From contig WNKP01000015.1 in NCBI GenBank assembly GCA_009797885.1, forward strand, positions 1-64,000: a DNA stretch of 64,000 nt. The letters run 5' to 3'. The stretch's first letter is position 1. The number at the start of each line of letters is the position of its first letter. Origin of the DNA: Flavobacteriaceae bacterium GF1 (GTDB lineage Bacteria > Bacteroidota > Bacteroidia > Flavobacteriales > Flavobacteriaceae). A model generated the notes under the pieces. The model had not been told where the DNA came from. It worked only from the letters and a program-made list of their open reading frames with translations, and did not search any database. Of the stretch, positions 1 to 64,000 are shown one piece after another. The translations under genes and the position numbers were made by a program.

Positions 1-181
1 CTTTTCAATCTTTTTTAGGTTTTGCTATACCGAAGATGCAACCCAACCAGCTATGATTAAGTTGCTTAGCCCCAAAATAATTTCCCGCCAATTCATGTAG
101 GATTTCATTGATACGTGAACGATATGAAGTAAAAACATATCTAATCTCGGTACATATTGATAGCAAGGGGATGGTGAATTA

Positions 182-257
182 TGGATTCCGCAATAAATGC
201 GGAATGACAGATTACGTATAACCTAATTTCTGTCATTCCTGCGAAGGCAGGAATCCA
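182..257. repeat. REP-like palindrome pair, copy 1
   Basis: Two small palindromes face each other. The one at 182-209 has arms TGGATTCCGC and GCGGAATGACA around a short A/T loop. The one at 231-257 has arms TGTCATTCCTGC and GCAGGAATCCA around GAAG. They share the outer arms TGGATTCC/GGAATGACA in opposite orientation, so the whole stretch can also fold as one long hairpin. The layout resembles bacterial REP/BIME units, but no RAYT transposase is present in the window. Confidence 0.75.
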
Positions 258-480
258 TTAATCAAACCAGTCGATGGCTAAATCGTCTCAATTTGGGTTT
301 TCTTTTCAATCTTTTTTAGGTTTTGCTATACCGAAGATGCAACCCAACCAGCTATGATTAAGTTGCTTAGCCCCAAAAATTTCCCGCCAATTCATGTAGG
401 ATTTCATTGATACGTGAACGATATGAAGTGAAAACATACCTAATCTCGGTACATATTGATAGCAAGGGGATGGTGAATTA

Positions 481-556
481 TGGATTCCGCAATAAATGCG
501 GAATGACAGATTACGTATAACACATTTTCTGTCATTCCTGCGAAGGCAGGAATCCA
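481..556. repeat. REP-like palindrome pair, copy 2
   Basis: This is the second copy of the pair at 182-257, with the same arms and nearly the same spacer. Its right member, 530-556, abuts the stop codon of the broken GIY-YIG gene. It is the exact reverse complement of the 27-base element at 866-892 on the far side of that gene. Confidence 0.75.
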
Positions 557-859
557 TTAATCAAACCAGTCGATAGCTAAATCGTTCCAATTTGGATTTT
601 CTTTTTCGATTAGATTGATTTTCCATTGCCGTTTCCATTTTTTCAATCTTTTCTCTCGTAGAATGGCATCATTCACGTATTGGTATTGCTCAAAGTAGAC
701 TAGTCTATTTAAACCGTATTTTTTGGTAAATCCCTCAACTAGTTTGTTCCTATGTTCCCAAACCCTCCTTTCCAAATCATTACTGATCCCAATATAGAGG
801 ATCCCATTCTTTTTATTGGTCAGAATGTAAACGTATTATTGGTGGTTAATTTTGAACAT
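557..859 (-). pseudogene. GIY-YIG nuclease family gene, interrupted by one stop codon
   Basis: Reading from an ATG at 859 gives a 100-codon frame typical in length for the small UhpB/YhbQ-like GIY-YIG proteins of Bacteroidota. Codon 8 is TAA, immediately before YVYILTNKKNG (residues 9-19) and LYIGISNDLERRVWEHR (21-37). Relatives usually have two tyrosines at this point, so a TAT/TAC to TAA change is the simplest reading. The rest of the frame is intact to FD at the C-terminus: the YVYIL and YIG halves of the signature, the ERR arginines and the later KYGLNRLVYFE segment. No ATG lies between the stop and the core, although TTG at 775 or CTG could start a shorter product lacking the active-site strand. 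The gene sits between perfect inverted 27-base repeats (530-556, 866-892). The family is clear; loss of function is inferred. Confidence 0.75.
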
Positions 860-865
860 TTATTG

Positions 866-892
866 TGGATTCCTGCCTTCGCAGGAATGACA
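866..892. repeat. REP-like palindrome, right inverted copy
   Basis: The 27 bases are the perfect reverse complement of 530-556. The core is palindromic (TTCCTGC, CTTC, GCAGGAA). It ends 7 bases upstream of the GIY-YIG start codon, so the gene is enclosed by two inverted copies. Confidence 0.85.
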
Positions 893-930
893 AACAAGAG
901 AAAATAATTGCTGTTTATGATTAGTAAGGA

Positions 931-1689
931 TCAACTCAAATGCCCATGATGTTGCTCCCTTAGGCAGGAAATGGCCGCTCCAATGATTCCGGCATGGTTC
1001 ATAAGCTCGGCCTGAACAACATCGGTCTCAATATTGATGAGATGTCCGTATTGGTCCCATTTCTTGGAAATGCCCCCACCAACAATAATCAAATCCGGAG
1101 CAACAATGAGTTCCACATATTTAAGGAATTTGTTGAAGCGTTTGGCCCATTTTTCATAGGTGAGTCCTTCCCTTTCCTTGGCTGATGACGCTGCCCACAA
1201 CTCAATTTTTTTATAGTTCTTATAGGGTATTTGTCCCAATTCAAAATTGGCCAGTAATTCACCGTTATAAAACGCGCCGCTACCAAGCCCCGTACCCACG
1301 GTAATCATAATGACCAGGCCCTGTTTTCCCCTACCGACCCCATAGTTCATGGAGGCATATCCCGCAGCATCGGCATCATTGACTACGGTAAATTCACGCC
1401 CTGTGGCCGCAGTAAAAAGCTCATCGACATTAACACCGACCCAACTTTTATCCAGATTACCGTAACCTTTGCAAATACCATTTTTAACTACGGTAGGGAA
1501 TCCGCAGCCCACGGGACCTCTATAATCAAAATGGTCGATTATCTGTCCAATAACCTGGGCCATATCATCGGGTTTTCGACTTTGGGGCGTAGGTACACGA
1601 AAGCGTTCCGTGACCATCTCACCCGTTTCCGCATTTACCAAGGCTCCCTTCATTCCTGAGCCCCCAATGTCTATCCCTAATAACTCCAT
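931..1689 (-). CDS. ppgK: Polyphosphate glucokinase (ROK family)
   Basis: A 252-residue ROK-type sugar kinase that should phosphorylate glucose to glucose 6-phosphate in the cytoplasm using polyphosphate, possibly also ATP. Visible motifs are the phosphate-1 loop GIDIGGSGMKG (residues 5-15), the proposed catalytic Asp105 in VVNDADAAG, the phosphate-2 glycine motif VGTGLGSG (131-138) and IIVGGGISKK (201-210). The length and the SWVGVNVDE and ELWAASSAKEREGL segments fit the short PpgK class rather than NagC-like regulators or ATP-only glucokinases. The ATG is preceded by an A/T-rich leader. It stands alone on the minus strand, with ftsE about 90 bases upstream. The family is secure; the choice of phosphate donor is inferred from family resemblance. 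Confidence 0.85.
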   Translation of the reverse strand: MELLGIDIGGSGMKGALVNAETGEMVTERFRVPTPQSRKPDDMAQVIGQIIDHFDYRGPVGCGFPTVVKNGICKGYGNLDKSWVGVNVDELFTAATGREFTVVNDADAAGYASMNYGVGRGKQGLVIMITVGTGLGSGAFYNGELLANFELGQIPYKNYKKIELWAASSAKEREGLTYEKWAKRFNKFLKYVELIVAPDLIIVGGGISKKWDQYGHLINIETDVVQAELMNHAGIIGAAISCLREQHHGHLS

Positions 1690-1779
1690 ATTTTTTATAA
1701 AAATTTTAACAAAGAAACAAAAACTGAATGGAATGCAATTTTTTAGGTGTATGGCTTATCCAATAGTTTTCAACGGGAA

Positions 1780-2463
1780 TTAAACAGCCTTTTGTACTAC
1801 CTCAAATACTTTACTGCCATCGCATTTAATGGTCTTATGCGGGTATTTGAGGATCAGTGCGTAGTCATGTGTGGCCATAATAATGGTTCGCCCACTTTCA
1901 TTGATTTCCTGAAGCACCTTCATGACCTCGACACTGGTCTGCGGATCTAGGTTTCCCGTAGGTTCGTCCGCTAAAATGAGTTCGGGATCATTGAGGAGCG
2001 CCCTTGCGATGGCCACGCGCTGTTGTTCCCCACCGGAGAGTTCATGTGGAAATTTGAACCCTTTGGTCTTCATGCCTACCTTGTCCAAAACCTCTTCGAT
2101 CTTCGCATCCATTTTAGCCGTATCGGTCCAACCGGTGGCCTTGAGCACGAACTTTAGATTGTTGTTGACATTTCTATCGGGGAGTAATTTAAAATCTTGG
2201 AATACGATGCCCAGTTTTCTTCTTAAAAAAGGAATATCGTTCTCTTTAAGTGTTTTGAGGTTAAAATCCACTACCGTGGCTTCCCCCTTTTTTAAGGGCA
2301 GATCACTGTAAAGGGTTTTCATAAGACTGCTTTTGCCACTTCCCGTCTTTCCGATCACATAAACGAATTCCCCTTTTTTTACTTGAAGGGTGACACTGCT
2401 CAATACCATGTTCTCTTCTTGAAAAATGGCAACGTCCTGTAGTTTTACTATAGTTTCGGGCAT
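1780..2463 (-). CDS. ftsE: Cell division ATP-binding protein FtsE
   Basis: A 227-residue ABC ATPase. Walker A GKTGSGKS is at residues 38-45, the Q-loop at 89, the signature LSGGEQQ at 142-148, Walker [13 protein letters not shown] at 162-173 and the switch histidine in MATHD at about 199. [34 protein letters not shown] and [21 protein letters not shown] (split here by description) are typical of FtsE. FtsE works with the membrane protein FtsX to activate cell-wall hydrolases at the septum. No ftsX lies next to it, which is common in this phylum. The start MPETIVKL at 2463 was chosen because the longer frame to 2541 adds a tail unlike the family. LolD-type transporters are the main alternative. 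Confidence 0.85.
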
Positions 2464-2602
2464 TATTCTCTTTAGTGCTGTAAAAATATCAAGATTTGGA
2501 TTAATGCACCATAGAAATGATGTTTCATTGGTTATGCCCATAAAAATAGCATCCTTTTCGAGTTTTGAAAGGGGCGTTTGCCCCCAAAACCCACCATTGA
2601 AA

Positions 2603-3640
2603 TCATTTTATCGGATAGTAGATATCGGTCTGGATTTTATCAGGGGTAACCAGGGTAGGGTCATTGACATAAAGTTCATAAACGGGACCGGCCATGGTCA
2701 TTTTATTTGTTTCCATAAATTCTTCTATGGCCAGGTGCGCCTCCCTATCCCCAATTCCGTAATTTCCATATTTGGAAACGGTGACCACGGTACCTTTGGC
2801 AAAGCTCATGGATTGCATATCTTCTGCCGGTTTAATGGCTTCCTTTAGGAACACCCCTATCATAAAATCGGTCTCCCCCGTTGTTTCGTCCCATTTGGTA
2901 AAAATGGCCCCCGGAGTGAAATCCCCGTATTGGAGTCCTTGCTCAACGGCATATTCACCTACTTTTGGCATGGATTCCTGGAATAGTTTTGACATGGCCT
3001 CCTGATCCATTTTTGAGCTGTGGGCATAGCCAATAAAATTTCGTTTGTCAATGGTCATCTTGGATACTTCACCCAGGGACCAGGCAGACATCATTTCGTT
3101 GTACGCCTCGGCCTCAATGACCATTACGCTGTCTAGTCGTTCCAAACCTCTTTCGAACATGGGCCCCATCATCTTATCATAGCCCCCGCTAATGGCACCG
3201 AAAAACTTGAATAGGTAAGGTACGTTATCGGCCTTCATGCCCCAGGTTACCTCGGTACCTTCCACATTGGGGTCGAATTTCCAAAATGCGGAGGCACTGC
3301 CCATCCCTTCAAAAGTCAGTTCGGTGGTAAGGGATTCATGGGGTATGGCACTGGTCATTTTTTGACTTCCTTTGCCATCCTTACCATTCCAACTATAGGA
3401 AGCCCCCTCACCTTTCGTGGTTTCCCCATAGCTAAAGGTCATGCTCGGGTCTTCCTCAAGCCAGGGGCCCCAAGCCTCCCAATTTTTATAATCGCTTACA
3501 TTGTTGTACACGAGTTCCGCCGGAACGTCGATAATACGACTCCTCGTTACCTCATAAGAATTGGGTTGTACCGCTGCATATATTGCTAAGCCAATGATTG
3601 CAATCAATAAGAACAATACTATATACTTTACAATTTTCAT
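2603..3640 (-). CDS. Membrane-anchored SRPBCC / GyrI-like domain protein
   Basis: 345 residues. An N-terminal transmembrane helix (about residues 5-24) is followed by an SRPBCC (START-like) fold beginning SRIIDVPAELVYNNVSDYKNWEAW and continuing to about 150. A C-terminal GyrI-like/AraC effector-binding domain spans roughly 190-345 (IDKRNFIGYAHSSKM, then YPIK at the end). Both folds bind small hydrophobic or amphipathic ligands. The combination is common in Bacteroidota, but the ligand is unknown. The single helix and the absence of a lipobox suggest anchoring in the inner membrane with a periplasmic body. It precedes ftsE on the same strand, about 140 bases away, so co-transcription is possible but not shown. 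Confidence 0.75.
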   Translation of the reverse strand: MKIVKYIVLFLLIAIIGLAIYAAVQPNSYEVTRSRIIDVPAELVYNNVSDYKNWEAWGPWLEEDPSMTFSYGETTKGEGASYSWNGKDGKGSQKMTSAIPHESLTTELTFEGMGSASAFWKFDPNVEGTEVTWGMKADNVPYLFKFFGAISGGYDKMMGPMFERGLERLDSVMVIEAEAYNEMMSAWSLGEVSKMTIDKRNFIGYAHSSKMDQEAMSKLFQESMPKVGEYAVEQGLQYGDFTPGAIFTKWDETTGETDFMIGVFLKEAIKPAEDMQSMSFAKGTVVTVSKYGNYGIGDREAHLAIEEFMETNKMTMAGPVYELYVNDPTLVTPDKIQTDIYYPIK

Positions 3641-3866
3641 GTCGCTGGTTTTTAATGATTAAGTGCATCCTAAAGATACGATTTTTAGGGCTTTAGAATT
3701 TCATTGTAAGTTTTTTCTTTCGAAAATGAATATGCTGAACCAATCCATAAAGGTGAAATTATTGGAGTGTTGGATGGCCCAAAAGGTTGTATTTCGTTAA
3801 GGTTGCCATACTTTGGCGCGAATTTTGACGTTAGGTATGTACAATCAGAGAACCACGTAGAACACT

Positions 3867-6800
3867 ATGAGATGGAATTTTCAAGCCATTCCATTCCTTT
3901 TTATGGGAATGGTCCTATTTGGCACTGCCCAGGAAACACAGATTTTTTCACACGATAATAAACAGTACCAAGACGCCTTGGCGTTGTATAATAACCAACA
4001 ATACCAAGCCGCACAATCCCTTTTTGAACAGGTCAAGGAAAATACGGATGATCAGGAAGTCCAGGCCAATAGTCTCTACTATGCGGCCAATGCCGCCATT
4101 CGATTGAACCAAAGGGGGGCTGATAAACTGATGGAGGATTTTGTGGAGCGCTATCCTACCTCCACTAAGCGAAACTCCGCCTTTATGGACGTGGCCGATT
4201 ATTATTTTGAAACTGGAAAATACCCCTATGCGCTGAAGTGGTACAAAAAAGTGGAGCAAAGCGCGATGTCCAGAAAGGATAAGGAACGTTTCAACTTCAA
4301 TATGGGGTATTCGTACTATGCCGCCAACCGTCCGGCAGAGGCAGAACGGTACTTCAGTAGGGTTTCAAATTCGACCAAATATGGCTCCCAGGCAAAATAT
4401 TACCTGGGATATATTGCGTATGAACAGGATGACTATGATTCAGCCAATGAACGTTTTGATAAGATCAACGATCCCGTGGTGCTGGAAGAAAAGCTCTCGT
4501 ACTATCAGGCAGACCTAAACTTTAAGCTGGGCAATTTTGAAACCGCCATTGAAATGGCCGAAAAACAGCTGTCCAAATCCAATAGAAGGGAGATATCGGA
4601 ACTGAATAAGATCATTGGGGAGAGTTATTTCAATCTCGAAAAGTATGACGAAGCGGTTCCCTACCTAAAAAAATACAAGGGAAAACGCGGTAAGTGGAGC
4701 AATACAGATTTTTACCTTTTGGGATATAGCTACTACAAACAAGGTGACTTTCAAAACGCTATAAGCCAATTCAACAAGATCATAGACGGAACAAATTCGG
4801 TTGCGCAAAATGCCTATTACCATTTGGCCGAATGTTATTTGAAATTGGACCAAAAGACAGAAGCCTTGAATGCCTTCAGAAATGCATCTCAAATGTCGTT
4901 CAGTCCGGAAATTGAAAAAGATGCTTCCCTCAATTATGCCCGATTGAGCTATGAAATTGGAAACCCCTACGAACCGGTTCCCGAAGTAATGACGGACTAT
5001 TTAAGGAAATTCCCCGGGGACGAGCATGAAGAGGAAATTAAAAATTTGTTGGTGGATTCGTTCATTACCTCCAAGAATTTTGCGGGGGCCATGGAACTGC
5101 TGGAAAAAAATTCCGGTTATGCCGGAAAGGATACCTACCAAAAGGTAGCGTTTTACAGGGGCGTGGAATTGTTTATGGACAATGCGTATTCCGGTGCCTT
5201 GGAAGCATTTGAAAAATCCTTGAAAAATGCACCAGAACCCATTATCAGGGCCCGTTCACAATATTGGAGGGCAGAATCCGCATATCGTTTGAACCGTTTT
5301 GACGATGCCTTGGATGGATTTAGGGAATTTCAGCAAAACCCCACGGCCAAAAATGTGGACGAATATGGACAATTGGACTACAATTTAGGGTATTGCTATT
5401 TCAAACAAAAAGACTACAGCAATGCAGTGGCGGCATTTAAAAAAGCTTCGCGATCCACCGGTCTTGATGAGGTGATGAAGACCGATGCTTTAATGCGTTT
5501 GGGAGATGGTTACTTTGTGACCAGTAACTATAAATCCGCTTTAAATGCTTATGAATCAGCCGCTAAGGTCAATGGTCCCGAACGGGATTATGCTGCTTTC
5601 CAGAAGGCTATGTGCCATGGCTTTCTAGGGAATACTTCCGCAAAAATAGATGGATTGGACCAGTTTGTGATACGCCATCCAAAATCCTCCCTTCGGGACG
5701 ATGCGCTCTTTGAACTGGGCAATACTTATATAAAATCCAATAACGAATCGCAGGGTTTGCAAACCTATGACCAGTTGATTGACCAATTTGGCAGGAGCAA
5801 GTTTGCTCCCCAGGCCATGTTGAGACAGGGGTTGGTGCACTATAATGCGAGTAGGAATGAGCAGGCCCTGGGGAAATTGAAAGGGGTGGTCAACACCTAT
5901 CCCAAATCGCAGGAGGCCAAACAAGCCGTTGCTACGGCCAAGTTGGTCTATGTGGATATGGGAAGGGTCGTTGAGTATGCATCCTGGGCAAGAAATTTGG
6001 ACATTGTTGAGGTTACGGATTCTGAATTGGATGATGCCAGTTTTGAAGCTGCCGACCGCAAGTACATCGAAGGAAAGACAGCGGTTGCCATTCGCGCTTT
6101 TGAAGATTACTTACAGGAATTTCCCAATGGCGTACACACCCTTCAGGCGAACTTCACCTTGGCACAGCTGTATTTTTCGAAAGGGGAAAAGGAAAAAGCA
6201 TTGCCCAAATATACCGCGGTTGCGGAACGTGGTTCCAGTGAATATAGTGAACAGGCGCTGACCAGGGTCTGCGAAATTTATGTGGGCAAAGCCGATTATG
6301 AAAAGGCCATTCCCTTCTTGGAGCAATTGGAAACCCTTGCGGAAATCCCTCAAAACAAAACCTTTGCCCAGAGCAATTTAATGAAGGGGTATTATGAACG
6401 AAAAGACTATCAGAATACCTTGGCCTATGCCGAAAAAGTACTGAATGCCAGTACCATTGACAATAGGATACGAAGCGATGCACAGATTATGATTGCCCGT
6501 TCCGCCATTGAAACGGGAAATGAACAATTGGCCGAAACGGCATTTGCGGAAGTGAAGAAAATTGCCACAGGCAGGATTGGTGCGGAAGCCTGGTACTATG
6601 ATGCCTATTTCAAGAATAAAAATGGCGATTACGAAAGTTCCAATACTTCGGTACAAAAATTGGCGAAGGACTTTGCCGCCTATAAAGAATGGGGCGGTAA
6701 GGGATTGGTGATTATGGCCAAAAATTTCTATGCCTTAGAGGATGCCTTCCAGGCCACTTATATTTTGGAAAGTGTTATCGAAAACTTTGCGGAATATCCG

Positions 6801-6890
6801 GATATCGTTGCCGAGGCCAAAGGAGAACTTTCCCTCATAAAATCCCGCGAAGCGGAAATCAATTCATCAATCAATCCAGATAATAATTAA
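3867..6890 (+). CDS. Large secreted tetratricopeptide-repeat protein
   Basis: 1007 residues with an N-terminal signal sequence (FLFMGMVLFGTAQE, about 10-24). The rest is almost wholly TPR/Sel1-like helical hairpins: repeated AxxxY...G.Y..A...F units such as YPYALKWYKKVEQSA, YSNAVAAFKKASRS and YEKAIPFLEQLE. No enzymatic motif was seen. Proteins of this size and pattern in flavobacteria are periplasmic scaffolds. The following barrel gene starts 9 bases after the stop, so the two are almost certainly co-transcribed and may form one envelope complex. The ATG at 3867 is the first in-frame start that gives a normal signal peptide. A role in type IX secretion or gliding is possible but not shown. 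Confidence 0.8.
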   Translation: MRWNFQAIPFLFMGMVLFGTAQETQIFSHDNKQYQDALALYNNQQYQAAQSLFEQVKENTDDQEVQANSLYYAANAAIRLNQRGADKLMEDFVERYPTSTKRNSAFMDVADYYFETGKYPYALKWYKKVEQSAMSRKDKERFNFNMGYSYYAANRPAEAERYFSRVSNSTKYGSQAKYYLGYIAYEQDDYDSANERFDKINDPVVLEEKLSYYQADLNFKLGNFETAIEMAEKQLSKSNRREISELNKIIGESYFNLEKYDEAVPYLKKYKGKRGKWSNTDFYLLGYSYYKQGDFQNAISQFNKIIDGTNSVAQNAYYHLAECYLKLDQKTEALNAFRNASQMSFSPEIEKDASLNYARLSYEIGNPYEPVPEVMTDYLRKFPGDEHEEEIKNLLVDSFITSKNFAGAMELLEKNSGYAGKDTYQKVAFYRGVELFMDNAYSGALEAFEKSLKNAPEPIIRARSQYWRAESAYRLNRFDDALDGFREFQQNPTAKNVDEYGQLDYNLGYCYFKQKDYSNAVAAFKKASRSTGLDEVMKTDALMRLGDGYFVTSNYKSALNAYESAAKVNGPERDYAAFQKAMCHGFLGNTSAKIDGLDQFVIRHPKSSLRDDALFELGNTYIKSNNESQGLQTYDQLIDQFGRSKFAPQAMLRQGLVHYNASRNEQALGKLKGVVNTYPKSQEAKQAVATAKLVYVDMGRVVEYASWARNLDIVEVTDSELDDASFEAADRKYIEGKTAVAIRAFEDYLQEFPNGVHTLQANFTLAQLYFSKGEKEKALPKYTAVAERGSSEYSEQALTRVCEIYVGKADYEKAIPFLEQLETLAEIPQNKTFAQSNLMKGYYERKDYQNTLAYAEKVLNASTIDNRIRSDAQIMIARSAIETGNEQLAETAFAEVKKIATGRIGAEAWYYDAYFKNKNGDYESSNTSVQKLAKDFAAYKEWGGKGLVIMAKNFYALEDAFQATYILESVIENFAEYPDIVAEAKGELSLIKSREAEINSSINPDNN

Positions 6891-6899
6891 TTGGAATAC

Positions 6900-8651
6900 A
6901 TGCGAACGGTAACATTATATTTCCTCATCCTTTTTTTGAGCCTTTTTGGGGTTGTTCGGGCCCAGCAAACCGATGATATAGGTACGGAAACGGTAACGGT
7001 GGTAAAACCGTATTCCCCCTCCGTTTCAGATGCCTTTAAAATCAAGTTGGATCCCGTTATCAATGATTCCATTGAACTGCAGAAAAAACCGATTGAATAT
7101 GTCATTTTTTCCGTGCCGGTGGCCTCGACCTTCACACCGGCCAAGGCAAAGGCCGCCAGGGTGGAGAAAAGGCCACCACCAACCCTCTACAATTCGTATG
7201 CCTCGGTAGGATTGGGAAATTTCAATAATGCCATAGTCGATTTTTACACCAGTCGGGAGGTAGGCAGGGATGAAAACTTGTTTGATGTGGGCCTTACCCA
7301 TTTTTCATCCCGAGGTGATATCGATAGCACGCCCTTGGACACCGATTTCTACAACACGAATTTGGACCTTTCCTTTGCCAAAAAGGATAGGGACTACGAT
7401 TGGAGCGTTGGACTGGGATTGGGTCATCAGCTTTACAATTGGTACGGTCTTGAAAGCAGCACATTTACGGATACGCAGATTAATGGTATCGATGAACTCC
7501 AAAATTATTTCAATGCAGAGGCAAATGCCCAGTTGACCGTGGAGGATTCTTTTTTTAAGAATGGCAAATTACTGGTGAGGAGATTTTGGGATGCTTTGGA
7601 ATCTGGGGAGAATAGGGCGGTTTTTAAGACCGAATTGGAGATTCCCATAAGTTCGGAACTGGTAAACTTTAAGACCAAGGTAGATTATGTTGGCGGGGAA
7701 TTTGAAAATGCGAGCTTAAACAGCACTACAAATACCTCGGGCATAGCTTACGGCCATTTGATTGTAGGGGTCAATCCAAGTTTTGTGGTACTTCGGGACG
7801 AACTTACATTGCATTTGGGGGCCAATTTGGTCTACGGAACGGATTTGGAGCGAAGCAATGGCAACTTTTTTATCTATCCGGCGATAACCGCCTCGTATCG
7901 ATTGGTGGAGGACCAGGTCATTGCCTATGGTGGTATTGAAGGGGATCTGAATCAGAACTCCTATTACGATTTTGTAGGGGAAAACCCGTTTGTTTCACCC
8001 ACCTTGGAGATTCAGCCTACCGATCAACAGTATATGGGCTATGCCGGACTAAAAGGGCAATTGACCACCAATATAGGGTACAATGTAAAAGGATTTTACA
8101 GGGCTGAAAATAGGAGGCCTCTGTTCTTTCTCAATCCGCAAAACCTTTTCCGGGATGATGAAGGGGGATACAATTTTGGAAACTCCTTTCAAGTGTTTTA
8201 TGACGATATACGGACCCTGGGATTCTTTGCCGAAATCAATGTGGACATCAACCGTAATTTCACCCTTGGCCTTAACGGGGAATATTTCAACTATAATACG
8301 GAGACCGATAATCCCGCGTGGAACCTACCGGAAATACAGGGGTCCCTTTTTATGGATTATCAAATTAGCGATAAATGGTATGCCGGGGCCAACCTGTTCT
8401 TTGTTGGCGAACGGGAAGATCTCCGGTCGGTGGCCGCCGAGAATACGCCCCCCAATGAATTTGTTTCCAATATCATCACTTTGGATAGCTTTTTTGATGC
8501 CAATGTGCATTTGGGCTATCGGTTCAATGACCAACTATCCATCTTTGCCAAGGTATCCAATTTGGCGAACAACAATTACGAACGTTGGAGCAATTTTAGG
8601 GTACAGGGCTTTCAGGCATTGGCAGGGGTTTCCTATAAATTCGATTTTTAG
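6900..8651 (+). CDS. Outer-membrane beta-barrel protein, TonB-receptor-like without a plug
   Basis: 583 residues with a signal peptide ending near VVRAQQ (about residue 23). A short segment TETVTVVKPYSPSVSDAFKI then leads into amphipathic strands up to a terminal aromatic: the last residues VSYKFDF fit an outer-membrane insertion signal. Repeated features such as GLGLGHQLY, YNVKGFYRAENRRP and LGYRFNDQLSIFAKVSNLANNNYERW match the C-terminal part of TonB-dependent receptors. No plug domain is visible before the barrel. The ATG at 6900 is preferred over TTG at 6891 because it directly precedes the signal peptide. It follows the TPR gene by 9 bases, so a coupled TPR/barrel function is inferred. 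Confidence 0.75.
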   Translation: MRTVTLYFLILFLSLFGVVRAQQTDDIGTETVTVVKPYSPSVSDAFKIKLDPVINDSIELQKKPIEYVIFSVPVASTFTPAKAKAARVEKRPPPTLYNSYASVGLGNFNNAIVDFYTSREVGRDENLFDVGLTHFSSRGDIDSTPLDTDFYNTNLDLSFAKKDRDYDWSVGLGLGHQLYNWYGLESSTFTDTQINGIDELQNYFNAEANAQLTVEDSFFKNGKLLVRRFWDALESGENRAVFKTELEIPISSELVNFKTKVDYVGGEFENASLNSTTNTSGIAYGHLIVGVNPSFVVLRDELTLHLGANLVYGTDLERSNGNFFIYPAITASYRLVEDQVIAYGGIEGDLNQNSYYDFVGENPFVSPTLEIQPTDQQYMGYAGLKGQLTTNIGYNVKGFYRAENRRPLFFLNPQNLFRDDEGGYNFGNSFQVFYDDIRTLGFFAEINVDINRNFTLGLNGEYFNYNTETDNPAWNLPEIQGSLFMDYQISDKWYAGANLFFVGEREDLRSVAAENTPPNEFVSNIITLDSFFDANVHLGYRFNDQLSIFAKVSNLANNNYERWSNFRVQGFQALAGVSYKFDF

Positions 8652-8820
8652 TGAAATCCAACTGTAAAACGGACAGTTCCTTCATTCCAGCGTTACCCTG
8701 GGTTCTTTAAAGGGAGGGCAGGAATCCTTATGCAATCCGGTTATGGAGTAGCGAGCATCCACGGTATCCAAAACAAGGGCAATCCAAGCGTTCTTGGACA
8801 TTTTCTTACCTTAGAAGTGG

Positions 8821-9897
8821 ATGAGATGGGTCCTTGGTACGTTAGTCTGTTTCCTCCCATGGATGGGGTATCCCCAAAATTTGGTCAAAAACCCAAGTTT
8901 TGAGGATTTTTTGGAGTGCCCCAATACCTTGGGAACTTTTGGGGTACAGCTCAAATCCTGGTCAACGCCCACCCAGGGTTCAACAGATTATTTCAATACC
9001 TGTAGTACGGTGATGGGAGCACCCGAAAACTTCAATGGAATACAGTATCCCAAATTTGGCAATGCCTATGCCGGTCTTTATTTCTTTGCACCTGCGGATT
9101 ACCGGGAATACATTCAAGTAGAATTGAAAAGAACCTTGCAAAAGGACAAAAAATACCATTTGGAGTTTTATGTAAGTTTGGCGGAAGGTTCCGATTTTGC
9201 GGTAAAGGATTTTGGCGTGGTGTTAAGCCATAAGGCTATCGACATTAAAACAAAAAAACACCTGTCCAAGGGAAGCTTGTTCAAAGTAAAGGGAAATCGA
9301 TTTCAGCAATTTGAGATAGGCCATGCGGATTTTCATGAGGATAAATCCATTTGGTTGCGGGTACATACCACTTTTATCGCCGAAGGTTTTGAACGTTATT
9401 TGATCTTGGGAAACCTAAGGGATAACAAGTCCACCAAAAAGGTTCGGACCAAGCGAAGGGAAACCAAAAAAGGGGCCTATTATTATATCGATATGGTTTC
9501 CCTAACTTCTGAAACTCAAGAAAGCAGACCTGAAACTGAATTGGTGACCGATACATTGTATGTATTTAAGAACGTCCATTTTGATTTTGATGGATTTACT
9601 ATAGACGTGGCAGCGGAGAAAGAATTGTTAAAGGTGCGCCAGCAATTGGAATACCATAAGGATTTACACCTGGAAATTCACGGACATACGGACAATAGGG
9701 GTAGTGAAGCGTACAATCTGGCCTTATCGGAAAGGAGGGCAAAAACCGTGGTGGATTACTTCATAAAAGCGGGGATAGCTTCCAACAGAATCTCATGGAA
9801 GGGCCACGGGAGCACAAAACCGAAGACGACCAATGATTCCGAACAAGGACGCGCACAAAATAGGCGTGTTGCGTTTTTGTTGTACGAATCCCACTGA
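8821..9897 (+). CDS. OmpA-family outer membrane protein, paralogue 1
   Basis: 358 residues: signal peptide (cleavage near GYPQNL), an N-terminal domain of about 200 residues (NLVKNPSFEDFLECP, NAYAGLYFF, YREYIQVEL) resembling a galactose-binding-like jelly roll, and a C-terminal OmpA peptidoglycan-binding domain (about 245-358). The loop GHTDNRGSEAYNLALSERRA has both the Asp and the Arg 15 residues later that bind diaminopimelate in OmpA proteins. It should tether the envelope to peptidoglycan while presenting the N-terminal domain. It is the first of three tandem paralogues (also 9956 and 11581). Confidence 0.85.
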   Translation: MRWVLGTLVCFLPWMGYPQNLVKNPSFEDFLECPNTLGTFGVQLKSWSTPTQGSTDYFNTCSTVMGAPENFNGIQYPKFGNAYAGLYFFAPADYREYIQVELKRTLQKDKKYHLEFYVSLAEGSDFAVKDFGVVLSHKAIDIKTKKHLSKGSLFKVKGNRFQQFEIGHADFHEDKSIWLRVHTTFIAEGFERYLILGNLRDNKSTKKVRTKRRETKKGAYYYIDMVSLTSETQESRPETELVTDTLYVFKNVHFDFDGFTIDVAAEKELLKVRQQLEYHKDLHLEIHGHTDNRGSEAYNLALSERRAKTVVDYFIKAGIASNRISWKGHGSTKPKTTNDSEQGRAQNRRVAFLLYESH

Positions 9898-9955
9898 TGG
9901 ATGTCATTAAAGGCAATAAACCACTGATTAATAGAGTTATATAAGAAATGATTAC

Positions 9956-11047
9956 ATGTTGAGGTTCCAAATCTTAGTTGTTCTTATTTTTAGTTGCCTA
10001 GGTCAGTCCACCCCAATTTTTTCCCAGAATTTGGTCAAAAATGGCGGTTTTGAGCTGTTGACGGAATGTCCTGAAGGCGTAAGCAGTTTGGCCAGGAATG
10101 GTGTGCACCTAAGCTCACCAACCGCTGGAACGACGGACATTTTCAGTACCTGTTCTTCGGGAAAGGTTGCTGTGCCAAGGAATTTCAGGGGAACCCAAAA
10201 AGCGCTGTTCGGCAACGCCTATGCAGGACTTTATCTATGCTCACCAAATAATTATCGCGAATACATCCAGTTTTCACTGGATACCACTTTGGAAAAGGGT
10301 ACGTATTATAACTTACGGCTTTTTGTATCGCTTGCAGAGACTTCCACGGTATCGACACCTTCTTTAAATGTGCTGCTCACCGATGGCCCCATTGCATTGG
10401 GTACATCAAAAAACCTATCCAAAAATCGACTTCTGAAACATGAAGGAAGCAAATACTCGTTTCAAAAACTTAGTTGGACGGGTAGTTATGTCAATGTTGA
10501 CGACTGGGTGGAGGTAAAGGTCCGGTTTAAGGCCAAGGGTTTTGAACGGGGTATCATATTGGGAAATTTCCGCAACGACCAATTGACCATTAAGAGAAAG
10601 ACCAATGAATACCGAAATGGTGCAAAGGAGTTTGCCTATTATTATATTGATGAAGTAACATTGCTAAAAGATGCCCAACAGGAGTATCAAATGGGCGAGG
10701 CCTATGTGATCGATGGGGTGCGGTTCAATACGGACAGTTATGAGCTTTCAGGGATTGCCAAGGAAAAGATCCGTGATTTGTATAAAAAAATAAAAGCCAT
10801 TCCCAACATAAAGATTACCATTAATGGCCATACGGATGATATGGGTTCCGAAGGCCACAACGAATTTTTATCGCACAAAAGGGCGAAATCCGTAGCGACA
10901 TATTTGGTTGAACTGGGGTTTCCCAACGAACGTATTGTTTGGGAGGGACATGGTAATCGAAAGCCTTTAATCCCAAAATTTACGGAAGAGGCCCGCTTAC
11001 AGAACAGACGGGTGGACTTTGTAATTACCGATTTTGAGGACCAGTAA
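9956..11047 (+). CDS. OmpA-family outer membrane protein, paralogue 2
   Basis: 363 residues with the same plan as its neighbour: signal peptide ending near PIFSQNL, a galactose-binding-like N-terminal domain (NLVKNGGFELLTECPEG, NAYAGLYLC, NYREYIQFSL) and a C-terminal OmpA domain (about 240-363). The peptidoglycan loop GHTDDMGSEGHNEFLSHKRA keeps the Asp and the Arg at the expected spacing of 15. The gap to the upstream paralogue is 58 bases with no clear terminator, so co-transcription is likely. The stretch between the two domains (YYIDEVTLL) is also conserved among the three copies. Confidence 0.85.
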   Translation: MLRFQILVVLIFSCLGQSTPIFSQNLVKNGGFELLTECPEGVSSLARNGVHLSSPTAGTTDIFSTCSSGKVAVPRNFRGTQKALFGNAYAGLYLCSPNNYREYIQFSLDTTLEKGTYYNLRLFVSLAETSTVSTPSLNVLLTDGPIALGTSKNLSKNRLLKHEGSKYSFQKLSWTGSYVNVDDWVEVKVRFKAKGFERGIILGNFRNDQLTIKRKTNEYRNGAKEFAYYYIDEVTLLKDAQQEYQMGEAYVIDGVRFNTDSYELSGIAKEKIRDLYKKIKAIPNIKITINGHTDDMGSEGHNEFLSHKRAKSVATYLVELGFPNERIVWEGHGNRKPLIPKFTEEARLQNRRVDFVITDFEDQ

Positions 11048-11064
11048 GCTGGACCATCCAAAAA

Positions 11065-11430
11065 TCAATGACTGCGTTCTTGTTTATCGGAGCTTTGCTG
11101 TGGTAGCTCCTCGTTGATCAATAGCTCCCTGAGTTCATCCCCATATTCCAAAATAATTTCCCCGGCATTACCGTGACTCAGTACAAAAAAGGATTCCGTT
11201 TTGTACCCCGCGGAACTAATGCTGATTTTCCAATGAAAATCCTGTTTACTGGTAAGGGAGAAATTCCCGTCATAGTCCGTATGGACCACATTCTTTGAAG
11301 ATTCCAAAGTCACGGAGGCCAAATAGATGGGTAGCCCGAGTTCATCAACGATTTTTCCTGTAACCGTGTGTTGGGCCTGACCAGATATTGGGGCAAAAGC
11401 CAATAATAGCACAATGGTCAAAATGCGCAT
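11065..11430 (-). CDS. Secreted carboxypeptidase-regulatory-like domain protein
   Basis: A small protein of 121 residues with a signal peptide (MRILTIVLLLAFAPISGQAQ). One carboxypeptidase D regulatory-like beta-sandwich follows, marked by TVTGKIVDELGLPIYLASVTL and TDYDGNFSLTS. This domain normally opens SusC/TonB receptors or large surface proteins; here it stands alone with a hydrophilic C-terminus (LPQQSSDKQERSH). The start at 11430 was chosen because the longer frame to 11589 adds a tail without a signal sequence that would overlap the next gene. It lies on the opposite strand between the second and third OmpA paralogues. No specific function can be assigned. Confidence 0.65.
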   Translation of the reverse strand: MRILTIVLLLAFAPISGQAQHTVTGKIVDELGLPIYLASVTLESSKNVVHTDYDGNFSLTSKQDFHWKISISSAGYKTESFFVLSHGNAGEIILEYGDELRELLINEELPQQSSDKQERSH

Positions 11431-11580
11431 TACAGCAAGATTTGGACTATAAGAACGAAAAAAAACCAATTTTAGTATGCTGTATTTCGGGATTCCGATA
11501 TCCGTAAAATAGTGAAAATAACATACTAAAGCCCCCAAAAATGCGTTTAAAACCCTAGCGAGAACCCAAATCAAGACCCT

Positions 11581-12666
11581 ATGACACATATCTACTCTCG
11601 CGTATCCACAATTTTTTGTTTATTGATCGGTGGTTCCCTCTTGGGACAGAACCTTATTTTGAACCCTGGGTTTGAAGACTATGCTGCATGCCCTTCCAAT
11701 TTTACAAGTTTGGCCGCTTTGTTGCAGGATGTTTCCCAGCCAACTTCCAGTTCTGGGGACTATTTCAACCAATGTAGCACCGAAGATTTTGGTATTCCCT
11801 CCAATTTTAAGGGAAATCAAGCTGCTGCCGAAGGCTCGGGATATCTGGGTCTGTATTTCTATGCACTGAACAATTATCGTGAATATGTTCAGTTGGGAAC
11901 GCAAAGGACCTTACGGGAGAAATTCCCTTATAAAATATCGTTTAAGGTAAGTTTGGCCGAAGCATCCACGCTGGCCTTGAAAAATATGTCCGTAGTACTT
12001 ACCAATGGCAGCTTACGTTTGCCCAATAGTGCCACATTGACCCATGAACGTCTGGATTTACAGGAAGGTCTGGAATTTCATGAGGTGGCCCTAAAAGCGG
12101 ATAAGTCCCTGGCCGATGCAGAGGAATGGATTACACTTACGGGCGAATTTGAGGCCAAAGGTTATGAAAGTCATATCCTAGTGGGAAATTTTCTAAACAA
12201 TACCAATACCAAACTGGTAAAACGGGACAGAGCAGTGATACCGAGTGATTTTTCCTATTATTTTATCGATGATTTTCAATTGGAGGAATTGCCCAGGGTC
12301 AATTATGAAAAGGATAAAATTTATGTTTTGGAACACAATCCCTTTGAACCAAAAGGGTATGAACTGGATGAATCCGCCATGGCCAGTGTCAAGAAAATTT
12401 TCAAGTACCTGAAGGAAAATGCAGAAGTACAATTAAAAATTACTGGGCATTCCAATGATGCGGGCACTCCCGAATACAATAAATTCATTTCCTCCCTACG
12501 GGCCAGGGCCGTTGCCCTTTACCTCAAAAAATTGGGGATTGCGGATGATAGGATCGTATGGGAAGGCGTAGGGGATTCCAAACCCCTGCGAAACGGAAAA
12601 ATCAAGCAAGGGCATTTGGCCAATCGCAGCGTGGAATTTGTAATGACCAAGTTTGATGACCAATAA
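11581..12666 (+). CDS. OmpA-family outer membrane protein, paralogue 3 with altered peptidoglycan loop
   Basis: 361 residues: signal peptide ending near SLLGQNL, the shared N-terminal domain (NLILNPGFEDYAACP, SGYLGLYFY, NYREYVQL) and a C-terminal OmpA domain (about 240-361). The loop reads GHSNDAGTPEYNKFISSLRA. The Arg is in place, but the position of the key Asp is Asn, with an Asp one residue later. Diaminopimelate binding may therefore be weaker or lost. A strong hairpin terminator at 12691-12721 ends the transcript. It is separated from paralogue 2 by an opposite-strand gene, so it probably has its own promoter. Confidence 0.85.
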   Translation: MTHIYSRVSTIFCLLIGGSLLGQNLILNPGFEDYAACPSNFTSLAALLQDVSQPTSSSGDYFNQCSTEDFGIPSNFKGNQAAAEGSGYLGLYFYALNNYREYVQLGTQRTLREKFPYKISFKVSLAEASTLALKNMSVVLTNGSLRLPNSATLTHERLDLQEGLEFHEVALKADKSLADAEEWITLTGEFEAKGYESHILVGNFLNNTNTKLVKRDRAVIPSDFSYYFIDDFQLEELPRVNYEKDKIYVLEHNPFEPKGYELDESAMASVKKIFKYLKENAEVQLKITGHSNDAGTPEYNKFISSLRARAVALYLKKLGIADDRIVWEGVGDSKPLRNGKIKQGHLANRSVEFVMTKFDDQ

Positions 12667-12690
12667 CCGTTTTCAAGACGAACAAATTAG

Positions 12691-12721
12691 AACCCCAAGA
12701 GCTATTTTCTTGGGGTTTTTT
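12691..12721 (+). terminator. Rho-independent terminator after the third OmpA gene
   Basis: A perfect 10-base stem (AACCCCAAGA with TCTTGGGGTT) around a 7-base loop is followed by a T run. It lies 24 bases past the OmpA stop and before the amidohydrolase start. Confidence 0.85.
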
Positions 12722-12751
12722 ATTCCTTATTTTTGGGAAAAGCCAAATCCG

Positions 12752-14377
12752 ATGAGATATCGATATGTATTACCCCTCCTTTTTATAACTGCCTTTTCCT
12801 GTCAAAAAAAGAAAATGGTGGATTTGATCGTCACCAATGCCAACATCTATACCGTGGATTCCACCTTTTCCAAAGCCACGTCCTTGGCCGTTAAAGATGG
12901 GGAATTCGTTGCGGTTGCCACGGATGGGGAAATAACCGCTGCCTTTGAAAGCACTTCGGTATTGGATGCCGACGGAAAAACCATTGTTCCTGGACTGATC
13001 GATGCCCATTGCCATTTTTATGGTCTGGGGATGAATCAACAGGTAGTAAATTTAAGGGAAACCAAAAGCTATCAGGAAGTGCTCGATCGGGTAAGTGCCT
13101 TCCAAAAGGAAAAACCTTCCAATTTTATTCAGGGTAGGGGTTGGGACCAAAACGATTGGGAGGTTAAGAAGTTTCCAACCAAAGAGGCTTTGGATGCATT
13201 GTTCCCCGATATCCCGGTTGCCCTGGAGCGGGTGGATGGACATGCCTACCTAGTAAACCAAAAAGCGTTGGACATGGCCGGAATTACCGAAAGTACCCAA
13301 GTGGACGGCGGGGAAATCGTGAAGAACGATCGGGGTGAGCCTACAGGGGTTTTAGTGGACAACCCCATGGGAATGGTGGATGCGGTAATTCCCAAACCCA
13401 GTAGGGCCACCCAAATCCAGGCGTTAAAAGATGCGGAAGCAATTTGTTTTGATTATGGTTTGACCACGGTGAATGATGCCGGGTTGCCCCGCGCAACCAT
13501 TGAATTGATAGATAGCCTGCAACAATCCGGGGCGTTAAAAATCCGCATGTATGCTATGGTCAGTAATACACCGGAGAACTTGGACCATTATTTGAGCAAG
13601 GGAATCCTTAAAACGGACCGATTGAATGTTCGGTCCATAAAGGTATATGGAGATGGTGCCTTGGGTTCCCGGGGTGCGGCCTTAAAAGAGCCTTACTCGG
13701 ATAAACCGGGGCATTTTGGCGCGATGATTACCCCGGTGGACAAGATTGGGGAACTGGCAGAGCGCATTGCGGCCACGGAATACCAAATGAACACCCATGC
13801 CATTGGGGATTCCGCCAATATTGTGATTTTACGGGCCTATGAAAAGGCATTGGAAGGAAAACCGGACCGAAGATGGAAGGTGGAACATGCCCAAGTGGTT
13901 TCCCCATCCGATTTCGATTATTTTGAAAAGGGAATCATTCCGTCCGTACAGCCGACCCACGCCACCAGTGATATGTATTGGGCCGAAGATCGCTTGGGCG
14001 AAGAACGCATACACGGGGCCTATGCCTTTAAGACCCTATTGGACAAGGCTGGAGTAGTGGCACTGGGAACCGACTTTCCTGTGGAGCGGGTAAGTCCATT
14101 TTTAACCTTTTATGCCGCTGTGGCCCGACAGGATTTGGATGAATATCCCGAAGGTGGCTTCCAAATGAAGGATGCCCTATCCCGGGAAGAGACCCTAAAA
14201 GGCATGACCCTTTGGGCGGCCTACTCCAATTTTGAGGAAAATGAAAAAGGGAGTATTGAAGTGGGAAAACAAGCCGATTTTGTGATTCTTAGCGAGGACA
14301 TGATGACCATTCCCCATAAGGCCATTCCGAATCTTAGGGCGGAGCAGGTTTTTTTGGGCGGGGAGCAGGTAAAATAG
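12752..14377 (+). CDS. YtcJ-type amidohydrolase lipoprotein
   Basis: 541 residues. A lipoprotein signal (MRYRYVLPLLFITAFSC, Cys17) implies attachment to an envelope membrane. The TIM-barrel hydrolase has metal-site motifs in order: IDAHCHFYG, the YGDGALGSRGA strand, MNTHAIGDSAN and LGTDFPVE. These place it in the YtcJ/LAF3-like amidohydrolase-3 group that hydrolyses amide or cyclic amide bonds. The substrate is unknown. The start at 12752 was chosen because it gives a proper lipobox and lies after the terminator at 12691; the earlier in-frame ATG at 12653 would overlap the OmpA gene. Confidence 0.85.
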   Translation: MRYRYVLPLLFITAFSCQKKKMVDLIVTNANIYTVDSTFSKATSLAVKDGEFVAVATDGEITAAFESTSVLDADGKTIVPGLIDAHCHFYGLGMNQQVVNLRETKSYQEVLDRVSAFQKEKPSNFIQGRGWDQNDWEVKKFPTKEALDALFPDIPVALERVDGHAYLVNQKALDMAGITESTQVDGGEIVKNDRGEPTGVLVDNPMGMVDAVIPKPSRATQIQALKDAEAICFDYGLTTVNDAGLPRATIELIDSLQQSGALKIRMYAMVSNTPENLDHYLSKGILKTDRLNVRSIKVYGDGALGSRGAALKEPYSDKPGHFGAMITPVDKIGELAERIAATEYQMNTHAIGDSANIVILRAYEKALEGKPDRRWKVEHAQVVSPSDFDYFEKGIIPSVQPTHATSDMYWAEDRLGEERIHGAYAFKTLLDKAGVVALGTDFPVERVSPFLTFYAAVARQDLDEYPEGGFQMKDALSREETLKGMTLWAAYSNFEENEKGSIEVGKQADFVILSEDMMTIPHKAIPNLRAEQVFLGGEQVK

Positions 14378-14482
14378 GCAAACAAACAAATACCAATTAC
14401 TTGTTTTGACCTCCATTAGGAGATTAGCAATGTATTTTATAGGGATATAAATAAGTTGGCGGTAATTAAAACAAACCTAACA

Positions 14483-15400
14483 TTGAAAAATCACATCGTT
14501 ACATGCTCAGTATGGGTATTTGTACTCTTTATAAATGCTTGCAAAACAGAAAATTCGACTACAAAAGAGCATGGCCCTTCAATTGGGGAGAGCCTCTATT
14601 TTGGGCAAAAACCGCCCGGCTTACTTCCTGAACTATTTGCGCCAGGTCTCGTTTCCATTGAAGGGCGATATGAGTTTGGAATTTCATTCGCTCCCGACCT
14701 CGATGAAGTTTACTTTTCTGCCAAGGAAGTCGATGAAACCACAGTCATTTATTACTCAAGACTCAAAGATAAAAAGTGGTCGCCCATTAAAAGGGCAGAT
14801 TTCACCAAGGGGGAAAAAGATACCGAAATGAAGCCATTTGTGAGTTTGACAGAGGATAAAATATACTTTACAGCCTATAACGCAGAATCGAGAAATACCA
14901 AAATTTGGTATGTAACCCGCACCAAGGACTCTTGGAGTAGTGCAAAAAAACTCGAAACGCCCATAAATGGGGATCGCGTATTTAATGTGAACCAAGGAAG
15001 AAGTGGGGACTTTTATTATACCAATATTGCCAAGCGTAAAATGTTTTATACCACCAACGTAAATGCTGAGTTTTCGGAAGTAAAAGAGATGAATATTGAA
15101 TTTGGTATTCAGGGTTTTATCTCACCTTCACAGGATTACCTCGTCGTGAATGCGAGAAACAAAGAAGAGGAATCACGGAAGGATAACGACCTTTATGTGT
15201 ATTTCAAAGGGAAAGATGGAACGTGGTCTAAACCCATTAATCTAGGGGAGGAAGTAAACTCTACCTTTTCGGAAACGGTTCCGAGCATTACACCCGACGG
15301 TAAGTATTTGTTCTTCAGTAGATATAATGAAGAAGGTGGATTATCGAACTTTTATTGGGTGAGCACCAAAGTTATTGATAAAGTAAGGCCAAAAGAATAA
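14483..15400 (+). CDS. PD40 beta-propeller lipoprotein, copy A
   Basis: About 305 residues. No ATG lies near the start. TTG at 14483 gives a normal lipoprotein signal (KNHIVTCSVWVFVLFINAC) preceded by an A-rich TAAAAC stretch, so it is preferred over TTG at 14456. The body has WD40-like PD40 repeats: FAPDLDEVYFSAKE, VSLTEDKIYFTAYN, ISPSQDYLVVNAR and ITPDGKYLFFSRYN, each followed by a W(S)xP blade edge. Such propellers bind partners or sugars in the envelope. It resembles the protein at 17023. It opens a run of small accessory genes, and no enzymatic residues are evident. Confidence 0.7.
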   Translation: MKNHIVTCSVWVFVLFINACKTENSTTKEHGPSIGESLYFGQKPPGLLPELFAPGLVSIEGRYEFGISFAPDLDEVYFSAKEVDETTVIYYSRLKDKKWSPIKRADFTKGEKDTEMKPFVSLTEDKIYFTAYNAESRNTKIWYVTRTKDSWSSAKKLETPINGDRVFNVNQGRSGDFYYTNIAKRKMFYTTNVNAEFSEVKEMNIEFGIQGFISPSQDYLVVNARNKEEESRKDNDLYVYFKGKDGTWSKPINLGEEVNSTFSETVPSITPDGKYLFFSRYNEEGGLSNFYWVSTKVIDKVRPKE

Positions 15401-15575
15401 AACTACCACTAGCAAGACCGTTGGCAGTAGGTTTAAAAAAATCAAATAGCAAACTCGTACCTATTTAAAGCAACCCTATGACCACTTTGCACATCTTAAG
15501 AAAAAGACAACCTTAATTTGGATGTTTGATCCATCCAAAGAAATCGTTTCCTATACGATCAATATATAAAATGCT

Positions 15576-16031
15576 ATGGATATGAGACAGAGTTTTAAAA
15601 TTGGAATACGGCTTTTCATTTTCGGAGTACTATTCCTGGGTGCTGTTAGCTGCAACAACGATGACGAATCTTCCTTGTCGGAATTAACAGGGGAATTGGA
15701 AGGTAGTTATACCGGAGTTTTTACTGTGGAATATTCTGAAGATCCAATTTTCTATGACCAATTAATGCTTACAAATGAAGTAACCATCGAATTTGAAGAT
15801 GGAACTTTTACGTGCTCAAGTGGAGAAAACCTTATTCCCGCGGGGGGAAGTGGAACATATGAAGTAAACGGAACCAAAATCACCTTTACTGATGAGAATG
15901 GATGGTTTGCCGATTTTGATTGGAATCTGATTTTGGACGGAGAATATAACATTGGGGAAAGGAACTCTGAAATCGTAATCTCGGCCCGTAAGGGAATTGG
16001 GTTTTATACGTATCGATTGGCTAAACCCTAA
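15576..16031 (+). CDS. Small lipoprotein of unknown function
   Basis: 151 residues. The signal sequence ends at GAVSCNNDDES, a typical flavobacterial lipobox with acidic residues after the cysteine (a surface-export-like tail). The remainder (GSYTGVFTVEYSED, GSGTYEVNGTKITFTDENGW) looks like a lipocalin-type beta barrel, as in many DUF lipoproteins of the phylum. ATG at 15576 or 15582 could serve as start. About 175 bases of gene-free sequence precede it. Function unknown. Confidence 0.65.
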   Translation: MDMRQSFKIGIRLFIFGVLFLGAVSCNNDDESSLSELTGELEGSYTGVFTVEYSEDPIFYDQLMLTNEVTIEFEDGTFTCSSGENLIPAGGSGTYEVNGTKITFTDENGWFADFDWNLILDGEYNIGERNSEIVISARKGIGFYTYRLAKP

Positions 16032-16416
16032 AAACCGAACTGCAAATAGAATACATCGTGCAGGTATGGGTTTGGTAATGTACCTTGTGCTGATTCCCAA
16101 ACTGCTTTATCCAAGCGGAATAGAAGTTAAAAACCTACCGCTAACAAGGATCATAATTTACCGAGGTAATTGGCGGACAAGTAGCTGCAATTCATTAACT
16201 TCAAACTTAGAAGCCGTCAACGGCTGGATTCCTATCTGCCGGAAGGCAGGTGACTTAGTCTGAAATCCAATGATTTCCATTTGTGCCTTCCTCTCGCCAA
16301 TGTTCGTCGGGGTAAGAAATCATCGCAGTGATCATTGTGTACAAACCAAAACGGCATTGTGAATATGGTGTAAAGGTTTGTGGTTCGACAAAGTAACCAA
16401 ATCGAAAAGGCTCAAA
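16032..16416. other. Gene-free stretch with a shared intergenic motif and a degenerate palindrome
   Basis: No convincing coding frame was found. Bases 16151-16216 align without gaps to 17991-18056 (about 47 of 66 positions by eye), including ATAATTTA, TGGCGG/TGGTGG, CTGCAATT and TAACTTCA. Bases 16224-16252 hold a degenerate relative of the left-edge palindrome, with CTGCCGGAAGGCAG at its centre. AAGCCGTCAACGGCT at 16210-16224 can form a short hairpin. Confidence 0.6.
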
Positions 16417-16881
16417 ATGGATATGAAAACCATTAGTTTAAGAAAGGCAACCATAAAAGACAGGGCATTAGCAGTTGACTTTGATTATAACTTGGATAAA
16501 GTTGAGCATGTAGAACTAAAGAGAGCGGAAAAGATAACAAAAGCCATATTGGGTGAGGAATGCTTTATCATTTTGGCAGATAACAGCGCGGTCGGTTTTG
16601 TCATATTTGATTATCGTTTCTTTGATCTGGGATGGATAGAACTCATTATTGTAGAGGAAGAACATAGGGGAAAAGGCATAGGTGGACAGGCAATTGACCT
16701 TATATGCCAACAAAGTAAGACGAATAAGGTGTTTACTTCTACCAATAGTTCCAATATTCAAATGCAGAAAGCATTGGGTAAGGTTGGTTTTTCTTTTGCA
16801 GGTAAAGTAAACGGCTTGGATGAAGGAGATCCTGAACTCTTTTATTTTAAAACGACAGACAATAGGAAAACGAAAAACTAA
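16417..16881 (+). CDS. GNAT-family N-acetyltransferase
   Basis: 154 residues forming one GNAT fold. The acetyl-CoA pyrophosphate loop is EEEHRGKGIGGQAIDLI (R/Q-x-x-G-x-G), preceded by the beta-4 strand GWIELIIV. The end (MQKALGKVGFSFAGKVNG) matches the usual alpha-4/beta-6 region. ATG at 16417 was chosen; 16423 is an alternative. The acetyl acceptor cannot be predicted. It sits alone between gaps that carry the shared intergenic motif. Confidence 0.8.
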   Translation: MDMKTISLRKATIKDRALAVDFDYNLDKVEHVELKRAEKITKAILGEECFIILADNSAVGFVIFDYRFFDLGWIELIIVEEEHRGKGIGGQAIDLICQQSKTNKVFTSTNSSNIQMQKALGKVGFSFAGKVNGLDEGDPELFYFKTTDNRKTKN

Positions 16882-17022
16882 ATCGATAAACAAAATGCCG
16901 GCACACAACAATCGCTGGCGGCAAGCTGAAAACCGAACACATGGATGTGACCGCCTTCATTCCGGAAAAAACAGAACCATCGGTTAGTTGAGACAGTTGT
17001 AACCCCATAAATTAAAGCATAC

Positions 17023-17964
17023 ATGAAAAAGGTGCCGGTTATGACCCATTCGTTCCCCATACTACTTTTGGGCGTGCTGGTATCCCTTTCGCTTAGTTGT
17101 CAAATGACAACGGCACAATCGGAAATAACCCTTTTTGAACCGGAAAACATATCCACCGAAGCAGTGGAATATGCACCAAGTTTTTCGCCTTCAGGTTCGG
17201 AAATATACTTCTCGAAAAGTAATGATCAATGGGGAAAGGGTGGGATGAGGAGTGCCATTTATTATTCAATCAAAACGAACCAAAAATGGTCGAAACCGAA
17301 ATTGGCACCCTTTTCCGGTCAATATGACGATAGTGCCCCCCATATCACCAACGAGGGAAGGACGCTATATTTTATTTCTCAAAGGCCTTCAGCCAATGGG
17401 CAACACACTTCTCAGGATATATGGAAAGTGGAAAGGGATGAAAACGACAATTGGGGAACCCCTATGAGGTTGGACAGTCCCATCAATTCCTGGGCAAATG
17501 AGTATTGCCTGCGGACTGATGGCTACGGCAATTTATATTTTGCGTCCGACCGTAAAGGAGGATACGGCCAAGGGGATCTGTACGTGGTTAAAAAGACAAC
17601 TAATGGGTATAGTGCTCCCGTCAATTTGGGGAAGTCGTTGAATACGGAAAAAGGGGAATGGAACCTGGAAGTGAACAAGGAAGGCAATATGATCATTTTT
17701 GAAGCTTCCGAAAGAGCACAGAACCGCTCTTCTTATGGGGACCTCTATATAAGTTTCAAAGTAAACGATACATGGTCCTTGCCCCAGAATATTCAGGAGA
17801 TAAATACGACGGGGAGCGATCTTTATCCAGAATTTCGGGAGGGGGAAAATAGGCTGTATTTCTCCAGTAGTGATAGTTTAAGAAGTGTCCGAACAAATAT
17901 TTATTTCACTGAATTTAGGAGCCTAAAGGACAAATACGGCAAAAGTGCGGTTTTTCCGAAGTGA
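17023..17964 (+). CDS. PD40 beta-propeller lipoprotein, copy B
   Basis: 313 residues. A lipoprotein-like signal (ILLLGVLVSLSLSC) is followed by PD40/WD40-like blades: YAPSFSPSGSEIYFSKSND, HITNEGRTLYFISQRP, LRTDGYGNLYFASDRKGGYGQGDLYV (described in parts), NKEGNMIIFEAS and GENRLYFSSSDS. The ASDRKGGYGQGDLYVV segment also occurs in the propeller part of OmpA/PorE-type envelope proteins, but no OmpA domain is attached here. ATG 17023 or 17041 may start it. It is similar in plan and length to the protein at 14483. Confidence 0.75.
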   Translation: MKKVPVMTHSFPILLLGVLVSLSLSCQMTTAQSEITLFEPENISTEAVEYAPSFSPSGSEIYFSKSNDQWGKGGMRSAIYYSIKTNQKWSKPKLAPFSGQYDDSAPHITNEGRTLYFISQRPSANGQHTSQDIWKVERDENDNWGTPMRLDSPINSWANEYCLRTDGYGNLYFASDRKGGYGQGDLYVVKKTTNGYSAPVNLGKSLNTEKGEWNLEVNKEGNMIIFEASERAQNRSSYGDLYISFKVNDTWSLPQNIQEINTTGSDLYPEFREGENRLYFSSSDSLRSVRTNIYFTEFRSLKDKYGKSAVFPK

Positions 17965-18166
17965 GCAAAAAATAGAAATGGCGCCAGAGGCTATAATTTA
18001 CGAACTTCATTGGTGGGCAAATACCTGCAATTTGCTAACTTCAGGCTTATAAACGGGCTCGGTTTGGAATCCAAGGGTTTCGTTTGGTTACCGATAGGGG
18101 GCAAGAACAACCAATGGTGATAATGCTGATACTAATCCGCTAACATAACTATTGAAAATTCGATGT

Positions 18167-18391
18167 ATGGAGAACACCTGGATACTCATAATAGCGATAG
18201 TAATTTTTTTACTACTAAATTTTCTTTATTACAAAAGTCTTAAAGGTTATATCAAAAAGGAATTTGGTAAGAAATGGTTGAAGATTTGGGGAAACAAAGT
18301 TTATTTCTGGCAAAGTTCAATTTTCGTTAGTGCTGCAGGTACAGTTTTGATACTGTATCTTTTAAAATGGTCCAATATTTTGACTTTTTAA
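18167..18391 (+). CDS. Tiny two-helix membrane protein
   Basis: 74 residues with one transmembrane helix near the N-terminus (WILIIAIVIFLLLNFLYY) and a second near the C-terminus (SSIFVSAAGTVLILYLL). A basic, Trp-containing loop (KGYIKKEFGKKWLKIWGNK) joins them. No family was recognised. Its place in the accessory run and the ATG at 18167 support a real gene, but a spurious frame cannot be excluded. Confidence 0.5.
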   Translation: MENTWILIIAIVIFLLLNFLYYKSLKGYIKKEFGKKWLKIWGNKVYFWQSSIFVSAAGTVLILYLLKWSNILTF

Positions 18392-18533
18392 TGAAAATCC
18401 ATAGGAAAAACATTGCCTTTCCGCTAAAAACTATTAGCCATAGGGACAAAGATTCATTGTGGTTTTGCTTCCTATTAGAGGAACAATCCAGACGGTTGGC
18501 CACAGGCAGAACAAACGTAAATGGGAGAAAAAG

Positions 18534-18884
18534 ATGACGAAAAACTCAAATAAGGACAGGTGCCTGACCTATTTAAGAAAGTATGCGGAAAAAGACCTGG
18601 ATGCCATTACAGCACTATTTTCTGAAAACATTGTATTGCGGGATTGGAAGATTCGTGTGGAGGGAAAGCAGAAAGCCCTGGAAGAAACACAAAAGAACTT
18701 TGAAGCCGCTGATTCCATAGCCATTGAGGTACTCTCGACCTATTACGACGAAAACACGGTGGCCGCAGAATTGAAAATTACCGTGGATGATGTGGAAGAA
18801 CTTCATGTTGTTGATGTGATTACATTTGATGCCAACGGCCAAATTGTATCAATTCGAGCTTATTTGGGAAGGGGTGACGGGTAG
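18534..18884 (+). CDS. SnoaL/NTF2-like protein
   Basis: 116 residues. The N-terminal CLTYLRKYAEKDLDAITALFSENIVLRDW pattern (given in parts) and the later strand pairs (VAAELKITVDD, VVDVITFDANGQIVSIRAYLG) match the cone-shaped SnoaL-like NTF2 fold, which includes isomerases and polyketide cyclases as well as non-enzymes. ATG at 18534 gives the family-typical start; the longer frame from 18459 adds an atypical tail. Substrate unknown. Confidence 0.7.
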   Translation: MTKNSNKDRCLTYLRKYAEKDLDAITALFSENIVLRDWKIRVEGKQKALEETQKNFEAADSIAIEVLSTYYDENTVAAELKITVDDVEELHVVDVITFDANGQIVSIRAYLGRGDG

Positions 18885-18932
18885 AAGCCGTCATAAAGCG
18901 CTTAGATGCTTAACAACATAAAAAATCCGTGC

Positions 18933-19424
18933 TTACAGTTGTTGTCTAAGTTGTCTGTAGGTTTTGGTTATGGATACCATTTCACCATCAAAAGACATTT
19001 CACCTTGTACGGTCAAAAATTCGTTTTCAACACCGAGCTCTAAACTAATTATGGTATTGTCTTCCGTGGTATAGTTCAAGGGGACTTGGGGAGTAGCATC
19101 CCCTTCACTGTTAAAGGTGGTTACCGGCCTCCAGGAGGCGTTAAGAATTTGTTGAACTACAACACATTCGCCACTTTCATTGACTTCATAGGTATGGATT
19201 TCAGCATTGTAATTGGGGTCCGCTTCACTAAACCAATACAAAATCAATGTACTTTCTCTATCACATTCTGTAAGGGTTTGGGCAGTTCCGTTCACAATGG
19301 AACTTTCCAGTTTCCAGACCCCAAAAAACATATTTGGGTCTGCCGTATCAGGAACATCATCTTCTGTACAGGAAAAAAAGAAGCCGATTACTGCCAATAC
19401 ATACACGTGTTTTAGTTTTTTCAT
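18933..19424 (-). CDS. Lipocalin-like lipoprotein
   Basis: 163 residues. The lipobox is VIGFFFSC (Cys19) followed by acidic residues. The mature part begins MFFGVWKLESSIVNG and continues with antiparallel strands ending ITKTYRQL, the outline of the lipocalin-like/DUF4923-type lipoproteins. An alternating Thr/Glu-rich middle includes a cysteine pair (TECDRES, GECVVV) that could form a disulfide. Ligand unknown. It faces the SnoaL-like gene with 48 bases between the two stop codons. Confidence 0.65.
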   Translation of the reverse strand: MKKLKHVYVLAVIGFFFSCTEDDVPDTADPNMFFGVWKLESSIVNGTAQTLTECDRESTLILYWFSEADPNYNAEIHTYEVNESGECVVVQQILNASWRPVTTFNSEGDATPQVPLNYTTEDNTIISLELGVENEFLTVQGEMSFDGEMVSITKTYRQLRQQL

Positions 19425-19494
19425 GCCTCTTTTTATTTATTTTAAAGATAGCTTTTTTGGCTAAGTCAACAATCCAGGCGACACCTAATTTCAT

Positions 19495-19522
19495 AAAAAA
19501 ACCCCTAAACCAAAGGCTTAGG
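19495..19522 (-). terminator. Terminator after the DUF2911 gene
   Basis: On the minus strand, CCTAAGCC and GGTTTAGG pair around TTT with one internal mismatch and are followed by seven or more T. It is 30 bases beyond the DUF2911 stop. Confidence 0.7.
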
Positions 19523-19553
19523 AGCTTAAGAGTTTATCATCAGGTGGGAATTC

Positions 19554-20090
19554 TTAAAACATCACAGGAGTGGCAACCCTAGTGGTTCCCCAGCCCATGA
19601 TCAGATGGGCACCGCCATCCACTTCCTTAAACGCCATGGAAAAGGCTTCCAATGCCTCATCCCCAGTGGAAACGCTGGAGGTAACCCGAACCAAATCGGC
19701 CGAATTGTCATAGGAATAGGCTCCCCACTGATTTAGATTTTTGTTCAAAATAACGGTCCATTCCCCATCACCGGGAATGGTAAATAGGGAATAGGTGCCT
19801 GCGGCTACTTTTTCACCGCCAAAAGTGGCATCCTTGTAAAAGGTAATCTCAGCCGCTTCATTGGCTCCCGTACGCCATACCTTGCCAGATGGGGCCAAAG
19901 TACCCATATCACGTCCCTTGAGTTGTGGACGACTGTAAATGACACGGACCGCTTTGTTGGACTCCTTGTAACTGGATGGGAAAGCGGCAATGTCCGCAGG
20001 ACTCTTGTCCAACCCGCTAAATTTTTGCGCTGTGGCTTCCGTGGTTACCAAGGCCAAAGCAAAGAATGTAAGTGCAAATAGATTTTTCAT
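19554..20090 (-). CDS. DUF2911 secreted protein
   Basis: 178 residues with a signal peptide (LFALTFFALALVTTEATAQ). The DUF2911 core is clear: VRVIYSRPQLKGRDM, GKVWRTGANEAAEITF, AAGTYSLFTIPGD and EWTVILNKNLNQWG. DUF2911 proteins are widespread periplasmic beta-sandwich proteins in Bacteroidota without an assigned role. The unusually long A/T-rich leader between this start and asnB (about 250 bases, divergent) should hold both promoters. Confidence 0.85.
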   Translation of the reverse strand: MKNLFALTFFALALVTTEATAQKFSGLDKSPADIAAFPSSYKESNKAVRVIYSRPQLKGRDMGTLAPSGKVWRTGANEAAEITFYKDATFGGEKVAAGTYSLFTIPGDGEWTVILNKNLNQWGAYSYDNSADLVRVTSSVSTGDEALEAFSMAFKEVDGGAHLIMGWGTTRVATPVMF

Positions 20091-20337
20091 AAGTATTTTT
20101 GGATTTTTATAACTCCCAAAACTAGAGTTTATAAGTCTTGCCCTTTTTTAAAAATGAGTTAAAATTTGCAGGCTTTCAGATTAACTTTGATTTCCTCTGT
20201 TTTCATTATTTCAGATTTCATATTTGTCATTTTTTTTGATTAATTGTTTCAATCTAAAACTATTTTAGGTTTATTTGTTTGATACCATAAATTATAAATG
20301 GAGATTTGTATCATAATTGGAATTAACAAAATACGTT

Positions 20338-22032
20338 ATGTGTGGAATTGTATGTGCGTTTGATTTAAAGGAGCCTTCAGGGAAACTTCGTCCGCAATTG
20401 TTGGAAATGTCCAAAAAAGTGCGGCATCGCGGGCCGGACTGGAGTGGTATTTATGCTGATGAAAAGGCTATTTTGGCCCATGAACGATTGGCCATTGTGG
20501 ATCCTGCTTCCGGAAAACAACCCTTGTTCAGTAAGGACGGGAAGTTGGTACTGGCGGCCAATGGGGAAATCTATAACCATAGGGAACTCAGGAAACGGTT
20601 TGAAGGCGATGGACCAAACGGGTCTAAGTCGAAATATGAGTTTCAAACGCAATCCGATTGTGAAATTATTTTGGCGCTGTACCGGGAGAAAGGGGTGGAT
20701 TTTGTGGACGAAATGAACGGAATCTTTGGTTTTGCCCTTTATGACAGTGAGAAGGATGAATATTTTATTGCCCGTGACCATATGGGGATCATTCCCCTTT
20801 ACATTGGCTGGGACAAGAACGGTACGTTTTACGTTGCCTCGGAACTAAAGGCATTGGAAGGTACCTGTTCCAAAATAGAACTTTTTCCACCAGGGCACTA
20901 TATGCACAGTTCCACGGGGGAATTTGTACGATGGTACAAGCGCGATTGGATGGGGTATGATGATGTAAAGGAGAACGAAACCAGCATTCAGGCGCTTCAT
21001 GATGCCTTGGAAGCTGCGGTGAAACGACAGTTAATGTCCGATGTGCCCTATGGTGTGCTCCTTTCTGGAGGCTTGGATTCATCGGTCACCTCGGCCATTG
21101 CCAAGAAATACTCCCAAATGCGGATAGAATCGGGAGATACCACGGAAGCCTGGTGGCCCCAGTTGCATTCGTTTTCCGTAGGTTTGGATGGTTCCCCGGA
21201 TTTGGCGGCAGCACAAAAGGTGGCCGATCATATTGGAACCATTCACCATGAAATAAAATTTACCATCCAAGAAGGATTGGATGCCGTACGGGATGTCATC
21301 TACAATTTGGAAACCTACGATATCACCACCATAAGGGCCTCAACGCCAATGTACCTTATGGCCAGGGTCATCAAATCCATGGGGATAAAAATGGTGCTTT
21401 CAGGGGAAGGGGCCGATGAGCTTTTTGGTGGATACCTCTATTTTCACAAAGCACCGAGCCCAAAGGACTTTCACGAGGAAACCGTTCGTAAATTGGACAA
21501 ACTCCATATGTACGATTGTCTTAGGGCCAATAAATCCCTTGCCGCATGGGGGATTGAAGGACGTGTTCCCTTTTTGGACAAAGAATTTATGGATGTGGCC
21601 ATGCGCATCAATCCAAAGGATAAGATGATCACTACGGAGCGCATGGAGAAATGGGCCGTACGCAAGGCTTTTGAGGACTACCTACCGGAAAGCGTGGCGT
21701 GGCGCCAAAAAGAACAGTTTTCCGATGGGGTCGGTTACAGTTGGATAGATACCTTAAAAGCTTTGGTCGATGAAAAAATCAGCGATGAACAAATGAAGAA
21801 TGCCCATTTTAAATTTCCCATTCAAACACCAACGACCAAGGAAGAATATTATTACCGCTCCCTATTTGAAGAACATTTCCCTTCCGATGCGGCTGCATTG
21901 AGTGTGCCCCAGGAGCCTTCAGTGGCCTGTAGCACTAAAATTGCCCTGGAATGGGATGAAGCCTTTAAAAATATGAACGATCCTTCTGGACGGGCAGTAG
22001 CCCAGGTCCATGAGGACGCCTATGTAAAATAG
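20338..22032 (+). CDS. asnB: Asparagine synthase B (glutamine-hydrolysing)
   Basis: 564 residues. It makes asparagine from aspartate, glutamine and ATP in the cytoplasm. The N-terminal Ntn-amidotransferase begins MCGIVCAFD, so Cys2 is the nucleophile after Met removal. This fixes the start at 20338 rather than at the earlier in-frame codon. The PP-loop SGGLDSS is at 242-248, and LSGEGADELFGGY marks the synthetase active site. RVPFLDKEFMDVAM and the C-terminal WRQKEQFSDGVGYSWID are characteristic of AsnB. A hairpin terminator follows at 22096. Confidence 0.93.
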   Translation: MCGIVCAFDLKEPSGKLRPQLLEMSKKVRHRGPDWSGIYADEKAILAHERLAIVDPASGKQPLFSKDGKLVLAANGEIYNHRELRKRFEGDGPNGSKSKYEFQTQSDCEIILALYREKGVDFVDEMNGIFGFALYDSEKDEYFIARDHMGIIPLYIGWDKNGTFYVASELKALEGTCSKIELFPPGHYMHSSTGEFVRWYKRDWMGYDDVKENETSIQALHDALEAAVKRQLMSDVPYGVLLSGGLDSSVTSAIAKKYSQMRIESGDTTEAWWPQLHSFSVGLDGSPDLAAAQKVADHIGTIHHEIKFTIQEGLDAVRDVIYNLETYDITTIRASTPMYLMARVIKSMGIKMVLSGEGADELFGGYLYFHKAPSPKDFHEETVRKLDKLHMYDCLRANKSLAAWGIEGRVPFLDKEFMDVAMRINPKDKMITTERMEKWAVRKAFEDYLPESVAWRQKEQFSDGVGYSWIDTLKALVDEKISDEQMKNAHFKFPIQTPTTKEEYYYRSLFEEHFPSDAAALSVPQEPSVACSTKIALEWDEAFKNMNDPSGRAVAQVHEDAYVK

Positions 22033-22095
22033 TTTTGTTTTCATTTTGGGAAACCTCGGTTTCCTGTAAAGGAGAGCCATTTTTTAATTAGTCGG

Positions 22096-22126
22096 AAAGA
22101 AGCACCAAATAGGTGCTTCTTTTTTT
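22096..22126 (+). terminator. Terminator after asnB
   Basis: A perfect 8-base stem GAAGCACC/GGTGCTTC with a 5-base loop is followed by eight T. Confidence 0.88.
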
Positions 22127-22250
22127 GTGGATCATGGAAATTACGAACAGCTTTGGAGCCTGTTTAAAGAGGCACTTTTTTCCACAGGGTTTTGTTAATA
22201 ACTCCACTACTTCGACTATCCCTTACCCCTTAATTTCACTGGGTATTTCG

Positions 22251-22258
22251 TATATTTG
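22251..22258 (+). promoter_or_regulatory. Candidate -7 element of the gyrB promoter
   Basis: TATATTTG matches the Bacteroidota TAnnTTTG consensus 38 bases before the gyrB start. No matching upstream TTG box is present at the ideal distance, so support is partial. Confidence 0.4.
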
Positions 22259-22296
22259 TAGGATTTGAATTTTTGAAAAAAATCTAGCAAATATTT

Positions 22297-24237
22297 ATGA
22301 GCGAAGAAACAAAATCACCCCAATATTCAGCCGATAGTATTCAGGCATTGGAAGGCATGGAACACGTTCGCATGCGACCTTCCATGTATATAGGCGATGT
22401 TGGGACAAGAGGGCTCCATCATTTGGTATATGAAGTCGTGGACAACTCCATTGACGAGGCCATGGGTGGTCATTGTGATACCATAAGTGTCACCATTAAT
22501 GAGGACAATTCCATTACCGTACAGGACAATGGTCGTGGTATTCCCGTGGGACTTCATAAAAAGGAAGGGGTTTCGGCGCTTGAGGTCGTAATGACCAAAA
22601 TTGGTGCTGGCGGAAAATTTGATAAGGATTCCTACAAGGTTTCCGGTGGTCTCCATGGTGTAGGGGTGTCCTGTGTCAACGCCCTTTCGGAACATTTAAA
22701 AGCCACCGTCCACCGTGAAGGTAAGATATGGGAACAGGAATATGAGCGTGGAAAAACGCTGTATCCCGTAAAAAGTGTGGGGGACAGTGATAAGAACGGG
22801 ACCATAGTGACCTTTCATCCGGACAAGACCATTTTTACACAAACGACAGAATATAATTATGACACGCTCGCCAATCGTATGCGGGAATTGGCCTATTTGA
22901 ACAAAGGGGTCACCATTGACCTTACGGATAAAAGGAATACCGATGACAAGGGCGAATTTGTTTCCGAAACCTTTTATTCGGAAGAAGGACTAAAGGAATT
23001 CATCAAGTTTTTGGATGAGACCCGAGTGCCATTGATTCAAAATGTGATAGCAATGGAAGGGGAGAAGAACGGAATTCCTGTTGAGGTGGCGATGATCTAC
23101 AATACCGGTTTTTCGGAAAACCTTCATAGCTATGTCAATAACATCAATACCCATGAGGGAGGGACCCATCTTTCCGGGTTTAGAAGGGGATTGACCTCTA
23201 CCCTAAAAAAATATGCGGACAATTCCGGTCTCCTGGACAAGTTGAAGTTTGAAATCTCGGGGGATGACTTCCGTGAAGGGCTAACGGCCATTGTTTCCGT
23301 AAAAGTTGCGGAGCCACAGTTTGAGGGCCAAACGAAAACCAAACTTGGGAACCGAGAGGTGACCAGTGCCGTGAGTCAAGCCGTCTCAGAGATGTTGACG
23401 GATTATTTGGAAGAACACCCCGACGATGCCAAGCAAATCGTTGAAAAGGTAAAGCTTGCCGCGCAAGCCCGCCATGCTGCGGCCAAGGCCCGCGAAATGG
23501 TCCAACGTAAAAATCCAATGGGCGGAGGTGGACTTCCCGGTAAATTGTCGGACTGCTCCGATCAAGATCCGGAAAACTGCGAATTGTTCCTTGTAGAGGG
23601 GGATTCCGCAGGAGGTACGGCAAAAATGGGCCGGGACAGGAATTTTCAGGCCATTCTTCCCTTGCGGGGAAAGATTTTGAACGTGGAAAAGGCCATGCAG
23701 CACAAGGTATTCGAGAACGAAGAAATTAAGAATATCTACACGGCACTTGGGGTAACCATTGGTACGGAGGAAGACAGCAAAGCACTGAACCTGGAGAAAT
23801 TACGCTATCATAAGGTGGTGATCATGTGTGATGCGGATGTGGATGGGAGTCATATTGAAACCCTAATTTTGACCTTCTTCTTCCGCTATATGCGGGAATT
23901 GATTGAAGGAGGGCATGTCTACATAGCAACCCCTCCCTTGTATTTGGTAAAGAAAGGCAGCAAAAAACGATATGCCTGGAACGATGCCGAACGCGATGAA
24001 ATTGTGGAATCCATGAAAGGGGGTGCCGGTATCCAGCGTTATAAAGGTCTTGGTGAAATGAATGCGGAACAGCTCTGGGATACTACTATGAATCCGGAAT
24101 TCAGGACATTAAGACAAGTAAGTATTGAAAATGCGACGGAATCCGATCGTATTTTCTCCATGTTAATGGGAGATGAAGTCCCTCCAAGGCGGGAATTTAT
24201 TGAAAAGAACGCAGTTTACGCCAACATAGATGCGTAG
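22297..24237 (+). CDS. gyrB: DNA gyrase subunit B
   Basis: 646 residues, the ATPase subunit of gyrase. The GHKL site is seen in YEVVDNSIDEA (Asn50) and DNGRGIPVG, with KVSGGLHGVGVSCVNALS as the ATP lid. The transducer follows. The TOPRIM domain has the catalytic Glu in LFLVEGDSAGGTAK (about 433) and the metal-binding Asp residues in CDADVDGSH (about 511). The C-terminus GLGEMNAEQLWDTTMNPEFR is the usual GyrB tail. Choice between GyrB and ParE rests on overall resemblance (PLRGKILNVEKAM and length). It is a single-gene unit bounded by terminators. Confidence 0.93.
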   Translation: MSEETKSPQYSADSIQALEGMEHVRMRPSMYIGDVGTRGLHHLVYEVVDNSIDEAMGGHCDTISVTINEDNSITVQDNGRGIPVGLHKKEGVSALEVVMTKIGAGGKFDKDSYKVSGGLHGVGVSCVNALSEHLKATVHREGKIWEQEYERGKTLYPVKSVGDSDKNGTIVTFHPDKTIFTQTTEYNYDTLANRMRELAYLNKGVTIDLTDKRNTDDKGEFVSETFYSEEGLKEFIKFLDETRVPLIQNVIAMEGEKNGIPVEVAMIYNTGFSENLHSYVNNINTHEGGTHLSGFRRGLTSTLKKYADNSGLLDKLKFEISGDDFREGLTAIVSVKVAEPQFEGQTKTKLGNREVTSAVSQAVSEMLTDYLEEHPDDAKQIVEKVKLAAQARHAAAKAREMVQRKNPMGGGGLPGKLSDCSDQDPENCELFLVEGDSAGGTAKMGRDRNFQAILPLRGKILNVEKAMQHKVFENEEIKNIYTALGVTIGTEEDSKALNLEKLRYHKVVIMCDADVDGSHIETLILTFFFRYMRELIEGGHVYIATPPLYLVKKGSKKRYAWNDAERDEIVESMKGGAGIQRYKGLGEMNAEQLWDTTMNPEFRTLRQVSIENATESDRIFSMLMGDEVPPRREFIEKNAVYANIDA

Positions 24238-24267
24238 TTAATAAACGTTAACCTAGAGTTCACAACA

Positions 24268-24296
24268 AAAACCCGGATGTCTGATCCGGGTTTTTT
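24268..24296 (+). terminator. Terminator after gyrB
   Basis: The stem AACCCGGAT/ATCCGGGTT with a short loop is followed by a six-T run, 31 bases past the gyrB stop. Confidence 0.88.
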
Positions 24297-24324
24297 AGTT
24301 TAGTGGAAAGAAAAATTTTACAAA

Positions 24325-25338
24325 ATGAAAAAGCTTGTACTATTGGTGTTGACCATATCCTGCGTTTCTTTGGTAAAGGCACAAGATCTTAATGACCTAT
24401 TTATTTCTGGTCTGGAGGATGCGGAACGTTTTGCCAATTCCTATTTGGCCCCGGTTCAAGAAGCGGGTATCTATAGTATTTCCAATGGATGGTACAACAC
24501 CGCGGATGCGAAACCGTTAGGTGGATTTGAAATCTCCATTATCGGTAATATCACCGGGTTTAACAACAAGAATGATAAAAAGGCATTTGTATTGGACCCT
24601 TCTGAATATGACAACCTGGATTTTGTGGACAATCCTGGACAGGCAAGGGAGGTTTCCACGGCCTTGGGTGATATAGAGAACGTTATTGTGTTCGTTGAGG
24701 ACGAAACGGGTTTGGTGAGGGAAGAATTCGAATTGCCCTCCGGATTGGCCGCTGAGGACTTTAATTTTATTCCATCCGGATTTATCCAGGCCAGTGTTGG
24801 CTTAATAAAAGGGTTGGAGGTGAAGGCACGTTTCCTTCCTAAAATCAATTTTGATGACGATGCCGAAATTGGCTTGTTTGGGGCGGGGGTCCAGTATGAA
24901 TTCACCAAGCTTTTGCCAGCCGATAAAGTATTGCCCGTTGCCATTTCGGCGGTTATTGGTTACACCAACCTAACTGGCGAGTACGATTTTACGGAGTCCT
25001 TGGACGTACAAGGGGAAAATCAAAGCATAGATGCCTCTATTAAAACGTGGAACTTTAGCGCCGTGGTTTCAACACGTAAAATTCCGGTAATTAACTTTTA
25101 CGGGGGTATCGGATACATCACCGGACAATCGGATATTGATCTTAACGGAACCTATGTGGTTACTTCCGGGCCTTTTCAACAAACCTATGAAGACCCCTTT
25201 TCGGTGTCTCAGGACGCCAGTGGCGTTGTGGCCAGTTTGGGTACAAAAATAAAGTTGGGATTCTTTAGATTGAATGCCGAGTACAATATCTCCGAATTCA
25301 GCACTTTTACGGCCGGAATGAGCTTTGGATTTAGATAA
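24325..25338 (+). CDS. DUF6588-like outer-membrane barrel protein
   Basis: 337 residues with a signal peptide ending near LVKAQD. A helical start (FISGLEDAERFANSYLAPVQEAG) leads into beta-strand-rich sequence with alternating hydrophobic residues and a terminal aromatic motif (FTAGMSFGFR). This pattern resembles the DUF6588 family of predicted beta-barrels of Bacteroidota. The domain name is from memory and should be treated as tentative. No catalytic residues are evident. The gene stands alone between the gyrB terminator and a bidirectional terminator. Confidence 0.65.
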   Translation: MKKLVLLVLTISCVSLVKAQDLNDLFISGLEDAERFANSYLAPVQEAGIYSISNGWYNTADAKPLGGFEISIIGNITGFNNKNDKKAFVLDPSEYDNLDFVDNPGQAREVSTALGDIENVIVFVEDETGLVREEFELPSGLAAEDFNFIPSGFIQASVGLIKGLEVKARFLPKINFDDDAEIGLFGAGVQYEFTKLLPADKVLPVAISAVIGYTNLTGEYDFTESLDVQGENQSIDASIKTWNFSAVVSTRKIPVINFYGGIGYITGQSDIDLNGTYVVTSGPFQQTYEDPFSVSQDASGVVASLGTKIKLGFFRLNAEYNISEFSTFTAGMSFGFR

Positions 25339-25357
25339 GGATAACAATTTGATCAAT

Positions 25358-25398
25358 AAAAAAGTCCCGCACTGGTTTTTCAGTGTTGGGACTTTTTA
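25358..25398. terminator. Bidirectional terminator between convergent genes
   Basis: AAAAAAGTCCC and GGGACTTTTT flank an inner CACTG/CAGTG pair, giving a long stem with T runs on both strands. It lies between the barrel gene and the convergent lipoprotein gene at 25424. Confidence 0.85.
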
Positions 25399-25423
25399 TT
25401 TCCATATAGTGAACTGGATTACG

Positions 25424-25798
25424 TCATCTTCTGATGGCGAAGACCTCACCGCTCTCCAATTGGAGCATTTCGCTGTCCGAAGAATGTTTTAAGGACACTT
25501 TGACCGGGGGCAGATCCCCTTGGGAATATGAAATGGTGTAGACATCGTCCACAACTTCCCATCTAAAATCGGTTAGAAACACAACTTCATTTTCGGAATA
25601 CTGGTGGTATCTCCCCAAGTATACATCATTAAAAATCCACTCTTCGCTAATTGGGGAATCGGTATTTTTAGCGATATCATCATTCAAATCCGTTCGCACC
25701 CAGATACCCAAAACGGGATCGTTGTTTTCTGGGATACGGCTACAATTGCATACAGCAATGAAGCCAACCACGGCCAGCGTGTAGAAGAACCTCCTCAT
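25424..25798 (-). CDS. Small lipoprotein of unknown function
   Basis: 124 residues. A signal sequence with a double cysteine (VGFIAVCNCSRIPEN) suggests a lipoprotein anchored at the second Cys. The mature part has DPVLGIWVRTDLND near the start and YTISYSQGDLPPVKVSL later, which again suggests a small lipocalin-like barrel. No motif allows a functional call. It is divergent from mdh and convergent with the barrel gene. Confidence 0.65.
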   Translation of the reverse strand: MRRFFYTLAVVGFIAVCNCSRIPENNDPVLGIWVRTDLNDDIAKNTDSPISEEWIFNDVYLGRYHQYSENEVVFLTDFRWEVVDDVYTISYSQGDLPPVKVSLKHSSDSEMLQLESGEVFAIRR

Positions 25799-26016
25799 AA
25801 GTAGGTATGTCGTTAAGATTGGGATAAAGAGAACGGTATTTAAGAGGCCGGTATTGTAAAAATTCGACGTATAGCACCTTTGGTTCGGAAAGTTCGATGA
25901 AACTCAATTTTTTTTAACAATTCCATGGAAAAGGGCTGCGCGGACCAATACCCAAAAGTTTGTCAAAATCTTAAAAACTATGACATATTTCATAAAATTA
26001 TGGTCTTAAAAATCCC

Positions 26017-26024
26017 TATTTTTG
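26017..26024 (+). promoter_or_regulatory. Candidate -7 element of the mdh promoter
   Basis: TATTTTTG fits TAnnTTTG and lies 32 bases before the chosen mdh start, which supports that start over an upstream in-frame ATG. No upstream box was seen at the ideal spacing. Confidence 0.4.
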
Positions 26025-26056
26025 ACGGATTTCAGAACAAAAAAACCATAAGAACT

Positions 26057-26983
26057 ATGAAAGTCACAGTTGTAGGTGCTGGAGCAGTAGGAGCCAGCTG
26101 CGCGGAGTACATCGCGATAAAGGATTTTACTTCAGAAGTAGTGTTGTTGGACATTAAGGAAGGCTACGCCGAAGGAAAGGCCATGGACCTCATGCAGACC
26201 GCTTCGTTGAACGGTTTTGACACCAAAATTACAGGGACTACCAATGATTATTCCAAAACTGCCGGTAGCGATATTGCTGTGATTACTTCGGGAATTCCGA
26301 GAAAACCGGGAATGACCCGTGAAGAACTCATTGGAATAAATGCGGGTATTGTGAAAACAGTGGCCGAGAACTTGTTGAAACACTCTCCAAATACCATTAT
26401 TATTGTGGTGAGCAACCCTATGGATACCATGACGTATTTGGTCCATAAAGCCACGGACCTGCCTAAACACAGGATAATTGGGATGGGCGGTGCTTTGGAC
26501 AGTGCACGGTTTAAATACCGATTGGCCGAAGCCCTGGAAGCGCCCATTTCCGATATTGATGGAATGGTTATCGGCGGACATAGTGATAAGGGCATGGTTC
26601 CCTTAATTGCGCATGCAACACGAAATAGTATCAAAGTAGCCGAGTTTCTGGATGAAGAAAAAATGGACTGGGTGGTCCAGGAAACCAAGGTTGGTGGCGC
26701 CACTTTGACCAAATTACTGGGGACCAGTGCCTGGTATGCCCCAGGGGCAGCAGTTTCATCCCTGGTACAGGCCATTGCCTGTGACCAGAAAAAGATGTTT
26801 CCATGCTCTACCTATTTGGAAGGGGAATATGGGTTACAGGATATTTGTATAGGAGTACCCGTTATTTTGGGCAAAAATGGTATCGAAAAAGTGGTCGAGA
26901 TTGAACTGTCCGATGCCGAAAAAGCCAAGTTGACCGAAAGCGCCCAGGGCGTAAGCAATACCAACGGGCTGTTGGAGGTGTAA
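26057..26983 (+). CDS. mdh: Malate dehydrogenase
   Basis: 308 residues of the LDH-like MDH type, interconverting malate and oxaloacetate with NAD in the TCA cycle. The Rossmann loop VVGAGAVGASCAEY is at the N-terminus and VLLDIKEGYAEGKAMDL carries the NAD-binding Asp. GIPRKPGMTREEL is the mobile loop with substrate-binding arginines, VVSNPMDTMTY is conserved, and the catalytic His is in VIGGHSDKGMVPL. The start at 26057 gives a normal MDH N-terminus; the frame runs open upstream to 25925 without family resemblance. A long palindromic element follows the stop. Confidence 0.92.
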   Translation: MKVTVVGAGAVGASCAEYIAIKDFTSEVVLLDIKEGYAEGKAMDLMQTASLNGFDTKITGTTNDYSKTAGSDIAVITSGIPRKPGMTREELIGINAGIVKTVAENLLKHSPNTIIIVVSNPMDTMTYLVHKATDLPKHRIIGMGGALDSARFKYRLAEALEAPISDIDGMVIGGHSDKGMVPLIAHATRNSIKVAEFLDEEKMDWVVQETKVGGATLTKLLGTSAWYAPGAAVSSLVQAIACDQKKMFPCSTYLEGEYGLQDICIGVPVILGKNGIEKVVEIELSDAEKAKLTESAQGVSNTNGLLEV

Positions 26984-27002
26984 AATCCAACGACTTCAAG
27001 AT

Positions 27003-27092
27003 AAAATGTCATTTCGACCGGAGTGGAGGATTACGTCTGGGATTCCTCGGCGTCCTACCAATTACGGACTCCCCGAAATGACATTTTCTTTT
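27003..27092. repeat. Palindromic element after mdh, also a possible terminator
   Basis: A perfect 14-base inverted repeat (27003-27016 with 27074-27087, AAAATGTCATTTCG) encloses about 57 bases and is followed by CTTTTT. Its interior begins ACCGGAGTGGAGGATT and contains a second pairing (GGAGT with ACTCC). Sequences starting GTCATTTCGACC are common dispersed elements in Bacteroidota, so this is probably a mobile palindrome reused as the mdh terminator. Confidence 0.75.
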
Positions 27093-27123
27093 TGGGAAAC
27101 CCTTCATAATAACCTCATTTCTA

Positions 27124-27154
27124 TTGGCTAATCCTATTTGAAATGATATATTTG
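27124..27154 (+). promoter_or_regulatory. secDF promoter
   Basis: TTG at 27124-27126 and TATATTTG at 27147-27154 are separated by 20 bases, close to the Bacteroidota sigma-70 consensus. They lie 27 bases before the secDF ATG. Confidence 0.65.
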
Positions 27155-27181
27155 CACGCTGTTTACAAAAATTAAAAATCA

Positions 27182-30160
27182 ATGCAAAATAAGGGATTAG
27201 TAAGGCTTTTTGCGCTGCTTTTCGGCTTGGTCAGTATCTACCAACTCTCCTATACGTTCATTACCAGTAAAGTTGAAAGCGATGCGGATACCTTTGCCGT
27301 AAACCAGATTTCCGAAGCTGAGGAAGATTATGTGGCGAAGCGTGAAGCCTTGGAAGCATCATATTTGGATTCGATTGGCGGTAATCCAATTTTGGGGTAT
27401 ACCAGCTATGATGATGCCAAAACCAAAGAACTCAACAAAGGCTTGGACCTTAAAGGGGGTATTAATGTTACGCTCCAAATTTCGGTCAAGGATATTTTAA
27501 AAGGGCTGGCCAATAATACCAAAAGCCCGGTATTCAATAAGGCTTTGGCAGATGCCGATGAGGCTTCCAAAAATAGTGATGATACCTATCTGGAACTCTT
27601 TTTTGATGCTTTTGATGCCATAAAAGGGGATACCAAACTGGCCTCTCCCGAAATTTTTGCCAATAAGACCTTAAGTGATGAAATCAATTTTCAAATGACC
27701 GATGATCAGGTAAAACCCATCATTCGGAGAAAGATTGACGAATCTGTGGTTTCTGCGTTTGAAGTATTGCGCAAGCGTATTGATGGTTTTGGGGTAACAC
27801 AGCCCAACATTCAGCGGGAAGGGAACTCGGGTCGTATTTTGGTGGAATTACCCGGTGCCAGGGATGTGCAACGTGCCCAGGAATTATTGTCCAGTACCGC
27901 GCAGTTGGAATTCTGGGAGACCTATCAACAAAACAATCCAAGTCTTGGACAATTTTTTGTGAACGCCAATGAAAAGCTGCGTGAAATCCTTGAACCTGTG
28001 GAACAGGAAAAGGATACGTTGAGCACTCCTGAATCAGAAATCGATTCACTCCTTTCCGATGTAGCTGAGGATTCCCTGGACTTTTCCACTCAAATAAATC
28101 CCCTTTTGAGCAAACTATTGCCCGCTGCGCCCGGTAGCCATGCCATGGCTAGATTGGCCGTTTCCGATACGGCAGAGATAGGAGCCTATTTAAGGATGCC
28201 GGAAATACGAAGACTTTTACCGGCCGATGTTCAATTTACCAGATTTGCCTTTGAGAAGCCACCAAAAGATTCCGAAGTTGCGGAACTATTTGCATTAAAA
28301 TCCAACCGTGACGGTGTTCCAAGAATAAGCGGGGATGTGATTACCGATGCCCAGGACACTTTTGACCAGTTCAATAAACCTGCCGTAACCATGAGTATGA
28401 ATACCCGTGGGGCCAGGGAATGGGAAAAACTGACAGGGGATGCCTTTAACAACCAAACAGGTATTGCCATAGTACTTGACAACAAAGTATACACTGCCCC
28501 CGGTGTGTCCACAGGGCCTATTTCTGGTGGCCGTTCAGAAATTACGGGAACGTTTACCATAAACGAAACCAAGGATATTGCCAATGTACTGCGGGCCGGT
28601 AAATTACCGGCATCCGCTGAAATTATTCAATCTGAAGTGGTAGGGCCTTCCTTGGGACAGGAAGCTATCGATAGTGGTTTTGCCTCTTTTTTGATTGCCA
28701 TGGCCTTTGTTTTGGTCTGGATGATTTTCTACTACGGTAAGGCTGGAATTTTTGCCGATATCGCCTTGATTTTCAATATTCTATTAATTTTTGGGGTGCT
28801 GACCAGCTTAGGTGCGGTATTGACCTTGCCCGGTATTGCGGGTATTGTCCTGACCATTGGTATGTCCGTGGATGCCAACGTACTGATTTTTGAACGTATC
28901 AAGGAGGAATTGGCCAAAGGTAAAGGAAAGGCACAGGCCGTAGCGGACGGATTCAACAATGCCTTGTCTTCCATTTTGGATGCGAACATTACCACCGGTC
29001 TAACGGCGATTATCCTCTTTGTTTTTGGTTCTGGCCCGATCAAAGGATTTGCCACCACCCTTTTGATAGGTATCGTAACGTCTTTATTTACGGCCATCTT
29101 TGTAACCCGTTTAATGGTGGATTGGTACATCGCCAAACGAGGAAGGGAATTGGCGTTCTCGACCCCATTGACCAAAAATCTATTCACTAACTTGAGCATT
29201 AATTTCCTTTCCAAAAGAAAGATTGCCTATGTCGTTTCCATAATATTGGTAGGTGTTGGGGCGTTCTCCCTATTCACAAAAGGATTGCAGCAAGGTGTCG
29301 ACTTTATAGGTGGGCGTTCCTATCAAATCCGTTTTGAAAAAGAGGTGAATCCCTCTGAGATCGCTTCTGGCTTAAATGAGGTTTTTGGAAGTGGCACCCA
29401 GGTAAAAACCTTTGGTGAGGCCAATCAGATTAAGGTGACGACCCCATATAAGGTGGATGTTGAAGGCATTGAGGTGGACGATGAGATTCAAAATAAATTG
29501 TATACCTCGCTTCAGCAATATCTTCCCGATGGTACTTCTTTTGAGGATTTCACCGTTGGAGCATCTGAAAAATCGATTGGAATTTTACAATCGACCAAAG
29601 TTGGTCCAACCATTGCTGATGACATTAAGCAGAATGCCTATTATGCCATTCTGGGATCGTTGGCCGTGGTGTTTCTTTATATCCTGCTTCGATTTAAAAG
29701 ATGGCAATTCTCCTTGGGTGCGGTTGCGGCCGTATTCCATGATGTCATGATTGTTTTGGGCATCTTTTCACTGACCAGTACCATTATGCCGTTCAATATG
29801 GAAATTGATCAAGCCTTTATTGCGGCAATACTGACCGTAATTGGATATTCCCTGAACGATACCGTTGTTGTGTTTGACCGTATTCGTGAAGTGGTCGGCC
29901 TAAAAGGTTGGAAAGGTGGTGCCCATATCAACCAGGCGTTGAACAGTACCTTGAGTCGTACATTGAATACTTCCCTAACCACTTTGATCGTACTTTTGGC
30001 CATCTTTGTTTTTGGTGGTGAAAGTTTGCGCGGTTTTATGTTCGCAATGATCGTTGGGGTACTTGTAGGTACATATTCATCGGTGTTCATTGCAACTCCG
30101 ATTATGTTCGATTCCTTAAAAAAGAAGATTGCCAGTGATGGCAAGGTTGCCGTAGCCTAG
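27182..30160 (+). CDS. secDF: Protein translocase SecDF fusion
   Basis: 992 residues with SecD and SecF joined in one polypeptide, the usual state in Bacteroidota. It uses the proton gradient to pull secreted proteins through SecYEG from the periplasmic side. The SecD part has one N-terminal helix, the P1 domain (LDLKGGINVTLQI, VLRKRIDGFGVTQPNIQREG in parts) and helices with GMSVDANVLIFERIKEE, which holds the essential Asp. SecF begins near residue 660 (LSKRKIAYVVSIILVGVG) and has GVDFIGG, GYSLNDTVVVFDRIREV and a final helix. Twelve transmembrane helices are expected. A terminator follows. Confidence 0.93.
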   Translation: MQNKGLVRLFALLFGLVSIYQLSYTFITSKVESDADTFAVNQISEAEEDYVAKREALEASYLDSIGGNPILGYTSYDDAKTKELNKGLDLKGGINVTLQISVKDILKGLANNTKSPVFNKALADADEASKNSDDTYLELFFDAFDAIKGDTKLASPEIFANKTLSDEINFQMTDDQVKPIIRRKIDESVVSAFEVLRKRIDGFGVTQPNIQREGNSGRILVELPGARDVQRAQELLSSTAQLEFWETYQQNNPSLGQFFVNANEKLREILEPVEQEKDTLSTPESEIDSLLSDVAEDSLDFSTQINPLLSKLLPAAPGSHAMARLAVSDTAEIGAYLRMPEIRRLLPADVQFTRFAFEKPPKDSEVAELFALKSNRDGVPRISGDVITDAQDTFDQFNKPAVTMSMNTRGAREWEKLTGDAFNNQTGIAIVLDNKVYTAPGVSTGPISGGRSEITGTFTINETKDIANVLRAGKLPASAEIIQSEVVGPSLGQEAIDSGFASFLIAMAFVLVWMIFYYGKAGIFADIALIFNILLIFGVLTSLGAVLTLPGIAGIVLTIGMSVDANVLIFERIKEELAKGKGKAQAVADGFNNALSSILDANITTGLTAIILFVFGSGPIKGFATTLLIGIVTSLFTAIFVTRLMVDWYIAKRGRELAFSTPLTKNLFTNLSINFLSKRKIAYVVSIILVGVGAFSLFTKGLQQGVDFIGGRSYQIRFEKEVNPSEIASGLNEVFGSGTQVKTFGEANQIKVTTPYKVDVEGIEVDDEIQNKLYTSLQQYLPDGTSFEDFTVGASEKSIGILQSTKVGPTIADDIKQNAYYAILGSLAVVFLYILLRFKRWQFSLGAVAAVFHDVMIVLGIFSLTSTIMPFNMEIDQAFIAAILTVIGYSLNDTVVVFDRIREVVGLKGWKGGAHINQALNSTLSRTLNTSLTTLIVLLAIFVFGGESLRGFMFAMIVGVLVGTYSSVFIATPIMFDSLKKKIASDGKVAVA

Positions 30161-30178
30161 CTATGGTTTCCAAGATAG

Positions 30179-30217
30179 TAAACCGCTTTCCCAAGGCATC
30201 GGGGAGGCGGTTTTTTT
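30179..30217. terminator. Terminator between secDF and the convergent cluster
   Basis: AAACCGC and GCGGTTT pair across a 20-base interior that itself contains CCC/GGG pairing. A seven-T run follows on the plus strand. The T run overlaps the stop codon of the small minus-strand gene at 30216. Confidence 0.75.
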
Positions 30218-30395
30218 ATGCCTTGTCTGGAAAATATTCACCAATAAAGGCTGCCTTTCCAATGTAGGTGTCCCTATTGCTTAAGTATTTTGGAATAGTG
30301 GTATCACGTCCTTTTTGGAGGTCGCGCACAATGTCTTGCAGGACAGTTTCACAAAAATGCTGGCGTTTTTCCTTGGATACGTCATAAAAACCCAT
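30216..30395 (-). CDS. 59-residue AlkD-like (DNA alkylation repeat) N-terminal fragment
   Basis: A short frame of 59 codons starts 8 bases after the TfoX-like gene. It begins MGFYDVSKEKRQHFCETVLQ and includes PKYLSNRDTYIGKAAFIGEYF. This resembles the first two helical repeats of DNA alkylation repeat proteins, which open with an FYxxSKEKR-type segment and later DTYIRKxAY. A full AlkD-type protein is over 200 residues; here the frame stops at a terminator hairpin after the second repeat. It is either a decayed gene or a stand-alone HEAT-like peptide. The resemblance is from memory, not a search. Confidence 0.5.
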   Translation of the reverse strand: MGFYDVSKEKRQHFCETVLQDIVRDLQKGRDTTIPKYLSNRDTYIGKAAFIGEYFPDKA

Positions 30396-30403
30396 GCGGG
30401 CCT

Positions 30404-30727
30404 TTATTTTGGTGGAAGTGAGTTCACATGTTTAAAGCCTTTTCCCAATATTACGCTCAATACTTCCACTTGACCTAAAAGCTCTTTTGGGATTAAAACG
30501 TATTCCCGCATTCGTGCCCCGTAGGACATAAAGGGTTTCGCTCCAAATTCCTTGTCGAATTCCTCAGTATCCGTTTTGGACAATCGAATGCCAATTTCAT
30601 GGTCCTTGTTCAATTGTGAGAACATATATCCGTTGGAGGATGTGTAGGGCATGGTCTTGCCTTTACGTTCCAATCCGGCCATGGCAATTGCGCTTTCATA
30701 GATGGTCAATATTTCGTCCCTGGTCAT
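30404..30727 (-). CDS. TfoX N-terminal-like domain protein
   Basis: 107 residues. The central part, SSNGYMFSQLNKDHEIGIRLS and SYGARMREYVLIPKELL (each a short segment), fits the small alpha/beta TfoX N-terminal or YjbR-like fold. There is no TfoX C-terminal helix-hairpin domain. Its ATG overlaps the stop of the decarboxylase gene by 4 bases (ATGA), so the two are translationally coupled. A role in competence should not be assumed. Family call is moderate, function unknown. Confidence 0.6.
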   Translation of the reverse strand: MTRDEILTIYESAIAMAGLERKGKTMPYTSSNGYMFSQLNKDHEIGIRLSKTDTEEFDKEFGAKPFMSYGARMREYVLIPKELLGQVEVLSVILGKGFKHVNSLPPK

Positions 30728-32187
30728 GATACGATTTTTGTTTGGTATTCCATTTTATGGGCTACTTCACGAATCACTTCCAATAAATAGGCAACGGTTT
30801 CTTTGGTCTTTCGATGATTGATCAGGCAGGCCCGTATGGCATATTCCCCTTTTAGGGAAGTCCCCATGATAAAAACACGGCCATCCTTCTCCAACTCCGG
30901 CATCAATCTTTGGTTGAACTCCGTGATTTCGTCGGGTGAAACCATATCACCCACATATCGAAAACAAGATACGGCCAATTTGGAATCCGCTACCAATTCA
31001 AAATCCTTGGATGTTCTGACCAAGTCGTTTAAATAATGGGTCAAATCAATATCCTTTTGGATCATGTCCTTGATTCGTTTCATACCATAGGCCTTAATGG
31101 TCATCCAAACCTTAAAGGCTTTGGCGTTTCTGGAAAGCTGAAAGTAGTGCTCATTGTATTCCAATCGATTGCCATCATTGGCCAGTTCCGTATCCAAATA
31201 AGCCGCTTTCTTAAAATAGGTCCGTTTGAGCTTATCCCAGCTTCGCACCAAAGTACAACCTCCTTCAAAGGGAACATAAAGCCATTTATGGAAATCCAGG
31301 GCGATGGAATCTGCGCGTTCCATCCCCTTGTAATCTGCTTTTAGGCTGTCCAATATTCCGGCCAAGGCCCCATAGGCACCATCCACATGGTACCACATCC
31401 CATATTTTTCGGCGATATGGGCCAAAGTATCCAAATCATCAATGGCACCGGTATTTACGGTTCCTGCATTCCCGATAAGGCAAAAAGGGAGCAATCCATT
31501 GCGGATATCTTCCTCAATTTGTTTTTCAAGAAGGTCGATTCTAATTTTAAAACCGGAATCTGTTTCAATTTTTCGAAGGTGGTCGGTACCAATGCCCAGG
31601 AGTTCCACGCTCTTGTCCACACAGCTATGTACTTCCTCGGAAGCGTAGACCACAAATGGTTTTTGACCAAAAAGTCCCCGCTTTCGAATCTCCCCTTTTT
31701 CGAAGAGAATGTTCCTACCCACCGTAAGCCCTGTGAGATTGGCGGCCGACCCACCACTCACAAGGACACCACCGGAATCTTCCGGAAAATCCAATAATTG
31801 GGCCGTCCATTTAACGACCCGCTTTTCAATTTCGTTTAAGGCAGGGGCCAAGTGCCACTTGGTTTGATTTTGGTTAATGGTCGCAGCCAGTTTTTCGGCT
31901 GCTATGGCAATTTGGTTTCCGCCGGACATTACATAGGCATACATATGGGGCCCTAGGTTGCCCGTAGCCGTTGCTAAAACCTTTTGTTCCACTTCTTTCA
32001 ACAATTCCTCTTGGGGAATCCCTTCCTCGGGCAAGGATTCGTCAAACCAACTTTCCACTTCCCGTTGGGGATGATAGTGGTAGCCTTTTAAGTCCTCAAT
32101 ATGGGCAAATTGCTTAAGTACCAAATCCGTACTCAGGTCCAATAAGCTTTTGAATTCAGGATTTGGGAGATCGAGACTTTTCTGCAT
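30724..32187 (-). CDS. Group II PLP-dependent decarboxylase
   Basis: 487 residues of the aromatic-amino-acid/glutamate/cysteine-sulfinate decarboxylase superfamily. The internal aldimine Lys301 is in ALDFHKWLYVP, Asp269 in YHVDGAYGA pairs with the cofactor, and His187 in EEVHSCV stacks on the ring. Residues 140-150 (GGVLVSGGSAANL) bind the phosphate. NQIAIAAEKLAATINQNQ and the C-terminal ACLINHRKT are also typical. The substrate (aromatic amino acid, diaminobutyrate, glutamate) cannot be fixed. It overlaps the DinB gene by 32 bases and the TfoX-like gene by 4 bases, so all are one transcript. Confidence 0.85.
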   Translation of the reverse strand: MQKSLDLPNPEFKSLLDLSTDLVLKQFAHIEDLKGYHYHPQREVESWFDESLPEEGIPQEELLKEVEQKVLATATGNLGPHMYAYVMSGGNQIAIAAEKLAATINQNQTKWHLAPALNEIEKRVVKWTAQLLDFPEDSGGVLVSGGSAANLTGLTVGRNILFEKGEIRKRGLFGQKPFVVYASEEVHSCVDKSVELLGIGTDHLRKIETDSGFKIRIDLLEKQIEEDIRNGLLPFCLIGNAGTVNTGAIDDLDTLAHIAEKYGMWYHVDGAYGALAGILDSLKADYKGMERADSIALDFHKWLYVPFEGGCTLVRSWDKLKRTYFKKAAYLDTELANDGNRLEYNEHYFQLSRNAKAFKVWMTIKAYGMKRIKDMIQKDIDLTHYLNDLVRTSKDFELVADSKLAVSCFRYVGDMVSPDEITEFNQRLMPELEKDGRVFIMGTSLKGEYAIRACLINHRKTKETVAYLLEVIREVAHKMEYQTKIVS

Positions 32188-32722
32188 TCTTAAGGGTATT
32201 TAGATTTTCCAAAATCTGTTTGTCGTGATGTTGTACGTGATACATGGTAAAATATAACATTTCCCGCAAAGTGAGTTTTCCCAGCACCGGATGGGGAAGA
32301 ATATGCGAGTCCAACCCTTCTTCCGTGAATTTGGCCAGCCGGGAGGTCAATTTTTGGACCAGGCCCGTCAACGCTTTGAGTTTTTGCTCTTTTAATTTAA
32401 GGGGAATTTCTTCCGGGGCAAATCGATCGGGCAATACATAGTCCTGTTTTTCTTCAAGTACCTTTAGGTATTTTTCAACCAGGGCTTGGTAAGATCTACT
32501 GGGCCGGTTGGCCGTACCAAACTTCATTTTTAACACAAACATAGGTAGGCCAAAGGCCATGTTTACAGGTTTTACCGATTTTATAATGTGCTCCAATTGT
32601 TGACCTGCCCTCCATTTTTTACCTGGTTTTCTTTGGAAATCTGCATCTGAAAGGCATTCCAGGGTATGTATAAAATGCTGATGATGTTGTACGAGTTCTT
32701 GAATAATGTGTACCTTCTCCAT
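32156..32722 (-). CDS. DinB-family four-helix protein
   Basis: 188 residues of the DinB/YfiT-like four-helix bundle. The expected metal-binding histidines are visible: one in AGQQLEHIIKSV (helix 2) and two in MYHVQHHDKQILENL (helix 4). Such proteins are usually metal-dependent thiol transferases or hydrolases. The PVLGKLTLREMLYFTMYH segment is also typical. It is the first gene of an overlapping cluster with the decarboxylase, the TfoX-like protein and the AlkD-like fragment. Substrate unknown. Confidence 0.8.
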   Translation of the reverse strand: MEKVHIIQELVQHHQHFIHTLECLSDADFQRKPGKKWRAGQQLEHIIKSVKPVNMAFGLPMFVLKMKFGTANRPSRSYQALVEKYLKVLEEKQDYVLPDRFAPEEIPLKLKEQKLKALTGLVQKLTSRLAKFTEEGLDSHILPHPVLGKLTLREMLYFTMYHVQHHDKQILENLNTLKNAEKSRSPKS

Positions 32723-32766
32723 ACGCTAAATGTAATGGATTTTATACTACATAGATTGGTTCTGGG

Positions 32767-34233
32767 TCAATGCAATCGCTGTTCTTCGAAGACTTTTAAC
32801 CAGGAAATCAATTGACTGAAAAGCGTAAAGTGCTGTATGACCCGCGTTTGCCCATTAAATCCCCATTTGTCCCGTTCCTTGGTATGGTTTAGCATATAAG
32901 CCAAGGTTTTGGAAAGACTGTCAATATCCGTGGGATCCTCATTTATTTTGCCTGTTTTATTATGCTCCACCTGGAATTTTAATCCAGCCGCACCCGACAC
33001 CAAAAGAGGTTTTCTTTTCCACATGCCCTCTGTGGCGGTAAGGCCAAAGCCTTCCTGTATGGAGTTTTGGACGATAATGCTCGAAGCCCTTTGCAGTGCA
33101 TTGACAATAAGGGCATTTTCCTTGGGGTTGTCCAGGGGAAGCAATAAAATGGCAATATCATTTTGCATCTCAGCATCCAATGCCATATAGGCTTTGGTGA
33201 GCTCATTCAATACCGCCTGGCCTTCCGGATCGTCCGAGACAAATGCGGGATCTGGTCCCGCCATGACAAGAAGTGTCATTTGTATTCGCTTATAGTCCAA
33301 ACCTTCCGGATCACCGTGTGCTTGGTTTTCTTTTTTCATCTTGATAAAGGCCTCCATAAGTTCCTTGAACCCTTTTAAGCGATCCCACCTTGATATTTCC
33401 GTAACAAAAGGCCTATAGATGAGGTTAAGATTGCTATTTTGATTGGGTGAACCAAAGGAGCCGTCCGGCATTATTCTCCGTACCAGATGATTATACCTAT
33501 GGTACAAAATGGCCTTATGATTGTCCAATACTCCGGATTGATACAAAATCCCGATGGATTTATGGAGCTGCAATGCCCTGTTTTTGTGGCTTAACGGATC
33601 AATGGCCGGAGGAATGATACTTGTTTTGCTCTTAAGTGATTTTGGGACATAGGCCGGAAGGCTAAAGATAAAATGATCATAATCATCCGTATAGGGGGAT
33701 AGAAACTTCCAAACCGCATCGGTTACTTCGGTATCGTCTTCCAATCCAATATGACATCGCCAAATAATGGGAACCTTCTTCTCTTTCTTTAGCATTGCCG
33801 CCAATGGCATGGGTTGTGGGTCGTGTACCACAACAATATCACCATCAGCTATAAGATCAAGGGCCTTGGGGAGGTTTTGTTTGTTGACAGCCTCGTAAAC
33901 TTCACGGTCACCGGGAGTAAATTTACCATCCCCACTTCCGTGAATTGCATTGTGTATTCGCTTTGTTAGGTCAAAAAAGGCTTCGTCTTTAGCTTCGATT
34001 ACCAACCATTCAATGGAAACACCCAATTCACGAAGTATTCGCATTTGACTTGGTAGCATTTCCGCCACGCCTCCACCAATCGCCGTGGAATTGATCATCC
34101 AAATAGTACTGCCCTGAATGGATGCTATGGCTTCTTTGGATTGTTCCAAAAAATCGAGGACCAGGGAATATAATGAGCCGTAAGCTTTGTAATCTTGAAG
34201 TTTGGCGCCTGGTTTTACTTGGATTTTCTGCAT
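32767..34233 (-). CDS. GT4 glycosyltransferase, trehalose-synthase (TreT) like
   Basis: 488 residues with the two Rossmann domains of a GT-B enzyme. The N-terminal domain has WMINSTAIGGGVAEMLPSQM (in parts), a glycine motif typical of trehalose glycosyltransferring synthase and glucosylglycerate-type enzymes, and WRCHIGL. The C-terminal domain has FVTEISRWDRLKGF, VQNSIQEGFGLTATEGMWK with the E-x7-E nucleotide-sugar motif, and KPLLVSGAAGLK. The enzyme probably joins a nucleotide-activated glucose to glucose, giving trehalose or a related disaccharide. No other trehalose gene lies in the window. It is separated from the ABC gene by 57 bases. Confidence 0.75.
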   Translation of the reverse strand: MQKIQVKPGAKLQDYKAYGSLYSLVLDFLEQSKEAIASIQGSTIWMINSTAIGGGVAEMLPSQMRILRELGVSIEWLVIEAKDEAFFDLTKRIHNAIHGSGDGKFTPGDREVYEAVNKQNLPKALDLIADGDIVVVHDPQPMPLAAMLKKEKKVPIIWRCHIGLEDDTEVTDAVWKFLSPYTDDYDHFIFSLPAYVPKSLKSKTSIIPPAIDPLSHKNRALQLHKSIGILYQSGVLDNHKAILYHRYNHLVRRIMPDGSFGSPNQNSNLNLIYRPFVTEISRWDRLKGFKELMEAFIKMKKENQAHGDPEGLDYKRIQMTLLVMAGPDPAFVSDDPEGQAVLNELTKAYMALDAEMQNDIAILLLPLDNPKENALIVNALQRASSIIVQNSIQEGFGLTATEGMWKRKPLLVSGAAGLKFQVEHNKTGKINEDPTDIDSLSKTLAYMLNHTKERDKWGFNGQTRVIQHFTLFSQLISWLKVFEEQRLH

Positions 34234-34290
34234 TTAAGGAAGTTTGTTGTTTTTCAAAAGGTACCAAAAAATAAGGTAATCCCCATGAAG

Positions 34291-35535
34291 TCAGCTGGAA
34301 TTTATAAAACCCAGTGAACCTGTGGCGGAGGGTTGCAGTTCAAACCTTTTTTCTGGCCTTAAATTGGGCTCATTCCTATGGGACACATAAATGATGGCAG
34401 AATCACTTCCTTGGGCATAGGTGTTGATCAGTTCCACAAAGAAAGTGGCACCGGAATCATCCAAACCAACGGTAGGTTCATCCAAAATAAGCAAGGGTGG
34501 ATGCTTTATCAATGCCCGGGCCGTCATTACCAGTCTTTTGGCCCCTATACTCAGTTCATGAAAATAGCGGTGTTTCTTGTTTTTCAGACCAAGAAGATCC
34601 AACCATTCCGTGGCCTTGTGTATTTCCGTTTCAGAAGGCTTGGTATAAAGGCCTATGGAATCGTACAGACCGGAAATGATCATCTGTTCCAGGGTATGAT
34701 ATCCCCTAAATCGGTCTACCATGGCGGGGGAGAAATAGCCAATAAGCTCCTTAAGGTCCCAGACACTTTCCCCACTTCCCTTTTTGTGTCCAAATAGGGT
34801 CAAATCCTGTCCATAGCCTTTGTGGCTATCTCCAGTGATAAGGTTGAGCAATGTACTTTTTCCACTTCCATTTGGACCGACCAGTTGCCAAAACTCCTTT
34901 CTTTTAATGACCCAATTGATTTCTTTGAGAACGGGTTTTGCACCAAAACTGACCGATACATTTTTAAATTCGATCAGACATTCATCCGGCAAGTGAATCG
35001 ACTTTATGGGCTGGGGAGCTTTTTGACCGATTCGGAGCTTTGTTTGGTCCGAGGCGGACTGAAAACCTTTCCCTTTTTTAAATTTCAGGAGCAGATTGTC
35101 TTTGAACTGGAAAAAATGTTGTGCGAAAGGGAAAGCGTCCGACACCCTGGTCGTGATTTGAATGATGGACAGTTTCTGACTGAGGTCTTGAAAATTGTCC
35201 CTGAGTTGTTCTTGACTCCCGATATCCAGGCTATCATAGGAATTCACCACAATCAATACCTCTGGATTTTGAGCCATCAAATAGTGAAGCAAGGCCTTTT
35301 TCCGTTCTCCACTACTCATGGATTTTAAGGATTGCCCAGAGCCTTTGGTGAGCACTTTCCGGTCATGGCGTTCCTCCTCTTCGATGAACTGTTCAATTTG
35401 ATAGGGCGAAAATTCCCCAATGTTCTTGGTTTTTAACCAAAGGAAATCGGGATAGGTGCCATTAGTGAGATTCGAAACCAATTTTTTGGTTTTTACTTCA
35501 TTGTCCAGTAGGATAACGGAATGGCTATGGGTCAT
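34291..35535 (-). CDS. Double ABC ATPase, ModF-like, with a degenerate first half
   Basis: 414 residues with two ABC modules and no membrane segments. The second module is complete: Walker A GPNGSGKST (220-228), an altered signature LSIGAKRL, Walker B LLILDEPTVGLD and the switch His in IYVSHRNE. The first module has no Walker A, keeps a signature-like MSSGERKKAL (72-81), and has VLIVVNSYDSLD where Walker B should be. It can help form the dimer but should not hydrolyse ATP. This layout matches ModF/PhrA-like proteins, whose role is not settled. No permease is adjacent. Confidence 0.75.
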   Translation of the reverse strand: MTHSHSVILLDNEVKTKKLVSNLTNGTYPDFLWLKTKNIGEFSPYQIEQFIEEEERHDRKVLTKGSGQSLKSMSSGERKKALLHYLMAQNPEVLIVVNSYDSLDIGSQEQLRDNFQDLSQKLSIIQITTRVSDAFPFAQHFFQFKDNLLLKFKKGKGFQSASDQTKLRIGQKAPQPIKSIHLPDECLIEFKNVSVSFGAKPVLKEINWVIKRKEFWQLVGPNGSGKSTLLNLITGDSHKGYGQDLTLFGHKKGSGESVWDLKELIGYFSPAMVDRFRGYHTLEQMIISGLYDSIGLYTKPSETEIHKATEWLDLLGLKNKKHRYFHELSIGAKRLVMTARALIKHPPLLILDEPTVGLDDSGATFFVELINTYAQGSDSAIIYVSHRNEPNLRPEKRFELQPSATGSLGFINSS

Positions 35536-35570
35536 GGCTCTTGTAAAACGAGCATAAAAAATAAAAAGAA

Positions 35571-36092
35571 TTAAAACACCACTCTATAGATGTGGACAGG
35601 ATTTTCTTTGTACTGGGTTGTGGTGTCCAGGAACATACCATTTTTAAGTGCAACCTTTTGGGAAGGGATATTAGCTACGTGGATAATGGAAATTACGCTT
35701 TCGGCAAAAGCCTGTTGCCTGGCGTAGGTCTTGCATTTAAAGGCTGCCTCAAAAGCATAGCCTTTTCTCCAATGCTCCGGCAAAATGGAATACCCAATTT
35801 CAAGCTCGGTCTTTTGGTCCACTTCTTGAACCAAAAGCCCACAAATACCTACCAGCTTACCGGTTTCCTTTAGGATTAGGGCATTCATCCCACCTAAATC
35901 ATGTTCGTACCGTTCAAAAATTCGGTCAAATTGTTGTTGGCAGGCCTTAATGGGATCTTTGGGCAGTCCTTCCCAAAATCTTGTGCTCTCCGGGTTTTTA
36001 TGGAATGGCAACCAGGAACCAAAATCCTTGGGAACTACTTTTCGGAACAGTAAGCGCTCCGTTTCCTGATGTTCCAGTAGGTATTTTGGCAT
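35571..36092 (-). CDS. RimJ/RimL-type GNAT acetyltransferase
   Basis: 173 residues. ETERLLFRKVVPKDFGSWLPF is the typical RimJ/L opening. ELEIGYSILPEHWRKGYAFEAA contains the acetyl-CoA loop, and VANIPSQKVALKNGMFLDT is the usual C-terminal region in which Asn and Lys shape the acceptor site. The partner may be a protein N-terminus or a small amine. Its stop is followed by a 35-base gap to the ABC gene, and its start directly adjoins the DUF192 stop with no gap, so they form one transcript. Confidence 0.8.
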   Translation of the reverse strand: MPKYLLEHQETERLLFRKVVPKDFGSWLPFHKNPESTRFWEGLPKDPIKACQQQFDRIFERYEHDLGGMNALILKETGKLVGICGLLVQEVDQKTELEIGYSILPEHWRKGYAFEAAFKCKTYARQQAFAESVISIIHVANIPSQKVALKNGMFLDTTTQYKENPVHIYRVVF

Positions 36093-36572
36093 TTAGTCTT
36101 TTGTGTAGGTGATGCTATCGCCTTCCATAAGGTTCCATCGGTCAGAAAGCCCGGCATTGATTTCCAAGACGAACTTTACCGGTACTGTAGAGGAAAGTCC
36201 GGCTTCATTTAGAGGTTGTGCATTTTTTTGGAAGCTGGCAATACGTTGGTTTTCATCGATAAAAATAATGTCCAATGGAAATTCGGTATTCTTCATGTAA
36301 AAGGAATGCATGGCAACATCAGGAAAAATGAATAGCATCCCTTGATTGTCCTTAATTGACTGGCGGTACATCAATCCCGTCTGTACCTCGTAATCCGTTT
36401 CGGCAAATTCCATATCCAAGGTGACCAGTAGGGAGTCCTTTCTAAAAATGTGAAGCGTACCCTCCTTGGAAAAGGTAATTTCTTCCGTCTTAATTTCCTG
36501 GGTCGGCCTTTCCTTACAATGGGCAAGGAAAAGCGTCAGCACCACAACAACTATTTTCAAAAAATGCCTCAT
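36093..36572 (-). CDS. DUF192 lipoprotein
   Basis: 159 residues: lipobox (VLTLFLAHC) and one DUF192 domain with TDYEVQTGLMYRQSIKDNQGML (in parts), FYMKNTEFPLDIIFID and VPVKFVLEINAGLSD. DUF192 is a small beta fold found in secreted proteins across bacteria and archaea, with no established activity. It lies 32 bases after lgt, the enzyme that would lipidate it, which may be coincidence but keeps both in one minus-strand unit. Confidence 0.85.
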   Translation of the reverse strand: MRHFLKIVVVVLTLFLAHCKERPTQEIKTEEITFSKEGTLHIFRKDSLLVTLDMEFAETDYEVQTGLMYRQSIKDNQGMLFIFPDVAMHSFYMKNTEFPLDIIFIDENQRIASFQKNAQPLNEAGLSSTVPVKFVLEINAGLSDRWNLMEGDSITYTKD

Positions 36573-36604
36573 CTTTTTAACAACTAACCATCAAGCACCA
36601 ACCA

Positions 36605-37540
36605 TTATTTCCTCGCGGGCCTAAACATCAGATACAGTCCGATCAATACAAAAGGAATACTTAACCATTGTCCGGTACTAAAGGTTCCCCAAGTATCTTC
36701 AAACCCACCTTGGCTCTTTTTAAAAAACTCTAGGATAAAACGAATGGGTCCCCACATAACGGCCAACCAAAAACCGAACAGGAAGCCTTCCTTCTTTTTA
36801 AGGTCCGTTTTCCAGTACATCCAGAAATACATGATCGCGAATACAAGGAGATATCCAAAAGCTTCATATAACTGAACGGGATGGCGATAGGGAATGGATT
36901 CCAAAACCGAGGAAAAATCGGGATTGTTTTCAAGGGCATTGTACGCTGCACTGGCCGTCTTTTCCTTGGTCAATTGCATGGCCTTATAGGCAGGCATATC
37001 ATCGGAATCCCTTATGAATTTAGTGGCCAAAGCGAAGGATTTGTCCACTATCTTTCCGTTGATTTCCGAGTTAAAAAAATTTCCCAATCGAACAAATGCC
37101 CCGCCAATGGCACAGGTAATGGTGACCCGGTCCAGTAGCCAGAGTATGCTCATCCCCTTATTCTTCCTGGAAAAAAGGTAAAGTCCTATAATTCCCCCAA
37201 TTGCGGCCCCATGGGATGCCAGACCGGCAAATCCGGTGAACTTAAATTCCGGTGTGGTCTGTATGGGGAGTAGAATGGACAATGGGTCATCTACAAAAAG
37301 TTCGGATTGATAAAAAAGTACATGGCCCAATCTGGCCCCCAACATGATTGATACCACGGCGTACACAAAGAGGGAATCCAGTTTTACCAAGGATATGTTT
37401 TCATTTTGGAAGATACGCTTCATAATGTACCAACCTAAAACAAAGGCCAATATCCAAAGTAAGTTGTAATATTTTATTTGTAGGACACCAATTTGAAAGA
37501 TGGTTTCATCCGGATTCCAAATAAAGCCAAGGAAATGCAT
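36605..37540 (-). CDS. lgt: Prolipoprotein diacylglyceryl transferase
   Basis: 311 residues and about seven transmembrane helices. Lgt transfers a diacylglyceryl group from phosphatidylglycerol to the lipobox cysteine of prolipoproteins at the inner membrane. Conserved pieces are IKYYNLLWILAFVLGWYI, the GARLGHVLFYQ segment, ASHGAAIGGIIGLYLF, the Lgt signature GGAFVRLGNFFNSEI with its essential Arg, and YRHPVQLYEAFGY with the conserved tyrosine/histidine region. It serves the many lipoproteins in this window. The 313-base leader holds a heptamer repeat. Confidence 0.92.
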   Translation of the reverse strand: MHFLGFIWNPDETIFQIGVLQIKYYNLLWILAFVLGWYIMKRIFQNENISLVKLDSLFVYAVVSIMLGARLGHVLFYQSELFVDDPLSILLPIQTTPEFKFTGFAGLASHGAAIGGIIGLYLFSRKNKGMSILWLLDRVTITCAIGGAFVRLGNFFNSEINGKIVDKSFALATKFIRDSDDMPAYKAMQLTKEKTASAAYNALENNPDFSSVLESIPYRHPVQLYEAFGYLLVFAIMYFWMYWKTDLKKKEGFLFGFWLAVMWGPIRFILEFFKKSQGGFEDTWGTFSTGQWLSIPFVLIGLYLMFRPARK

Positions 37541-37853
37541 GTGGTAGATAAATTTAGGGCGAAGATACTAGTTTTGGCTGGTTGGATTAATGGATTGTTG
37601 GAATTTTAAAAAAGTTGGATGCTGGATGTTTGATGTTAGATGCCGGATGTTTGGTGCTAGATGCTTGATGTGAGATGTGAGATGTTTGGTGCTGGATGCT
37701 AGGTGATGGATGAAAGGCCATTTTATGTTGGGGTTCATATATCGAGGGTATTGCAATCGAGTCTTGGATTTTGGAATTTTATGATGGATATGGACTTCGT
37801 GAAATGACATCGAGGCCTAGTAATACTATGAATCATGAACAAATAATTTTTTC
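37541..37853. other. Gene-free stretch between yidD and lgt
   Basis: No gene is supported. The centre is the heptamer repeat at 37615-37712. Open frames over the repeat encode only repetitive peptide and are not credible. The right part (37713-37853) is A/T-rich without clear elements. The lgt promoter must lie in this gap, but no good TAnnTTTG box was picked out. Confidence 0.6.
37615..37712. repeat. Degenerate heptamer tandem repeat, 14 units
   Basis: Fourteen contiguous 7-base units of the form NNNGATG or NNNGGTG (consensus YTRGATG), read without a phase slip from TTGGATG at 37615 to ATGGATG at 37712. Two adjacent units (TGAGATG) are identical; the others vary mainly in the first three positions. 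Confidence 0.9.
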
Positions 37854-38111
37854 TCAAGGCACGGGGTCATATCCTTTTCCTCCCCAGGGATGGCAGCTAA
37901 AAATACGTTTTAAGGAAAGCCATCCGCCTTTAAAAAGTCCGTGTTTTTTTAAAGCCTCCAGGGTATAGTGGGAGCAGGTGGGTTGGTATCTGCACGTAGC
38001 CGGGGTCAAGGGGGAAATCAATACCTGATAGACCCTGACCAGGAACACAAAGGGAGCTATTGCAATCTTCCGCAGGCTAATTGATGCTGAATGTGGTGCC
38101 ATCCTTGCCAT
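37854..38111 (-). CDS. yidD: Membrane protein insertion efficiency factor YidD
   Basis: 85 residues. The family motif is plain: [34 protein letters not shown] (in parts), then [17 protein letters not shown], with the three conserved cysteines. YidD aids insertion of membrane proteins by YidC and is bound to the inner face of the membrane. The only ATG codons (38111, 38102) lie inside the 3' end of cysS, giving a 35-base overlap and translational coupling. Confidence 0.88.
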
Positions 38112-39558
38112 CTTTTAGCTGTATTCCCAGGGCAGTAAGTTCATCCCGAATCTTATCGGAAGTTTCAAAGTCCTTGTTGGCCCTGGCTTGATTGCGTAAA
38201 TCAATCAGCAGGTTCACCACGCCTTCCATAGTTTGGGAGTTGCCATCCGAAGTGCTTTGGTCCTCCAATCCCAAAACATCGAACACAAAACTGTTAAAGG
38301 TATTGGAGAGCTCATTTTTGTCCGCTTCGGTTATGGTTTCCTTACCTTCTTTGATAAGGTTAATTCGTTTTACGGCGTCAAATAAATGGGCGATGAGTAT
38401 TGGGGTGTTGAAATCATCGTTCATTGCATTATAACACTGTTGGGTCCATGCTTTGACATCAAAATCGGATGTTGGACCCGTAGGCAGTTGGGAAATGGCA
38501 CTATAGGCTTCCATAAGCTTATGATATCCCTTTTCAGAAGCCAAAAGGGCACTGTCACTCAAATCCAGGATACTGGTATAATGGGCCTGCATCATAAAAA
38601 ATCGCACGACCGAGGGAGGGAACGCTTTGCTTAAAATAGCATTCTTTCCTGAGAACATTTCTGAAGGGTAAATATTGTTTCCCGTGGATTTGGACATCTT
38701 TTTACCGTTCAGGGTGAGCATGTTCGCATGTAGCCAATAGTTTACCGGGGACTTACCGTTACTGGCTTCGGCCTGGGCTATTTCACATTCGTGATGCGGG
38801 AACTTCAAATCCATCCCCCCACCGTGAATATCAAAATTTTCCCCAAGATATTTGGTGCTCATCGCCGTACATTCCAAATGCCAACCCGGGAAACCATCGC
38901 CCCAAGGGGATGGCCACCGCATGATATGTTGAGGTTCCGCTTTTTTCCAGAGTGCAAAATCCTGAGGGTTCTTTTTTTCGTCCTGTGCTGCCAATTCACG
39001 CGTATTGGCGATCATATCCTCCAATTTACGTCCGCTCAATTTCCCGTATTCATGGGAAGCATTGAATTTGACAACATCAAAATATACCGAGCCATTCTTT
39101 TCATAGGCGAACCCTTTCCCTAGAATTTCCTTTATGATTTCAATCTGCTCAATGATATGTCCCGTGGCCGTGGGTTCGATACTGGGGGGCAGCAGATTGA
39201 ATTTTTTGAGGGTATCATGAAAGTCAACCGTATAGCGTTGTACTACTTCCATAGGCTCCAATTGTTCCAACTTTGCCTTTTTTGCAATTTTATCCTCCCC
39301 ATCATCCGCATCGTTTTCCAAATGTCCGGCATCTGTAATATTTCGCACATAGCGCACCTTAAAACCAAGATGTTTAAAGTATCGAAATATCATGTCAAAG
39401 GATATAAAGGTTCGGCAGTTTCCCAAATGTACGTTACTGTAAACGGTGGGGCCACAGACATACATGCCTATATAGCCTTTTTTCAAGGGATTGAAGGTTT
39501 CTTTCCTGCCTGTAAGTGAATTGGTGACCTTTACCGTTTGCTGTTCGTACAGTGGCAT
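38077..39558 (-). CDS. cysS: Cysteine--tRNA ligase
   Basis: 493 residues, class I synthetase. Cys35 in MYVCGPTVY starts the zinc site, completed by HLECTAMS and HHECEIAQ. The HIGH motif is HLGN at 44-47, and [11 protein letters not shown] near residue 280 is the KMSKS loop. The C-terminal helical domain ends with [20 protein letters not shown], the usual CysRS tail. It overlaps folE by 1 base upstream and yidD by 35 bases downstream, forming a folE-cysS-yidD operon. Confidence 0.94.
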
Positions 39559-40238
39559 TAAAACTCGGTATCTAGGTTGACGTATTCCAAAAACTCCTTT
39601 CTAACGGCCTCATCCTTGAACTTTCCCCCATATTCCGCGGTAACGGTACTACTTTCAATATCCCGGATTCCCCTTGAATTTACGCAAAGATGTTTTGCAT
39701 CGATCAAGCAAGCGACGTCCTCGGTCCCTAACACCTTTTGGAGCTCTTTGACAATCTGGATGTTCAAGCGTTCCTGGACCTGCGGCCTTTTGGCATAGTA
39801 ATCAACAATGCGATTCATTTTTGAAAGGCCAACGACCGTTCCATTGGAGATATAAGCAACATGGGCTTTTCCCACGATGGGCAATAAGTGATGTTCGCAG
39901 GTAGAGTAGAGGGTAATGTTCTTTTCCACCAACATCTGCCCATACTTGTACTTGTTTTCAAAGGTTGAGGATTTCGGTCTCCTATCGGGATGTAAACCTC
40001 CAAAAATTTCCTTAACGAACATTTTTGCCACCCTTTTGGGGGTGCCTTTTAGGCTGTCATCGTCAAGGTCCAACCCTAAGGTCAATAATATTTCACGGAC
40101 ATTCCCTTCAATGCGCTTTATCTTTTCAGCATCTTCCAATACAAAAGCGTCCTGGCGTAAAGGGGTGTCTTGAGCAGAGCCAACGTGGTCGTTGCCCCGA
40201 TCCTCAAACTGTTCTTCCAAAGTCTGTTCCAATTTCAT
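39558..40238 (-). CDS. folE: GTP cyclohydrolase I
   Basis: 226 residues. It converts GTP to dihydroneopterin triphosphate, the first step to tetrahydrofolate and related pterins. The zinc and active-site motif [18 protein letters not shown] is clear, followed by [22 protein letters not shown] (in parts) and [12 protein letters not shown] with the second Cys. [18 protein letters not shown] is the usual N-terminal core. ATG at 40238 was chosen; the frame runs 8 codons further up without similarity. folP, a later enzyme of the pathway, is in this window at 62625 but not linked. Confidence 0.93.
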
Positions 40239-40712
40239 TGTTGCGCCCAATAAAGCGCACAAAGATATGCATTAATGCCCTATTTACCCTTTGAATTACC
40301 GGGTTTGCCAACATAAATTATTGTTAAGGGGCACCCTCGGATTTTTTGCAACTCTCGAATTTACAGTTACCTAACGCCTACGTCGATACCGGTTTTTTAT
40401 GTTTTTTGGTTTTTGGGCTTGCCCGACGTAGTTTCCAATCGTTTGCAATGATTCCTGACCTATAACAACATGCCAAAAAGGGGACGCCAACTTTTAAGGG
40501 TGGGATTTTGGTGGAAATTCCCCAGTTCGGCCTTACACATACAATTCCAGCGCAAAGTAGTGCCCTGCGATGATGAGAACCTGTAATGCTCATTTTAACA
40601 TGGCATTGCCATGGTGGCCGTTCATCGAATATTTGGCTTTTTGCACCATTTTGAATACTAAAACAGGGTTTGGGATAGTTATTAAGCATATACATGCATT
40701 AGCCCCAAATTT
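40239..40712. other. 474-base gap between divergent folE and the T9SS cargo gene
   Basis: No convincing gene. It should hold the promoters of both neighbours. A perfect 8-base inverted repeat CTACGTCG/CGACGTAG occurs at 40378-40431 around a T-rich loop, but such a pair is expected by chance in a window this size. A small RNA cannot be excluded. Confidence 0.5.
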
Positions 40713-42173
40713 ATGCGAACACTATTTTGTGCTATCTCTTGCTTGTTTGTTATGGGTTTTCACCTGAATGCCCAAAATTCCCCGGATTGTAGGACCGCTA
40801 TCCCAATATGTGCCGATGCCCCCATAGATGGAGTGGTTGATGGTGGAGGTGATATTGATGACTTTGATCCCGATGTAATTCGGCAGACCGGATGTTTGGA
40901 AAAGGGTAGTGTAATTTCGGCCAATATAGAGAACAACACGGCTTGGTACGTATTTAGGGCCGGTACGGATGGTCAAATAGGGTTTGACATTGAGGCTTTG
41001 CCCGTCACCCCGGGATCACCCGTGACCGCAGAGTATGATTTTGCATTGTTCGGTCCATTTGACCAAACAACCGGTGCCAATTTCTGTGGCAATATCAGTA
41101 ATGGTACGGAACAACCTATCCGTTGTAATTACGAAGTAAACGATACCAACTTTACGGGGATGGGGGTGAACCCTGAAAATGGGCAGGTAGGCGCACCCAA
41201 TGTCACGGGGAGTCAAAATACCTATGACGAGTTCTTGGATGTGATTGCAGGGGAGGTATATTTCTTGCTGATCAACAATTTCAATACTAATTTTAATGGT
41301 GATGCCGAACCATTTATCCTAACGTTTACCGGGAATTCCGTGGATGCGGATCAAAATACCGCATTGGATTGTACGCTAAGGGATGAGTTCCTTGGTTTTG
41401 ACATCATTGCTTGCGAGGGTGACCCGGACATTGTACTTTCTGCCCAAAACTCCCCTGCAGGACCCAATATCGCCAACATTACATGGGAAGTAGATACCGA
41501 TGATGACGGAACTATTGATACTGTATTGGCTACAGGAGCAGGAGAAATCGAGTTGACGGTAACAAGTCCTAATTCCGGCCGTTATTTTGTGACCATAGAA
41601 ACTACCTTTGGAGAAACCATTACGGATGATATCTTAATTACTTTTTACGGTATCCCTGTGCTGTTGCCCGGTGAAGATGGTATTATTGTTAGGGAGGATT
41701 TGACCAATGCGGATGATCCGGATAGCTATGTTGTTGAGTTTGTTGTTGATGGTACCGGGGATTATGAATATGCCATAAACGGGGGCGAATTTCAAGATGA
41801 ACCCATTTTTTTGGACGTTCCTCCAGGTCTTAATACAGTAATCATCAACGATAAAAATGGTTGTGGCACCACTGAGCCCATTGAATTCCTTGTCGTGGGC
41901 TATCCCAAGTTTTTTACCCCCAATGGTGATGCGTTCAATAATTTTTGGGAGGTCAAGGGAATTGAGGAACTCATCAATCCCACCATATTTATTTTTGATC
42001 GTTACGGAAAGTTGTTGAAGCAGTTGGGGCAAACGGATACCGGTTGGGATGGGACCTTTAATGGCAGGCAATTGCCATCTTCGGACTATTGGTTCAGACT
42101 GGATTATGAGCGCGATGAGCAAACGGTAATTGTTGCCAAAACCGTTAGGAACCATTTTTCATTGGTGCGATAA
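40713..42173 (+). CDS. T9SS type B sorting-domain surface protein
   Basis: 486 residues: signal peptide (about 1-20), an N-terminal region NSPDCRTAIPICADAPIDG followed by a jelly-roll-like domain (NNTAWYVFRAGTDGQIGFDI in parts), a middle Ig/PKD-like part (ITWEVDTDDDGTIDTV), and a C-terminal type B sorting domain from about 395 (YPKFFTPNGDAFNNFWEV, IFIFDRYGKLLKQLG, GWDGTFNGRQLPSSDYWF). The type IX secretion system should carry it to the cell surface or medium. In flavobacteria such cargo includes adhesins of the SprB type. The short C-terminus NHFSLVR fits this class. Confidence 0.88.
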   Translation: MRTLFCAISCLFVMGFHLNAQNSPDCRTAIPICADAPIDGVVDGGGDIDDFDPDVIRQTGCLEKGSVISANIENNTAWYVFRAGTDGQIGFDIEALPVTPGSPVTAEYDFALFGPFDQTTGANFCGNISNGTEQPIRCNYEVNDTNFTGMGVNPENGQVGAPNVTGSQNTYDEFLDVIAGEVYFLLINNFNTNFNGDAEPFILTFTGNSVDADQNTALDCTLRDEFLGFDIIACEGDPDIVLSAQNSPAGPNIANITWEVDTDDDGTIDTVLATGAGEIELTVTSPNSGRYFVTIETTFGETITDDILITFYGIPVLLPGEDGIIVREDLTNADDPDSYVVEFVVDGTGDYEYAINGGEFQDEPIFLDVPPGLNTVIINDKNGCGTTEPIEFLVVGYPKFFTPNGDAFNNFWEVKGIEELINPTIFIFDRYGKLLKQLGQTDTGWDGTFNGRQLPSSDYWFRLDYERDEQTVIVAKTVRNHFSLVR

Positions 42174-42197
42174 AAAAAGCCGGACATACATCCGGCC
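42172..42197. terminator. Terminator between the T9SS gene and the FadL-type gene
   Basis: GCCGGA and TCCGGC (42179-42184, 42191-42196) form a hairpin. The minus strand follows it with seven T, so it best serves the gene ending at 42231, but it may act on both. Confidence 0.8.
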
Positions 42198-42230
42198 TTA
42201 TACTTATACCTATTCCCTTTTCCTTAAGGT

Positions 42231-43733
42231 TTAGAATTTTAATGTGAAGGACAAGATGATATTGGAATTTGTTCGATTGACCAGGGCATTATTCGTTGCT
42301 CCCGTATCGAAAAAGAGTTCATTGACGTCCTGCTCCGTTCTGGCATAAGCCAAATCCAATCGGCTACCTCCAAAATCATAGCCGATCCCTGCGGAAAACC
42401 CTTCCAAATCCCCAATGACATCGGAATCTTCATACGGACTTTCCTCTATACGATAACCTCCTCTTAGGCTAAGTCGTTCAATTCTATACTCACCACCAAA
42501 TCGATAGGAGTTCACAACACCCAGTTGGCTGGCAATCAATTGATTCTGATCGGCAAAAACAGGATCGGAGTTGGGCCGCAATTCTGCTTGGGAAAAATCC
42601 TGATAGCCATAGTCGAAACTTAGCAGTCCGTCCTTACCAAAGATGATTGCCGCACTACCGGTCACTTTTCCGGGGGTTTGAATGCGATAATCCTCAAAGA
42701 GGTTAACGATATTGAAGTCAATGAAATTAATGTCATCGTCTGCTAAATTGGAATTGACCCGTTGGGCCGTATCGTCCCGCAACCTATACCATGTAGGCGA
42801 TTGGTAACTTCCGCCAATCCGTATACTTTCGTTGAGTTTGGCAATGGCCCCTACGCTAAAGGAAAACCCTTCCCCTTCGGTACGCAAAAAGTTATCAAAA
42901 GAGGCAAATTGAACAGGGGAATCTGCATTGAATCCACTTTCGTCCAATCTGGTCAACCGCTCATACAAAAGGGAGTGAAAATTTACGGAGGCCCCAATAT
43001 ATAAGCTTTCCTGGTATTGTCCGGAGAAGTTTAGGGTAAATTTACTGTTGTGGCCATTTACGGTTTGACTGTAGGTTTGGTTCACGTTGTCATATGATGC
43101 ATTGGACAAATACGCAGTTCCACTTTCATCGGCTTCGTCCACGGGGTTTATGATGCCACCAAAATATCCCAGAAAGGCTTGTTGATTTCCGAATCCCTGT
43201 TCGGCACCAACCCTAAGATAGGCTTCCTCCAGGAATTCGTTTTCGTTCAAAAGCAGGTTCCCAAAGGGTACGCCCTGGGCGAACTCCAAAAAATAGTTGT
43301 CTATCCCTTCCGTTGAATTTCCTGTAGCAACAAACTCGTTATCGAAGTTTTCGACCAAATCATAATTTATGGCCAGTGCAATTTTCTTCCAGGGTGAATC
43401 GGGGGACTTAAAGACAAACACCCCACCAACTTGGTTCAATTGCTGCGAATTCAGTTCGGTATTCACAGTACTGCTTCCATACAGGGCGTCATTGTTCCTG
43501 TTGTAGTTGGAGCCTGTAGCCGTGAATTGGCTATAGTTGAAAACGGACGACCCTGCCGGATTTACATTAAGGGCGGATAGGTCCCCCCCCAACGCTCCGA
43601 AGGCTCCCCCCAACGCTTGAAATCGTGCCGTACCTTGGCCTTCTTGAATGCTGTACCGAAGTACATCATTAATGCCTTGAGCGTTTGCACCTAGGCATAC
43701 AACTCCCATTATGAGTATGGATAATCTTCTCAT
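42231..43733 (-). CDS. OmpP1/FadL/TodX-type outer-membrane transporter
   Basis: 500 residues with a signal peptide (LSILIMGVVCLGANAQ). The N-terminal plug-like segment GTARFQALGGAFGALGGDLSALNVNPAG is diagnostic for the FadL/OmpP1 family, whose barrels pass hydrophobic compounds such as fatty acids. The barrel ends with IILSFTLKF, a normal terminal strand. Gene order with the next gene, then proS and rpsT, is conserved in flavobacteria as far as I recall. The substrate is not evident. Confidence 0.85.
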   Translation of the reverse strand: MRRLSILIMGVVCLGANAQGINDVLRYSIQEGQGTARFQALGGAFGALGGDLSALNVNPAGSSVFNYSQFTATGSNYNRNNDALYGSSTVNTELNSQQLNQVGGVFVFKSPDSPWKKIALAINYDLVENFDNEFVATGNSTEGIDNYFLEFAQGVPFGNLLLNENEFLEEAYLRVGAEQGFGNQQAFLGYFGGIINPVDEADESGTAYLSNASYDNVNQTYSQTVNGHNSKFTLNFSGQYQESLYIGASVNFHSLLYERLTRLDESGFNADSPVQFASFDNFLRTEGEGFSFSVGAIAKLNESIRIGGSYQSPTWYRLRDDTAQRVNSNLADDDINFIDFNIVNLFEDYRIQTPGKVTGSAAIIFGKDGLLSFDYGYQDFSQAELRPNSDPVFADQNQLIASQLGVVNSYRFGGEYRIERLSLRGGYRIEESPYEDSDVIGDLEGFSAGIGYDFGGSRLDLAYARTEQDVNELFFDTGATNNALVNRTNSNIILSFTLKF

Positions 43734-43767
43734 CTTGTATTCCTTTAAACGTTAATTGACTTTGGAT

Positions 43768-45081
43768 TTAATTTCTTCGTCCACCACTTCTTCCTGAGGA
43801 AGAACGACCTCCTCCTGATGATCGTCCGCCAGAACTGCGGTAACTGCCACCAGAGCTTCGATAACTTCCAGAACTCCTTGAGCTACCTGAACTTCGGTAA
43901 CTGCCCGAGCTTCTTGAGCTTCTTGATGGTGAAGAACGGTATCCGCTTCCGGAACTGGAACGGGACGATCGCCCATAACCATAAGTACTGCTCCTTGGGG
44001 CCGTTCTGCTACCTGATTGGTAACTCCTAGCACTTCTTCCGGCACCACTATAGGTCCTTGAACGCCCAGTTGCACTGCCGGAACGACCGTAGGAATTGCT
44101 CCTTGAACTTCCACTATATCTAGGATTGCTTCGCGTGATGCCATTATACCTCGGGGTAGATCGGGTACTTCTGCTGGAACGATACCTTTGGTTTCTGGCA
44201 ATGGCATCAGAGCTTACGGCCCTTCTTGCGGTGCTATTACTCCTATAACTTCTGGAACTTCTGCCCGCAGTACTCCTATTTACGCTGGAACGGGCACTGG
44301 TACTTCTCAATCTTGAGGAATTCAACGTATTTCTTCTATAAATGCCGGAGCTTCCGCGTAGGCTATTGTTGGCCAATGCATTGGTTCTATATCCCCTTCG
44401 GGTTCGGTTAAAGGCGACGTTTCTATTGTGAAATCCACGACCGCCAAATCCTCCATAAACAGGACCTCCCCAAGCCCAACCGGCATTCCATCCCCAACCG
44501 GCATTCCATCCCCAGCCAGGGCCTCCCCAGCCCCAACCGGCATTCCATGCCCATGGATTGTTCCATCCCCAGCCAAAGCCTCCCCAGCCAAAGCCTCCCC
44601 AGCCCCAACCGGCGTTCCATAGCCATGGATCGTTCCATCCCCAGCCAAGGCCTCCCCAGCCCCAACTGTTATCATATACATTAATGTTTACATTGGTGGG
44701 GTTGTCCCCCCAACCTGGATTGCCATTGTAGTCGTTATTGGTGGCAAAATAGTCTACCTGTGCTCCCACTTGTAAGGAATCACTTTGCACTCCGCTGTAG
44801 TAATCATCTACATCCGTGAAAATTTCGGAGTCCAAAATTTGCTGATATTCCTCTGCGCGTTGTCCAAAATATTCTCCATAAATATTATTCTCCGTTTCCT
44901 CGTTCTGGACGGCCTCTTCATTCTTTTTCTCAACACTAACTACCCTGTTGCCAGAAGAATAGATACCATCATCGTCGTAGTATGATGCTTGTTGGTAAGA
45001 ACCACAGGATACCAGGGAGAGGAGAAGTGCTCCCAGGATTATGGGAACATAAAACTTTTTGCGGGGTAGATTGGGATTCAT
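43768..45081 (-). CDS. Gly/Trp-rich and Ser/Arg-rich lipoprotein
   Basis: 437 residues. A lipobox (LLSLVSC, Cys26) is followed by an acidic stretch (about 35-135), then an aromatic glycine tract (about 140-206) built from GWGWGGFGWGWN, NPWAWNAGWGWGG and similar blocks. A long basic Ser/Arg/Gly/Tyr tail runs to the end (about 235-437: SSRSTRSTPR, YRSSGGSYRSSGG, GRSGGRRN). The protein is probably outer-membrane attached and unstructured after the lipid anchor. The start at 45081 puts the lipobox at a normal distance; an ATG 8 codons upstream is possible. It is conserved next to OmpP1 and divergent proS in flavobacteria as far as I recall. Function unknown. Confidence 0.75.
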   Translation of the reverse strand: MNPNLPRKKFYVPIILGALLLSLVSCGSYQQASYYDDDGIYSSGNRVVSVEKKNEEAVQNEETENNIYGEYFGQRAEEYQQILDSEIFTDVDDYYSGVQSDSLQVGAQVDYFATNNDYNGNPGWGDNPTNVNINVYDNSWGWGGLGWGWNDPWLWNAGWGWGGFGWGGFGWGWNNPWAWNAGWGWGGPGWGWNAGWGWNAGWAWGGPVYGGFGGRGFHNRNVAFNRTRRGYRTNALANNSLRGSSGIYRRNTLNSSRLRSTSARSSVNRSTAGRSSRSYRSNSTARRAVSSDAIARNQRYRSSRSTRSTPRYNGITRSNPRYSGSSRSNSYGRSGSATGRSRTYSGAGRSARSYQSGSRTAPRSSTYGYGRSSRSSSGSGYRSSPSRSSRSSGSYRSSGSSRSSGSYRSSGGSYRSSGGRSSGGGRSSSGRSGGRRN

Positions 45082-45177
45082 ATCTTCAATTTTTTTGTTC
45101 AACATACTAAAAAAATGGTAGTTTTACCGTTTAATTTTTGTTAATCTAGACACAAGTTTTGTGCCAAACTTTATTGG

Positions 45178-46653
45178 ATGGGTAAAAATTTGACGAGCAG
45201 GGCGGAAGACTACTCCAAGTGGTATAATGAATTGGTGGTAAAGGCGGACCTGGCCGAGAACTCAGGTGTTAGGGGATGTATGGTTATTAAACCCTACGGA
45301 TTTGCCATTTGGGAAAAGATGCAAGCAGGTCTCGACAAGATGTTCAAGGATACGGGGCATCAAAATGCGTACTTTCCGATTTTTATTCCCAAGTCCTATT
45401 TTAGCAAGGAGGCCAGTCATGTGGAAGGGTTTGCAAAAGAATGTGCCGTAGTTACCCACTACCGATTAAAGAACGCGGAGGATGGAAGTGGTATCGTGGT
45501 GGATGAGAATGCAAAATTGGAAGAGGAATTGATTGTAAGACCCACTTCCGAAACCATTATTTGGGATACCTACAGAAAATGGATCCAGTCGTATCGAGAT
45601 CTTCCCTTGTTATTGAACCAATGGGCCAATGTGGTGCGATGGGAAATGCGAACCCGACTTTTTTTAAGAACTGCGGAATTTCTTTGGCAAGAAGGCCATA
45701 CTGCCCATGCTACGGAAAAGGAAGCTGTGGATGAGGCCGAAATGATCATGCACTTATATGCGGATTTTGCGGAGAACCATATGGCGGTTCCCGTAATCAA
45801 AGGAACAAAAACAGAAAGCGAACGTTTTGCGGGAGCGATTGAGACCTATTGTATAGAGGCCTTGATGCAGGACGGTAAAGCACTGCAATCGGGGACCTCG
45901 CACTTTTTGGGGCAAAATTTTGCCAAGGCCTTTGACGTGAAATTTGCCAATAAAGAAGGAAAACAAGATTATGTCTGGGCAACTTCCTGGGGGGTTTCCA
46001 CCAGATTGATGGGGGCCTTGATAATGACCCACAGTGATGATAATGGGTTGGTACTCCCTCCAAAATTGGCACCTATCCAAGTGGTTATAATCCCTATCTA
46101 CAAAGGAATGGAACAGCTTGAAGCCATATCCAAAAAAGTGGAACCTTTGGTCGAGGCGCTTAAAGAAAAGGGTATTTCGGTGAAATATGATGATAGGGAC
46201 ACCCATAAGCCCGGATTTAAATTCAATGAGTATGAACTTAAGGGCGTTCCGGTGCGTTTGGCCATCGGAAATAGGGATTTGGAGAATGGAACCATCGAAG
46301 TCGCCAGAAGGGATACTTTGGAAAAAAAGTCCATACCCATGGAAAATATTCTGGATACCATAACATCCTTATTGGAGGAGATACAGTTGCATATTTTTCA
46401 GAAAGCGAAAAGGCACCAGGAAGATCACATCACTTCAGTGGATTCCTATAGCGATTTTAAAAAACAGCTTGAAGAAAAAGGTGGTTTTTTTGCCGCGCAT
46501 TGGGATGGGACCAGGGAAACAGAGGATAGGATAAAGGAAGAGACCAAGGCTACCATTCGTTGTATTCCCATTGATGTTCAAAATGAAGAAGGCCGCTGTA
46601 TGGTCACCGGTAAACCTTCCCCATATCGGGTACTTTTTGCAAAGGCCTACTAG
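45178..46653 (+). CDS. proS: Proline--tRNA ligase, eukaryote/archaea-like type
   Basis: 491 residues, class II synthetase of the shorter type without the bacterial editing insert. Motif 2 lies in [16 protein letters not shown] followed by [33 protein letters not shown] (in parts). Motif 3 is AWYY-like in [15 protein letters not shown]. The anticodon-binding domain has [34 protein letters not shown] (in parts) and [10 protein letters not shown]. The C-terminal zinc-like domain ends YRVLFAKAY with the final Tyr typical of this type. It is followed by the tRNA-Glu transcription unit. Confidence 0.93.
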
Positions 46654-46679
46654 CCCCTTCAAAAATTAGGTTGCTACTA

Positions 46680-46709
46680 TTGCAATAGTTAAAAATAGTT
46701 GTATTTTTG
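46680..46709 (+). promoter_or_regulatory. Promoter of tRNA-Glu and rpsT
   Basis: TTG at 46680-46682 and TATTTTTG at 46702-46709 are spaced by 19 bases, an excellent match to the Bacteroidota consensus. It lies 26 bases before the tRNA, with no terminator before rpsT, so it probably drives both. Confidence 0.75.
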
Positions 46710-46735
46710 CGTCCGCTATTTAGTGACCTTAGTAT

Positions 46736-46807
46736 GGCCCGTTCGTCTAGGGGTTAGGACGCCAGGTTTTCATCCTGGTAACAGGGGTTCGATTCCCCTA
46801 CGGGCTA
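46736..46807 (+). tRNA. tRNA-Glu (UUC)
   Basis: A 72-base cloverleaf. The acceptor stem GGCCCGT pairs with ACGGGCT, and the D arm is TCTAGGGGTTAGGA. The anticodon stem CCAGG/CCTGG encloses the loop TTTTCAT with anticodon TTC. The T arm is AGGGG/CCCCT around TTCGATT. CCA is not encoded (the next bases are CAA). Confidence 0.96.
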
Positions 46808-46879
46808 CAAAAATTAAAGAATAATACTGTACAATCGAAAATGGATTCGATTTTACATTTTCCATTTTAAACTAGAACA

Positions 46880-47131
46880 ATGGCAAATCATAAGTCAGCA
46901 TTAAAAAGAATTAGAAGAAACGAAGCCGTACGTTTGCGCAACCGTTATCAACATAAGACCATGCGTAACGCAGTGAAAAAACTTCGAAATGAAGAGGATA
47001 AGAAAGCTGCGGAGACCTTGTTGCCAACCGTGGTTGGGATGATCGATAAGTTGGCCAAAAAGAATATTATCCATGCCAATAAAGCGGCAAATCTAAAGAG
47101 CAAGTTGATGAGCAAAGTTGCTGCGATGTAA
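46880..47131 (+). CDS. rpsT: 30S ribosomal protein S20 (bS20)
   Basis: 83 residues, basic and helical: [20 protein letters not shown] opening, [19 protein letters not shown], and [14 protein letters not shown] at the end, all standard for bS20, which binds 16S rRNA early in 30S assembly. It is downstream of tRNA-Glu with 72 bases between them and a strong terminator after it. Confidence 0.95.
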
Positions 47132-47156
47132 CTTTTGGATCTGGACAGAGAACATA

Positions 47157-47190
47157 AAAGCCCTTCCATTCGGAAGGGCTTTTATTTTTA
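47157..47190. terminator. Terminator after rpsT, usable from both sides
   Basis: AAAAGCCCTTCC and GGAAGGGCTTTT form a perfect 12-base stem with a 3-base loop. T-rich tracts lie on both sides, and the convergent LruC gene ends at 47210. Confidence 0.88.
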
Positions 47191-47209
47191 GGGGATTTCA
47201 GACTTCATG

Positions 47210-49306
47210 TCATTGTATGTTTCCCGCATTTCGATATCCGGCATTATCCTTATACCAGTCCGTGAACAATGCCCCTCCTGAAGTGGCCCATTGATTGAAA
47301 AAATTATAAGCCTGATTTACGGGAATTTTTTCCTTGGGGACCTTGAATTCATGCACAATGTTTATTGCCCACGGAAGACGTGAATCGGTCTGGTAATTAC
47401 CATCGGGATCTTGATTCACCCCTTCGGTATCCACTGTATTGACCCCCAAACTTGTCCTTAACCTATTGGGTAGATGAATTTCCCTACCCCGATCCCTATC
47501 AACGATCAAAAAGCAGTTGAACGGGGCGATTCCCAATTGAGCTATGCTCAATGGTGTGGTAAATCTTACAATTACTTGTGTGGGAATGTTCAACATGGTC
47601 TCGTTGTTATCATACAGGATGACAACAGCCCTGTTTTGATCTTGCTCAACCCCATTTGGGGCCACATTGATATAACCTTCGGTAAGAACGGTTCCGGTAA
47701 CGGATTCAACCTGGTTTGGGGCAATGCTTTCAAATTCAATCCCAAAGGCGTTGGTCAATCCGGCGCCATCAGAAGTTACCTCAAAATTGATTTCCAGTTC
47801 CACCACCTCGTTCAAGGAGTTTATAATGGCTACAAAACGATAATTTATGGCGGCATCATTAAAATCATAATCTCCCATAAATGGCCATAGATCTTCAAAG
47901 GCTACCGTTCCCCAACCATATTTACTGGGGGTAAATTGCTCAAATGCCTTTTCTGCATCTTCAGGATATTCGTCATTGCTATCGCTAATTCCATCACCAT
48001 CTGTGTCAGGATCCTCCATTTCTTCATCGGTAAAGGTAAGGGTGGTCAAATCATTGATCGTTCGGCCAAAATTAATTCCAGACGTTGAGTTGGGGCCATA
48101 GATGTATTCCCAGCCTCCGGTAACGGTATCCATAATGATCAAATCGGAACTTCCGCCATTGCTCGCCAGCCAAAGTTCATTGTTTGAGTCAAACGTCATG
48201 GAAGTGGGCGTAAAAGGGAGGTTATCCGCACTAATTCGCGTGGCTTGATACACGTTTCTGTCATCTAAATCCAATCGATATAGTCCGCCAAAACTGCTAA
48301 GGAATAAAGTTCCATCCTCTGCAAAAGCCAGATCACCACCATTGGTAACATCCAGGTTGTTGATTTTCCAAGTGGAAAGCACCGATCCATTTGAAGGGTC
48401 TATAGTATAGATTTTGGCATTGTTGCCAGAAAAGTACAACAGGCCATCCTCTTCCCTGTAATCCAATCTCGGGCCTCCCATACCTACATTTCCAACGGTT
48501 GTCCAGCTATCATTGACGATGTCATAACGCATCAATGGATAAGGCCGGCTTCTGCCTATGGAATATAAATACAGATTGGTTTGGTCAATGGCGGCCGTCC
48601 AACTCCCTTGTGGCATGGCCGCAAGGTTGGTAAGATTGCCAGTTAAGGGGTTGACCGTAAACAGTTGACCTGATCCGTTTACACAAAACAATGAGTCAAT
48701 TTGAATCCCTTTTTGGGCCGATCTGCCCAATGCATATTTTGATTTAAATTGTGAAACCTCGGCCTGTCTTAATTTTCCGGACATATCCGAATGGTTGTAA
48801 GTTGCCGTACCGTTGACAATATCAACAATTTCCGAACTAAAGGTGTTCCCTTCCTTTCTGCGGATATAGATTTTGGAAAAATAGGAAGGTGTGGTTACCA
48901 CATATTCCAAAACACCATTAATGGGTCTTCCCGTGAACAAGACCTGATTGTACTCATCAGATTCAAAAGTAGTCTCGCTGTCTTGCTCACCTGCATCGTT
49001 GACCACATTGATGTCCTGAATTTCGAATTGGGCGTCATTGTAGGCATATACCGTGTAGATGGCATCGGGAGCCATATCATTTATGGTAACGGCCACTACC
49101 TCGGAGGTTTTGAACTCAAAATCTTCCGGGATGACCAAATTGGTAATTGCGGAACCATCGGATACTTCGTCCTGTTGATTTTCCTCTTCCTGTGATTCTT
49201 CTTCAATGACATCATCCAAACTATCCTTTACGCAGGAGCTCAGGCTAAAGACGAAAAAAAGGAGCAGGAATGCTTTTGTTGGTAAAAATAGATGCTTCAT
49301 AACCAT
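47210..49306 (-). CDS. LruC-domain lipoprotein, copy 1
   Basis: 698 residues. The lipobox is FVFSLSSC, followed by an acidic run (EEESQEEENQQDE). A middle part (about 180-400) has beta-propeller-like repeats (GSGQLFTVNPLTGNL, DGLLYFSGNNAKIYTIDPSNGSV in parts, DGTLFLSSFGGLYRLDL). The Asp-rich calcium-type segment DPDTDGDGISDSNDEYPED precedes the C-terminal LruC domain (VAFEDLWPFMGDYDFNDAAINY, FEVTSDGAGLTNAFGIE in parts). LruC domains are known from Leptospira and Bacteroidota surface lipoproteins. ATG at 49306 or 49300 may start it. A 72-base block upstream also stands before the second LruC gene. Confidence 0.85.
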   Translation of the reverse strand: MVMKHLFLPTKAFLLLFFVFSLSSCVKDSLDDVIEEESQEEENQQDEVSDGSAITNLVIPEDFEFKTSEVVAVTINDMAPDAIYTVYAYNDAQFEIQDINVVNDAGEQDSETTFESDEYNQVLFTGRPINGVLEYVVTTPSYFSKIYIRRKEGNTFSSEIVDIVNGTATYNHSDMSGKLRQAEVSQFKSKYALGRSAQKGIQIDSLFCVNGSGQLFTVNPLTGNLTNLAAMPQGSWTAAIDQTNLYLYSIGRSRPYPLMRYDIVNDSWTTVGNVGMGGPRLDYREEDGLLYFSGNNAKIYTIDPSNGSVLSTWKINNLDVTNGGDLAFAEDGTLFLSSFGGLYRLDLDDRNVYQATRISADNLPFTPTSMTFDSNNELWLASNGGSSDLIIMDTVTGGWEYIYGPNSTSGINFGRTINDLTTLTFTDEEMEDPDTDGDGISDSNDEYPEDAEKAFEQFTPSKYGWGTVAFEDLWPFMGDYDFNDAAINYRFVAIINSLNEVVELEINFEVTSDGAGLTNAFGIEFESIAPNQVESVTGTVLTEGYINVAPNGVEQDQNRAVVILYDNNETMLNIPTQVIVRFTTPLSIAQLGIAPFNCFLIVDRDRGREIHLPNRLRTSLGVNTVDTEGVNQDPDGNYQTDSRLPWAINIVHEFKVPKEKIPVNQAYNFFNQWATSGGALFTDWYKDNAGYRNAGNIQ

Positions 49307-49637
49307 AATTTCTTCAAAGATTCAAACTTTAAGGCGCTGTTCGGATTAAGTTTATTTGGGACTTAAAAAGCTGTCGACGAATGGCAGCTTTCCAAGGACT
49401 AGAGCGCTAAATCTTTCTTATTGCATAAATTGAACGAAAAATCTGACAAAAACATTAAAAAACCCGATGAACGGGACGACAATGTTGTGAAATCCAAAAA
49501 AGAGTGGATGAACGATCCTTTTGTGCGGCCCAGATCATATAGGTGTTTTCCATACCTCGCCCCTTTGTTTTGGTTATTTGGTAACTTCCTCCCCTTTACT
49601 GGGTCCGTTTAATGGCAGGAGTTGGGTTCAGCGATTT
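49307..49637. other. Gap between the two LruC genes with a duplicated leader block
   Basis: No gene is supported. Bases 49431-49502 repeat the block found at 51586-51657 in front of the other LruC gene. The rest (49503-49637) shows no clear feature; a small hairpin, AAAGCTG/CAGCTTT, occurs at about 49367-49391. Confidence 0.6.
49431..49502 (-). repeat. Leader block A upstream of LruC gene 1
   Basis: This is an ungapped 72-base match (59 identical by eye) to 51586-51657. It contains CCCGATGAACGGG, a small hairpin whose counterpart in the other copy keeps pairing. It ends 124 bases before the ATG of the downstream LruC gene. Confidence 0.8.
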
Positions 49638-51563
49638 TTACTCCAATTTCAACTTGGCATTGTCTCTATACCCTTGGATATTCTTATACCAGTCCCTTCG
49701 GTTCTTTCCTCCGGAAATGGCCCATTCCCTAAAGAAAAGATAACCTCTATCAATGGATTCCTTCTCTTTGAGAACAGGAAACGCTTCGGCCACGTTAATG
49801 GCCCAGGGGAGTCCTTCGGAAGTTGCATAATTCCCATTGGGGTCAACATTGTTGCCCGCAACGGATGGGGTATTGTTTCCTAACGCGGTCGGGCTTTCAC
49901 CGGCCAAATGGATCTCTATTTCCCGTTCGCCATCTACAACTAGAAAAGGATTAAAAGGACCATTGCCCAATTGTCCTTCCGGAATGGGATTCGTAAAACG
50001 TACAATTACTTTACCGTTTTGAGCTACTATGGCACTGTGGTCATCAAATAGGGGGATTACCGCATTGGGTTGCCCGACCTCGGTACCATTCCCGGATAAC
50101 GTAAAAACATTGTTGGACAGCGCCTGCCCGGTAATGGAGGCAATGTTGGTCGGGGAAACGCCCGGAAGCTCAAATGCAAAGGCATTTGTAAAACTCGCAC
50201 CATCCGAAGTAACCGTGTAATCAAATTCCATGGAAACGGCCTCGTTATTTGCATTTAAGGTCGTTTTGATGGAATAATCCAATGCCGTATCATTAAAATC
50301 GTAGTCCCCAAGAAATGGCCAAAGATCTTCAAAGGCTATTGTGGCCTGGGTCGTCTCGGTAGGGTAAAAAACATCAAAAGCCCGGCTAGGGTCTTCCGGA
50401 TAAACATCAACAGTATTTTCCGCACCATCTCCATCATTGTCGTTGCAGGTAGGGACCTCGGTAAATGTAAACCAATTCGAATCATTTTGACCATTGCTAT
50501 TGGGGTCGTCTATGCGTCTCCAGACGATTTGGTCAAAGGTTGATGAATTTGCACTGATCAGGACCGTACCATAGCCATCGCGAAAGTATCGCGATTTCGA
50601 TCGAGGGTTGGAATCCCTTAGGATTCGTGATGCATTTTCATATATAAATTCGGATCCACCGGATAACAGTTGCTCAGAATGTTGCGTGCCCACAAATTGG
50701 TACATGGAATTATCCACACTCCGCAGGTGCAGTAGGATGTTTTGGACGGGTTGATCAAAGGTCATCACAAATTCCACGTAACCATCGGCATCATTATTGG
50801 TATCTATTCTGGAGCTTATCCAATAGGCAAAATCATTTACGGTGTATATCGGGGTAGAGAGGCCCGCAATTCCGATAAAAAATGAATTTTTTAACTCAAC
50901 GCCACTAACGGATGTGGCCTCAATAGCCGCATTTACCCCTTGGTTGGGGAAATTAATGTCAAATAGGGTGCGTACCGCTCCATTGGTACTGATACTGGTA
51001 TTGAACAGGTCCACGGGCAGTCGTTGGCCATACACATTGGTACAATCCAAATTTTTTGCGGCCCCATGGGTCTGGAATGCTATGTTCTGTTTGGATGCGG
51101 ACGGGGCATAGTTAAAGTTGATGCCTGTATCCGTTACCGGTTCTACAAAGGATTCCACAGATGTATTGGACTTGCGAACGAGCAATACACTGTCCACATA
51201 CGATGGAATGGAAATTTGCTCCCTGATGGTTCCATCGCTGGTTTTTCGCTCAAAAAGACGATGGGGAAGGGGACCTGGAATACTGTCCAATGATGCAGTT
51301 AGTTCGTTGCTCTTGGCATATAGCTCGTAGATTATCCTTTCGGCAGGATCCGTAATCGTGATGTTGATTTTATTTTCTGTTTTAAACCTAAAATCCGCAG
51401 GAAATTTCAGTTCTGCCAATACCGCACCCGTATCGATAATGGAATCCAACGGTTCTTCGTCCAATGAGTTTAGGAAATCCTCATATTTTTGCTTTAGGCA
51501 GGAGCTAAAGGAAAGGCATACAATGAGTAAAAGCATTAAATTGAAAGCGTGCTTTTTGGGCAT
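49638..51563 (-). CDS. LruC-domain lipoprotein, copy 2
   Basis: 641 residues. The lipobox is VCLSFSSC. An N-terminal region shares ELKFPADFRFKTENKINITITDPAERIIYELYA (in parts) with copy 1. A middle domain (about 160-370) differs: it looks like a carbohydrate-binding jelly roll (VQNILLHLRSVDNSMYQF). An Asp-rich stretch (CNDNDGDGAENTVDVYPED) is followed by the LruC domain (IAFEDLWPFLGDYDFNDTALDY, YTVTSDGASFTNAFAFEL). ATG at 51563 is preferred over TTG at 51569. The two copies share ends but carry different middle modules, suggesting duplication with domain exchange. Confidence 0.85.
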   Translation of the reverse strand: MPKKHAFNLMLLLIVCLSFSSCLKQKYEDFLNSLDEEPLDSIIDTGAVLAELKFPADFRFKTENKINITITDPAERIIYELYAKSNELTASLDSIPGPLPHRLFERKTSDGTIREQISIPSYVDSVLLVRKSNTSVESFVEPVTDTGINFNYAPSASKQNIAFQTHGAAKNLDCTNVYGQRLPVDLFNTSISTNGAVRTLFDINFPNQGVNAAIEATSVSGVELKNSFFIGIAGLSTPIYTVNDFAYWISSRIDTNNDADGYVEFVMTFDQPVQNILLHLRSVDNSMYQFVGTQHSEQLLSGGSEFIYENASRILRDSNPRSKSRYFRDGYGTVLISANSSTFDQIVWRRIDDPNSNGQNDSNWFTFTEVPTCNDNDGDGAENTVDVYPEDPSRAFDVFYPTETTQATIAFEDLWPFLGDYDFNDTALDYSIKTTLNANNEAVSMEFDYTVTSDGASFTNAFAFELPGVSPTNIASITGQALSNNVFTLSGNGTEVGQPNAVIPLFDDHSAIVAQNGKVIVRFTNPIPEGQLGNGPFNPFLVVDGEREIEIHLAGESPTALGNNTPSVAGNNVDPNGNYATSEGLPWAINVAEAFPVLKEKESIDRGYLFFREWAISGGKNRRDWYKNIQGYRDNAKLKLE

Positions 51564-51585
51564 GGTCAAGAGTCTTCACACAAAA

Positions 51586-51657
51586 TGAACGAAAAAACCT
51601 ACAAAACAGTCAAAAAACCCGATAAACGGTTCACGAATGTTGTGAAATCCAAAAAAG
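51586..51657 (-). repeat. Leader block B upstream of LruC gene 2
   Basis: This matches 49431-49502 over 72 bases without gaps. On the minus strand it lies 22 bases before the chosen ATG. AACCCGATAAACGGTT can form a hairpin like that of block A. A plus-strand reading gives similar peptides in both copies, but differences fall mostly in first and second codon positions, which argues against coding. Confidence 0.8.
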
Positions 51658-51674
51658 TAGCGGTGAAATTTACG

Positions 51675-52334
51675 TCAACGGAATGCGTTTCTCTTGGAAA
51701 CCACAAAACCAATGGTGAACAGGCCATACATGATGCAGATGACCACCCACAACATTTGACGTAAATGATAATCCAGATAAAAGTCAACATAGAGGTAGCC
51801 GCTTAAAATGTAAAAAGGAAAAAAGACATTAAAAATCAATACCCCCCAATTTATCCATACCATGATATTATACCTGTTGATTCCTCCATTGACGTGCCTT
51901 ATTTCATTAAAATGTAACAGGATGGCCGTGCCGACCGCCATACAACCTACACAATCTGCATAGTACAAACTGGAATGGAACGGATTTTGGTAAAAAAGCG
52001 ATACGGCATAGGAAAGAAAGGTAAGAATGGCGATAATCCGTATTAGCTTTCGATAAAGTTGGTTTTTGACCACTTTATGATACAACCAAAAGAAATATCC
52101 GAAAAACACCAATTGGTAAACGTTATAGATAATGACGTTATGCCAGTTGTACTCTTCTTCTTCAAAAAAACTGAATTCCTCAAAATTTATAATAAAGTAA
52201 CCTAGAACCTCATTAAAAAGGGTGTAGGCAATCAGTAGTGGAAAAAACCGAAGCGGCGTATCAACAAACTTTTTAAAGTTGGTTAATGAAAACACCAGGG
52301 TAATCAAATAAACAAAAAGAAAGAGGTCCAACAA
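51675..52334 (-). CDS. Six-to-seven-helix membrane protein, tandem copy 2
   Basis: 219 residues, almost wholly hydrophobic helices. Segments shared with the next gene are FVDTPLRFFPLLIAYTLFNEVLGY, IIYNVYQLVFFGYFFWLYHK (both quoted in part) and the C-terminus GFVVSKRNAFR. The start is TTG at 52334, 11 bases after the stop of the upstream copy and preceded by AAAACC; no ATG fits. The basic SKRNAFR tail should be cytoplasmic. No family with known function was recognised. Confidence 0.65.
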   Translation of the reverse strand: MLDLFLFVYLITLVFSLTNFKKFVDTPLRFFPLLIAYTLFNEVLGYFIINFEEFSFFEEEEYNWHNVIIYNVYQLVFFGYFFWLYHKVVKNQLYRKLIRIIAILTFLSYAVSLFYQNPFHSSLYYADCVGCMAVGTAILLHFNEIRHVNGGINRYNIMVWINWGVLIFNVFFPFYILSGYLYVDFYLDYHLRQMLWVVICIMYGLFTIGFVVSKRNAFR

Positions 52335-52345
52335 AAGTTTTGGTT

Positions 52346-53029
52346 TTATCTAAATGCCCTTCGCCTGCTTATAACAAACCCCAAGCAAAACGAGGCGTAC
52401 ATGATTACTATAAGTATACGTACCACTGTTCTTAGATCATATTCAATCCAAGCGGAATGTTTTAAAAAACCAATTAGGAAAAGGATGGGGAGAAAGAAAT
52501 GGAATACCGCTAGACCGGACGATACCCAAAACATCAAATTAAACCTTTCAGAAGCCCAAAGCCAATCATTTTTTCTGGACTTAAAATACATGCCAATGAT
52601 TATTACCAAAATCCACGAACAGAGGCATGTCGCATAAAAAAGATTGGTCGTCAACGGGTTTAAAAAAAAGCCATTTATCAATAGTCCAATTACCGCAATC
52701 ACTGAAAGGCCCGCGACAATTTTTTTCTGTTTGTCAAGTTGAATCAATTTCCAATAAACATGGTAGAAGTAACCAAAGAACACAACAGTATATATATTGT
52801 AAATGAGGTCATTGGCCGAAGTATATTTACTAAAGAAGGCAAAACCTTCATTGTACCGGATATAATAACCCAAGAGTTCATTGAAAAAAGTGTAAGCAAT
52901 TATTATTGGAAAGTATTTGAGTGCGGTATCAAAATACTTTTTATAAAACCTAATGGCCAATAGCAAGGCCACTAGGTAAATAATTGTAAAATAATGGCTT
53001 TTGAAAAGTTCAATGAACTCTTGCATCAT
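52346..53029 (-). CDS. Six-to-seven-helix membrane protein, tandem copy 1
   Basis: 227 residues with about seven predicted helices. YFDTALKYFPIIIAYTFFNELLGY, LIYNIYTVVFFGYFYHVYWK and the C-terminal GFVISRRRAFR match its neighbour. FNELLGYYI followed by an acidic aromatic loop is the most conserved part. Start codons ATG ATG at 53029 follow the lipoprotein stop by 9 bases. An operon of lipoprotein plus two paralogous membrane proteins is therefore likely. Function unknown. Confidence 0.7.
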   Translation of the reverse strand: MMQEFIELFKSHYFTIIYLVALLLAIRFYKKYFDTALKYFPIIIAYTFFNELLGYYIRYNEGFAFFSKYTSANDLIYNIYTVVFFGYFYHVYWKLIQLDKQKKIVAGLSVIAVIGLLINGFFLNPLTTNLFYATCLCSWILVIIIGMYFKSRKNDWLWASERFNLMFWVSSGLAVFHFFLPILFLIGFLKHSAWIEYDLRTVVRILIVIMYASFCLGFVISRRRAFR

Positions 53030-53038
53030 AATGAGCTC

Positions 53039-53698
53039 TTAGAAATCCCCAGTGGGCGGAGGTCCGCCATTTCCATAGTTCATGATCAAGCTCTCCCTGT
53101 TGTCCTGCATGAAACTGGTGTCAAAAGTAGGCATAAAGGAAGCTTTGGATTTGGGCTCCCCTTCCTGGCCTCCGTTTTCGGCTTTTGGCCAATAGTTTCG
53201 AATCAATTTTGCCTGACCATCCGCACCAATGTAAAAACCGCCATAGTCGTTGGCTATTTTAGCGGTAGGTAGGATGAAAACTGTATTTTTATTGGGGTCC
53301 CTGCCTTCTTTTCCATAGTTCCCGAAATAAATTCGCAGACTGTCGGCATCCACTTCGGCCTTTCCCGCTTTCCGTTCTACATATTTGATATACCTTTTTA
53401 GGGTTTCCAATTTAAAGGCTACAAATTGGGTGGCCATGAATTTTTCCTCAGAATCCCTATCTCCCATTTCAAATTCAACAATATTGGGGACTCTTCGGTT
53501 TTGGTAGTTTTCGCATAGTACCTTGGCCTCTTTCAATGAGATGATTTCCTTGGGGGCAATAACTTCTTCCATGGGCTCATCGGCCATTTCGGGTACCGCC
53601 TCTTTTTTTTGTTGGGGGTTACAGGAGATCAATGCCATAAGACATAAGCTAAGAATTCCTGTGCTTGTTCTTACTAAGCTAAAATTCTTGGTTTTCAT
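53039..53698 (-). CDS. Lipoprotein of unknown function in the membrane-protein operon
   Basis: 219 residues. Lipobox SLCLMALISC, then an acidic linker (VPEMADEPMEEVIAPKE). The folded part has SLKEAKVLCENYQNRR, QFVAFKLETLKRYIKYVER and DSLRIYFGNYGKEGRDPNKNTVFILPTA (in parts), ending in a loose PPPTGDF tail. No domain was recognised. It is first in a three-gene unit with the two membrane proteins. The rho terminator at 53775 separates it from rho. Confidence 0.7.
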   Translation of the reverse strand: MKTKNFSLVRTSTGILSLCLMALISCNPQQKKEAVPEMADEPMEEVIAPKEIISLKEAKVLCENYQNRRVPNIVEFEMGDRDSEEKFMATQFVAFKLETLKRYIKYVERKAGKAEVDADSLRIYFGNYGKEGRDPNKNTVFILPTAKIANDYGGFYIGADGQAKLIRNYWPKAENGGQEGEPKSKASFMPTFDTSFMQDNRESLIMNYGNGGPPPTGDF

Positions 53699-53774
53699 AG
53701 GTTTTGTGTTTTAAGGGTTAAAATACTGGGGGAACATGTGTTAAAGATAGCTTATTTACCCTAATATTCTAAGC

Positions 53775-53807
53775 AAAAGACCCAATGGCACGCCATTGGG
53801 TCTTTTG
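53775..53807 (-). terminator. Terminator after rho
   Basis: A 13-base stem AAGACCCAATGGC/GCCATTGGGTCTT with a 3-base loop is followed on the minus strand by TTTTG. It lies 23 bases beyond the rho stop. Confidence 0.85.
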
Positions 53808-53829
53808 GTATGGATTTGAAGGAGGGTCC

Positions 53830-55416
53830 TTATTCGTTCATGGTCATTAAAAACTCCTCATTGTTTCGCGTCTGTTTCATGCGTTGTTCCATAAATTCCA
53901 TGGCTTCCACGGGATTCATGTCGGCCAAATATTTTCTCATGATCCACATACGTTGAATGGTCTGCTCATCAAGCAGCAAATCATCCCGTCTGGTAGAGGA
54001 AGAGATCAGATCAATAGCGGGGAAAATCCTTCGGTTACTGATCCTTCGATCTAACTGTAGTTCCATATTACCTGTTCCCTTGAATTCCTCAAAAATGACT
54101 TCGTCCATTTTGGAACCTGTTTCGGTCAGGGCGGTGGCTATGATGGATAATGAACCACCATTCTCTATGTTCCGTGCGGCACCAAAGAAACGTTTTGGTT
54201 TGTGGAGGGCATTGGCATCCACACCACCGGAAAGTACTTTTCCGGAAGCGGGCTGCACGGTATTGTACGCTCTTGCCAATCGTGTAATGGAATCCAATAG
54301 GATAACCACATCGTGCCCACATTCCACCAAACGTTTGGCCTTTTCGATGACGATATTAGCCACACGAACATGCTCACTGGCTTCTTTGTCAAATGTGGAA
54401 GCCACCACTTCACCACGAACGTTACGCTGCATATCCGTAACCTCTTCCGGGCGTTCGTCAATCAATAAAATAATTTGATACACTTCGGGATGATTGGCGG
54501 CAATTCCATTGGCAATGTCCTTTAGCAATACGGTTTTACCCGTTTTTGGCTGTGCCACGATCATACCCCTTTGCCCTTTTCCTATAGGGGAAAACAAATC
54601 CACAATTCTTGTGGAAAGGGTAGTTTGCCCATGGGCAACATTGAATTTTTCCCTGGGAAATAGGGGGGTCAGGTGCTCAAACGCCACTCGGTCGCGTACC
54701 ACCTGGGGATCGAGACCATTAATTTTGTTCACCTTGATCAGTGGGAAGTATTTTTCGCCTTCCTTTGGAGGTCTTATATTTCCCAAAACGGTATCACCGG
54801 TCTTTAGCCCAAAGAGACGTATTTGACTTTGGGATACATAAATATCATCCGGAGATGATAGGTAGTTGTAATCGGAAGATCGCAAGAAACCATATCCGTC
54901 CTGCATAATGTCCAGTACACCCTCACTTTCTATAATACTATCAAACTCAAATTCCGGTTCCTTGTACCTGTTTTTTAAATCCTTATCAAAATTGCTGTTT
55001 CGTCTATCTTGTGGATTATTTCTTTGACTTTGATGATTTCTTCTGTTCTGGTGTTTGTGCTGGCCATTTTGTTTGTGTTGATCGACCTGCGCGGTATTTT
55101 GTTCCTTTTTTCCGTCTTCGTTCTGAACCTCTTTTTTTGAAACCTCTTTTTTAGGTTCTTCTTTTCTTGTAGCTTCTTCCTTTGGGGTATTGGAGGCCTC
55201 GGCCCTTTTTGGGGTTCTGGTCCTTTTTTGCTTCTGTTCCTTCGGCTTGTCTTCGGTACCAGTGGCCACAACGGAGGGATTGGATGCCTGTACATCCAGG
55301 ATTTGGTATACCAAATCCAATTTTTTTAGGGCTTTAAATTTCGGAATGTTCAATTCCTTGGCAATTTCCTGCAACTCGGGCAGTTTTTTAGCTTTTAAGT
55401 CAGTTATCTCAAACAT
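53830..55416 (-). CDS. rho: Transcription termination factor Rho
   Basis: 528 residues. The N-terminal helix domain ([20 protein letters not shown]) is followed by a long Lys/Glu/Gln/Asn-rich insert (about 50-155) typical of Bacteroidota Rho. The RNA-binding domain includes [21 protein letters not shown] (in parts). The ATPase core has Walker [12 protein letters not shown] (about 290), [29 protein letters not shown] and the R-loop [21 protein letters not shown] (in parts). It unwinds RNA and releases RNA polymerase as a hexamer. Divergent from DUF4293, an arrangement I recall as frequent in the phylum. Confidence 0.94.
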
Positions 55417-55578
55417 TAAATAAGCAATAGGTTAAACGTAAAATCTGAATTTTGAAGTAAACGTTACTTGGATTTAACTATGGGGGACAGATCTCCCTAG
55501 GCAAGTATTCTAATCAATAACGATACAAGTATACAAAAATATTTAAAAGAACAATGGCAAATTGTCAATAAACCAACG

Positions 55579-55586
55579 TAATTTTG
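55579..55586 (+). promoter_or_regulatory. Candidate -7 element before the DUF4293 gene
   Basis: TAATTTTG fits TAnnTTTG and lies 20 bases before the ATG at 55607. This supports the short start. No upstream box at the ideal distance was found. Confidence 0.4.
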
Positions 55587-55606
55587 CAGTCCACTTAACA
55601 AAAAGG

Positions 55607-56017
55607 ATGATTCAACGTATTCAGACATTGTTCCTTGCTTTGGTTGCCCTATGTTCTGGAGCACTTCCGTGGACGGTTTCCCTTTGGACATCAGAAGAGG
55701 GGATGGTGGTATTCGCCAAGGACAATTTCCCTATCTTGGCAACGTTTGTAGTAGTGGCCGTTCTTGCAATTATTGCCATTTTCCTTTTTAAGAAAAGACA
55801 ACATCAATTTGTTCTAAATAGATTGAACTTACTATTGAACCTTTTTTTACTAGGATTTTTCGTTTATCGATCGCTAAACTTATCCGGAGGGGCGCAAGTC
55901 TCTGAGAAGGGTATTGGGATGCTGATTCCTGTATTTTCTATCGTTTTTCTGGTTCTGGCCAACAGGGCCATCAAAAAGGATGAAGATCTTGTAAAATCTG
56001 TTGATCGTTTACGTTAG
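55607..56017 (+). CDS. DUF4293 four-helix membrane protein
   Basis: 136 residues and four transmembrane helices (about 5-22, 43-62, 72-89, 103-120), beginning MIQRIQTLFLALVA, which is the usual DUF4293 opening. The basic tail NRAIKKDEDLVKSVDRLR is also typical. It faces rho across a short divergent promoter region, a neighbourhood seen widely in Bacteroidota. Role unknown. ATG at 55607 was preferred over an upstream start lacking similarity. Confidence 0.85.
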   Translation: MIQRIQTLFLALVALCSGALPWTVSLWTSEEGMVVFAKDNFPILATFVVVAVLAIIAIFLFKKRQHQFVLNRLNLLLNLFLLGFFVYRSLNLSGGAQVSEKGIGMLIPVFSIVFLVLANRAIKKDEDLVKSVDRLR

Positions 56018-56044
56018 ACCTAACATCTTAGTAGTATTAGTGCG

Positions 56045-56076
56045 AAAAAACCCCGACCATTCCGGTCGGGGTTTTT
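56045..56076. terminator. Bidirectional terminator
   Basis: AAAAACCCCGACC and GGTCGGGGTTTTT form a 13-base stem with a short loop and T runs on both strands, between the convergent DUF4293 and lipoprotein genes. Confidence 0.88.
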
Positions 56077-56099
56077 AATTGTAAGGGAAAGGACTTGCC

Positions 56100-56945
56100 C
56101 TATTCCGTTATATTTTCAATGGTAAAACCATTTCCGAACCTTACATTGCCCATGGTCTGCACCAAACTAGGTTCAGTCCCATATTCCCCTTTCGCATTGG
56201 GTAAAAAATACGTTCGTTTTGTGGATATCATTTGGCCATCAATAGCCTCATACTCATAATTTGCAATCAATACCGGTTCATTTACCCCCATAAATGGCAA
56301 CGAAAAGTAAAATCTATCGATCAACTTGGTTTCCGGGTTTACAAAGAGGATGTATACGTCATTCTGTTCCTTGCCCGTCAGTGCTGGATCATAGGTTACC
56401 TTTATCTTATCATATACGATGTTGTTATGCTCTTCCGGTCCTTCGTAAGATACAAGGGTTCCGTTATCATTTAATTTATAGGGCATAACGAACCAAAAAT
56501 AATTGGCCCTCCTTAAAAAGGCGCCTACTGCATTGGCCTGGGGGTCTTCACTTATTTTCCCATTTTGCATTACCGTGGTTTTTTCACCGTCAAAATATTG
56601 GATGACTTCCCCTTTGGCTTCTGGCATCACATTGATTTCGTGTTGGGTGTAACGCCCGTAGGAAGCTTCATTGCCAAACAGGTAACGTTCAGTGGATAAA
56701 TCGGTCTTTTTCAGTATGGGGTCGTGGTAATGGTAGCTAAATTCCACATCGCCTTTTTTCCATAAATCCCCCCATCCACCATAGGCATGTTCAATGGCGG
56801 TTAACATACCCTGCGGGTCCGAGGTATCATAAGCGGGTGCTTTTTCCAATACCTCGTTGGAGGTTTCTGCTGTTTTCTTCGTCTGTTGTACGCACGATAT
56901 AAAGAGTAAGGACAGTAATAATACTACCGATCGTAATGGATACAT
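56100..56945 (-). CDS. DUF6503-like lipoprotein
   Basis: 281 residues with the lipobox LLSLLFISC. The mature part has AIEHAYGGWGDLWKKGDVEFSYHY (in parts), YGRYTQHEINVM, EVIQYFDGEKTTVM and FYFSLPFMGVNEPVLIANYEY, a LolA/LolB-like half-barrel outline often annotated DUF6503 in flavobacteria. The name is from memory. LolA-like folds bind acyl chains, but no ligand is shown. It lies 71 bases downstream of the PqqB-like gene on the same strand. Confidence 0.65.
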   Translation of the reverse strand: MYPLRSVVLLLSLLFISCVQQTKKTAETSNEVLEKAPAYDTSDPQGMLTAIEHAYGGWGDLWKKGDVEFSYHYHDPILKKTDLSTERYLFGNEASYGRYTQHEINVMPEAKGEVIQYFDGEKTTVMQNGKISEDPQANAVGAFLRRANYFWFVMPYKLNDNGTLVSYEGPEEHNNIVYDKIKVTYDPALTGKEQNDVYILFVNPETKLIDRFYFSLPFMGVNEPVLIANYEYEAIDGQMISTKRTYFLPNAKGEYGTEPSLVQTMGNVRFGNGFTIENITE

Positions 56946-57016
56946 TTTTATCTGGGTTTACTTTAATGATTTCCATATTAGACGGAATTAAGGGAAACAC
57001 TTACAAATCGCCCTGG

Positions 57017-57946
57017 TCAGAGTTTAAAAAGACTGCCCGCCTTTGCAATGTTGAAACCTTTTTTGCGAACAAGGCCATGTTCTTTGCTGTTTTCATTGAG
57101 CAAAGGATTGGTATGGTTGAAATGTATGAAATGAATCTTTGCTTTTTCCTTTTTTGGTAAGTCGTGAAAAAGGGCCATACTCTCTATGGCAAAAGGATGG
57201 GGGATTTCCGAGATGTCCCGGTTAGCGACTTCGTTCCCGTCAAAAAAAGTGGCGTCCAAGAAGGCATAATCCACTTTTTTAATCTCGGTAACGATAGCAG
57301 TTTCCCATCTGTCCCATTTATCGATATCCGGGATAAAAAGAACGGTTTTGTTCGGACCGATGATTTTGTAGCCCACCGTTTCCGAGAATTCGTCTCGATG
57401 TGGAACCGTGAAGGGAAGTACCGAAAGGGTTGATGTAATTTGAACCCTGGTTTTGTTCGTTACAGGCTCAAGGGTTATGTTCCGCAAAGCCACCAGTTGA
57501 CTCCAAGGCGCATTGTTTTCCAAAAAAGCCTTCATTTTGGGCATGGCGTAGACGGGTATGGACCTACCTCCCAAAGCTTCCCGCCCCAAATACATTAAAC
57601 CTGTATAATGCCCAATATGGGCGTGGGTCAAAAATATTCCGTTTGGGGTTTCCGAAGGGGTTTCGGCCAGGCGCTTTAGTATTTTCAATTGCCTTGGCAT
57701 GTCCGGGGTAGCTTCAAAAAGAAAGGTTTTTTGGTTCCCATGGTCAACAATGCCCAATGCGACGACCATCCTTGAGGGATCGGGTTTTTCGAAAAGAAGG
57801 GCACAACATTCCTTTTCGCAACCAATATGGGGACTTCCCGCATCTTGAACGGTCCCCAAAACCGCCAGTGAGACTTTTGGATCTTGTGCATGGCAAGTTC
57901 CTAAAAGAAATATCAGGAGGATGAAAGTAAGTCCTGTCGCCTTCAT
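57017..57946 (-). CDS. Secreted PqqB-like metallo-beta-lactamase-fold hydrolase
   Basis: 309 residues with a signal peptide (FILLIFLLGTCHAQ), so it acts outside the cytoplasm. The N-terminal GTVQDAGSPHIGCEKECC is characteristic of the PqqB-related group, with the Cys residues of its structural zinc site. LTHAHIGHYTGL is the metal motif, with Gly in place of the usual Asp, as in PqqB relatives. TVPHRDEFSETVGYKI and FIHFNHTNPLL supply further His ligands. No other PQQ gene is nearby, so true PqqB function is unlikely. Its ATG overlaps the phosphoesterase stop by 4 bases. Confidence 0.8.
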   Translation of the reverse strand: MKATGLTFILLIFLLGTCHAQDPKVSLAVLGTVQDAGSPHIGCEKECCALLFEKPDPSRMVVALGIVDHGNQKTFLFEATPDMPRQLKILKRLAETPSETPNGIFLTHAHIGHYTGLMYLGREALGGRSIPVYAMPKMKAFLENNAPWSQLVALRNITLEPVTNKTRVQITSTLSVLPFTVPHRDEFSETVGYKIIGPNKTVLFIPDIDKWDRWETAIVTEIKKVDYAFLDATFFDGNEVANRDISEIPHPFAIESMALFHDLPKKEKAKIHFIHFNHTNPLLNENSKEHGLVRKKGFNIAKAGSLFKL

Positions 57947-58437
57947 CTTTTTCCCAGTTCAATTACTTCCAGACCTTCAATTTTTTCCCTATCAATGGTG
58001 AACCGCAACATGGTCCGAATCTGATGTAATCCATGCTTGCCACATGCGCCCGGATTCATATGCAAAACCCCTAACTTCTTATCGTTCATTACCTTTAAAA
58101 TATGACTGTGCCCACAGATAAATAATCTGGGAGGGTTTTTTTGGATTTCTTCCCTGACCCTAACATTGTATTTTCCGGGATATCCCCCAATATGGGTTAT
58201 CCAAACATCCACCCCTTCGCACATAAATCGGTTGTGTTCCGGGAATTCCCGTTGGATTGTATGGTTGTCTATATTGCCGTGCACACCTCTTAGCGGTTTT
58301 AGGTTGGACAATGCATCGGTGACCTTTAGATCACCAATGTCTCCAGCGTGCCAAATTTCGTCGGCCTGTTGCGCATATTTGAGGATTGTTTTGTCCATGT
58401 GGCTGTGGGTGTCCGAAAGCAAAAGAATTTTCACCAT
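57943..58437 (-). CDS. YfcE/MJ0936-type metallophosphoesterase
   Basis: 164 residues, a small calcineurin-like phosphoesterase. Motifs in order: LLSDTHSH (metal Asp and His), WHAGDIGD, GVHGNIDNH and FICGHSHI, then LHMNPGACGKHG. These supply the two-metal site that cleaves phosphodiesters. The natural substrate is unknown. The stop codon overlaps the PqqB-like start (ATGA), so translation is coupled. Divergent from truA across about 85 bases. Confidence 0.87.
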   Translation of the reverse strand: MVKILLLSDTHSHMDKTILKYAQQADEIWHAGDIGDLKVTDALSNLKPLRGVHGNIDNHTIQREFPEHNRFMCEGVDVWITHIGGYPGKYNVRVREEIQKNPPRLFICGHSHILKVMNDKKLGVLHMNPGACGKHGLHQIRTMLRFTIDREKIEGLEVIELGKR

Positions 58438-58521
58438 ACGCTAAAAATATGCTAAAAAAAGATTGTTGTCCGATATGGCCTTGGGTTTAAAGTATCTTTA
58501 ACCACCGAAAAAAAGCAGCTT

Positions 58522-59265
58522 TTGCGGTATTTCGTAGCATTTTCATACAATGGCACGGCTTATCATGGCTGGCAGAACCAGCCCAATGCCATAACGGTAC
58601 AGGAAGTCTTGGAAAAAGCCCTATCCACACTTTTGAGGGAGCAAATACATGTGGTAGGTGCGGGTAGGACGGATGCAGGGGTGCATGCAAAACAGATGTA
58701 TGCCCATTTTGACAGTGACCAGCACCTGGATTTTGGGAATTTGGTGTTTCGAATGAATTCGTTTTTGCCGGATGATATTGCGATTCAGGGTTTTAAAACT
58801 GCTAAACCCGATGCCCATGCCCGTTTTGATGCCCTGGAGCGCACTTATGAATATTGGATCGTTCCACATAAAAATCCGTTTTATAGTACCAGTGCCCACT
58901 GTATTGTAAAACCTTTGGCGATCGATGCCATGAACGAGGCTGCTTCAATTTTAAAGGGACATCGTGATTTTGAGTGTTTCTCAAAATCAAATACGGATGT
59001 AAAGACTTTTATTTGTGATATTAAAAGCGCTTTTTGGGCTGAAGAACCGGAAAAACTGGTTTTTACCATTACAGCAGATCGCTTTTTAAGGAATATGGTA
59101 AGGGCCATAGTGGGAACAGTACTGGAGGTTGGTCTTGGGAGAATAAAACCTAGTGCAATTAAGACAATATTGGAAAGCAAGGATAGGTCAAAAGCGGGTG
59201 TATCGGTGCCGGCAAAAGGATTATATTTGACCAGAGTCATATATCCAGAAACCATTTTTGAATGA
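58522..59265 (+). CDS. truA: tRNA pseudouridine synthase A
   Basis: 247 residues. TruA converts U38-U40 of the tRNA anticodon arm to pseudouridine. The catalytic Asp51 is in GAGRTDAGVHAKQ, FVAFSYNGTAYHGWQNQPNA is the family opening, and ALERTYEYWIV and FLRNMVRAIVGTVLEVG are further core segments. The start codon is TTG at 58522: no ATG lies at or upstream of the family start. The stop overlaps the ABC exporter ATG by 4 bases. Confidence 0.92.
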   Translation: MRYFVAFSYNGTAYHGWQNQPNAITVQEVLEKALSTLLREQIHVVGAGRTDAGVHAKQMYAHFDSDQHLDFGNLVFRMNSFLPDDIAIQGFKTAKPDAHARFDALERTYEYWIVPHKNPFYSTSAHCIVKPLAIDAMNEAASILKGHRDFECFSKSNTDVKTFICDIKSAFWAEEPEKLVFTITADRFLRNMVRAIVGTVLEVGLGRIKPSAIKTILESKDRSKAGVSVPAKGLYLTRVIYPETIFE

Positions 59266-61034
59266 GCAAGGAGCAGGAGATAGGGAAAGCGTTTGATTTT
59301 AAACTCTTTAGACGGGTTTTCGGCTTCGCCAAGAACTACATTTCGATTTTGGTGACCGTTGTGTTATCGGGAATTCTATCGGCCGCTTTTGCGGTTTTTA
59401 CCCCGATCATAGTGCAATATATCATCAATAAGGCCTTGGATGCCCGGAATGATGAGCAATTGTTGACCGCTATATTGGTCATGGGCTCGGTTTTGTTGGG
59501 ACAGGTCATTTTTCAATTGATGTTCAATTATTTTGCCAATCTGCTGGGGGAGTCCGTGATCAAGGATTTGCGCATGAGGCTCTTCCAAAAAATGATGGCC
59601 TTTAAAATGACCTATTTTGACAAATCGTCCATAGGGCTGTTGGTCACCAGGGCAGTTGCCGATATGCAACGTATTGGGGAAATCTTTAGCCAGGGATTTT
59701 TTGTGATCGTGGCCGATGTTTTAAAAATGGTGGCAGCCGCCGGGGTAATGTTAGTTATGAACTGGCGTTTGGCATTGATCGTTTTTGCCATACTTCCTGT
59801 GATTTTGGTGGCTACACGATTGTTCCAACGGGCCATGAAGGTAGCATTCATTGACGTAAGGGCCCAAGTGGCCAATCTTAATTCCTTTGTTCAGGAGCGT
59901 ATAGCGGGCATAAAAATCGTGCAATTGTTCAACAGGGAAGTCATTGAGAAGGAAAAATTTAGGGAAATCAATGAAAAACACCAAAATGCGTGGTTAAAAA
60001 CGGTCTGGTACAACAGTATTTTCTTCCCGGTTGCGGAGATTTCCAACTCCATAGGGATTGGCTTGGTGGTTTATTTTGGCGTAATCCAGCAAATTGAGAC
60101 CATGCAGGATACCAATGTGGGGACGATAGTGGCTTTTTTCTTTTTAATGGAATTGTTGTTTAGGCCGCTAAGACAGATAGCGGACAAGTTCAATACCCTA
60201 CAAATGGGAATGGTAGCGGCCAATAGGGTTTTTATGATTTTGGATACGGACAGTCACATATCGGATACGGGCACCCGGGAAATCCCTAAAGTAAGGGGCA
60301 GTATTTCATTTTCCAATGTCCGCTTCGGTTATGTTGAAAATGAAGAAGTGCTGCATGGGATTTCCTTCTCGGCCAATGCAGGAGAAACCATTGCAATTGT
60401 AGGGGCTACCGGAGCTGGAAAATCAACTATCATTAATTTGTTGAACAGGTTCTACGAAATCAATTCAGGAAGTATTTCCATTGATGGTATCGATATCAGG
60501 GAATTTAAATTGGCTTCGCTCCGCTCCAATATTGCCGTGGTGCTCCAAGATGTTTTTCTTTTTGCAGATACCATTGCGAATAACATCTCCCTAAAGGATG
60601 ATAGCATATCCCTTGAGGATATTGAAGAAGCGGCCAGGCAAATAGGGGTACATGATTTTATCAGTACACTTCCCAGTGGTTATGAATACAATGTTAAGGA
60701 GAGGGGTATTATGCTTTCCAGTGGTCAACGGCAGCTGATCGCCTTCCTTAGGGCCTATGTGAGCAATCCGGGCATCCTGATTTTGGATGAGGCCACTTCT
60801 TCCGTTGATACGTACACGGAACGCCTTATACAAGAGGCGACCAATAAGATTACGGAAGACAGGACCTCAATCATCATAGCGCATCGGTTGGCTACGGTTA
60901 AAAAGGCAGATAAAATCATTGTTATGGATTCGGGCCAAATTGTTGAAATGGGAACCCATCGGGAACTTCTTAAGAAAGATGGGTACTATAGTGATTTATA
61001 TCAGGCGCAATTTTTGCAGGAGGAATTGGCTTAG
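59262..61034 (+). CDS. MsbA-type ABC exporter
   Basis: 590 residues: six transmembrane helices in the first 320 residues, then one nucleotide-binding domain. Walker A is GATGAGKST (about 380), the Q-loop follows at VVLQDVFLF, the signature is MLSSGQRQL, Walker B is ILILDEATSSVDT and the switch His is in IIIAHRLAT. Half-size exporters of this class flip lipids or expel drugs as homodimers; MsbA itself flips lipid A. The exact cargo is not evident. It is translationally coupled to truA and converges on the DUF3667 gene with 2 bases between the stops. Confidence 0.85.
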   Translation: MSKEQEIGKAFDFKLFRRVFGFAKNYISILVTVVLSGILSAAFAVFTPIIVQYIINKALDARNDEQLLTAILVMGSVLLGQVIFQLMFNYFANLLGESVIKDLRMRLFQKMMAFKMTYFDKSSIGLLVTRAVADMQRIGEIFSQGFFVIVADVLKMVAAAGVMLVMNWRLALIVFAILPVILVATRLFQRAMKVAFIDVRAQVANLNSFVQERIAGIKIVQLFNREVIEKEKFREINEKHQNAWLKTVWYNSIFFPVAEISNSIGIGLVVYFGVIQQIETMQDTNVGTIVAFFFLMELLFRPLRQIADKFNTLQMGMVAANRVFMILDTDSHISDTGTREIPKVRGSISFSNVRFGYVENEEVLHGISFSANAGETIAIVGATGAGKSTIINLLNRFYEINSGSISIDGIDIREFKLASLRSNIAVVLQDVFLFADTIANNISLKDDSISLEDIEEAARQIGVHDFISTLPSGYEYNVKERGIMLSSGQRQLIAFLRAYVSNPGILILDEATSSVDTYTERLIQEATNKITEDRTSIIIAHRLATVKKADKIIVMDSGQIVEMGTHRELLKKDGYYSDLYQAQFLQEELA

Positions 61035-61036
61035 TG

Positions 61037-61801
61037 CTATTTTGGTCTAAAATCCTCAAGATTCATAGTACCGGTCAGCAAGCCAATTATCAGGATAAGA
61101 ACGCCTATTCCCAACATTACAAAAGCGAACATGACCAGGTATGCAATTGCCCTTAGGACAATACTGAAGAACCCTACCTTGTGTAACTTCTTAAAGGCAT
61201 AAAACTGAAAAGAAACGGAGAACAGTAAAAAGAGCCAGTTGAAGTTTTGGTAATTGATGTTGAAAAAACCAAACAAGGGTATGGAAACCACGACCTGGAC
61301 AAAGGACATTTGAGCTGTGGTATAGGCATTGGCAACCAAATGCTCCGTAAAATTGAGTTTTTTGATGTCAAGGAACAATACCCACGTCATTAAAGCATAA
61401 ACCGGCATTAACAGATAGGACAAAAGGCCTTGATAATCAAAGATAAATTCCATGTTTGGGGCATTTGTCTGATTGAGGTTGTTCTCGGTAAGGTTAATGT
61501 GGTACCAATCCCTGAGTATATAGAACATAAGACCGGAAAGCGTGATGGCAATGGCGAAATAGCTAACGGGATTCATGTATTTCTTCCTTGCCCCTGAAAT
61601 AAAGCTTTCAATGACCACATCGGGTTTGGCGAAGAGATGTCTAAAGGTCTTCAATAAGGTGTTGTCCAGATTGAATACCTGAAAGCTTAAATCCTGCCAA
61701 ATATTTTTTAGGGTGAGTCGATTCTTTATGATTTTTGCACCACATGATGGACAATACGTAAAGTCCGAGCGCAAGGTGTTTTCACATGTTTTGCAATTCA
61801 T
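61037..61801 (-). CDS. DUF3667 membrane protein with a zinc-ribbon start
   Basis: 254 residues. Two CxxC pairs at the start (NCKTCENTL, YCPSCGAKI) form a zinc ribbon. FRHLFAKPDVVIESFISGARKKYMNPVSYF (in parts) is the DUF3667 signature, followed by about five transmembrane helices. No activity is known for the family. Its ATG overlaps the cdaA stop by 1 base, so the two genes are coupled; a link to c-di-AMP is only suggested by position. Confidence 0.82.
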   Translation of the reverse strand: MNCKTCENTLRSDFTYCPSCGAKIIKNRLTLKNIWQDLSFQVFNLDNTLLKTFRHLFAKPDVVIESFISGARKKYMNPVSYFAIAITLSGLMFYILRDWYHINLTENNLNQTNAPNMEFIFDYQGLLSYLLMPVYALMTWVLFLDIKKLNFTEHLVANAYTTAQMSFVQVVVSIPLFGFFNINYQNFNWLFLLFSVSFQFYAFKKLHKVGFFSIVLRAIAYLVMFAFVMLGIGVLILIIGLLTGTMNLEDFRPK

Positions 61802-62586
61802 TAGGTTAAATCCTTTTTAATCATTTCAGTAAGTTCCTCAAGGCTCTTGTAAAGCACGAACTCTCCATTTTTAATGTAGGATATCATTCCTGTTTCCTCA
61901 CTGACCACCAGACACAGCGCGTCCGTTTTCTCGGTGATGCCAACAGCCGCCCTATGGCGAAGTCCAAATCGCAACGGAATGTTCCGTTCATTGGAAACCG
62001 GTAATATGACCCTTGTAGCGGTAATGTAATTTTCCTGGATGATTGTCGCCCCATCATGCAGGGGACTATTTTTAAAAAAGATACTTTCTATAATGGGCTG
62101 TGCAATCTCAATATTCATTTTATCTCCGGAAGATTTGACAAAGTCAAGATTGTTGTTCCGTTCTATTACCAAAATGGCCCCTGTCTTGCTAATGCCCATA
62201 TTCTTACAGGCCCCTATGATGGCATCCACGTCAACATCGGTAGGAAGGGCCTCTTGTTTCAGAAATTTAAAGTGGCGGATAAAACTTCGTTTGGTGGCAA
62301 AATTGGTCGACCCAATAAGAAGCAAAAACTTTCGTATCTCCTGCTGAAAAACAATGATCAAGGCAATTAGACCAATGTTCATAAACCCACCTACCATGCT
62401 ACTGATCATCTTCATTTGCAATAGCTCGGTCAATTTCCAGAGGGCCCAGACAATGACAATTCCAATAAATATGTTAATCGCTACCGTTCCCTTTACCAAT
62501 TTATAGATATAGTACAGCAATACCGCAACCAGTATGATGTCTATAAAATCGGTAATCTTAAATTCCAGGAAATTCAAAAACTCCAA
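61801..62586 (-). CDS. cdaA: Diadenylate cyclase CdaA
   Basis: 261 residues. Three N-terminal transmembrane helices (about 15-30, 36-54, 65-83) precede the DisA_N/DAC domain. DGA at 178-180 (SPLHDGATI) and RHR at 210-212 (GLRHRAAVG) are the catalytic signature for making c-di-AMP from two ATP. No ATG fits; TTG at 62586 gives MEFLNF, the normal family start. It lies 38 bases after folP and overlaps the DUF3667 start. In many bacteria c-di-AMP controls potassium and osmotic balance. The regulator CdaR was not seen here. Confidence 0.91.
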   Translation of the reverse strand: MEFLNFLEFKITDFIDIILVAVLLYYIYKLVKGTVAINIFIGIVIVWALWKLTELLQMKMISSMVGGFMNIGLIALIIVFQQEIRKFLLLIGSTNFATKRSFIRHFKFLKQEALPTDVDVDAIIGACKNMGISKTGAILVIERNNNLDFVKSSGDKMNIEIAQPIIESIFFKNSPLHDGATIIQENYITATRVILPVSNERNIPLRFGLRHRAAVGITEKTDALCLVVSEETGMISYIKNGEFVLYKSLEELTEMIKKDLT

Positions 62587-62624
62587 TGGTAGTGCGTTTT
62601 TGTAAAATTAGGTAAAATGTTGGT

Positions 62625-63461
62625 TCAGGCCATTTTTGCGGATTCCAAGGCCTGAAATAAGCGAATGCATTCCATGGCCTCTTGAACATCGTGGACCCTA
62701 AGGATGTTGGCCCCCCTTTCCAAAGCGGCCATGTGCAGTGCCGTGGTCCCATTTAGTGCCTTTTCCGGAGTACACCCTAAGGTTTTGTAAATCATGGACT
62801 TTCGACTTACTCCCGCAAGTATGGGGCGCTTTAGGTTCTTGAATAGGTCCAGGTACTGGAGCAGCCTATAGTTTTGTTCCACGGTTTTTGCAAACCCAAA
62901 GCCCGGATCAAGAACAATATCGTTTATTTTTAAATCCCTCGCTTTCTCTATGATTTCGGAAAAGTAAAAAAGGACTTCCTTTAGCATATCGTCATAGGTA
63001 GTCATGGATTTCATGGTTTGGGGCGTCCCACGCATGTGCATGGCAATGAAGGGTACCTGGAATTCGGCCACTGTGGCCATCATTTTATGGTCTAAATACC
63101 CACCGCTAATGTCATTGACCATGGCGGCCCCTACCTGCAAGCATTTTTTGGCAACCCTACTTCTAAAAGTGTCAATGGACAGAACGGTATGGGGAAATTC
63201 GTTCAGGATTAAGTTAACAATGGGCAGTATGCGGTGCAGTTCTTCATCCTCACTAATATCCTTTGCCCCGGGTTTGGAGCTATAGGCCCCAATATCAATT
63301 AGGGATGCCCCTTCCTTTAGCATGCGTTCCACTTGTTGTACAATGGCTGCCGGGTTGTTGTACTTACCACCGTCGTAAAAGGAATCCGGGGTAATATTGA
63401 GAATTCCCATGACTTTGGGAGTGGTCAAATCCAGGAGTTTTCCATTGCAGTTTATGGTCAT
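62625..63461 (-). CDS. folP: Dihydropteroate synthase
   Basis: 278 residues, a TIM-barrel enzyme joining p-aminobenzoate to the pterin diphosphate in folate synthesis. The two signatures are VMGILNITPDSFYDGGKY and LIDIGAYSSKPGA. Further loops are VLSIDTFRSRVAKK, GAAMVNDISGG, DIVLDPGFGFAKT and ILAGVSRKSMIY, with the terminal ILRVHDVQEAM. The start at 63461 gives the family N-terminus; upstream codons run into the divergent DUF1599 leader. folE lies at 39558. Confidence 0.93.
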   Translation of the reverse strand: MTINCNGKLLDLTTPKVMGILNITPDSFYDGGKYNNPAAIVQQVERMLKEGASLIDIGAYSSKPGAKDISEDEELHRILPIVNLILNEFPHTVLSIDTFRSRVAKKCLQVGAAMVNDISGGYLDHKMMATVAEFQVPFIAMHMRGTPQTMKSMTTYDDMLKEVLFYFSEIIEKARDLKINDIVLDPGFGFAKTVEQNYRLLQYLDLFKNLKRPILAGVSRKSMIYKTLGCTPEKALNGTTALHMAALERGANILRVHDVQEAMECIRLFQALESAKMA

Positions 63462-63554
63462 TGGGAGCGTTTTGGTTTCGTGAGTTTCAATTATCTTTGA
63501 CACGTGTACACAGTCTTTAAAAAGAGAGCTGAAAATACGCAAAATAGCAGATAG

Positions 63555-64000
63555 ATGCAGCAAACCTCAAAACAATATGACGCGGTTATAGAGACGTGTC
63601 GGGAACTCTTCAAAAAAAAGACAAAAGATTACGGGACCGCATGGCGGATTTTACGGCTTCCTTCATTAACGGACCAAATTTTTATTAAAGCCCAGCGCAT
63701 ACGGGGTCTTCAGGAAAAAGGGGTACAGAAGGTGGATGAAGGTGAACGTTCCGAGTTTATTGGGATCGTCAATTATTCCATCATGGCATTGGTCCAATTG
63801 GAAAAAGGAGTGGCCGATCAGCCCGATTTAAATGCAAAAGAAGCTTTGGAACTATATAATGGACAGATAGCAAAAACCAAAAACCTCATGGAGGCCAAAA
63901 ATCATGACTATGGGGAAGCCTGGCGTGAAATGCGGGTCAGTTCCTTGACCGATCTGATCCTTCAAAAATTATTACGGGTCAAAGAGATCGAAAACAATAA
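63555..64000 (+). CDS. DUF1599 protein, cut by the window edge
   Basis: The first 148 codons are present, and the frame is still open at 64000. It begins MQQTSKQYDAVIETCRELFK and has KKTKDYGTAWRILRLPSLTDQIFIKAQRIRGL (in parts). A second similar unit, AKNHDYGEAWREMRVSSLTDLILQKLLR, follows, so the family has an internal repeat with DYG-x-AWR signatures. DUF1599 is an all-helical, MazG-like nucleotide-hydrolase-related fold by family knowledge; activity is unproven. Divergent from folP, with about 90 bases between starts. Confidence 0.85.
   Translation, partial: MQQTSKQYDAVIETCRELFKKKTKDYGTAWRILRLPSLTDQIFIKAQRIRGLQEKGVQKVDEGERSEFIGIVNYSIMALVQLEKGVADQPDLNAKEALELYNGQIAKTKNLMEAKNHDYGEAWREMRVSSLTDLILQKLLRVKEIENN

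Follow-up and report, generated by a model that had tools for sequence, protein, structure and literature searches.

A short locus at the edge of a flavobacterial contig raises the question of whether a small GIY-YIG nuclease gene and the two inverted palindromic repeats that enclose it belong together as one element and, if they do, of what kind. The window, that is, the whole stretch of 64,000 nucleotides that was analysed, starts where a contig of the 5.28-Mb genome G000 ends, and all five tagged hairpins returned by a pattern scan of these 64 kb fall within its first 900 bases. The 27-mer TGTCATTCCTGCGAAGGCAGGAATCCA is present on the forward strand at 231-257 and 530-556, and as its exact reverse complement at 866-892. 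An earlier note, made from the letters of this DNA, had described the copies at 530-556 and 866-892 as exact reverse complements around the gene, and this proved correct: the stop codon of the GIY-YIG frame (557-559) directly adjoins the first of these identical 27-base hairpins, and its start ATG (857-859) lies 6 bases from the second. A comparison of positions 1-1200 with Rfam returned no match. The features of the locus are the following:

1-605, no strand: tandem duplication of about 300 bp with two hairpin types and a 3' stub of the nuclease gene, running off the contig end
182-209, minus strand: hairpin of the second type, with a TGTC tag, a stem of 8 bp, a loop of 5 bases and a CCA tail, from the pattern scan and folding
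231-257, plus strand: third exact copy of the 27-base hairpin, inside the tandem unit
481-508, minus strand: second hairpin type, a repeat of 182-209
530-556, plus strand: downstream terminal hairpin, with its TGTC tag outward and its CCA tail towards the gene
557-859, minus strand: gene for a small GIY-YIG nuclease, interrupted by TAA at 836-838 in its own frame
866-892, minus strand: upstream terminal hairpin, the exact inverse of 530-556

The residues encoded by 560-835 match the Pfam GIY-YIG family at 58.1 bits, where the cut-off is 22.6. The in-frame TAA at 836-838 is the eighth codon of the gene, and the window copy should therefore not yield a nuclease protein; an intact orthologue of 100 residues is found in a related genome (L043 in G004). 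Within the genus, internal stop codons occur in three of the five copies of clade A, to which the window gene belongs (G000, G006 and G007). The designation of the gene product as a homing-type nuclease, also made in the earlier note, was not supported. The protein is a stand-alone GIY-YIG domain whose closest solved structures by profile are single-domain UPF0213 proteins (PDB 1zg2, E 2.2e-15; PDB 1ywl, E 4.5e-12), entries whose titles name no repeat partner; the NCBIfam intron-endonuclease match reached 27.6 bits against a cut-off of 56.05, and no gene-split site was found among the sites compared.

The tandem duplication next to the gene comprises 231 nt at 96% identity and 77 nt at 100%, with a spacing of about 300, and the 530-556 hairpin is part of it. 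We infer that the array is the debris of an internally deleted nuclease unit, because in the alignment the complete 300-bp unit (231-530) holds, besides the second hairpin type, a stub of the 3' end of the nuclease gene. The same unit is also present at the end of another contig of this genome (C9), behind a TypA gene. A second site of tandemly repeated hairpins was observed at G000:C33:277520-278115 (L021-L026), an array of units of about 190 bp with two hairpin types each.

Both hairpin types follow a plan that has been described before. CGTC-tagged REPs carry a CGTC or TGTC tag, an 8-bp stem starting with AT, a loop of 4 bases (family 1) or 5 bases (family 2) and a CCA tail, and occur in many copies (Di Nocera et al. 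2013, PMC3733652). The hairpin TGTC-ATTCCTGC-GAAG-GCAGGAAT-CCA fits CGTC-1 and the hairpin TGTC-ATTCCGCA-TTTAT-TGCGGAAT-CCA fits CGTC-2. On folding, both formed 8 pairs, closing a loop of 4 bases in the first and of 5 in the second, with the CCA tail unpaired, and each of three hairpins tested folded better than all 200 of its shuffles. Exact copies of the 20-base core in the 5.28-Mb genome are limited to the three of the window, and the pattern TGGATTCC-N6..14-GGAATGACA occurs 26 times in the genome versus 0 times for a reversed-pattern control. Taken with the folds, these counts indicate that the hairpins are not a product of chance. With a looser pattern the genome holds 31 hairpins (1 in the control), a modest copy number compared with REPs present in 100 or more copies. 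Across the genus, looser hairpins number 31, 23 and 13 in the three orthologue-bearing genomes, versus 0-6 in the other eight. Palindromes also occur nested, one inside the loop of another (L305 and L299 when set against L020, and also L207, L182, L176 and L213); in G006 and G004 one TGTC-tagged palindrome sits in this way within a second, and at the orthologous site in G000 it is missing.

The association of the nuclease gene with such palindromes is real and systematic, and the window is a broken example of it. From 509 relatives of the gene the best 80, mostly from Flavobacteriaceae, were taken, and the 76 with at least 150 bp on both sides were searched for a palindrome of the form ATTCC...GGAAT within 200 bp of the gene (4 of the 80 were dropped for short flanks). 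A palindrome was found upstream in 63, downstream in 62 and on both sides in 52 of these 76 loci, versus 6/66 and 1/66 in control windows 1.1-1.3 kb away. The arrangement is oriented: the tag of the nearest upstream hairpin points outward in 56 loci and the opposite way in none (20 have no tagged hairpin), and downstream the counts are 49 outward, 10 opposite and 17 absent. Tagged hairpins stand on both sides in 44 loci, and in 38 of them both tags point outward. The units are also clear-edged. At 55 upstream sites TGTCATTCC is conserved at 1.7-2.0 bits per base (1.7-1.9 bits for the TGTC tag), and conservation ends at TGTC, the base before it having 0.7 bits and positions further out at most 0.6; the downstream edge is weaker, with 1.1-1.2 bits for GACA at 62 sites, then 0.8, 0.7 and at most 0.3. 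In 11 of the 44 two-hairpin loci the hairpins are exact mutual complements, with 4.9 expected and 11 reached by 4 of 2000 shuffles, and one locus (L207) has an identical 52-base hairpin version in both flanks. Similarly, when the second copy in G004, located between trpB and trpA, is compared with the G006 orthologue of the window copy, homology extends from the T of TGTC to the last C of TGGATTCC.

Different clades of the enzyme are accompanied by different palindromes, as seen in the genus in the 30 of 42 matches that were inspected, and the palindrome changes with the protein. We compared protein identity with flank match in 10,535 locus pairs from 147 of 170 loci (13 were omitted for want of an ATG and the others for their short flanks), with the coding part removed and 196 pairs of alike outer context excluded. 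At 40-50% protein identity the median match was 8.0 upstream and 8.0 downstream, and above 80% it had risen to 23.0 and 22.0; in the same pairs, DNA 300-420 bp away stayed flat at 7.0-7.5. Because the flank match climbs with protein identity, these sequence comparisons suggest that the nuclease recognises the hairpin. An inverted match between the two flanks of one locus scored at least 12.5 in 18 of the 30 genus GIY-YIG loci, versus at most 12.0 for 52 large non-overlapping ORFs of the window; clade C is among the loci without such a match (7.0-9.5). Re-paired flanks of different clades gave a median of 8.0, a 95th percentile of 11.5 and a 99th of 19.5, the last because two clades own similar palindromes.

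At the level of the family, 131 of 149 genomes contain a match to the GIY-YIG alignment, and 90 loci were taken, of which 88 remained after 2 were dropped for short flanks. Inverted cross-flank matches of at least 14 occurred in 43/88 loci, versus 0/28 far windows and 7% of re-pairings; direct matches of this size were equally common (47/88) because arrays contain both orientations, and in this wider set tags pointed both ways (upstream 51 outward and 36 inward, downstream 57 and 44). Repeated copies of another palindrome, AGATTTCTCAC...GTTCGAAATGAC, were observed in the flanks of L066 and L067, around another GIY-YIG clade.

Copy number across genera was compared with one genome per genus, the gene being counted as present at 66% identity or more, a cut picked after the identity table had been seen. 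The strict hairpin occurs in 12 of 13 gene-bearing genomes versus 29 of 136 others (Fisher p 5e-7), and at least five hairpins in 8/13 versus 10/136 (Fisher p 8e-6), both p values being computed over genera that are not independent; the mean is 9.5 strict hairpins with the gene and 0.96 without. The counts in the flanks show a strong enrichment of the element near GIY-YIG genes, and with the higher copy number in gene-bearing genomes they run counter to the refuting outcome named in the earlier note, a genome-wide element with no such enrichment. The exceptions are ten hairpin-rich genomes (at least five hairpins) without a close gene and one with the gene and zero hairpins (G097). They speak against a tight gene-hairpin rule, and could reflect gene loss after spread or use of the hairpin by another clade.

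The nearest parallel in architecture is the REP-rayt-REP unit (Nunvar et al. 2010, PMC2817692), in which a small gene has an inverted REP on either side; these REPs are numerous in their genome and evolve together with the enzyme. The REP-rayt-REP unit shares with the present one a gene between two inverted, multi-copy hairpins and, in the coevolution of enzyme and repeat, a counterpart of the flank match that follows protein identity here. Unlike RAYT, however, the enzyme here is a GIY-YIG protein and not an HUH/Y1 tyrosine transposase (Pfam Transposase_17), and the head is TGTC rather than the GT(A/G)G of REPs. With CGTC REPs the window hairpins share the tag, the AT-starting 8-bp stem, the loop size, the CCA tail and the multi-copy state; the difference is the GIY-YIG gene between inverted copies, whereas the 2013 survey reports CGTC REPs without a dedicated transposase (PMC3733652). 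The word 'GIY-YIG' occurs 0 times in its text, and 'palindrom' 0 times in a 2006 survey of GIY-YIG proteins (PMC1564403). Among the literature matches listed, judged by title and the start of the abstract, no paper on a pairing of GIY-YIG proteins with REP-type repeats was found, nor, in the one collection searched, any paper joining dRS3 with GIY-YIG.

We interpret the window locus, with a probability of about 0.6, as a decayed minimal unit of repeat and nuclease, similar in kind to REP/RAYT elements, whose GIY-YIG enzyme recognised the hairpin and spread it. The minimal unit with REP-like ends envisaged in the earlier note thus survives in part: it recurs in relatives, with a GIY-YIG protein where RAYT elements have a Y1 transposase, but the gene in the window is broken. 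An intact unit would read TGTC-hairpin-CCA, a GIY-YIG nuclease of about 100 residues, and TGG-hairpin-GACA. Its nuclease would recognise the tagged hairpin as formed by single-stranded DNA, either the lagging-strand template or an imported strand, and probably cut at or beside the tag. Cutting may then allow hairpins to be copied to new intergenic places, whether one at a time, in tail-to-tail pairs or on either side of the gene, so that the nuclease would be the driver of their spread. After death of the gene, as in the window, the hairpins would remain as passive repeats.

The nearest known biochemistry may be that of Ssn from Neisseria, reportedly a site-specific single-strand nuclease, a small GIY-YIG protein whose cognate repeat, NTS, is of the dRS3 type and present in many copies; the single-strand cutting assumed above is borrowed from this system. 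The likeness lies in a small stand-alone GIY-YIG protein (here the 100-residue orthologue) coupled to a multi-copy repeat. Ssn comes from another phylum, and the units described here may also differ from it in being boxed, with outward tags, tail-to-tail pairs and clade-specific palindromes. By analogy, the nuclease could act as a gatekeeper that cuts the hairpin in imported single-stranded DNA and tunes recombination, the hairpins being host sites that, like the gene, spread by homologous recombination or transfer and not through the enzyme. The 2013 survey lists dRS3 of Neisseria as a CGTC-1 repeat (PMC3733652), so the hairpin plan is common to dRS3 and the window hairpin, which favours this alternative.

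Close relatives of the gene in genomes assigned to other phyla and rich in hairpins point the same way. Relatives were found in MAGs labelled Cloacimonadota, Syntrophales, Syntrophaceae, Alcanivoracaceae and Chloroflexi, in which binning errors are possible. Palindromes stand on both sides of the gene at L214, L220 and L221, downstream only at L222 and on neither side at L224, and the genomes of these five loci (in the order L214, L220, L221, L222, L224) hold 41, 8, 24, 42 and 142 loose hairpins; 8 were counted in a Flavobacteriales MAG (that of L200), and the reversed-pattern control gave 1 over all six. The five nucleases are 65-71% identical to one from Flavobacteriaceae, an observation that suggests either wide transfer or binning error. 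A gatekeeper role would nevertheless leave unexplained both the boxing of the gene by outward-pointing, clear-edged copies and the tail-to-tail pairs in tight operon junctions, and internal stops in three of the five clade-A genus copies are unlike a conserved host function. We consider it unlikely, though far from negligible.

The unit occurs in varied genomic contexts. When any shared neighbour is enough to join them, the 80 loci form 30 groups, of which 17 hold a single locus; when both neighbours must be shared, they form 59. These numbers are inflated because some loci have short flanks. Several junctions were followed within the genus; ROK, TypA, MetH, MetF, TrpG, TrpD, TrpB and TrpA were checked on the G000 copies and named elsewhere by likeness. 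Of 11 genomes compared between trpB and trpA, G005, G008, G009 and G010 have no gap; G001, G002 and G003 have 71-78 bp in which no unit was recognised; G000 and G006 have 76 bp that include what is left of a palindrome of another type; G004 has a clade-A unit; and G007 has part of a different GIY-YIG gene, accompanied by other palindromes. On the downstream side of ROK (ROK-typA), again in 11 genomes, the unit is present in G000, G004 and G006 (the join in G000 is inferred, since typA ends contig C9), hairpins without the gene in G005 and G008, another palindrome type in G007, a typA-like gene without a hairpin in G001 and G010, and another gene in G002, G003 and G009. The trpG-trpD junction is direct in G009 and G010 and holds a 61-bp tail-to-tail hairpin pair in G000 and G004; metH-metF is direct in G009 and holds a 60-bp pair of this kind in G000. 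Some copies are inherited in place, a point against the repeat-and-nuclease interpretation: the position of the clade-B gene is stable in G000, G004, G006 and G010.

Presence and absence at orthologous loci, a further expectation of the earlier note, was thus observed at these junctions, but never with base-exact boundaries. The joined flanks of seven hairpin sites, compared in the 11 genus genomes, gave no base-exact empty site or target duplication, and flanking bases differ as well; at the sole pair of high identity, the L027 site (G000/G006 versus G004), the difference exceeds the element, and some bases on its side have no match. At the divergence available, no base-exact excision was found, including at trpB-trpA and ROK-typA.

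These comparisons also bear on a homing-like behaviour of the gene. Homing elements often carry GIY-YIG nucleases, and the enzyme might cut the short spacer of a tail-to-tail pair, with repair copying the gene in, so that the pair would be the empty site and hairpin-gene-hairpin the filled one. Short-spacer tail-to-tail pairs in the own genome (L006, L015, L020 and L028) indeed have the topology of the unit minus the gene, but no alternation of pair and gene was found at the seven hairpin sites or at trpB-trpA, and we judge this explanation distinctly improbable. That the hairpins are simply intergenic terminators or generic repeats with an incidental nearness to the gene is hardly credible: they do stand at gene ends, including those of genes without a nuclease, but palindromes are few in the far windows (6/66 and 1/66), window ORFs do not exceed 12.0 in the cross-flank match where 18/30 GIY-YIG loci reach at least 12.5, the flank match rises with protein identity, and no terminator is needed ahead of a gene.

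Returning to the repeat-and-nuclease unit, a broader form of this reading, which we put forward tentatively and at rather less than even odds, is that CGTC-type REPs, like several other palindrome families of Bacteroidota, have their dedicated mobilisers in small GIY-YIG nucleases. These would constitute a hydrolytic, transposition-like system, an analogue of RAYT/REPIN whose fold is unrelated. Its one element would exist in autonomous and non-autonomous forms, represented by gene units, by tail-to-tail pairs and by single hairpins, even loop-nested ones. The 2013 survey left open which enzyme, if any, serves CGTC REPs (PMC3733652), and the GIY-YIG gene between inverted copies is now a candidate, present in many members of one bacterial family and, by MAG labels, beyond. 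Since different enzyme clades go with different palindromes, ready enzyme-site pairs for specificity tests are at hand, and whether a GIY-YIG nuclease can spread DNA hairpins becomes directly testable.

Inserts of about 440 bp at metH-metF (G004, G006 and G007) and trpG-trpD (G006 and G007) resembled gene units in size, but the two tested (metH-metF of G004 and trpG-trpD of G006) encode PF05635 proteins. These inserts (L345, 234-620, L346 and L347 at metH-metF; L349, 286-639, and L350 at trpG-trpD) lie at junctions that are gapless in relatives, and the proteins encoded by L345 and L349 belong to 23S_rRNA_IVP (PF05635). By eye, short imperfect inverted repeats appear to lie around the metH-metF inserts, which are possibly, with those at trpG-trpD, another minimal mobile unit at hairpin-bearing junctions.
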